Shown: positions 1 through 27,185 of the stretch, in pieces
Layout of the letters: every line of letters starts with the position of its first letter
Position numbering within the stretch: the stretch's first letter is position 1
IMG/VR virus record: IMGVR_UViG_3300047380_000086
Span: 1-27,185 of that record
Length of the DNA: 27,185 bases
Strand: one strand, 5' to 3'
From: a virus
Notes under the pieces: model-generated
Told to the model about the DNA's origin: nothing
Databases searched by the model: none
The model's input: the letters and a program-made list of their open reading frames with translations, nothing else
Translations under genes and position numbers: made by a program

Positions 1-576
1 TCCTAGTTTAGTTTCTCTATTAATATCTTCAGCTACTTTGGTTTGCTGTTTTGTAAAGCAAGACATTATCATCTGACGCCTAAGGACAGACTGCTCTCTC
101 TGCTTTCTAATTGCAGCATTGCTTGCATTCTCTGGTGTGTATCGTTTTTTCTCAGGAAAAGCTGGCCGCATCTTCAGGTCAATCATCTTCTGTTCAAAGC
201 TACGCCATGCTTCTGCATAGAGGAGTTCGTACTTCTCTGCTCTTGGAAGTGCGCTGCTGTAAATGTCATCTATTCTTTTAGCGCTATCTCGATCAGTGCT
301 TTTATCTCTTCGATCTCTTGCTTTAGGTTGTAGCGTTGCTTGCTGTCCGCTATTAACACCATAGTTTTCAGCAGACGCTTCGCTCTCTCCAAGGCTATCT
401 TTCCTTCGTCTCTCATTTGCTTTCTTCTTTCCGCATACAAACTTAATTTGATATTTTCTGCTTAATTCTAGTACCTGCCTGTATGGTATATCAAGTAAAG
501 TAGATGTCTCTCGTATGCTTAGACCCATCTCTGCTGCATTGATACACTTGCTTAAACTCATTCGTGCTTTCTGCAT
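1..576 (-). CDS. Partial hypothetical phage protein, helix-turn-helix-like N terminus
   Basis: I do not recognise the family. The reading frame stays open from an ATG at 576 to the window edge, giving 192 residues without a stop, so the C terminus is missing. The start is supported by AAGAGGCG about seven bases upstream. Residues 10-45 (CINAAEMGLSIRETSTLLDI, then PYRQVLELSRKYQIKF) look like a helix-turn-helix of the kind that reads DNA or senses a start site, and the rest is strongly charged, with many K, R, D and E and a long probably helical segment. The gene sits beyond a strong leftward terminator, so it is either expressed by read-through or has its own promoter in the short gap. A DNA-binding role is inference from the N terminus only. 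Confidence 0.65.
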   Translation of the reverse strand, partial: MQKARMSLSKCINAAEMGLSIRETSTLLDIPYRQVLELSRKYQIKFVCGKKKANERRRKDSLGESEASAENYGVNSGQQATLQPKARDRRDKSTDRDSAKRIDDIYSSALPRAEKYELLYAEAWRSFEQKMIDLKMRPAFPEKKRYTPENASNAAIRKQREQSVLRRQMIMSCFTKQQTKVAEDINRETKLG

Positions 577-594
577 GTGCGCCTCTTGTTAGAT

Positions 595-622
595 AAAAAA
601 AGGGACAGCCCGAAGGCTGCCC
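595..622 (-). terminator. Rho-independent terminator of the leftward operon
   Basis: Read on the minus strand this is a GC-rich stem, GGGCAGCC, a TTCG tetraloop and GGCTGTCC with one internal mismatch, followed at once by seven T residues. It lies just after the SSB-like gene and is the clearest intrinsic terminator in the window. It separates the recombination operon from the partial gene at the left edge. Confidence 0.9.
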
Positions 623-628
623 AGTTAC

Positions 629-643
629 AGGAGAACACCTCCT
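629..643 (-). repeat. Small inverted repeat directly after the SSB-like gene
   Basis: AGGAG, five bases, CTCCT. On the minus strand it carries AAAGGAGGTG, a near-ideal Shine-Dalgarno sequence, two bases after the SSB-like stop codon, but no convincing reading frame follows before the terminator. It may be a relic of the ribosome-site cassette seen at other leftward junctions, or part of the 3' end structure. Confidence 0.4.
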
Positions 644-645
644 TT

Positions 646-1020
646 CTAGAACGGTATGTCGTCACCTTGCAAGGGGTCAGTTGCTGGCGCTGCTGCACCG
701 CCTGACATCTTGTCGCTTACTTGGAACGACATATAAGGTTTACCATCCTTCATCTTCTTCCATCCGGCAAGACGTTTGTCGTCACCAAGCGGACCGCTGT
801 AGTCGGGAGCTGACTCATTCCCTTTCTTATCGTTGTCAAAGAACACGCCAATCTTTTCGTACATCTCAATGATAGGCTTGCCGTCACGGGTCTGGTCTTT
901 GACCAGCATCACCTTCTTGTCTGCGCCCTCGACGTTGAGCTTACCTTGCAGGATCATCTGCTGTGTAGGGAACGGCGTGAACGCTGCACCCCGGTTAGTG
1001 TCATCGTATGTATCTGCCAT
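646..1020 (-). CDS. SSB-like protein with acidic DDIPF tip
   Basis: This 124-residue protein probably binds single-stranded DNA during recombination and replication. The clearest sign is its C terminus, QGDDIPF, the acidic-aromatic tip that bacterial SSB proteins use to recruit partner enzymes, placed after a short Gly/Ala/Pro linker (GGAAAPATDPLQ). The body, with a G(K)LNVEGADKK segment, a segment around APDYSGPLG and GWKKMKDGKPYMSFQ, is not a textbook OB fold and recalls DUF736-type small proteins. The start has AAAGGAGCC eight bases upstream. It overlaps the preceding sigma-region-4-like gene by 20 bases and closes the recombination operon before the terminator. The tip is seen directly; the SSB function is inferred from the tip and from the ERF and YqaJ neighbours. 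Confidence 0.75.
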   Translation of the reverse strand: MADTYDDTNRGAAFTPFPTQQMILQGKLNVEGADKKVMLVKDQTRDGKPIIEMYEKIGVFFDNDKKGNESAPDYSGPLGDDKRLAGWKKMKDGKPYMSFQVSDKMSGGAAAPATDPLQGDDIPF

Positions 1021-1345
1021 GCTTCTGGCTCCTTTTGTAAATCTTGTATGACATCATGATTTCTCTGCAAATCTTGGCTTGAATTTGTCTCGTTCTTTCA
1101 TGAGACCTGCCAATTATATTTCCAGCATTTTTTAAAGTTGATCCATTGAGCATTAACTCAAAAACAACTACTGACCTGTTTATTCTTTCTTCTACTAACT
1201 CCTTATCTTTAACGAACCTCTGTTTAGCTCGTAGTCTACTTTTAGCTAGCTCAATAACGTGAGGAAGGTCTTCATGAGGTACTAGTTCTTGTACTCTTTT
1301 AGATTTTATTACCCATTCCTCACCGTTAAAATATTTACCAGCCAC
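1001..1345 (-). CDS. Small protein with sigma-70 region-4-like helix-turn-helix
   Basis: This is a 114-residue basic protein. Residues 69-97 contain TLKNAGNIIG followed by RSHERTRQIQAK, which closely follows the pattern of sigma-70 region 4.2 (TLEEIG, then RERVRQIEAKALRKL), the part that reads the -35 promoter element. No region 2 is visible, so it is not a full sigma factor. The N-terminal 65 residues are unknown, with a long charged helix around 30-60. Translation starts at GTG, five bases after a perfect AGGAGG, inside the end of the ERF gene. It could be a transcription regulator working with host RNA polymerase, or simply a sequence-specific DNA-binding protein. Being co-transcribed with recombination genes suits an early regulator of later genes, but that is inference. 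Confidence 0.7.
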   Translation of the reverse strand: MAGKYFNGEEWVIKSKRVQELVPHEDLPHVIELAKSRLRAKQRFVKDKELVEERINRSVVVFELMLNGSTLKNAGNIIGRSHERTRQIQAKICREIMMSYKIYKRSQKHGRYIR

Positions 1346-1766
1346 TACTGCCTCCTGATTTTAAACCTTTCGTAACTTCAACACCGCTTGATTGCTTAGC
1401 CGCCATGTTTCCGTCATCATCTTCTGGTGCAAGGCAAGCCATGCCTAGTAGCCCGTAGCGTCTAGCGTACGTTATAGCGCTGCCTAAGCCCTGCATGTCC
1501 TGCTTACTCAAGACAAGGTAAACCCTGCTTGAGAACGCCTCTCCTGAGGTGTGAAGTATCTTTGTCTCGACATACATGCCAAGCTCGTCACGACCACAGG
1601 GCTGCATGACAACGAACCCATTCTCTTGGAACACCTTTGACGTAGCGTCAATCACTGCTTCGAGTGAGGCGTAACGGTTCTTGAAGTGTGGGTTGAGGCT
1701 GTCTTTCTTTACAGACTCCATTGCTTGCTGCGCTTTGAGCAGCGCTTTGATTGCTGTGTCGCTCAT
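1335..1766 (-). CDS. ERF-family single-strand annealing recombinase
   Basis: ERF (essential recombination function) proteins anneal complementary single strands in phage homologous recombination. Two family signatures are visible: NPHFKNRYASLEAVIDA at 25-41 and, at 95-120, GSAITYARRYGLLGMA followed by CLAPEDDDGN. At 143 residues it is on the short side for the family, but the core is complete and only the variable tail (Gly/Ser-rich, ending GSSGW) is brief. The ATG at 1766 follows TAAGGAGAACAGC, in which TAA is the stop of the preceding gene. It is followed by the sigma-like gene with an 11-base overlap. With the YqaJ nuclease two genes upstream it makes an exonuclease-annealase pair of the lambda Red kind. 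Confidence 0.9.
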   Translation of the reverse strand: MSDTAIKALLKAQQAMESVKKDSLNPHFKNRYASLEAVIDATSKVFQENGFVVMQPCGRDELGMYVETKILHTSGEAFSSRVYLVLSKQDMQGLGSAITYARRYGLLGMACLAPEDDDGNMAAKQSSGVEVTKGLKSGGSSGW

Positions 1767-1776
1767 GCTGTTCTCC

Positions 1777-1956
1777 TTATTTCTTGAGGTCCATTACTTC
1801 TATTTGATGGTCAAATCTTTGCGCAGCTACCAAGTCTTTAACGCCTTTAAGTAGAGATAAAGCTTCTTGCTCACTAAGCTTTTCGATTACCTTGTAGTTA
1901 AGATGGCAAGCCATAACTCCCTCTTCTTCGTAGGCTACAGTTATAATGTTCTTCAT
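1777..1956 (-). CDS. Small hypothetical protein (59 aa) between nuclease and annealase
   Basis: The frame reads MKNIITVAYEEEGVMACHLN, runs through a helical segment (EKLSEQEALSLLKGVKDLVA), and ends in VMDLKK. I do not recognise it. It is well supported as a gene. The ATG overlaps the YqaJ stop as ATGA, AAGGAG lies seven bases upstream, and its own TAA forms part of the ribosome site for the ERF gene. The protein is acidic overall with no membrane segment. Its position between nuclease and annealing protein suggests a partner or modulator of one of them, which is only inference. Confidence 0.75.
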   Translation of the reverse strand: MKNIITVAYEEEGVMACHLNYKVIEKLSEQEALSLLKGVKDLVAAQRFDHQIEVMDLKK

Positions 1957-2726
1957 ATCTTTCTCCTTGTTATGCGGATAGCTCCGCGCTTGTCACGCTT
2001 AGCTGTGAGGTGATCGCAGTAAACCTCACGTTCATTGTCGCCAACCATATCTTTGATTTGTTTTTTGGCTGACTCAAATGCTTTGGCGTCTGCCTCTAGA
2101 GTAACGTAAGTGTAGGCTGCGTCATTGAACTGGTTGTCTTGGCTGGCATCTCGCTTGACCATGTTGTCCACCGACACCTTGTCAATGCTAAGTTGTATCG
2201 GCTGGTCATTACCAACTGGCTCTTCATCGCGAAGAACGTAACCCCAGAAGTCCGACACCACTGCCCACATAGAATTGAAATACTCTTCGTTGCGCCTGAC
2301 ATGAGCTGACTCCCATTTGTTATTGCCAAAGATAACAGATAGATGCGCACCTTCAGCCTTGGCTAGATGAATGTATAGCTGTAGCTGCGGCATGTAATAC
2401 TCAATTACTTTATCCAAAGCATTGTATGAGTTGGTGTGCTTGGCCTCTACGATAGAGGCGTTAGCTATAGCATCGACAGTACCTTTGACCGGGACTGACC
2501 CAATCGTTTCTTCAAATGACTTCTGCATCCCGGTAAGTGTGCAGTCATACTCATTGGCAAACCAATTAAGATTAAAGTCCTCGGTGTACACACCCATCTG
2601 GACTGCGATATTACGAGACAGATCTTCAGGCTCAACGCGACCTGTCTTGACCTGCCATAATTCTAGCCAGTTCCCCTGCATTATTTTTACGCAGTCGGAA
2701 CCACCTATGAAACCCTTGCGTTCCAT
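1953..2726 (-). CDS. YqaJ-family viral recombinase nuclease (PD-(D/E)XK)
   Basis: A 257-residue nuclease of the YqaJ/lambda-exonuclease type, expected to resect double-stranded DNA ends 5' to 3' and expose single strands for the ERF protein. Visible motifs are: the N-terminal GGSDCVKIM and LELWQVKTGR (about 8-30) typical of the family; GTVDA at 82-86 with catalytic D85; VEAK at 93-96 with E94 and K96; and QLQLY at 114-118, the Q-x3-Y motif. All expected catalytic residues are present. The ATG at 2726 has AAAGGAGAACAAC in front of it. The C-terminal 70 residues are charged and less conserved. It overlaps the next gene by four bases (ATGA). Confidence 0.92.
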   Translation of the reverse strand: MERKGFIGGSDCVKIMQGNWLELWQVKTGRVEPEDLSRNIAVQMGVYTEDFNLNWFANEYDCTLTGMQKSFEETIGSVPVKGTVDAIANASIVEAKHTNSYNALDKVIEYYMPQLQLYIHLAKAEGAHLSVIFGNNKWESAHVRRNEEYFNSMWAVVSDFWGYVLRDEEPVGNDQPIQLSIDKVSVDNMVKRDASQDNQFNDAAYTYVTLEADAKAFESAKKQIKDMVGDNEREVYCDHLTAKRDKRGAIRITRRKI

Positions 2727-2788
2727 GTTGTTCTCCTTTGTTATTAAGTATTAGCTTACTGCTTATGTGCAGCTTGGGCAATACCAAG

Positions 2789-2801
2789 TGACGTTACGTC
2801 A
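2789..2801. repeat. Palindromic 13-mer TGACGYWACGTCA, copy 1
   Basis: The copy reads TGACGTTACGTCA: perfect six-base arms around one central base. It lies in the 72-base gap upstream of the YqaJ gene and its last three bases are the stop codon of the next gene upstream (on the minus strand, TGA). It is preceded by AG as in the other copies. Likely a protein-binding site. Confidence 0.75.
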
Positions 2802-3065
2802 TTCGTACTTGCCGTACTTTTCAAAGTCTTCTTCAGATAGATGCTGGAATTTCTTGAGGCGCTTCTTTGTTTCGCCCTTGAGATACGGCTCACCGATGGG
2901 TTCGCCATTGCGGATACGCTGTGCCATAATCTTATCGCTGTCTAGCACATAGCCAGATCTCTTGTACTCACGGGCCATGACCGGAGAGCTTGCTGCCTTG
3001 GCGACATGCGCGTCCCATACAGATGGACGGGCTGCATCACTGAGCTTGGTTGTTTTGTATGTCAT
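2799..3065 (-). CDS. Hypothetical phage protein (88 aa)
   Basis: I do not recognise this protein. It is hydrophilic and basic, beginning MTYKTTKLSDAARPSVWDAH. A charged C-terminal half has KKRLKKFQHLSEEDFEKYGK, which looks helical. There is no signal peptide or membrane segment. AAAGGTGAG precedes the ATG at a short distance, and the start overlaps the stop of the preceding helix-turn-helix gene by four bases, so translation is probably coupled. Its stop codon is embedded in the palindromic 13-mer. The gap to the YqaJ start is the only sizeable gap inside this operon. Confidence 0.65.
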   Translation of the reverse strand: MTYKTTKLSDAARPSVWDAHVAKAASSPVMAREYKRSGYVLDSDKIMAQRIRNGEPIGEPYLKGETKKRLKKFQHLSEEDFEKYGKYE

Positions 3066-3277
3066 GTTCTCACCTTTGATGGGCTGTAATACTGAGCGAC
3101 ACGGGCGCCGCTTACTGTCTCGACCATTACCTTGTCGATCTCCATGCCTTCATCCTTGAGGTCTTTGATTCGTGCGGCTAGTCGAAAGCATCCAAACTTT
3201 TCAAGCGCATCAATTGCGGTAATTCGATACCCCATTTTGAGGTATGCTTTGATCTCGTTGGTTTGTGTTACAGTCAT
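3062..3277 (-). CDS. Small winged-helix/helix-turn-helix-type protein (71 aa)
   Basis: The chosen start at 3277 gives MTVTQTNEIKAYLKMGYRIT and follows a strong TAAGGAGAACACA; a longer frame from 3319 would run back into the resolvase gene and is less likely. Residues 7-45 (IKAYLKMGYRITAIDALEKF, then GCFRLAARIKDLKDEG) match a helix-turn-helix type common in phage genomes. There the pattern AIDAL-FG--RLAARI-DL marks a recognition helix, followed by a small beta wing (MVETVSGARVAQYY). Probably a sequence-specific DNA-binding protein; its target cannot be told from the sequence. It overlaps the next gene by four bases. Confidence 0.78.
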   Translation of the reverse strand: MTVTQTNEIKAYLKMGYRITAIDALEKFGCFRLAARIKDLKDEGMEIDKVMVETVSGARVAQYYSPSKVRT

Positions 3278-3287
3278 TGTGTTCTCC

Positions 3288-3758
3288 TTAGATAAGTTTC
3301 TCTGCTGCATAGAGAGCAATCAGTGTGGCTTCTGCTCGGCCATCATCCTTTACTCTAGCAAATAAATGAGCGTATTGTGGAAGACGTTGCGTCACTAGCC
3401 CACGGCTCACGCCTTTGTCCCTGTTCAAGCCGAAGTGCTTCTTCCACACGGCGGGACTGACGTATTGAATGGGCAGCTTACAGGCTGCAATGCCCATCTC
3501 TATCTGTCCGTAGCCCTGTCCAAAGCGGAAGGTACTACTGACACCCTGCCCCGGCATGGCCGAGACACGTTCAACAACAGCGAGGCATGATTCGTCTGCC
3601 TCATTGCTGAGTATTCTAAGTAACTCATGTAAGTTAATTAAAGTTTTACCCTTAGGGTTCTTCATCGTTGGCATGTCATAGCACTCGAGCTTGCCTGTCT
3701 CTGTCCAGTATAGGCTGACTGCTCCTGTATATCCGGGATCTATTCCATAGATGAGCAT
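3288..3758 (-). CDS. RuvC-like Holliday junction resolvase
   Basis: RNase H-fold resolvase expected to cut four-way junctions during recombination and to clear branched DNA before packaging. The start at 3758 (MLIYGIDPGYTGA) was chosen because TAAGGAGAACGAC precedes it and the family begins right at the first beta strand; a longer frame reaches 3794. The catalytic acids are visible: D7 in GIDPG, E63 in VVERV, followed by the PGQGVSSTFRFGQGYGQIE segment typical of phage and endosymbiont-type RuvC, and the C-terminal pair in KDDGRAEATLIALYAA (D138 or D139, and E143). Its 156 residues match the usual phage size. Its TAA is reused in the ribosome site of the next gene. Confidence 0.9.
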   Translation of the reverse strand: MLIYGIDPGYTGAVSLYWTETGKLECYDMPTMKNPKGKTLINLHELLRILSNEADESCLAVVERVSAMPGQGVSSTFRFGQGYGQIEMGIAACKLPIQYVSPAVWKKHFGLNRDKGVSRGLVTQRLPQYAHLFARVKDDGRAEATLIALYAAEKLI

Positions 3759-3768
3759 GTCGTTCTCC

Positions 3769-4056
3769 TTACCAGTCGGTTGATGGCTTTGCATTTGCCT
3801 TGATGCTGTCTTCCCAAGCGCCAGCCTGTAGCTTGACGGCAGGTTTCTTTATTCGTTTCTTGTTTGGTTTTGTTTTTGACGTTGGTTCTTGCCACTTGTC
3901 GTTGACGTAGCAGCTCATGCACACATACCAGTGCTTCTCTGTTGAGCGGCCGCTATTTATTTTGAGTACTGCAACATAGAAATGAGTGGCTACTTTACAT
4001 GCCACGCATAGAATTGCCTTACCTTTCAGTGACTTCGATGTCATAGCCCAGTGCAT
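3769..4056 (-). CDS. Small zinc-binding-type protein (about 91-95 aa)
   Basis: Two CxxC pairs (CVAC near 17-20 and CMSC near 46-49), with aromatic residues around the second (HWYVCMSCYV), suggest one bound zinc. The C-terminal half is a basic tail rich in K, P and T (KTKPNKKRIKKPAVK), so binding to nucleic acid is likely. I do not recognise a named family. The start is uncertain: ATG at 4056 or, in the same frame, at 4044. Neither has a strong ribosome site and both lie inside the end of the preceding XRE gene, so translation is probably coupled. Its TAA at 3769-3771 forms the ribosome site of the resolvase gene. Confidence 0.65.
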   Translation of the reverse strand: MHWAMTSKSLKGKAILCVACKVATHFYVAVLKINSGRSTEKHWYVCMSCYVNDKWQEPTSKTKPNKKRIKKPAVKLQAGAWEDSIKANAKPSTDW

Positions 4057-4267
4057 CCAGCCAACAGATCAGCATGAACCCAGAGGGTATTCGTTTGTGT
4101 GTTTCCCATTTGTGTACCAGTGATGCTGTGCATCCTATTTTATGTGCTAACTTTTCTTGACTTAACTCGCGCTTTAATCGAGCGTCTATTAACAGGTTGA
4201 CCATTGGCTCGTAGTCCTTTGGTATCCGTAACGGCTTGTTGAATCTGACGTACTTGTTCAATGGCAT
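4019..4267 (-). CDS. XRE/Cro-CI-type helix-turn-helix regulator (82 aa)
   Basis: Residues 34-75 form a classic Cro/CI-type helix-turn-helix: LSQEKLAHKIGCTASLVHKW followed by ETHKRIPSGFMLICWLDALG. The protein is a single domain, as expected for a small phage repressor or antirepressor. The ATG at 4267 follows GAGGG with six bases of spacing. A second ATG at 4204 (MVNLLIDARL) follows AAAGGA and would begin almost at the helix-turn-helix itself. The longer form overlaps the upstream gene by 128 bases in another frame, the shorter by 65. It may regulate the divergent control region near 5.9-7.0 kb, but nothing in the sequence links it to a specific operator. Confidence 0.8.
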   Translation of the reverse strand: MPLNKYVRFNKPLRIPKDYEPMVNLLIDARLKRELSQEKLAHKIGCTASLVHKWETHKRIPSGFMLICWLDALGYDIEVTER

Positions 4268-4424
4268 AGTGTACCCTCAATGCAGTATCATACCGTATCT
4301 CGGTGCTTCCATTGATTGTTCTATAGTATGTCGATGTTGGAATGTTTGCTCGACTGAATGCCTTGAGCAGGGAGACGTTAGCCTCCGCTGCTTGGTCTGT
4401 TATTATTTGAAGATACGATTTCAT
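4140..4424 (-). CDS. Helix-turn-helix-like protein overlapping the XRE gene (94 aa)
   Basis: The first 60 residues (ITDQAAEANVSLLKAFSRAN, then IPTSTYYRTINGSTEIRYDT and ALRVHYAIEQ) have the helix spacing and NGSTEI turn of a small lambda-repressor-like fold. The last 35 residues are basic (RRSIKARVKSRK) and lie in the 128-base overlap with the next gene. There is no clear Shine-Dalgarno sequence; a perfect hairpin sits directly in front of the ATG. This may be a second regulator whose translation is controlled by that hairpin. If the overlap is not real, the downstream gene uses its later start. Function is inferred from fold pattern only. Confidence 0.6.
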   Translation of the reverse strand: MKSYLQIITDQAAEANVSLLKAFSRANIPTSTYYRTINGSTEIRYDTALRVHYAIEQVRQIQQAVTDTKGLRANGQPVNRRSIKARVKSRKVST

Positions 4425-4440
4425 GCTGCATTAGTGCAGC
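4425..4440 (-). promoter_or_regulatory. Perfect inverted repeat touching a start codon
   Basis: GCTGCA, four bases, TGCAGC, ending exactly at the ATG of the helix-turn-helix gene at 4424. As RNA it would close the ribosome-binding region; as DNA it is a symmetric 16-base site suited to a dimeric regulator. It falls in the 19-base gap after the preceding gene. Confidence 0.55.
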
Positions 4441-4443
4441 AAT

Positions 4444-4629
4444 CTATTCGTCAAAGTCAACATCTTCGACTTCAATTTCTCCATCGCCTCCGCAGTTCTC
4501 GCATGTCTCTGCCTCACAGTAAGGCTCGGGTGCATCGTTGTATGATGTACGCCCGGGCATATATTCTACTTCAATGAAGCCATCGCCAGTGCATACGGGG
4601 CAGCATACTGTGTGCTTGAATACATTCAT
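4444..4629 (-). CDS. Small acidic zinc-finger-like protein (61 aa)
   Basis: Two CxxC pairs are visible: CPVC followed by TGDGFIEVEY near 10-23 and CENCGGDGEIEVE near 43-55. This is the CxxCxGxG arrangement of DnaJ-type zinc fingers and of many small phage zinc-ribbon proteins. The tail is strongly acidic (EVEDVDFDE). The ATG overlaps the stop of the gene before it as ATGA, so translation is coupled. A protein-protein or chaperone-like role is possible; I cannot assign one. Confidence 0.72.
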   Translation of the reverse strand: MNVFKHTVCCPVCTGDGFIEVEYMPGRTSYNDAPEPYCEAETCENCGGDGEIEVEDVDFDE

Positions 4630-4832
4630 TGGTACGGTATCTCATCATCAATGACAGGAGCTACATAGTTAGCTTCCCATGCTGCGGTTCCACGTTGGAT
4701 AAACTTATCTCGATCAAACCTTGGGTTCGTTGCCTCGAGTTCATCGGCAATGCTATGAAGATGGGTGGGCCACGGTACAAGTGGCCCAAGTTTATCAGCT
4801 AGAAATTCATAGTGCTGTCGCGACATACGCAT
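4626..4832 (-). CDS. Hypothetical phage protein (68 aa) ending DDEIPYQ
   Basis: I do not recognise a named family, although the layout MSRQHYEFLADKLGPLVPWP, then LHSIADELEATNPRFDRDKF, is a type often seen in phage early regions. The start at 4832 is strongly supported by TAAGGAGAACACA, where TAA is the stop of the DUF932 gene. The C terminus, VIDDEIPYQ, resembles the acidic tip of SSB proteins and could be a docking peptide; that is a guess from similarity. The gene is coupled to the following zinc-finger gene. Confidence 0.72.
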   Translation of the reverse strand: MRMSRQHYEFLADKLGPLVPWPTHLHSIADELEATNPRFDRDKFIQRGTAAWEANYVAPVIDDEIPYQ

Positions 4833-4842
4833 TGTGTTCTCC

Positions 4843-5691
4843 TTAGATTACGTTCTCGCCCAGCATTGAGGTGAACAGTTTGTGATTCATTGCATTGCTG
4901 ATTAAGATCTCGCGATTGTATCGTGCTACCTCTGGTGATCTGAGGTCATTGGTGTGCGTGGCCCAGTGGGTCAGGCAGTTATACAATGCCCACTTGTTCC
5001 AACCGAGATCTGCTTTCTCACGATCCCAACCCGAGATAAGATTCTCGAGTTGCTTCTCGTTAGTCTTAACCATTTGTTTTTGTTTAGTAACTACCTTGCA
5101 TATGGTTGACCGAAAGAACTGCTCGACCTGATCGTTGTTCAATCGTGTCTGCATCCATGACTGCCATACTTTACTGCGGCTCATGAAATGTTCAGCGCCA
5201 CCTATGATCTTGGCTGCGCTGCCATCCACGTTGACTGACGATGTGTGTTTGAAGCGTGACTTGGCAATGGCATCTGGTGTTGTGCATCCATTCAAGCACC
5301 ACAACCTGAGACCATTGGCCTGCTGAGAGAAAGGCCATGATCCGTCATAGCTATTGAAGAAGCTGACACGGAACTGTGTGTAGTCACCTACTGCTGGCTC
5401 CTGTACTAGATCAGGAAAGATTATCTCACCTCTTAGCTTACGGCCACCTTCAGCTACGCTAACGCTGACCTCATAGTCACTGGTCAGGTTGCTTGCTTTA
5501 ACTCCATCGATGATGGACTCAACCACATCCTCATGTGGTATCATTTTGTATCGACTGCCGTGCATACCAAGCGTCTTGCCTGTGTCTGTGCGCACGATGC
5601 ACTTGTGATCTGGTATAAGCTCACCGTCTTGAGTGAAGACAGGCTGCTCTTCTACTGGAAAGTTGTAGCTGTTGGATTGAAAGTCTAGCAT
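4843..5691 (-). CDS. DUF932 / phage-plasmid-like protein (282 aa)
   Basis: This belongs to the DUF932 family (phage/plasmid-like protein), whose biochemical role is not established but which commonly sits beside recombination and replication genes in phages and conjugative plasmids. The family landmarks are RTDTGKTLGMHGSRYKMIPH at 34-53 and, at 113-136, NSYDGSWPFSQQANGLRLWC plus LNGC. These are followed by a helical, charged C-terminal half with aromatic patches (WNKWALYNCLTHWATH). At 282 residues it is near the usual length. It overlaps the preceding 64-residue gene by seven bases. Its TAA feeds the ribosome site of the next gene. The context suggests a role in phage DNA metabolism. Confidence 0.88.
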   Translation of the reverse strand: MLDFQSNSYNFPVEEQPVFTQDGELIPDHKCIVRTDTGKTLGMHGSRYKMIPHEDVVESIIDGVKASNLTSDYEVSVSVAEGGRKLRGEIIFPDLVQEPAVGDYTQFRVSFFNSYDGSWPFSQQANGLRLWCLNGCTTPDAIAKSRFKHTSSVNVDGSAAKIIGGAEHFMSRSKVWQSWMQTRLNNDQVEQFFRSTICKVVTKQKQMVKTNEKQLENLISGWDREKADLGWNKWALYNCLTHWATHTNDLRSPEVARYNREILISNAMNHKLFTSMLGENVI

Positions 5692-5879
5692 AGCGCCTTC
5701 TCCCTTGCGTCTATTGTATTTTCGTGAATGAAGTTCAGTTCTGTTCGGCTGCTCCCAAACAGTGTGATTGTCATCATGTTGTTGTTGCCATCAAGGAATG
5801 TGATCTTCTTGACAGCAAAGCCATCATGAATAGTCTCCTTGACCCTCACGTTGGTTACTCTGTGTGCTGATACTTCCAT
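5685..5879 (-). CDS. Hypothetical phage protein (64 aa), first gene after the control repeats
   Basis: I do not recognise it as a named family. The sequence (MEVSAHRVTNVRVKETIHDG, then KKITFLDGNNNMMTITLFGS) has the alternating pattern of a small beta-rich protein. The start is clear: GAGGAGAACACA directly precedes the ATG at 5879. It is the first gene downstream of the tandem and inverted repeats at 5895-5980 and probably leads the long leftward operon, overlapping the DUF932 gene by seven bases. Neither membrane segment nor cysteine pair is present. Confidence 0.72.
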   Translation of the reverse strand: MEVSAHRVTNVRVKETIHDGFAVKKITFLDGNNNMMTITLFGSSRTELNFIHENTIDAREKALC

Positions 5880-5894
5880 TGTGTTCTCCTCAGT

Positions 5895-5928
5895 TTACTC
5901 ATTTCGTTTTGTTACTCATTTCGTTTTG
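5895..5928. repeat. Tandem 17-bp direct repeat in the leftward leader
   Basis: Two exact adjacent copies of TTACTCATTTCGTTTTG (plus strand), between the inverted-repeat region and the ribosome site of the first leftward gene. On the minus strand each copy reads CAAAACGAAATGAGTAA. Likely two binding sites for one protein, or a duplicated leader segment. Confidence 0.9.
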
Positions 5929-5929
5929 T

Positions 5930-5980
5930 CCAAAAGTTTATTTAAACTTTATACCATAGTATATGGTCGGACACTTTTGG
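5930..5980 (-). promoter_or_regulatory. Nested inverted repeats; probable operator/promoter of the leftward operon
   Basis: Three inverted repeats lie within 51 bases: outer arms CCAAAAGT (5930-5937) and ACTTTTGG (5973-5980), an 18-base palindrome AAAGTTTATTTAAACTTT (5933-5950), and ACCATA-GTA-TATGGT (5953-5967). On the minus strand the last one contains TATACTATGGTATA, a good -10 candidate in two registers; I see no strong -35. AT-rich palindromes ahead of a long co-oriented operon point to a regulated promoter. That it is a promoter is inference. Confidence 0.65.
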
Positions 5981-6020
5981 GAAGTTTAGATTGTGGCAAA
6001 ACCCCCTAGGTTACGCAGCG

Positions 6021-6107
6021 TCACGGGATGAAAATTACACCGAGAGTCGCAACCAAAAGGACAGCGATGTAGATTCCGAAGATTAGTTTGTCTTCACGGT
6101 CGCCCAT
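6021..6107 (-). CDS. Possible 28-residue single-span membrane peptide
   Basis: The frame reads MGDREDKLIFGIYIAVLLVA followed by TLGVIFIP: a charged head and one clear transmembrane helix from about residue 8 to 27. AAGGTG lies eight bases before the ATG. It could be a tiny membrane protein (holin-like, superinfection-related or a toxin), but no family can be assigned at this length. It sits alone between the 139-residue gene and the operator region, and its stop codon is part of a degenerate copy (11 of 13) of the TGACGYWACGTCA palindrome at 6011-6023. Confidence 0.5.
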   Translation of the reverse strand: MGDREDKLIFGIYIAVLLVATLGVIFIP

Positions 6108-6141
6108 GTTGAAGCACCTTGTTGATAGAGTTGATAGAGTT

Positions 6142-6163
6142 GAGAGGAGCCGAAGCTCCCCTC
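6142..6163 (-). terminator. Stem-loop after the 139-residue gene, no U tract
   Basis: Nine-base arms with one mismatch around a CGAA loop (TTCG on the minus strand), starting ten bases after the upstream leftward gene ends. No run of T follows on either strand, so it is either a weak terminator or an mRNA end-protecting hairpin. Next to it, at 6120-6143, GTTGATAGA is repeated in tandem. Confidence 0.45.
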
Positions 6164-6173
6164 GGGGGGTGAC

Positions 6174-6593
6174 TCACGCCACCCGTTCTCTGAGCTTGCT
6201 GAAGTTAGCAGGCTTGGCAACTTTGTTAGGTGCGGGACGCTTGTTTGGAGTCCAGACTTCACCGCCTGTCAGTGCAGCGAAGACTTCACAGTCGGCGTTG
6301 TGACGGACTTGAAGCTCTTCAAGCTCGGGGAGGAGCGTGTTGATCCAGCGTTCTGTCCGCTCCATAGCGTATGTATTCTTCTCATCTACAGCGATGTCGT
6401 ACTCAGCAAGTGAATCAGCGATCTGTTTCTTCTTGAAGGTGAGGCTGTTGTGAGATGTGTAGCAAGCATCACGACCTAAGCCGATTAGGAATTTATCGTT
6501 GATGATTGGGCCGTCAGCAGACGGTTTGTCTGTAGTATGGTAGTTAATTACTTCGAGCTTGAGCTGTGCTAGTTTGGATACGTTCTTAGTCAT
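6174..6593 (-). CDS. Hypothetical phage protein (139 aa), first leftward gene
   Basis: I do not recognise it. It is hydrophilic with a basic, Pro/Lys-rich C terminus (TPNKRPAPNKVAKPANFSKL) and a central predicted helix (AMERTERWINTLLPELEELQ). The start at 6593 is supported by AGGAGAACTAGAAC. That leader, including the first codons, is mirrored on the plus strand at 6829-6857, so the 5' end of this gene is one arm of a large inverted repeat. As the most upstream leftward gene it is likely expressed first after infection. A nucleic-acid-binding role would suit the basic tail but is not shown. Confidence 0.75.
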   Translation of the reverse strand: MTKNVSKLAQLKLEVINYHTTDKPSADGPIINDKFLIGLGRDACYTSHNSLTFKKKQIADSLAEYDIAVDEKNTYAMERTERWINTLLPELEELQVRHNADCEVFAALTGGEVWTPNKRPAPNKVAKPANFSKLRERVA

Positions 6594-6596
6594 GTT

Positions 6597-6863
6597 CTAG
6601 TTCTCCTATTAGTCAAGAGGCCAACCCTCTTGATGCAGACCCAGAGACATGCCCACAAATCCCAGCTTGCTGGGGCTTGACGTTCGCAACTGCTTTCCCC
6701 AGCAGGCTCAGGTGGTGCTGGCACAACGCTAGCCACACACACAATAGCCAATGCTAAGAATGGAAAGTAGTTGCGAATGTTTTGTGGAGCTTGTCACGCA
6801 GGGCAAGACAAGAGGTTGGCTGATTGACAGGAGAACTAGGTTATGACGACGAACCCAAAGTAG
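6597..6863. other. Structured non-coding element with mirrored leaders
   Basis: No gene of convincing length. The ends are perfect 11-base inverted arms (CTAGTTCTCCT at 6597-6607 and AGGAGAACTAG at 6829-6839), extended by a gapped match around CCAACCCTCTTG and its complement near 6811-6820. Inside, ACGTTCGCAACTGCTTTCC (6680-6698) pairs with 6762-6780 at 17 of 19 positions, both mismatches being G-T wobbles if transcribed in the plus direction. A competing pair joins 6665-6675 to 6697-6707. At the right end the mirrored ribosome site is followed by ATG and a six-codon frame (6843-6863) that stops at TAG. It could be a structured RNA, a replication origin or a relic of an inverted duplication. 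Confidence 0.6.
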
Positions 6864-6887
6864 TGCAGCCTCAAGTGATGGGGTGAT

Positions 6888-6904
6888 TGTTATAGTATGG
6901 TTTA
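6888..6904 (+). promoter_or_regulatory. Extended -10 promoter candidate, rightward
   Basis: TG, one base, TATAGT matches an extended -10 element. The 14-mer TATAGTATGGTTTA (6891-6904) matches TATACTATGGTATA of the leftward control region (minus strand 5963-5950) at 12 of 14 positions, so both outward directions may share a promoter type. No clear -35 is visible. Confidence 0.4.
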
Positions 6905-6950
6905 GCCTGTCAATAGCCCGAAGAGGTAGAATGATACCTATTTACGTTAG

Positions 6951-6963
6951 TGACGCTACGTCA
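6951..6963. repeat. Palindromic 13-mer TGACGYWACGTCA, copy 2
   Basis: TGACGCTACGTCA, preceded by AG and followed by CA. It lies in the non-coding region about 90 bases ahead of the small terminase gene, five bases before a TTGACA sequence (6968-6973) that could serve as a -35. No good -10 follows that hexamer. Confidence 0.75.
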
Positions 6964-6997
6964 CATATTGACAAGCAAGTTGGAAATAGTGCCTGTT

Positions 6998-7020
6998 GGG
7001 GGGAGAGAGGGAGAGGGGGG
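6998..7020 (+). repeat. G-rich polypurine tract
   Basis: Twenty-three consecutive purines containing two runs of six G and one run of three. It could form a G-quadruplex or a polypurine/polypyrimidine structure. It lies just upstream of the small terminase gene, where packaging sites are often found. Confidence 0.7.
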
Positions 7021-7052
7021 CAAGCAATGGGATTAAGTGATGGTATGTACGG

Positions 7053-7433
7053 ATGACTAAGGTGATGAATACAAGACAGCTGACTAAGAAACAGACAGCA
7101 TTAGTTGACACCATTGTAGCAAGAGGGTGTACGATAGCTAAGGCAGCAGAGGAAGCTGGATACAGTAAGGGTGAGTCTGGAAGAGTAACTGCTACCAAGA
7201 CTATGAAGCTACCACATGTGCAGCAGTACTTGATGCAGAGGATGAACGAGGAGTTCGGGCTTAGTGCTACCTTGGCAGCTGGAACGGTGAGACGGCTAGC
7301 CATGAATGCTAAGTCAGAGTACGTTCAGCTAGAAGCTAGCAAGGATTTACTAGACCGAGCAGGCTATAAGCCGATAGATCGTAGTCAGGTTCAGGTAGCT
7401 GGTGACATACGAGTCAGTATTGATCTTGGCTAG
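7053..7433 (+). CDS. terS: Terminase small subunit
   Basis: The small terminase subunit recognises the packaging site and hands the DNA to the large subunit. The N-terminal part (LTKKQTALVDTIVARGCTIA, then KAAEEAGYSKG) is the helix-turn-helix of the Terminase_2 kind. The phrase KLPHVQQYLMQRM and the C-terminal LEASKDLLDRAGYKP are also typical of phage small terminases of this size (126 residues). The ATG at 7053 has no strong ribosome site; an in-frame ATG at 7065 is the alternative. It is the first rightward gene after the control region. Unusually, about 2.3 kb and ten small genes separate it from the large subunit. Confidence 0.85.
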   Translation: MTKVMNTRQLTKKQTALVDTIVARGCTIAKAAEEAGYSKGESGRVTATKTMKLPHVQQYLMQRMNEEFGLSATLAAGTVRRLAMNAKSEYVQLEASKDLLDRAGYKPIDRSQVQVAGDIRVSIDLG

Positions 7434-7660
7434 GCGAGTAGGGATACTCCCTGCTAGGGTGATGCTTTCTCTGAGATTTGCAGGGCGTAGGACTGGCTAG
7501 ATACGGGGGTAGGGGGGAAAACTAGGGCTTAGCTAGTGTGACATGGTCCCCCACAAACATTATTAGCCCTCAAGGCTCGATCACCCTGCGCAACGAGCCG
7601 AGATACTCCCTGCTATTCTGTGCGGTTGATAATTATTTTTTCTTTAGCTAAGGTCCGATC
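7434..7660 (+). other. Structured gap after the small terminase gene; packaging-site candidate
   Basis: No gene seen. It contains: a near-perfect hairpin AGTAGGGA-TAC-TCCCTGCT (7438-7456); GATACTCCCTGCTA twice as a direct repeat (7443-7456 and 7602-7615); GGCTCG and CGAGCC arms (7574-7579, 7594-7599); AGGGTGAT near 7456 and its complement ATCACCCT near 7579; G runs of five, six and three (7505-7527); and four CTAG sequences within about 80 bases. A cos or pac site is possible because of position. It may also hold a promoter, for example around the AT-rich 7626-7645. Confidence 0.5.
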
Positions 7661-7777
7661 ATGAGCAGATTTAAAAAGAAACCAGAGCCGACACCTCCTC
7701 CTCGACAGGACATGACGAAGGTCAAGGCTGCATTACAGAGTACAGGTTATGGTAGCGAAGAAGCATCAGAATCCTAG
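7661..7777 (+). CDS. Small hypothetical protein (38 aa), Pro-rich
   Basis: The frame reads MSRFKKKPEPTPPPRQDMTK and ends GYGSEEASES. AAGG lies nine bases before the ATG at 7661, and the stop overlaps the next gene by 29 bases, which fits the coupled style of this cluster. I do not recognise it. The short Lys/Pro-rich head followed by a Gly/Ser tail is reminiscent of the small proteins found near portal and terminase genes in podoviruses. Evidence is coding layout only. Confidence 0.55.
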   Translation: MSRFKKKPEPTPPPRQDMTKVKAALQSTGYGSEEASES

Positions 7778-8036
7778 CGGCGGCTTAAACGCAGCTGGCC
7801 GCGCCCACTTTAACAGGACCACGGGTTCCAAGTTGAAGGCTCCTGTTAAGTCTGGAGACAACCCCCGCCGTGCTTCTTTCCTTGCTAGAATGGCGGGTGT
7901 TAAGGGTCCGATGAAAGACGAGAAGGGTCGTCCAACTCGCAAGGCTTTAGCATTGAAGGCATGGGGCGCTTCTTCTCCAGAAGATGCCCGGAGAAAAGCT
8001 GCTGCAATAACCAAAAGGAACAAGGCCCGTGGGTAA
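7749..8036 (+). CDS. Basic protein resembling DUF6321-type phage proteins (95 aa)
   Basis: The sequence follows a pattern I associate with small basic phage proteins of the DUF6321 kind: GGLNAAGRAHFNRTTGSKLK, then APVKSGDNPRRASFLARMAG, GPMKDEKGRPTRKALALKAW and a basic end. The order GL-AAGR-N-TGS-LK-PV, RRASF-ARM and KALALKAWG is distinctive. Their function is unknown; strong positive charge suggests contact with DNA, for example during packaging. The ATG is weakly placed for a ribosome site and overlaps the preceding gene, so coupling is likely. It overlaps the next gene by eight bases. Confidence 0.75.
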   Translation: MVAKKHQNPSGGLNAAGRAHFNRTTGSKLKAPVKSGDNPRRASFLARMAGVKGPMKDEKGRPTRKALALKAWGASSPEDARRKAAAITKRNKARG

Positions 8037-8277
8037 CAATACTTTGAAGAAACCGATTACCAAGCAAGCTGTGTACGAGCGTTTAGATAAACAACTTGAT
8101 GACATGGAAAAGGCGCACAACAATAAGCCTTTAAAGCGCATTAAGCGTGCTATTATCAAGGCGTTTAATCTAAAGGGCATTCCTAAGAAGAACGATGTTA
8201 TCTCCAGCAAGCACTATTCATTGCTGAAGCGCGTTGAAAAGATGGAAGCTGACATGATTAAAGAGGGGAACAAGTAA
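8029..8277 (+). CDS. Small basic hypothetical protein (82 aa), GTG start
   Basis: I do not recognise this protein. Translation starts at GTG (8029) after AAAAGGAACAAGG, overlapping the previous gene by eight bases. The composition is Lys-rich with a helical central part (AVYERLDKQLDDMEKAHNNK, then PLKRIKRAIIKAFNLKG), and the end (HYSLLKRVEKMEADMIKEGN) looks like a short coiled coil. Its stop overlaps the next ATG by one base. The basic, helical nature would fit a DNA-associated or scaffold-like virion component. Confidence 0.68.
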   Translation: MGNNTLKKPITKQAVYERLDKQLDDMEKAHNNKPLKRIKRAIIKAFNLKGIPKKNDVISSKHYSLLKRVEKMEADMIKEGNK

Positions 8278-8609
8278 TGTGTTTCGGTGGAACAAAAGCT
8301 AAGAACGAAGCTGATCTCAAGGCAATGCAAGAGCGCAAGGCGATGGAGTCTGCAAATAGCAACGACAGCGGAGCTAGCAATACATATACAAGACCTACGC
8401 GTTCTACCTATAGATCTCCCTCGAGCAGCAATAACGTAACGCGTCCAAGGGCTAGACCCGTTGTTCGTCCTCAGGCTCGTACTGGCAACGCCTATCGTCA
8501 ATCAACTGGTCGACGTTTAAACCCAAGTCTTTTCCAGAGAGTTTTAGATACAAGCCCAACTTACAATGCAGCTAGTTATCTTAGCCGCAGATTTGACCCG
8601 AGAGGATAG
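8277..8609 (+). CDS. MCFGG-type small protein 1 (110 aa)
   Basis: First of three proteins in this window that begin MCFGG. After this head the protein is low in hydrophobic residues and rich in S, R, P and N (PTRSTYRSPSSSNNVTRPRA), so much of it is probably disordered. The C terminus is YNAASYLSRRFDPRG. AGAGGGG precedes the ATG, which overlaps the previous stop by one base. The shared head, also found directly upstream of the portal gene, suggests a common role in head or packaging assembly. That is inference; no enzymatic motif is visible. Confidence 0.7.
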   Translation: MCFGGTKAKNEADLKAMQERKAMESANSNDSGASNTYTRPTRSTYRSPSSSNNVTRPRARPVVRPQARTGNAYRQSTGRRLNPSLFQRVLDTSPTYNAASYLSRRFDPRG

Positions 8610-8612
8610 ACT

Positions 8613-8813
8613 ATGTGTTTCGGCGGTAAAAGCTCAGGACCAAGCGCGGCGGAGATGTACGCAAAGCAAAAGGTCAACTACGGGGCATTGCCTTCGTTGT
8701 CTCAAGACAAGGTTGAACGTAAAGCTCCTGAGATGAAGGACGTTGAGACACCAGAGCAGCGTATAGGAAGTGCGCGGCGTAGTTTACTTAACCCTTATGG
8801 AGCTGGATACTAA
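8613..8813 (+). CDS. MCFGG-type small protein 2 (66 aa)
   Basis: Begins MCFGGKSSGPSAAEMYAKQK and ends RIGSARRSLLNPYGAGY. Head, Gly/Ser-Pro stretch and C-terminal RRSL followed by a Gly-containing end match the third family member at 11318 (RGRRSLFRSGGAGAG), so the two are probably paralogues. The ATG at 8613 follows GAGAGGAT by five bases. The stop overlaps the next ATG by one base. No known domain; a minor virion or assembly protein is the likeliest reading. Confidence 0.7.
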   Translation: MCFGGKSSGPSAAEMYAKQKVNYGALPSLSQDKVERKAPEMKDVETPEQRIGSARRSLLNPYGAGY

Positions 8814-8998
8814 TGGCTTGGAAGATTGCTAACTCAGGAGAGGCTTACGATGGGCCTACTCACGTTCTTGCTGGAATTACCTACACAGGCGCAACGCGCA
8901 AGCCGGGGACTAAACGTCTGCTTTTCATTGCAGATGCCGAAGTAAAACCAGCGAAACCCAAGAAACCAGCCAAGGTGAAGAAGAATGGCAGTAAATGA
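8813..8998 (+). CDS. Hypothetical phage protein (61 aa) with basic tail
   Basis: The N-terminal 40 residues (WKIANSGEAYDGPTHVLAGI and TYTGATRKPGTKRLLFIADA) look like a small beta-rich domain of a type common in phage packaging regions, and the last 20 are a Lys/Pro/Ala tail (KPAKPKKPAKVKKNGSK). I do not know its function. The start overlaps the previous stop (TAATG) and the end overlaps the next gene by 14 bases. The tail suggests binding to DNA or to an acidic protein surface. Confidence 0.7.
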   Translation: MAWKIANSGEAYDGPTHVLAGITYTGATRKPGTKRLLFIADAEVKPAKPKKPAKVKKNGSK

Positions 8999-9152
8999 AG
9001 CGGGTAACTACACCAAACCAACAATGAGAAAGACCCTGTTCAACCGCATTAAGGCGGCAAATGTGCAGGGGACAGCCGCAGGTAAGTGGTCTGCTCGTAA
9101 AGCGCAGCTTCTTGCCAAGCGTTATAAGGCCGCTGGTGGTGGTTACAAATGA
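8985..9152 (+). CDS. Small basic hypothetical protein (55 aa)
   Basis: The protein reads MAVNEAGNYTKPTMRKTLFN, then RIKAANVQGTAAGKWSARKA and an end AGGGYK. The layout GNYTKP-MRK-LFNRIKA, GKWSARKAQLLAKRYK and a Gly-Gly-Tyr end is one I recall from many environmental phage gene clusters, without a known function. It is strongly basic and helical. The ATG lies within the preceding gene and the stop TGA overlaps the next ATG, so translation is coupled on both sides. DNA contact during packaging is a guess from charge. Confidence 0.7.
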   Translation: MAVNEAGNYTKPTMRKTLFNRIKAANVQGTAAGKWSARKAQLLAKRYKAAGGGYK

Positions 9153-9391
9153 AAGATCCGCAGAAGTCCCTCGTAAACTGGGGTAAGCAGAAGTGGCGCA
9201 CCAAGTCTGGAAAGAAGTCCAGTGAAACTGGGGAGCGCTATCTTCCCGCCAAGGCTATTAAAGCGTTGAGCAGCTCAGAGTATGCAGCGACAACCGCAGC
9301 TAAACGAAAGGGCAAGGCTCAGGGTAAGCAGCATGTGGCTCAACCGAAAGCTATTGCCAACAAAGTAAGGAAATATAGAAATGGAAAGTAA
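9149..9391 (+). CDS. Basic phage protein, DUF5872-like (80 aa)
   Basis: The sequence SLVNWGKQKWRTKSGKKSSE followed by TGERYLPAKAIKALSSSEYA and a Lys-rich end resembles DUF5872-type small phage proteins, in which W--QKWRTKSGK-S--TGERYLP-AAI-AL is the hallmark. Function is unknown. The protein is highly basic over its whole length. It overlaps the previous gene as ATGA and the next gene by 11 bases. Together with its neighbours it forms a run of basic proteins between the terminase subunits. Confidence 0.72.
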   Translation: MKDPQKSLVNWGKQKWRTKSGKKSSETGERYLPAKAIKALSSSEYAATTAAKRKGKAQGKQHVAQPKAIANKVRKYRNGK

Positions 9392-9536
9392 AGCAGTAGA
9401 AGGCGTAAACTTTATTCGCCAGAGAAAAGGCGAATCTGACGCCGAGTTTAAAAAAAGACAAAAAGCGTTTCGTATTGCAATGCGAAAGCGTAAAGCTAAG
9501 ATGGTTAGCGGCGCTAGAAACTCTGATTATAAATGA
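9381..9536 (+). CDS. Small basic hypothetical protein (51 aa)
   Basis: The frame reads MESKAVEGVNFIRQRKGESD, then FKKRQKAFRIAMRKRKAKMV and ends NSDYK. I do not recognise it. It is Lys/Arg-rich and probably one long helix. The ATG is inside the end of the preceding gene behind AAGGAAATATAG, and its stop overlaps the next start as ATGA. The coding assignment rests on this tight coupling and on the continuous frame between two accepted genes. Confidence 0.65.
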   Translation: MESKAVEGVNFIRQRKGESDAEFKKRQKAFRIAMRKRKAKMVSGARNSDYK

Positions 9537-9733
9537 GCTTTATCAGCACCTTAAAGCCCATGGAGCTACAGATGCTTCGTGGCATTGTTCGTAAGACTGA
9601 GTTTGCCTATGTTGAGGCCAAGCACGGCAAGTCTTTCGTTACCGATGCTGAGTGTGACAAGCTGATTGAAAGCATTGGCCCAGAGGTCGTGCAACGTATG
9701 ATTAAGTTCGGCGTAGATAAAGGACTGCGGTAG
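9533..9733 (+). CDS. Hypothetical phage protein (66 aa) preceding TerL
   Basis: The protein reads MSFISTLKPMELQMLRGIVR, then KTEFAYVEAKHGKSFVTDAE and ends KFGVDKGLR. It is mostly helical and mildly basic. I do not recognise a named domain, though short proteins of this type are often found directly ahead of the large terminase gene. Its TAG shares one base with the GTG start of the large terminase, so the two are probably made in fixed proportion. Confidence 0.7.
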   Translation: MSFISTLKPMELQMLRGIVRKTEFAYVEAKHGKSFVTDAECDKLIESIGPEVVQRMIKFGVDKGLR

Positions 9734-11256
9734 TGGTTGACTTTAAGTACAAGCCTGACGGTGATGTCCTAAAGGGCTTTATGAAAGACAACACGTTCTT
9801 TCGCGGCATACGCGGTCCCGTAGGTTCTGGAAAATCTGTTGCTTGCTGTGTCGAAGTATTCCGCCGCGCTCTTGAACAAAAGAAAACACCAGAGGGCATT
9901 CGGAAAAGTCGCTGGGCGATCATACGGAATACCAACCCACAGCTTAGAACAACGACAATCAAGACTTGGTTAGACTGGTTTCCCGAGGCTGATTGGGGAA
10001 AGTTTACTTGGTCAGTCCCATACACACACAACATAAAAAAAGGTGACGTTGAACTTGAGGTTATCTTCCTTGCATTGGATCGCCCCGAAGATGTCAAGAA
10101 ACTCCTATCTCTGGAGCTTACTGGTATCTGGATTAACGAGGCGCGTGAAATACCTAAGAGTATTATTGATGCCTGTACTATGCGTGTGGGTCGTTATCCT
10201 TCTATGCGTGATGGCGGTCCTTCTTGGACTGGCGTCATTGCCGATACCAACGCTCCTGAGGAAGATCACTGGTGGCCGATTATGTCTGGAGAAGTACCAA
10301 TCCCAGATCATATACCGCGTGAGCAAGCTAAGATGCTGGTCAAACCGGATAACTGGAGTTTCTATACGCAGCCCGCTGGCATGGTCGAAAAAAAGTCCAC
10401 GGAAGGCGAGATAGAAGATTACATTCCCAGCAAGGATGCTGAGAACCAGAAGAACATGATGAAGAGTTATTACCCGAACCTTGTTCAAGGTAAGACTAAG
10501 TCTTGGATTGATGTCTATGTAATGAACAGATTGGGTCACATACAGGAAGGGAAGCCGGTATATCCTATGTTCGCAACCGAAGTTCATGTCGCCAAAGAAG
10601 AAATACCAGTTGCCGCAAACGTCCCAGTGTACGTTGGCGTAGACTTTGGCCTGACCCCAGCCGCCGTATTGGGGCAAAAGGTGCGTGGACGCTGGTTTAT
10701 ACAGTCAGAAATTGTAGCAATAGATATGGGGATCGTTAGGTTCTCAGAAGTTTTGCGCCAAGAACTAGCAACTAGATTCGCTGCGGCTGGAGAAGTCATC
10801 ATTTATGGTGATCCCGCAGGTGATTTCCGCGCGCAAACTGATGAGTCAACTCCCTTTCACATCATGCGCGGAGCTGGCTTGAAGGCTTTCCCAGCGCCTT
10901 CCAACTCTGTTGACCTTCGACTTGAGGCTGTCTCCTCCCAGCTGACCAAGATGGTTGAAGGTAAGCCAGCAATATTAATTGATAGGCGCTGCCCACAGCT
11001 AATCAAGGGCTTTGAGGGTGGGTACGCCTATAAGCGTATGCAGGTATCTGGCGAAAGGTTTGCCGATAAACCTGATAAGAATATGTTTTCCCACGTCCAC
11101 GATGCAGCACAATACTTGTTTCTGGGTGCAGGCGAGGGCCGCGCTCTTATGAATAGTCAGAAGCCAGCCACTCCTACAGTGGCTAAACGTAACTTTGATG
11201 TCTTTAATAAAGGCCCAGCCAGACGAAAACGGCAGGGATTATGGGCGCGAATGTAG
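9733..11256 (+). CDS. terL: Terminase large subunit
   Basis: Packaging motor ATPase and nuclease. Walker A is GPVGSGKS at 28-35 and Walker B is GIWINEA at 131-137 with catalytic E136. The C-terminal RNase H-like nuclease domain begins at about 299 with YVGVDFGLTP (D304); D360 in IIYGDPAGDF and D457 in SHVHDAAQ complete the acidic triad. At 507 residues it has normal length for podovirus terminases. Translation starts at GTG (9733), overlapping the upstream stop by one base, with no strong ribosome site, so it depends on coupling. A 61-base leader with a candidate late promoter follows. All key residues are intact. Confidence 0.95.
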   Translation: MVDFKYKPDGDVLKGFMKDNTFFRGIRGPVGSGKSVACCVEVFRRALEQKKTPEGIRKSRWAIIRNTNPQLRTTTIKTWLDWFPEADWGKFTWSVPYTHNIKKGDVELEVIFLALDRPEDVKKLLSLELTGIWINEAREIPKSIIDACTMRVGRYPSMRDGGPSWTGVIADTNAPEEDHWWPIMSGEVPIPDHIPREQAKMLVKPDNWSFYTQPAGMVEKKSTEGEIEDYIPSKDAENQKNMMKSYYPNLVQGKTKSWIDVYVMNRLGHIQEGKPVYPMFATEVHVAKEEIPVAANVPVYVGVDFGLTPAAVLGQKVRGRWFIQSEIVAIDMGIVRFSEVLRQELATRFAAAGEVIIYGDPAGDFRAQTDESTPFHIMRGAGLKAFPAPSNSVDLRLEAVSSQLTKMVEGKPAILIDRRCPQLIKGFEGGYAYKRMQVSGERFADKPDKNMFSHVHDAAQYLFLGAGEGRALMNSQKPATPTVAKRNFDVFNKGPARRKRQGLWARM

Positions 11257-11317
11257 TTTGTGCGTTGAGTTTTTGTAAGTTTCGTGCTTACGAAGGGTAA
11301 AGCAAAGGAGATTTACT
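11257..11317 (+). promoter_or_regulatory. Leader with 11-mer TTTGTGCGTTG, upstream of the portal unit
   Basis: TTTGTGCGTTG at 11257-11267 is followed 24 bases on by TTCGTGC (11281-11287) within a GTAAG/CTTAC hairpin, then by AAAGGAG and the next ATG. The same two words at the same spacing (within one base) occur ahead of the tail fibre. It is one of few gaps in the rightward genes, so a promoter or processing site is likely. Confidence 0.5.
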
Positions 11318-11572
11318 ATGTGTTTTGGTGGCGGTGGCGGTGGCCCATCTCAAGAAGAGAAGCAAGTATCTGTAGATCAGTCACTTGAAGCTGATGCAGC
11401 GCAGCGTGAAGCAGCAGAGGCTAAGGCTGCTGAGAAGCGCGAAGATATTAGTGAGGCTCTTGAAGCTCGACGTACAAGCGAAGGTCGCGGTGGCGGCGGT
11501 GGTCGAGGTCGTAGGTCATTGTTTCGTAGCGGTGGGGCTGGGGCCGGGTTTATTGGCAGGTTCGGTCGCTAA
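11318..11572 (+). CDS. MCFGG-type small protein 3 (84 aa), upstream of portal
   Basis: Begins MCFGGGGGGPSQEEKQ, continues with an Ala/Glu/Lys-rich helix (about 18-50, EADAAQREAAEAKAAEKRED) and ends in a Gly/Arg-rich tail with GRRSLFRSGGAGAG and FIGRFGR. It is the third MCFGG protein in the window. Small glycine-rich proteins of this kind sit directly before the portal gene in many podoviruses, where their role is not settled. AAAGGAG precedes the ATG by seven bases, and the TAATG junction overlaps the portal start. A structural or assembly role is inferred from position. Confidence 0.78.
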   Translation: MCFGGGGGGPSQEEKQVSVDQSLEADAAQREAAEAKAAEKREDISEALEARRTSEGRGGGGGRGRRSLFRSGGAGAGFIGRFGR

Positions 11573-13119
11573 TGGACAAAGTAGCCAAAACATATATCCA
11601 ACGCTATCAGAAGGCTAAGTCCCTTCGAGAGCAATGGGTTCCGTTGTTTGAAGAATGCTATGAATATGCTCTTCCGCAACGTGAGTCATTCTATTCTGAA
11701 ACTCCCGGTGAACGCCGTGACGATAAGATCTTTGATGAGACAGCAGTGGTTGGTGTGCAGGAGTTTGCAAGTCGACTGCAATCTGGCATTGTTCCTAACT
11801 TTGCACGGTGGGCGGACCTCATGTCTGGCAGCGAGGTTCCAAAGGATCAGCGCGAAGAGATCGACAACCAGTTAGACGATGTTACGGACTATGTGTTTGA
11901 GGTTTTGCAGAACTCTAACTTCAGCCAAGAGGTACATGAATCGTTTATGGACCTAGCTGTCGGCACAGGTGTTCTCTGTGTTGAAGAGGGCGATGCAATT
12001 AATCCTATTAATTTCAGTGCTATACCGCTCCCACACGTTGTGTTGGACACCGGGCCTGACGATAAGATTGACCACGTTTACCGTGAGCGCAAGAAAGTTA
12101 AGTACGACCAGCTAAGTGAGCTTTATCCTAACGCTACCTTTGACCCTAAAGTTATGGCGCAGATGGGCAAAGAAGCGGAGACAACTGTTCTTGAGCTTGT
12201 CTGCAAGGACTACTCTAAGAAGAATCAAGATGCTTACTATCACTATGCAATCTGTATGAACACAGAAACAGTTCTTTACTATAAAGATATTTCTGGACTT
12301 GGGGCAAATCCATTCATCTGTTTCCGGTGGTCTAAGTGTGCTGGCGAAATCTATGGCCGTGGCCCACTGATTAACGCTCTGTCTGCTATCAAGACAACTA
12401 ACTTAACTATTGAGCTTATCCTTGAGAACGCTCAAATGGCTATATCTGGTGTCTATCAAATCGACGACGATGGCGTCATTAACCCTGATACTATTCAACT
12501 TGTACCTGGATCTATCATTCCTAAAGCTATGGGTTCTGCTGGCTTGCAGCCAATCCAAGCGGCAGGCAGCTTTGATGTAGCCCAGCTTGTACTAAGTGAT
12601 ATGCGTCTTAACATTAAGCGCGCTCTCTATAACGACATGCTTGGTAATCCGGATCGAACACCAGCTACCGCGACTGAAGTTGCAGAGCGTATGGCTGACT
12701 TGTCTCGTCGCATGGGCTCTGCCTTTGGCCGACTCCAAGCTGAGTTGGTTCAACCCTTGTTGCAGCGCGTTATCTACATTCTGAAGAAGCAAGGGCGCAT
12801 CGAAGTACCTTCTGTCAATGGCCGTGAGGTCAAGATTCGGTCTGTATCTCCGCTTGCTCAAGCTCAAGCCAATCAAGACATCTCAAGCATTGCACGATTC
12901 TTGGAGCTTGTTGGTGGCGTGTTTGGCCCAGAGATGTTGCAGCTTCTTATTGACGGGGAGCAAACAGCAGCGCATCTTGCTAAGAAGTTTGGTGTGCCTG
13001 AGAGCTTGATCCGAGATGAGAATCAACGGAAACAGATAGCAGCGATGGCGCAGCAAATGGCACAGCAACAACAGCAACAGCAACAGCAAATGGGGGCGCC
13101 TGTTGAACAACAAGGTTAA
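11572..13119 (+). CDS. Portal protein (T7 gp8-type head-tail connector)
   Basis: The dodecameric portal forms the DNA entry and exit channel at one capsid vertex. The N-terminal sequence (RYQKAKSLREQWVPLFEECY, then EYALPQRESFYSETPGERR) and the downstream IFDETAVVGVQEFASRLQSG are the classic opening of T7-type podovirus connectors, and 515 residues is the usual length. The ERMADLSRRMGSAFGRLQAE segment matches the helical crown region. The C terminus carries a polyglutamine stretch (about 488-506), encoded by CAA/CAG repeats that may vary in length between isolates. The start overlaps the previous stop by one base; its end overlaps the next gene. Confidence 0.95.
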   Translation: MDKVAKTYIQRYQKAKSLREQWVPLFEECYEYALPQRESFYSETPGERRDDKIFDETAVVGVQEFASRLQSGIVPNFARWADLMSGSEVPKDQREEIDNQLDDVTDYVFEVLQNSNFSQEVHESFMDLAVGTGVLCVEEGDAINPINFSAIPLPHVVLDTGPDDKIDHVYRERKKVKYDQLSELYPNATFDPKVMAQMGKEAETTVLELVCKDYSKKNQDAYYHYAICMNTETVLYYKDISGLGANPFICFRWSKCAGEIYGRGPLINALSAIKTTNLTIELILENAQMAISGVYQIDDDGVINPDTIQLVPGSIIPKAMGSAGLQPIQAAGSFDVAQLVLSDMRLNIKRALYNDMLGNPDRTPATATEVAERMADLSRRMGSAFGRLQAELVQPLLQRVIYILKKQGRIEVPSVNGREVKIRSVSPLAQAQANQDISSIARFLELVGGVFGPEMLQLLIDGEQTAAHLAKKFGVPESLIRDENQRKQIAAMAQQMAQQQQQQQQQMGAPVEQQG

Positions 13120-13363
13120 TATTGGCAGGGATGGCTTTCAGCGCCCTGCCGACAAAGACATTGAAATCAGTAAGAATATTGCTGAGATATTCTCAACACC
13201 TACAGGGAAACAGGTGTTGAGCTACTTGCGGTCCGTAACCATTGAAATGGTTCACGGTCCTAACGTGACAACGGAGGAGTTGAGACACGTTGAAGGCCAG
13301 CGTTACATTGTTGGCCTTATTGAACAGCGTATCTCACATGCACATAGGAGCAAAAACAAATGA
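13103..13363 (+). CDS. Bbp19-type small virion-region protein (86 aa), TTG start
   Basis: The core FSTPTGKQVLSYLRSVTIEM, then GPNVTTEELRHVEGQRYIVG, matches Bbp19-type proteins as I remember them from Bordetella phage BPP-1 and related podoviruses, where the gene also lies between portal and scaffold/capsid genes. Exact function is unknown. The best start is TTG at 13103, 17 bases inside the portal gene, after GGGGGCG; no ATG lies in frame before the conserved core. Its end overlaps the scaffold gene as ATGA. The non-standard start probably limits expression to coupling with the portal. Confidence 0.82.
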   Translation: MNNKVNIGRDGFQRPADKDIEISKNIAEIFSTPTGKQVLSYLRSVTIEMVHGPNVTTEELRHVEGQRYIVGLIEQRISHAHRSKNK

Positions 13364-14091
13364 GTGAAGAAGTAGAAGTAGCAGAAAGTGACGCAACGTC
13401 ACGAGACTTTGTTGTAGAAAGTGACGTAACGTCACAAGAACGGCCAGAATGGTTGCCCGAAAAGTACAACAGCGGTGAAGATCTAGCTAAAGCGTACTCA
13501 GAGTTATCATCTAAGCTAGGCGCTAAAGAGGATGACATTCGCAACAATCTTCTTGAAGAGTTGCAGACTGAAGCGTTTAGCAGCCGTCCAGAAACAGCCG
13601 GTGATTACGAGCTTCCAGATATTATTGATGCAGAAGCATCTGTAGACAATGAGCTTTTAAAGTGGTGGTCTGAACATGCGTTTGAAAACGGCTTTTCACA
13701 AGAAGAGTTTCAGCAGGGTATCGAGATGTATGCTCAGTCCGTTGGTACAGACAGCGGTCCTGACCTAGAGGCAGAGGCCGCAAAGCTAGGAGAGAACGCT
13801 GATACTCGTATTGAAGCTGCGTCTATGTTTGCAAGTAAGTTCTTCCCAGAGGACGCGATGCCTGCAATTGAGCGGATGTGCGAAAGCCACGAGGGCATTC
13901 TAGCATTAGAGGCTATACAAGAAGCCCTAAAAGGTGGATCATTTGCTGGGAATACTCAGCCAACAGCCGGACTGAGTGAAGCAAAGCTCAGGGAGATGAT
14001 GAGTGATCCAAGATATTACAGTCCAAAAGACCGAGACCCAAACTTTGTACGGGAAGTCGAAGCTGGCTTCAAACAGGTCTACAGAAGTTAA
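13360..14091 (+). CDS. Scaffolding protein
   Basis: Scaffolding proteins guide procapsid assembly and leave before DNA enters. The features fit: 243 residues, strongly acidic, largely helical, position between portal and capsid genes, and the family-typical opening EWLPEKY (30-36) followed by NSGEDLAKAYSELSSKLG. The end, PNFVREVEAGFKQVYRS, is the short helical C terminus that usually binds the coat protein. Residues 10-14 (SDATS) and 21-25 (SDVTS) are encoded by two copies of the palindromic 13-mer, an apparent duplicated segment ahead of the conserved part. The start has TAGGAG ten bases upstream. Confidence 0.88.
   Translation: MSEEVEVAESDATSRDFVVESDVTSQERPEWLPEKYNSGEDLAKAYSELSSKLGAKEDDIRNNLLEELQTEAFSSRPETAGDYELPDIIDAEASVDNELLKWWSEHAFENGFSQEEFQQGIEMYAQSVGTDSGPDLEAEAAKLGENADTRIEAASMFASKFFPEDAMPAIERMCESHEGILALEAIQEALKGGSFAGNTQPTAGLSEAKLREMMSDPRYYSPKDRDPNFVREVEAGFKQVYRS
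13389..13401. repeat. Palindromic 13-mer TGACGYWACGTCA, copy 3
   Basis: TGACGCAACGTCA inside the 5' end of the scaffold gene. It is part of a 23-base unit repeated 33 bases later with 21 matches, including the flanking GAAAG and AGA. The 33-base spacing is about three turns of the helix and eleven codons. Confidence 0.75.
13422..13434. repeat. Palindromic 13-mer TGACGYWACGTCA, copy 4
   Basis: TGACGTAACGTCA, the second copy inside the scaffold gene. With its flanking bases GTGAC and GTCAC it forms a 15-base palindrome with only the centre unpaired. It encodes SDVTS, upstream of the conserved EWLPEKY segment of the protein. Confidence 0.75.
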
Positions 14092-14602
14092 GATACTACG
14101 GCGGGGTGATTACTATCTCACCCCGTTTACTCTCGGCCACGTTGATGAAGTAGCTGAGAACCTAAGCCCGGAGAACAAGCGTGAGCTTCTTTTGCTAGGC
14201 CATACGGACATCAAGCAAGCTCTTCACGAGATGTACGATACCGCAGACTCCTATCTTTGTAGACGTAATGACGAGACCTTCCTTATGGTTGGTGGGCTTT
14301 GGTACAATGATGACCGCGAGTCTCCACAAATGTTCTCAATGTTTTCAGATGGTTTGAAGCAAAACTTTCATGCTTTAGCTCGGGGTTCAAAGCTACTGGT
14401 CAACTTCTTTGACAAAAGCGAAACCTATATGAGCATGACAATCCTAGCAGATTATGAAGGAATGTTGAATTGGGCAGCATGGCTAGGCTTTGAGGCAGTA
14501 GGGGTACACCAAGTAGATGCAAACAAGTATGTCGATTTTGTGCGTTGCAATCCAGACAAAAAGATTGTTTACAATGAGGCACTACGGCCCGTAACGCACT
14601 GA
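14003..14602 (+). CDS. GNAT-like / DUF2833-type phage protein (T7 gp13 position)
   Basis: The conserved part begins near VKILRRGDYYLTPFTLGHVD and has the layout of T7 gp13-type proteins (DUF2833): a small acetyltransferase-like fold with SLCRRNDETFLMVGGLWYND-like strands and a C-terminal WAAWLGFEAVGVHQVDANKY, where T7 gp13 has its matching FLKTIGAVF element. T7 gp13 is needed for making infective particles. The start is uncertain: no ATG lies in frame; GTG at 14003 follows GGGAG but overlaps the scaffold gene by 89 bases, and TTG at 14045 is the alternative. Whether it binds acetyl-CoA cannot be seen. A capsid-gene leader follows. Confidence 0.72.
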   Translation: MIQDITVQKTETQTLYGKSKLASNRSTEVKILRRGDYYLTPFTLGHVDEVAENLSPENKRELLLLGHTDIKQALHEMYDTADSYLCRRNDETFLMVGGLWYNDDRESPQMFSMFSDGLKQNFHALARGSKLLVNFFDKSETYMSMTILADYEGMLNWAAWLGFEAVGVHQVDANKYVDFVRCNPDKKIVYNEALRPVTH

Positions 14603-14679
14603 AAGGCCCGAAAGGACACCCTTGCTGACGTGAAAGAGCGGACACCCGTTGAAACGTAACTTCATAAAGGACTGATAAA
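14537..14679 (+). promoter_or_regulatory. Region upstream of the capsid gene with 11-mer and repeated GGACACCC
   Basis: TTTGTGCGTTG occurs at 14537-14547, inside the end of the preceding gene and 133 bases before the capsid ATG; it lacks the TTCGTGC word that follows the other two copies. The 77-base gap (14603-14679) has GGACACCC twice, 26 bases apart (14614 and 14640), and AAAGGAC before the ATG. A dedicated capsid promoter or a stable leader is plausible. Confidence 0.4.
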
Positions 14680-15489
14680 ATGGCTAATACTATCGACCAA
14701 GCCTTCATCAAGCAGTTCGAAACAGAAGTACATTTGGCGTATCAGCGTATGGGCAGCAAGCTCCGCAACACTGTACGTTCTTCAAATGTAACTGGTTCGG
14801 TTGCTCGTTTTCAAAAAATTGGCAAAGGTGCTGCAAACACCAAAGCTCGTAACGGTGACGTTACTGCAATGGAACTTGTACACACCAACGTAGAAGCAAC
14901 AATGGCTGACTTCTACGCACCTGAGTACATCGACAAGCTCGATGAGCTGAAGATCAACATCAATGAGCGTCAAGCTGTAGCCCAATCTGCTGCTGCTGCT
15001 CTGGGTCGCAAGACTGATGAGATCCTTATCACAGCTATGGACGCTGGTGCTAATGCAACTCAAATTGCTGACACTGCTGGTGCATTGGTTAAAGATGACC
15101 TGCTCACATTGTTCTCCACATTCGGCGCAGCCGACATTCCGGAAGATGGCCAACGCTATCTTGCTATGTCCCCAGCTGGTTTTGCTGACTTGTTCTCGAT
15201 CAATGAGTTCGCATCTTCCGACTATGTTGGACCACAGAACCTGCCATTCGCAGGCGGCATGACAATGAAAGAGTTCTTGGGCTTCAAGATCTTCTCAACG
15301 TCTGCTGTAGCTGGCGGTAAAAACTTTGCGTACCACACCTCTTCAATTGGCCTCGGCATCAACGCCGATGTGACCACTGAGGTAAACTATGTACCGCAAA
15401 AAGTTTCGCATCTTGCAACTTCAATGATGTCCATGGGCGCTGTCGTAATCGACTCCGATGGTATCTACGAAGTTCTCGATAACAACTAA
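14680..15489 (+). CDS. Major capsid protein
   Basis: Coat protein of the head, presumably of the HK97 fold. The sequence has the pattern of a podovirus capsid family that begins near AFIKQFETEVHLAYQRMGSK, continues through a stretch with ATMADFYAPEYIDKLDELKI and a long spine helix (NERQAVAQSAAAALGRKTDE), and ends with beta-rich segments (GMTMKEFLGFKIFSTSAVAG). It has 269 residues, short for a coat protein but typical of this group. No N-terminal cleaved delta domain is visible; a separate scaffold gene supplies that function. Codon use is GC-richer and more regular than in the neighbours, as expected for a highly expressed gene. A hairpin follows directly. Confidence 0.88.
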   Translation: MANTIDQAFIKQFETEVHLAYQRMGSKLRNTVRSSNVTGSVARFQKIGKGAANTKARNGDVTAMELVHTNVEATMADFYAPEYIDKLDELKININERQAVAQSAAAALGRKTDEILITAMDAGANATQIADTAGALVKDDLLTLFSTFGAADIPEDGQRYLAMSPAGFADLFSINEFASSDYVGPQNLPFAGGMTMKEFLGFKIFSTSAVAGGKNFAYHTSSIGLGINADVTTEVNYVPQKVSHLATSMMSMGAVVIDSDGIYEVLDNN

Positions 15490-15495
15490 GTAGGG

Positions 15496-15515
15496 CGGGG
15501 GGTTTCGGCCCCCCG
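15496..15515 (+). terminator. Strong GC hairpin after the capsid gene
   Basis: CGGGGGG, a six-base loop, CCCCCCG, seven bases after the capsid stop. Capsid genes of podoviruses are commonly followed by such a terminator so that the coat protein is over-produced. There is no T run and the next ATG is only eight bases away, so it probably acts as a partial terminator or mRNA end stabiliser. Confidence 0.75.
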
Positions 15516-15523
15516 ACTTCAAT

Positions 15524-16108
15524 ATGCCAGATGTAGCAAACACACCCATCAAGATCTGCTCTCGCGCATCATTGCTTATCGGCGGTGATGTGATTCAGTC
15601 TTTTGATGATGGCACTGCGGAAGCAACAATTTGTGACGCAATGTACGAAGACATGGCTCGATCAGCTCTGACCAGTTCACGCTGGCGTTTTTCTACTGAC
15701 CAAGCCGTCTTAAACAGATTAACAGATGCGCCCTCTGGACGTTGGGACGCAGCCTACCAGCTTCCATCTGAGTCAATTATGCTCGTTGCAGTCACAGTAA
15801 ATGACTTCCCAATTAAATATGATACCTATGGCTCCAAGGTGTTTTGCAATTCATCTGACACAGAGACATTAGTCGCTGACTACATCTTCCGTGCTGATGA
15901 GTCTGATTGGCCTCCATATTTTGTTACTGCGGTTGAGTATATGATGGCTGGCGTTCTAGCTGTCTCTGCTGCGCGTGACTCTCAGCTTGCCAGCTTGATG
16001 GAGCAGAAGGCTAACTATCAGATGACACAAGCCAGACGCCTGCACTCTCAAACGCAGACAACGCGCAAGCTCAACACATCGAGGTTTATTGCTGAAAGGC
16101 GAAGTTAA
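15524..16108 (+). CDS. Tail tubular protein A-like (T7 gp11-type)
   Basis: The gatekeeper ring below the portal. The opening PIKICSRASLLIGGDVIQSF, then DDGTAEATICDAMYEDMARS and LTSSRWRFSTDQAVLNRL, is the typical start of gp11-type and related head-completion proteins, with the ICD/Y-ARS-L--SRWRF hallmark. It has 194 residues, the T7 size. There is no clear Shine-Dalgarno sequence: the only G run upstream is inside the terminator hairpin, so the hairpin may also limit translation. It overlaps the next gene by one base. Confidence 0.88.
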   Translation: MPDVANTPIKICSRASLLIGGDVIQSFDDGTAEATICDAMYEDMARSALTSSRWRFSTDQAVLNRLTDAPSGRWDAAYQLPSESIMLVAVTVNDFPIKYDTYGSKVFCNSSDTETLVADYIFRADESDWPPYFVTAVEYMMAGVLAVSAARDSQLASLMEQKANYQMTQARRLHSQTQTTRKLNTSRFIAERRS

Positions 16109-18315
16109 TGCAGAAAGTTAGAGTTCCAATAAGTAGCTTTCAGTTTGGCGAAGTCAGCGATTCACTTATTAGCCGCAACGACACACCAATTCTCAACTCC
16201 TCTGCACAGCGGGTTGAGAATTTTTTAGTATTACCAGAAGGCGGTTTGAGGAAGCGCCATGGGTTAAAGCACATACATGACTATGCTTTGACCTATGATG
16301 CTAATGCTCCTTACAAATCTGTTCTAACTTCTTTTATCTTTGATGATAATGAAGAGTATATTATCTCAATTGAGCATCAAAAGCTCCGTGCGTTTCGCTT
16401 GCTTGCAGATGGATCTGTTAGCCTAGTAGCTACAGTTACATCTGATGTGGACTCAGCAACTCTTCCCTTCGATGAAGACTATGCAAATGAGTACACGTTT
16501 GCTCAGTACGGGGATGTAATGTGGGTGTGCCACCCATTGTTTGCACCACGCTTGGTGACTAGAACCAGCTTAACAGCTTTTGAAGTTAGCACCTTTTCGT
16601 TTGATAGTCGTGCTGACAACAAGAAGATTTACCAGCCTTATTACAACTTCCAATCGCAAGGCGTTACGCTGGACCCTTCAGCTACAACTGGAACAGGTAT
16701 TACTCTTACAACAAGTTCTGATTATTGGGTGGCTGGTCATGTTGGGACTACTCTTCGCTATCACGAATCTGAGATAACCATTACATCTATAACCTCTGCG
16801 ACTGTGGCTGTCGGAGATGTTGTTGATGCGTTGAAGATACGACTATCTGTTCTTAATCCGTTTAGAACCATTGAGGGATCTTCTACAGTAGAGGTTACAC
16901 ATCTTGGCCATGGCTTTGCTGGTGGAGAAACGATTGTTGTTGAGGAGGCTGCTGCTGTCGGCGGTATCAATACTGGCAACCTTAATGGCACAAGAACCGT
17001 TGGAAACATAATTGATGAAAACACATACACCTTTACGGCTGGGGGCAGTGCAAGCTCTTCTGAAGATGGCGGTGGTTATGTAAAGATACAAACACATGCG
17101 CCTACGCTTGATTGGTACGAGCAGGCTTTTTCCGCTGTACGAGGATACCCTGCTGCTGTTTGTTTCCATGAGAATAGACTTGTGTTTGGTGGAACGCTTG
17201 CGCAGCCAGATACAATTTGGATGAGCCAGATTGGTAAATACTTTAACTTCGACATAGGTGATGCAGAAGATACTGACTCCTTTGACCTGACCGCTGCAAC
17301 GGGTCAGGTTAATGAGATTAGATACATGATCTCTAACAGAGACCTTCAAGTGTTTACTGCATCTGGTGAGCTTTATATTCCAACTTACTTGAACCAAGCT
17401 ATCACGCCGACTAACGCACAGATCAGAAAGCAGACACCATACGGCACCGAGTTTGTCCTCCCAGCCTCTATAGACGGTGCTACAGTCTTTGTTCAGCACG
17501 ATGGCCACACTGTTAGGGAATATCTCTACACCGAGTCTGAGGACGCTTACACGGCCTCTGCGGTATCAACGCTGTCCGGTCACTTAATACAGCACCCTAG
17601 ATTCATGACCGTGGTTCACTCTGGGTTTAATTTGTCTGACTCATACGGTTTCTTTGTATTTAAGAGTGGAGAGGGCGCCCTATTCTCTTCTAACCGCGCT
17701 GAGAAACGAGCCTCTTGGACTAGGGTAACTACCTTAGGTGGGTTCTCAAGCACAGTAGCCGTACACAACAGATTGTTTGCAAACGTGTACGACGAAGATA
17801 ACGGTCTGCACCTTTGTGAGTTCTCTGAAGATGTTGGCTTAGACCTGTACTTATATAAAGCTGTCTCTTCAAACTTAGTAGACGTAAGCGATCTTTATAA
17901 TGATGGGGACGTTGTTGACGTAATAGGTGTTAAGAGCGGCATTCAGTCTTATCTTGGTGAGCATACAGTTAACTCAAGCGAACAGGTTGATCTAACCTTG
18001 TATAGTGAGTCAGCATTTACTCACGCCTATGTAGGCAAAGCCTTTACAGCTAAGATAGTAAGCAATCCTATTGACGTAACCTCAGGTAATGGGCCTGTGA
18101 CTGGGGATGTTCGTGGAATTAGCAATGTAATACTGGACCTTAAAGGTGCTAGATCATTTAAGATAAACAACCGATCCTTCTCTCCAGACAATGCGATTAC
18201 TGGCAAGAAGGAGATACGGGTACTAGGTCACAGCAGAGACCCACAGGTAACTATTGAACAGAAAGACCCACTACCGCTACAGGTCAATGGGCTAATAGCG
18301 GAGCTTGTATTGTAA
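16108..18315 (+). CDS. Tail tubular protein B-like (T7 gp12-type nozzle)
   Basis: The nozzle of the short tail. The N terminus (RVPISSFQFGEVSDSLISRN, then CR-free RVENFLVLPEGGLRKRHGLK) is the standard opening: a strand, FGEVS, DTPILNSSAQRVENF, and GG--KR-G. The body is beta-rich, as expected of a propeller-like nozzle, with an inserted segment at about 247-300 (THLGHGFAGGETIVVEEAAA, then YTFTAGGSA) similar to a motif of phage tail and adhesin domains. Length is 735 residues. AAAGG precedes the start at nine bases; its stop overlaps the next gene by one base. Confidence 0.9.
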   Translation: MQKVRVPISSFQFGEVSDSLISRNDTPILNSSAQRVENFLVLPEGGLRKRHGLKHIHDYALTYDANAPYKSVLTSFIFDDNEEYIISIEHQKLRAFRLLADGSVSLVATVTSDVDSATLPFDEDYANEYTFAQYGDVMWVCHPLFAPRLVTRTSLTAFEVSTFSFDSRADNKKIYQPYYNFQSQGVTLDPSATTGTGITLTTSSDYWVAGHVGTTLRYHESEITITSITSATVAVGDVVDALKIRLSVLNPFRTIEGSSTVEVTHLGHGFAGGETIVVEEAAAVGGINTGNLNGTRTVGNIIDENTYTFTAGGSASSSEDGGGYVKIQTHAPTLDWYEQAFSAVRGYPAAVCFHENRLVFGGTLAQPDTIWMSQIGKYFNFDIGDAEDTDSFDLTAATGQVNEIRYMISNRDLQVFTASGELYIPTYLNQAITPTNAQIRKQTPYGTEFVLPASIDGATVFVQHDGHTVREYLYTESEDAYTASAVSTLSGHLIQHPRFMTVVHSGFNLSDSYGFFVFKSGEGALFSSNRAEKRASWTRVTTLGGFSSTVAVHNRLFANVYDEDNGLHLCEFSEDVGLDLYLYKAVSSNLVDVSDLYNDGDVVDVIGVKSGIQSYLGEHTVNSSEQVDLTLYSESAFTHAYVGKAFTAKIVSNPIDVTSGNGPVTGDVRGISNVILDLKGARSFKINNRSFSPDNAITGKKEIRVLGHSRDPQVTIEQKDPLPLQVNGLIAELVL

Positions 18316-18773
18316 TGGCTATCGAAGGTTTAATTTTTAGCATTATATCAGCAGCGGGGCAGGCAGCTGCGGGTCAGGCTGAAAAGGAAGAGGCTGATCT
18401 TAATGCCTTTAACATACAGACTGACAAGAAGCTAAACTCTGTTGAGGCTGACCAAGTAGCTTTGTCTATTAAGCGAGACTTTGACACGGCAATGGAGGCA
18501 AACATTGCAGCCTTATCAGCTACGGGTAGGGACATTGGTTCGAGCATGACAATTAAAGCATTTCTAGAGAAGCAGAAGGAAACTGCTTACGAAGACATTA
18601 GCCGAACTCAGAACCAAAAACATTGGGCTAATATTAAAGCTGACATGGCGTCTCTTGCAGAGGGCCGTCGAGGTAGAAACGCTAAAACTGCATCTTTGTA
18701 TAGAGCGGCTGGAACTTTGTATGAAGGCTACGAAAACTTTACAAGAACAGCAGCACCAAAAGGAACATCGTAA
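18315..18773 (+). CDS. Internal virion protein, T7 gp14-type (152 aa)
   Basis: The smallest ejection protein, which in T7 forms a channel in the host outer membrane. The N terminus is hydrophobic and Ala/Gly-rich (IEGLIFSIISAAGQAAAGQA), followed by a long charged helical segment with NIQTDKKLNSVEADQVALSI and the sequence ATGRDIGSSMTIKAF near 73-87, which is characteristic of these proteins. It ends YRAAGTLYEGYENF. Position between the nozzle and the two giant internal proteins fits. Start and stop each overlap a neighbour by one base. Confidence 0.82.
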   Translation: MAIEGLIFSIISAAGQAAAGQAEKEEADLNAFNIQTDKKLNSVEADQVALSIKRDFDTAMEANIAALSATGRDIGSSMTIKAFLEKQKETAYEDISRTQNQKHWANIKADMASLAEGRRGRNAKTASLYRAAGTLYEGYENFTRTAAPKGTS

Positions 18774-21700
18774 TGGCTATTATTCGTCAGCAGACACGAG
18801 TCTTTAACAAACCCATTGGAATTGTTCGTGCCGATGCAGGCGGGGCTAGAGTAGGTGAGGCTATTGCTGGTGCAGCAGACACAATGGCTAGGATTGCTTT
18901 TCAAGATGCAGCACGAGAAGCTGAAAAGAGAGGGATTGAGCTTGCTAAGTCTGTAGATCAAAGCCAGCTTACTACGATTAACCCAGAAACAGGCAAGCCA
19001 GAAGCCCTCAAAGTTCCAGAAGGCTTTGGTCAGATTGCTGCTGATTCTTATCAGCGTGTAGTAGATGCTCGTTTTGAAGATGCAGTAGATATGCAGCTGC
19101 GCGTCAAGGCTCAGGAGATTTCCCTTAAATATCAATACAATGCAGACGCATACGCTGATGTGTTTAAGGATTACATTGCCGATCTTAGCAAAAATGCTGG
19201 CGGTCAGTACGGCGCTTTCATTGAGTCCACTGGCGCAAAGTATCTAGCTCTTACGTCACTTAACATTAAAGAACGTGCAATGGCTAAAGCCAGAGCCGAT
19301 CTTGCTGATTCAACAATAAGTAGCTTTGAGAACAAAAAGTCTCAGGCATACGACTTAGCAAGGACTGGTAAGTATTTAATCACTGACCCAGAAGGTAAGA
19401 CAAGCGAAGTATCTGACTTTGCCTCTAAGTCTGTTGACGTTATTACAAAAGCTGTTGATAGCAATCTCCTTAAAAAAGGCGCAGACCGCGTAAAGAACAT
19501 AGAAATTAGCACTGAGATTGCTAAAGGCGCTATCGAACATATCAATGGGCTAACTATTAACGGTCGTCCTCTTTCTAGCTCTGAGCGCAATCTAGTTACC
19601 CTTGCCGTAAGAACTGGCAATGCAAACATTGAAGGTCTTCCTAAAGCACTGCAAGCTAACATTAAAGCGATGCTTGAATACGTTTCACCTGAAAACATGA
19701 ACGCTGTTCTTGGGCATCAAGACTCAGTAGCTAGTGATTACAATGCCGTTGAGGCCAATATAATTGAGTCTTCTAAAAAAATTGCTGAACAACAGTCATT
19801 ACTAAATGATTTTAAATTTGATTCTGTAGTTGGCGCTGCCAGTAAAAGCTCTATGAGAAGCTCATACTATGCTTTTAACCCAACAAAAATGGAAGATTCA
19901 ATGAATCCGTTTGCTGTTTCGGGTGTAGTCTCATCTATGTCTGACAACTTTCAAACTGTTGATGAGCAATTAAGAAATAGAGCTATTACAGATAGCAAGT
20001 ATTCAGACGATGATTACAAATCAGATTTAACAGAATTAAGAAAATCTTTGCTAAAGCCTTTGCTTGTAAGCGCCGCCGCACAAGGAAATGTTAGTTCGTT
20101 GAAAGCTGCTTTAGCAAATCCTTATAATCAAAAAGCATTAAGCAGACTTACTGATAAACAAGTCGAGCTTGTGACGCGGCTTCAGTCTGCATCATTTTAT
20201 GATCATACTAAAGATAGCGGCTTTATAAACTCTACTTTAGAAGACACTGTAGACAAAGAGGGCGAGGCGCTCGAAAGCATGAAGGCTAATTACGAATTGC
20301 TTGGTGAAGTTAGTGAGGCTGCGTTTCTTGCTAAAAGCGGTAGGCTTGACCCAATCGAAGCAGAAGAACTTAGAAAAAAACTTCAAGAAAATCTTTCTCC
20401 AAATGGGTTTACAGAAAAAGAACTTCAATCTGAACTGTCTAGATTGAATCTGAGTATAGCATCTGGAATTGTAAATGATTTTGTAAACTTTGATCCAGCA
20501 ATAGACTCTTATAAGTTAAATCTACTTTCTAAGTACATACTATTAGATGGCTCTGACAAAACTGCGCCGAGTTACATTCAAGAGTTTGGAGATAAAATTT
20601 TATCATCTGTTCAAACAGAAGCGGATCGAGAAGCAATAGCAAGCGATATTAACACTATTGGTGCCAGATATAAGTCTGAAGAAACTGCTACTGAAAAAGC
20701 AAGAAAGCTCAGCGCTGACATGGCAAGAATAGTGGGAATGAATGGCAATCCTAATGCAGTTGAAGATAGAAAGATTTCTGATGAAATCCTGAAGAAAACT
20801 GGTCTTGATCCAGCGTTGTTTTCATCAATGGAGCTAGAAGATCAAGCTGATTTATTACTACTATTTAAATCGGCACCAGCAGAGGAAGGGTTTATTCTTC
20901 CCTTAGAAAGACTTGTTTCTGGAGACCCTATTTCTGGAGCTGAATCATTTATTCAAATATATTCGTTGCTATCTACAGAAAAGATTAATGGTACAGATAT
21001 AACTGCAAACTACTTTGGGGATTCTTTAAGTGAAGCTGATAGAGAAAGACTTAATCAAATTGCATTTATTTACAAATCAGTAGGTGGCAATATCAATGAA
21101 ATCTCAGCAAGGCTTAGGGAAATGGAAACAAGTCCTAAGTCAAAAGCATTTCGAGAAACTATGTTTAATGGCGAAACCGCAAAAACTTACACCTTAAATC
21201 TTGCAGGAAACAACGCATTACTTGCGGCTGAAATACAGCCGTTAGTTGAATATCTTGCTGGAACAATGACAACACCAGAAAATCTAAAGAAAAAAGTAAC
21301 TGCTGTTTTGGACAGGAAGTACCCAGAGTCTCAATTTGTCCTAGACACCCAAGCACCAGTTCTAGGTCGATCTAGGTATGCCCTTGAATTAACAATGCCA
21401 AATGAAGAGGTGCGAAATACATTTGTAGAAAGAGTGCAGGCTGAAATGGAAAAGTTGTCTACAAGTCATCCTGATAACTTTGCTATGATTCCTATGCTTG
21501 GCTCAGATCAACAAAAGATATTTTTACGACCAGATGATACTGGCGGATCTGTTAGGTACTATGTTTATTATGAAGACTTAAATGGTGAGATTTCTTCGTT
21601 AATGTATCCAGCAGATGATGAAGGGAATTACCTTGAGGGTGGAGAAACTTTCTTCCCATCATATACAATTGAAAATCTTGTTGGTGATGTAGTGACTAAA

Positions 21701-21868
21701 GTTGCTGATGAAAAATCAGCTCGAATGAAGCGTAGGCTAGCAAGCCAAGAAACAGCTCAATCCTTGCAGTTTCAAATAAAAGATATGACTCCAGCAGAAA
21801 GAGAAAGATTTCTTGCAGATCGACTTAATGCAGGCATGGATCGAATGAATACGGAGATTTCTCAATAA
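18773..21868 (+). CDS. Internal virion protein, T7 gp15-type (1031 aa)
   Basis: A large helical ejection protein, expected to form part of the periplasmic tunnel through which DNA enters the cell. The first 100 residues (RVFNKPIGIVRADAGGARVG, then EAIAGAADTMARIAFQDAAR) are typical of gp15-like proteins, and the rest is helical repeat without recognisable enzyme motifs. It has no membrane span. AAAAGGAAC precedes the ATG. Base composition changes inside the gene: counted lines are about 52% GC near 19.57 kb and 27-33% GC near 20.5-21.0 kb, so the C-terminal two thirds may have a different history from the N-terminal third. It overlaps the next gene by one base. Confidence 0.82.
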   Translation: MAIIRQQTRVFNKPIGIVRADAGGARVGEAIAGAADTMARIAFQDAAREAEKRGIELAKSVDQSQLTTINPETGKPEALKVPEGFGQIAADSYQRVVDARFEDAVDMQLRVKAQEISLKYQYNADAYADVFKDYIADLSKNAGGQYGAFIESTGAKYLALTSLNIKERAMAKARADLADSTISSFENKKSQAYDLARTGKYLITDPEGKTSEVSDFASKSVDVITKAVDSNLLKKGADRVKNIEISTEIAKGAIEHINGLTINGRPLSSSERNLVTLAVRTGNANIEGLPKALQANIKAMLEYVSPENMNAVLGHQDSVASDYNAVEANIIESSKKIAEQQSLLNDFKFDSVVGAASKSSMRSSYYAFNPTKMEDSMNPFAVSGVVSSMSDNFQTVDEQLRNRAITDSKYSDDDYKSDLTELRKSLLKPLLVSAAAQGNVSSLKAALANPYNQKALSRLTDKQVELVTRLQSASFYDHTKDSGFINSTLEDTVDKEGEALESMKANYELLGEVSEAAFLAKSGRLDPIEAEELRKKLQENLSPNGFTEKELQSELSRLNLSIASGIVNDFVNFDPAIDSYKLNLLSKYILLDGSDKTAPSYIQEFGDKILSSVQTEADREAIASDINTIGARYKSEETATEKARKLSADMARIVGMNGNPNAVEDRKISDEILKKTGLDPALFSSMELEDQADLLLLFKSAPAEEGFILPLERLVSGDPISGAESFIQIYSLLSTEKINGTDITANYFGDSLSEADRERLNQIAFIYKSVGGNINEISARLREMETSPKSKAFRETMFNGETAKTYTLNLAGNNALLAAEIQPLVEYLAGTMTTPENLKKKVTAVLDRKYPESQFVLDTQAPVLGRSRYALELTMPNEEVRNTFVERVQAEMEKLSTSHPDNFAMIPMLGSDQQKIFLRPDDTGGSVRYYVYYEDLNGEISSLMYPADDEGNYLEGGETFFPSYTIENLVGDVVTKVADEKSARMKRRLASQETAQSLQFQIKDMTPAERERFLADRLNAGMDRMNTEISQ

Positions 21869-24800
21869 TGGAAAATGGTTTAAATGTCCTTCGTACAATT
21901 AAAGCTGGTTCTCCAGTAGATATTTATCCAGATGTTTCTTTTGGGGAAACTGTTAGATCTACCCTTAGCTATAAATATAGTCCAATTCTTGATAGATTTA
22001 GTGAGGCTAGAAGTTTTCCTGACCAACCGGAAAATGGATATAAGGCTATAAATAATATACCCGAAGGAATGGAGGAGTATGGCTCTACTCTTCTCCGTGC
22101 AACTAATCAAGAACACATGGATTATTTAGTCTCTACTGTAAAGAAAAGCCAAGACAATCGCCTTAAATTAGCTAACTCTGGTGTTGTTCCTCAATTTGCT
22201 GCTGAACTCTTTGACCCTATAAATTGGATGGGTATTCCGTTTGCTCGGGTAGGTACGTTTGCTCAGTCAGCATTAAGAGGTGGGGCTGCTACTGGCGCTA
22301 TTGTTGGTATGCAAGAAGCTGTTCGCTATCCTTTTGACCCTATGGCTACACCCTCTGAAGCCGCTCTTAACATTGGCAGCGCATGGGCAATGGGCGGATT
22401 AATAACTGGTTTAGCAACAATTCCTGCTCAAAGAAGATTTGCTGCTCAAAAAGATGCTGAAGCAGAGCTTAAAAAATTTCAAGAAGCGATGGCTCCTGTT
22501 GATGGAAAGGCTCCTGATGCGTCTATTGCATCTAGTATGTTTACTGACTCTTGGCTTTACAACGCTGTCACCACACCAATGAAGCGTGTACTCCAGAGCA
22601 AAGACATACCAAATGAGGTAAAGCTAACTACTCTTAAAATTGCTAATGACTCAGGCGTTCTTCTCGAAATGAACCGCAAAGGTCAGAAGGTAGGCAATTC
22701 AGTTTATCAAAATGCAAAACAATTTGAAGGCGAGTGGGTTGCTCTTCAAGATGAAATTATGCCGTTGTGGGGTGAGTCTACAGGCAAAGGTGTTGTCAGT
22801 GCTTTAGACTACACCCTCAATCGCTCGGGTTACGAAAGCTGGCTGCAAGCTATAGACCGGAAGTCTATTAAAGGTGAGGCACCTGCTGACGCTATTGAGT
22901 CTCAGGTAATGGAAAAGATTAACAACTTTTATAGAACGTGGGAGACTAGACTTGGTGAGCAAGGTTTAATTGGCTCCAAGGCTTCTCTTGAGCGTGCAAT
23001 TAAGACTCGAGAAACGCGCATTGCAGGGGTTCAAAAGCGTTTAGAGGGTAAGGTTAGCGGAGAATATAGAGCTAAATTAGAGGCGCAGCTGCGTCGATAT
23101 ACAGATGAAATAGAAGTAGCTCGGGCAAATATAGAAGATTTAGGTGATAGTGCAGCAATCCTCCCACCTAATGAAAGTTTATTTAGACCTCGTTACTTTG
23201 ATCTAGAGGCTATCACAAACAATCGCCAAGCATTTGAAAACATTCTCAAGGCTTGGTTTAAAGAAAACCCTCAAATAGTAAGAATGGTTGGTCCTAAGTT
23301 TACTAAAAAAACATTATCTACAGATGATGCTTCTATAGCATTAAGGGCTAAGGAGGCCACGGATAACATTCTTGGCATGAAGGATGTTACTGACCCAGAA
23401 ATGGGTTACTATGGAGCGGGTAAGTCCAAGCACTTTAAGCACCGTGCGCTTGATATACCAAACGAGTTAGTTATTGATTTTATTCAAACAAATCCAGTAG
23501 CAGTAATGAAGGCATACACGCAGCGAGTTGGCCCTCGCTATGAGTTTGCTCGTCAGTTTAACGGCGCATCTATTGATGATGTTCTTGATGACGTAATGAT
23601 TCAAATGATGGACGCAGGTAAAAAGCCAGAGCAAGCGTATGCTGTCATGAAAGATATGCGTCATCTATATCGGCGTGTAACTGGTGGAGTTTTGCGTGAC
23701 CCTGACTCTTGGGATCAAACGACAGCTAAGATACTAAAAGACCTAGCAACCCTTAACTATCTTGGCAAAGCTGGTGTGGCTACGTTAACAGAGCCAGCTA
23801 AGATTATGATGGAACATGGTGTCGGCACAACAATGAGGGCATTGTTTGGCGTATTAAACGACAACAAATTGAAACTTGCAGGCAGAGAAGCTCGACTTGC
23901 TGGCGAAGCTATGGACAACATTATGAACTCTGCTCATCTACGTCTTGTAGACGAGCTAAATAACAACCCATTTAAGTCTGACATCTTTGATAAAATGAAG
24001 AACCCATTCTTTCTTCTTAATGGCCTTGGCCCAATTACAAAGATACTAAAAGACTTTGACGCTATGGTGCGATCCCACACGTTGATTGACTACTCTGTGC
24101 GTTGGTCTCAAGGCAAAGCAACTAAGATGGAGAAAGAGTACCTTCTTCGCTATAACATTGATCTTGATAGGGCTAAAGCTATTGCAAATGCTCCTTGGCA
24201 AAAATCATCTGACGGTTTGTATTACGCCAACACAGAGGCGTGGACTAATACAATTGAGTTTCCATCGACAACGGCTGACATTATCTCTGGACCTACGGGC
24301 AAGACTGTTAATGGTAGATACAGCCCGGCTTTCTACAATGAAAAAACAAACACAATACGGATAGATGAAGAGTACGTTAGAGATGTAATGTATGAGCAGC
24401 GCGGCTGGGAAGATCCTAGAGTTGAAGGCGTTACGCCAATCAAGCCCGGTATCATTAACTCGCCAGATGATTATGTTACTTTTATTAAGATGCACGAGGT
24501 CATGCACTCTTTAAATAGATCTGAGAATATGAAGCTCCCTATTGAAGGAAGGTATGACGCTCGAAAGAAAGACCATAAAGCTGCATACGAAAATGCAATT
24601 AATGACCTTGCTGTTGCTGAAATAGAAAAGCAAGCGCGTGTAAGCCCGGATACAGTTAGAGACTTTCGCAGCGCCCTTAGCTCAGGAATACTTAACACTA
24701 TTCTAATGGGTACGCCTGCTGACAAGCCAATTATTTCAGACGGCATTGCGTACGTCCCGATGCGTGTAGCTAGAAAGTTCGGGATGAAAGAAGACCCAGA

Positions 24801-25386
24801 GTTTACAGGTTACGCAAGAATAGAAAACGGTTTTTTAGGAATGCCGTTCCAGTTCTACAGCTATAGCCTTGCGTCAGTAAACAAGGTGGCTGCTGCTTAC
24901 GCACACGGCCAGCTTAAAAGCCAGTTCCTTGGAACAGCAATTGCAATGGGACTTGGCTATATGGTTCTTGAGCTAAAGACGCCTGACTTTGTAGACCTGT
25001 CATTTCAAGACAAGCTGGCTAGATCATTTGATTACTCAGGTGTAGCTGCTTTGTACTCCGACATGATGTATACCGCTATGTCTACAAGCCTTGCGCTTGG
25101 CGGCCCTAACTTAACTAATGGTTTTTTAGAGCCTAGATTTCCTCAAAAACCAAATACATTAGACGCGCTTACTGGACTTGGTGGCGCTGGCGCTAGCACT
25201 GCCGCTGATATAGGTCGGGGAGTTTCGGATATTGTTAAAGGAAATGTAGGTAAAGGCACTGCTGAATTAATTGATAATGCTCCTATGACTGGTTTATTTG
25301 TAGTAGACGGAATGTTTAAAGCGTTTGGTGACATGCTAGAAGATACTATTGATGGAAAGACTACATCTGGGTTTAAGCGATACTAA
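21868..25386 (+). CDS. Internal virion protein, T7 gp16-type, with HEXXH metalloprotease-like insert (1172 aa)
   Basis: The largest ejection protein. An early conserved block (GVVPQFAAELFDPINWMGIP at about 106-125) and two Gly/Ala-rich hydrophobic stretches (about 135-150 and 165-190) are typical of podovirus internal proteins that enter the inner membrane. Helical regions follow, with a coiled coil at about 370-430. A block at about 775-930 looks inserted: it carries MHEVMHS with H876, E877 and H880 as a HEXXH zinc site, and E908 in YENAIND as a possible third ligand. I see no lysozyme domain like that of T7 gp16. The last 250 residues (FQFYSYSLASVNKVAAAYAH) match the conserved end of the family. 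It could process host envelope proteins or cross-links during DNA entry. Confidence 0.82.
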   Translation: MENGLNVLRTIKAGSPVDIYPDVSFGETVRSTLSYKYSPILDRFSEARSFPDQPENGYKAINNIPEGMEEYGSTLLRATNQEHMDYLVSTVKKSQDNRLKLANSGVVPQFAAELFDPINWMGIPFARVGTFAQSALRGGAATGAIVGMQEAVRYPFDPMATPSEAALNIGSAWAMGGLITGLATIPAQRRFAAQKDAEAELKKFQEAMAPVDGKAPDASIASSMFTDSWLYNAVTTPMKRVLQSKDIPNEVKLTTLKIANDSGVLLEMNRKGQKVGNSVYQNAKQFEGEWVALQDEIMPLWGESTGKGVVSALDYTLNRSGYESWLQAIDRKSIKGEAPADAIESQVMEKINNFYRTWETRLGEQGLIGSKASLERAIKTRETRIAGVQKRLEGKVSGEYRAKLEAQLRRYTDEIEVARANIEDLGDSAAILPPNESLFRPRYFDLEAITNNRQAFENILKAWFKENPQIVRMVGPKFTKKTLSTDDASIALRAKEATDNILGMKDVTDPEMGYYGAGKSKHFKHRALDIPNELVIDFIQTNPVAVMKAYTQRVGPRYEFARQFNGASIDDVLDDVMIQMMDAGKKPEQAYAVMKDMRHLYRRVTGGVLRDPDSWDQTTAKILKDLATLNYLGKAGVATLTEPAKIMMEHGVGTTMRALFGVLNDNKLKLAGREARLAGEAMDNIMNSAHLRLVDELNNNPFKSDIFDKMKNPFFLLNGLGPITKILKDFDAMVRSHTLIDYSVRWSQGKATKMEKEYLLRYNIDLDRAKAIANAPWQKSSDGLYYANTEAWTNTIEFPSTTADIISGPTGKTVNGRYSPAFYNEKTNTIRIDEEYVRDVMYEQRGWEDPRVEGVTPIKPGIINSPDDYVTFIKMHEVMHSLNRSENMKLPIEGRYDARKKDHKAAYENAINDLAVAEIEKQARVSPDTVRDFRSALSSGILNTILMGTPADKPIISDGIAYVPMRVARKFGMKEDPEFTGYARIENGFLGMPFQFYSYSLASVNKVAAAYAHGQLKSQFLGTAIAMGLGYMVLELKTPDFVDLSFQDKLARSFDYSGVAALYSDMMYTAMSTSLALGGPNLTNGFLEPRFPQKPNTLDALTGLGGAGASTAADIGRGVSDIVKGNVGKGTAELIDNAPMTGLFVVDGMFKAFGDMLEDTIDGKTTSGFKRY

Positions 25387-25400
25387 TCTGTCCTAGTTAT

Positions 25401-25460
25401 TTTGTGCGTTGGTCAAGTCAGGTACTTCGTGCCATAACGGAGAAAACAAGGTGAGCAAAC
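25401..25460 (+). promoter_or_regulatory. Leader with 11-mer TTTGTGCGTTG, upstream of the tail fibre
   Basis: TTTGTGCGTTG at 25401-25411 and TTCGTGC at 25426-25432, spaced as in the portal leader at 11257. A small hairpin (GGTAC-TTC-GTGCC, one mismatch) surrounds the second word, again as in the portal leader. AACAAGGTGAG precedes the fibre ATG. A promoter or RNA-processing site is the likely meaning. Confidence 0.5.
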
Positions 25461-27185
25461 ATGACAATTGATATTTCAAACAACGCAGCAAGAGTTAATT
25501 ACACAGTAGCCCAAGGAGTAACTCAGACTTCTTTCTCTGTACCTTTTGAGTTCTTTAATGATGCAGACCTTAGTGTTTACGTTGACGATGTTCTGAAGAC
25601 TATCACTACCCATTACACAGTCAGCGGTGGTGACGGGTCTACAGGCACGATAACAATGTCTGTAACGGGTGCGTCCGGTGGATCAACTGTTGTTATCTCT
25701 CGTAGCATTGCCATTGAAAGAACGTCAGACTTTGTAACTGGTGTAGACATTAACCGCGCCGCCCTTAATACGCAGCTAGATACGCTCACCGCTATTGCTG
25801 CTGATAACAAAGATAAGGCTAGCCGCTCTATCTCTGCGCCTAACTCAGAAGTTAATCCACAGTTAGAGCTCCCTGACGTTGATACTCGCAAAGGCAAGCT
25901 CGTTGGCTTTAATGAAACAACGGGTAACGTAGAGCTTAGTGCCTCTATTGCTGATGGTAATACCTTAGCGTCTATCTCCGGTGACATTGCAACGCTTGCT
26001 GACATCGAGGACGGAACAGATGCAACTGACGCTATACAAACTGTTGCTGGCATTTCATCTGATGTAACTACAGCTGCATCTAATATTACAGAGATTCAAA
26101 ACGCTTCAGCTAATGCTGCAACAGCAACTACAAAAGCTGCGGAAGCTGCAACAAGTGCTACAAACGCTGCAACAAGTGCTACAAATGCAGCTACCTCAGA
26201 GACTAATGCTGCTACATCGGAAACAAATGCTGCAACAAGCGCCTCTACTGCAACAACACAGGCGGGTATATCAACAACTAAAGCTACTGAATCTGCTGCA
26301 AGTGCTACTGCTGCATTAGCCAGTGAAGGGGCTGCATCTACTAGCGAGACCAATGCCGCTAACAGCGCCGCTAATAGCTCGAACAGCGCCACACTGAGTG
26401 AAGCCTCTCGTATAGCTAGTGTTGCTGCACAGGCTGCTGCTGAAACCGCAGAGACTAATGCTGAAACCGCTGAGACCAACGCTGCTGCCAGTGCATCTTC
26501 TGCATCTACAAGCGCATCCAATGCTTCGACAAGCGAAACTAATGCGGCTTCCTCGGCTGCATCTGCATCCACTGACGCTGGCACTGCAACAACTAAGGCT
26601 GGAGAAGCGGCGACATCGGCCACGGCGGCTGCGTCTTCGGCATCATCTGCTCAGGCATCTAAGGATGCTGCGCTTGCTGCACTGGATTCATTCGATGACC
26701 GTTATCTAGGGCAGAAGACTGCTGACCCGACTGTAGATAACGATGGTGATGCACTGGTTTCAGGCGCTCTATACTTCAATACGACTGACGACATTATGAA
26801 GGTGTATGATGGTAGTCTTTGGGTTGCTGCATATGCTTCGCTATCTGGTGCTATGTTTGGTGCCAACAACCTGTCTGACGTTGCTGATGCTGCTGCTTCA
26901 AGAACTAACCTTGGCCTTGGCACTGCGGCAACTACAGCATCCACAGATTACGCTACCGCTGCTCAAGGCGCTTTAGCTGACAGTGCGCTACAGTCTATTC
27001 CAGACAACTATGTGTTGAATACTGGCGATACTATGACGGGTAATCTGGATGTCCAAGGCACAGTGACGGCTGATGGGCTGACTGTGGATGCTACTGAAAG
27101 CTATATTAATGGTCGCCTTCGTTTAGAAAGTGGTGCAAACTCACAAGACCTTCGCTTTAGCGACACGTCAACTACAGATCAAAAT
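25461..27185 (+). CDS. Tail fibre, partial (T7 gp17-type N terminus)
   Basis: The receptor-binding fibre. The frame opens at ATG 25461, behind AAGGTGAG, and is still open after 575 codons at the window edge. The N-terminal 150 residues (VNYTVAQGVTQTSFSVPFEF, FNDADLSVYVDDVLK) match the tail-attachment domain of T7-type fibres. Then comes an Ala/Ser/Thr/Asn/Glu-rich seven-residue repeat region (about 214-410), a conserved YLGQKTADPTVDNDGDALVS region from 415, NLSDVADAAASRTNLGLG, and GDTMTGNL at 522-529, a phrase found at the start of many fibre tip segments. The receptor-binding tip lies outside the window. Codons in the repeat region are diverse, so the DNA repeats are degenerate. Confidence 0.9.
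   Translation, partial: MTIDISNNAARVNYTVAQGVTQTSFSVPFEFFNDADLSVYVDDVLKTITTHYTVSGGDGSTGTITMSVTGASGGSTVVISRSIAIERTSDFVTGVDINRAALNTQLDTLTAIAADNKDKASRSISAPNSEVNPQLELPDVDTRKGKLVGFNETTGNVELSASIADGNTLASISGDIATLADIEDGTDATDAIQTVAGISSDVTTAASNITEIQNASANAATATTKAAEAATSATNAATSATNAATSETNAATSETNAATSASTATTQAGISTTKATESAASATAALASEGAASTSETNAANSAANSSNSATLSEASRIASVAAQAAAETAETNAETAETNAAASASSASTSASNASTSETNAASSAASASTDAGTATTKAGEAATSATAAASSASSAQASKDAALAALDSFDDRYLGQKTADPTVDNDGDALVSGALYFNTTDDIMKVYDGSLWVAAYASLSGAMFGANNLSDVADAAASRTNLGLGTAATTASTDYATAAQGALADSALQSIPDNYVLNTGDTMTGNLDVQGTVTADGLTVDATESYINGRLRLESGANSQDLRFSDTSTTDQN
26100..26690 (+). repeat. Seven-residue repeat region in the fibre gene
   Basis: The protein repeats the theme N-A-A-T-S-x-T (for example NAATSATNAATSETNAATSE). 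At the DNA level this gives degenerate 21-base units such as GCTGCAACAAGTGCTACAAA. In fibres such repeats form a trimeric shaft. Unit number may change by slippage or recombination. Confidence 0.8.

Follow-up and report, generated by a model that had tools for sequence, protein, structure and literature searches.

Introduction

In bacteria, long palindromes are commonly considered unstable. T-shaped terminal hairpins of the parvovirus type consist of a long stem with two small hairpins at its tip, the packaging RNA of phi29 contains a three-way junction and functions in packaging, and the promoters of the N4 virion RNA polymerase are tiny one-strand DNA hairpins with GNA-type triloops. The N4 promoter hairpins have been reviewed (PMC4496689). 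Frpo/ssi ssDNA promoters of conjugative plasmids are strand-specific hairpins upstream of genes including SSB (PMC11541004), and the sso of rolling-circle replicons, such as sso1 of ICEBs1, is a strand-specific multi-stem structure with its shape conserved above its sequence (PMC4595007).

Here we describe a large branched hairpin between two divergent gene sets of a marine podovirus with a T7-like capsid. The window, the whole stretch of 27,185 nucleotides that was analysed, is an IMG/VR virus contig. The closest isolate is Pelagibacter phage Hodr (OQ414635; portal 63% and TerS 48% identical); this GenBank record is titled Hodr EXVC031P, yet carries locus tags EXVC032PBaldr. The two genes next to the hairpin are:

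6174 to 6593, - strand: first leftward gene, 139 aa, with its start mirrored in the hairpin (reading frame; relatives)
7053 to 7433, + strand: terminase small subunit (TerS), first rightward gene of the packaging/structural set (PHROG 2538, E = 7.7e-16)

The rightward genes beside TerS encode the large terminase, portal and major capsid protein. The 139-aa leftward protein has no PHROG or Pfam match, and the leftward genes include DUF932, a RuvC-like resolvase, a YqaJ/RecE exonuclease, the annealing protein ERF and an SSB-like protein. Hodr also encodes the anti-restriction protein ArdC. In the circular record of Hodr the gene sets flanking the hairpin diverge there and converge at the far side of the circle.

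Comparison with described systems

The phage hairpin resembles Frpo/ssi in its apparent strand specificity and in its position, upstream of the SSB gene among others, with ArdC added in Hodr. The + strand is the template of the leftward SSB and anti-defence genes, so that the folded strand, the choice of which we infer, would be the template of exactly the leftward genes, as in Frpo/ssi (PMC11541004). The phage stem is, however, far larger. An Frpo-like -35/-10 pair in the stem is not conserved, the -35 being fully paired in 3 of the 13 Hodr-like sequences examined, and an Frpo-type promoter within the stem was therefore rejected. As a further difference, ssDNA entry is to our knowledge not known for tailed phages.

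With the sso the hairpin shares a multi-stem structure and a shape conserved above sequence; a strand bias, such as an sso would have, is seen in two of three clades. It differs in its much greater stem length and in mirroring a gene. Neither the 51 Hodr proteins (Pfam, and PHROG among the matches listed) nor the early genes selected from the window, G001 and G014 yielded a rolling-circle or HUH Rep. Hodr and G014 have theta-type initiator-like proteins. In Hodr this is an HTH_3 domain fused to a DnaT DNA-binding domain (L113, 15431-15958), a candidate replication initiator judging from its domains, and in the relative G014 a lambda O/DnaD-like replication initiation protein (L230, 6061-6723). 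No O-like or DnaT-like initiator was found in the window itself, and the window and Hodr proteins searched included none recognisable as a polymerase, helicase or primase. Given the two initiator-like proteins, such phages probably recruit the host replisome.

One-strand DNA hairpins with GNA-type triloops are common to the N4 promoters and, on our reading, the phages described here, but the N4 hairpins are tiny and no virion RNA polymerase was identified in these phages. The long stem tipped by two small hairpins recalls the parvovirus type; the phage hairpin lies internally in a circularly mapping genome, not terminally. As in phi29, a three-way junction is found near a packaging function, but the phage has TerS and no Rfam match.

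A single branched hairpin lies between the divergent genes

The preliminary description reported a mirrored gene leader, nested arms and an excess of symmetry between the divergent genes. All three proved real, and the symmetry exceeds the extent noted: every arm found is contained in one hairpin, an imperfect palindrome with a three-way junction. Its long stem A leads to two hairpins, the short B and the longer C, joined by a CTTG linker; the parts are as follows:

6575 to 6865, + strand: whole branched hairpin (fold z-scores, palindrome ranking in the window)
6582 to 6615, + strand: outer left arm, overlapping the leftward gene's SD and start codon (repeat search)
6613 to 6633, + strand: local hairpin within the left arm, TCAAGAGG-CCAAC-CCTCTTGA (sequence)
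6652 to 6659, + strand: stem A, junction-side 5' strand, CCCACAAA; its partner is 6781-6787 plus the preceding base (fold)
6660 to 6675, + strand: short hairpin B, TCCCAG-CTTG-CTGGGG (covariation)
6676 to 6679, + strand: conserved linker CTTG, directly after hairpin B
6680 to 6698, + strand: 5' arm of hairpin C, conserved GTTCGCA (repeat search, covariation)
6762 to 6780, + strand: 3' arm of hairpin C, conserved TGCGAA (repeat search, covariation)
6821 to 6854, + strand: outer right arm, mirrored SD and ATG (repeat search)
6843 to 6863, + strand: mirrored mini-ORF MTTNPK*, not conserved among relatives (sequence)

Folding of the + strand from 6575 to 6865 gave an MFE of -136.6 kcal/mol versus -85.9 +/- 5.7 for dinucleotide shuffles (z = -8.95; 0/200 shuffles), and the - strand of the same region also forms a strong hairpin (MFE -125.4, z = -7.5). 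The region is the most stable 300-nt segment of the 27-kb stretch and its top palindrome, with a score of 43 versus 24 for the next unrelated site; nothing else of this kind occurs in the window. No Rfam family matched in the window at or above the gathering score.

The outer arms are 34 nt long and 76% matched. In the inner arms of hairpin C, 17 of 19 positions match as first noted, and both mismatches are G.U pairs on the + strand. The leader is present in both copies, as AGGAGAACTAG-GTT-ATGAC at 6829-6847 on the + strand and AGGAGAACTAG-AAC-ATGAC at 6607-6589 on the - strand. The + copy reads ATG ACG ACG AAC CCA AAG TAG and thus stops after six codons, as had been observed. The suggestion that it encodes a leader peptide did not hold: among relatives the mirrored mini-ORF ranges from 2 to about 26 codons and specifies unrelated peptides. 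An equivalent of the small hairpin at 6613-6633 is visible by eye in g139-type relatives.

The hairpin is retained in diverged relatives

Relatives were gathered via the 139-aa protein plus the TerS of both phages (window and Hodr), and the regions upstream of TerS were thinned to 79 representatives of <88% identity. In 68 of these, including the isolate Hodr, a segment upstream of TerS folds with z < -5. We also folded all 39 distinct g139-to-TerS intergenic regions and found a long hairpin of the same kind throughout the folds listed. The sequences are widely diverged; the long stem is retained and usually capped by a three-way junction. One such palindrome was present per complete relative examined where it was detected. 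It is absent from the DNA examined of L175 and L183, whose TerS is 63-70% identical to that of Hodr, as well as from MEP301 and Vibrio phage 1.138, which share portal homology. Searching phage records with the hairpin region (nucleotide) or the 139-aa protein gave no match, and with TerS Hodr was the sole full-coverage match. Searches of open-access papers gave no description of such an element; as far as these searches and Rfam show, the structure is conserved and undescribed.

The palindrome frequently extends far into the leftward gene. It measures about 0.6 kb in Hodr and about 1.0-1.1 kb in L050, L075, L096, L144 and L145, where it mirrors essentially the entire gene. The mirrored arm is non-coding: a protein identity of 32-42% is still recognisable, and the arms with a match are interrupted by stops, for which reason we rejected a decayed paralogue under coding selection. 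The adjacent genes belong to several families, mostly without detectable mutual homology, so the mirrored arm tracks whichever gene is present. Of the earlier proposal of an inverted duplication with one decayed copy, the duplication thus stands, the right arms of relatives being inverted non-coding copies of the adjacent gene. Simple decay does not, since in two clades the mismatched positions can still pair on one of the strands.

The junction covaries

In the window-type clade the junction follows the pattern AA-[hairpin B]-GCTTGA.GTTCGCA ... TTGCGAA.TTTT. Compensatory changes maintain the pairing in hairpins B and C (the second pair of C, for instance, occurs as C-G/A-T/G-C), contrary to the possibility raised at the outset that relatives would lack conserved pairing. 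The covariation score of the junction was 0.245 versus 0.099 +/- 0.021 for shuffles (13 trimmed sequences; 0/500 shuffles), and all slid control versions scored lower. Automatic parsing called a three-way junction in 37/69 folds; elsewhere flanking sequence disturbed the parsing, and a number of folds are plain hairpins.

Mismatches in two clades, and hairpin tips, are biased towards the + strand

Arm mismatches were counted on the TerS-sense (+) strand with transitions scored symmetrically. The window-type clade shows 223 G.U versus 43 A.C, with more G.U in 23 sequences and fewer in none; the counted cells are not independent events, but the sign is identical in 23/23 informative sequences. 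A second clade, with TerS at most 65% identical to that of Hodr, gave 75 versus 11. The remaining Hodr-like set, mostly AT-rich, has no strand bias (141 versus 124). From flank composition we estimate an expected ratio of about 1.2-1.6. Polarised substitutions in three trios are strand-symmetric, with (A>G+C>T)/(T>C+G>A) at 0.99 in left and 0.93 in right genes. Strand-asymmetric mutation was therefore rejected as the cause, which points to selection for + strand pairing or to strand-specific mismatch repair. In the biased clades about 8% of pairs are G.U, and the bias persists far from the junction.

Hairpin tips show the same preference. GNA triloops on stems of at least 5 bp number 11 on the + strand and 0 on the - strand (24 versus 10 for stems of at least 4 bp). 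The heptamer GCGAAGC, the classic ultra-stable DNA mini-hairpin, occurs 15 times on + versus once on -, about 11-fold over background. The MFE difference between strands was dropped as evidence since it is confounded by skew, 63 of 76 coding control windows favouring the + strand too.

These data bear on whether the hairpin is a functionless mutational product, an inverted duplication made by template switching and kept near-perfect by repeated quasi-palindrome correction. Right arms copied from whichever gene adjoins, in several families, would be expected of such a process, and the Hodr-like arms seem recent, with about 90% Watson-Crick pairs and roughly as many G.U as A.C mismatches. We consider this explanation quite improbable, because the hairpin sits at one place in 68/79 lineages, the junction combines invariant sequence with compensatory changes, mismatches are strand-biased without mutation bias, and long palindromes are usually unstable.

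Candidate promoters flank the hairpin

Two sequence elements were found between the hairpin and TerS:

6886 to 6913, - strand: the region's only sigma70-like promoter match, leftward, TTGACA-16-AACAAT (count 1 versus 1.4 in shuffles, no excess)
6968 to 7020, + strand: TTGACA, 24 bases, then G6-AGAGAGGGAGA-G6, a conserved TTGACA/G-tract element immediately before TerS

TTGACA lies 23-25 bases ahead of a G6 run just upstream of TerS in 38/43 representatives outside the Hodr-like set. The element, in which GGGGGGAGAGAGGGAGAGGGGGG comes 24 bases after TTGACA in the window, occurs once per checked complete genome having it. It may mark a TerS transcript start that forms a G-quadruplex or R-loop. 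An inverted repeat GTGACGCTACGTCAC at 6950-6964, flanked by the divergent TTGACA elements, looks like an operator; GTGACGTNACGTCAC-like versions are found in many window-type relatives. Most Hodr-like representatives carry a good sigma70 promoter, TTGACA-16/18-TATACT, right of the hairpin, with the TSS 43-78 nt before TerS.

With candidate TerS promoters to its right, the hairpin should fall outside the TerS transcript. Several relatives have candidate leftward promoters left of the hairpin, a weak hint that in these it is transcribed on neither strand. Because the -10 of the window-type TerS promoter is poor, rightward transcription may also start further left. Such a transcript, starting inside the leftward gene, could fold into a giant structured + strand RNA, antisense to the early gene start, that controls early/late expression or mRNA stability. 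Two clades tolerate about 8% G.U while A.C is depleted in them; this, the covariation at the junction and the best fold on the + strand would all suit an RNA. Yet + strand sigma70-like sites left of the hairpin are at background (0.21 versus 1.01 per kb on the right), the TerS promoters lie right of it, the Hodr-like palindrome is kept without + bias, Rfam gave no match, and the tips carry GNA triloops rather than GNRA or UUCG. Synonymous-site conservation across the 139-aa gene showed no peak indicating an embedded + promoter. On balance we hold the RNA to be somewhat unlikely, although the G.U level and the unbiased Hodr-like set leave it real weight.

A transcript from the leftward site at 6886-6913 would carry the hairpin as - strand. 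The hairpin could then be the 5' leader of the leftward mRNA, hiding its ribosome-binding site as an attenuator or RNase III-processed leader, with or without a leader peptide. The SD and ATG do lie within the stem, and the single sigma70-like site of the window is leftward and right of the hairpin. As mismatches are biased towards pairing of the other strand, the mini-ORF varies among relatives and some of these have candidate leftward promoters left of the hairpin, such a leader is hardly to be expected.

Packaging and genome ends

Among the sequences searched the hairpin is always just upstream of TerS, an association partly due to search design. This placement equally fits that of a pac site, terS adjacency being what was seen. 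As a symmetric DNA element the hairpin might be a pac site. Alternatively, an SbcCD-like nuclease or a Holliday-junction resolvase might cut it as a cruciform; in either case the break would start headful packaging or recombination-dependent replication. The window has a RuvC-like resolvase, ERF and the YqaJ/RecE exonuclease, the Hodr-like clade lacks strand bias, and complete contigs open at differing places with no fixed ends, as headful packaging predicts. Because two clades do show strand bias and no pile-up of contig ends at the hairpin is demonstrated, we regard a packaging or cutting site as unlikely.

Circular-map contigs have various opening points and variable overlaps, so the hairpin is not a genome end. 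A hairpin telomere or protelomerase site was rejected, since many contigs run through the palindrome and complete contigs open elsewhere. The contigs L002, L004 and L005 have almost the same start, differing by a few bases and lying about 75 nt past the TerS stop codon; two of them were checked and have approximate end overlaps of 239-258 nt. The shared start may reflect a true terminus or may stem from assembly.

Discussion

We favour, at a probability of roughly 40%, a strand-selective DNA stem-loop in the main divergent control region that acts in replication initiation. This reading builds on the conserved structure, its covariation, the mismatch bias in two of three clades, the position upstream of candidate TerS promoters and the non-coding mirror arm; from these we infer its DNA nature, the + strand as active form and the role in initiation. 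The element would be a conserved cis-acting stem-loop, formed as an imperfect inverted duplication of the leftward gene start with a three-way junction cap, between the leftward recombination/SSB genes and rightward TerS, and would work as DNA rather than as a transcript. The + strand would become single-stranded through supercoil extrusion, as lagging-strand template or as displaced strand, and snap into the branched hairpin. The folded form would then mark a replication start site for the host machinery, either primase/primosome or RNA polymerase.

An initiation or priming site would suit a strand-selective hairpin placed in a divergent control region. Of the functions suggested in the preliminary description, the origin of replication and the structured RNA are both retained as readings, an origin-type DNA element being preferred. 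Candidate TerS promoters to the right, and the weaker hint of no transcription on either strand, favour a DNA element. Several findings argue against the initiation reading: G.U at about 8% of pairs resembles RNA more than DNA, strand bias is absent from the Hodr-like clade, the bias extends far from the junction where added stem length should matter little, the - strand folds well too, and L175 and L183 lack the hairpin despite a similar TerS. Nor did the analysis turn up a nick site, a Rep protein or iterons, or an O-like or DnaT-like initiator in the window itself, and this also counts against it.

A bolder version, which we regard as doubtful, is a giant strand-selective DNA hairpin, continually re-formed by copying the adjacent gene, that would serve tailed dsDNA phages as an ssDNA start site for replication and/or for early SSB/anti-restriction transcription. 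In broader terms, the hairpin looks like an undescribed control element, with phage DNA copying or packaging as its probable role. Palindromes of 0.3 to 1.1 kb are kept at one fixed place across very divergent genomes and, with Hodr, the hairpin is directly testable in an isolated phage. Such hairpins would represent a class of cis-acting structures not described before, found in podoviruses that are abundant in the sea.
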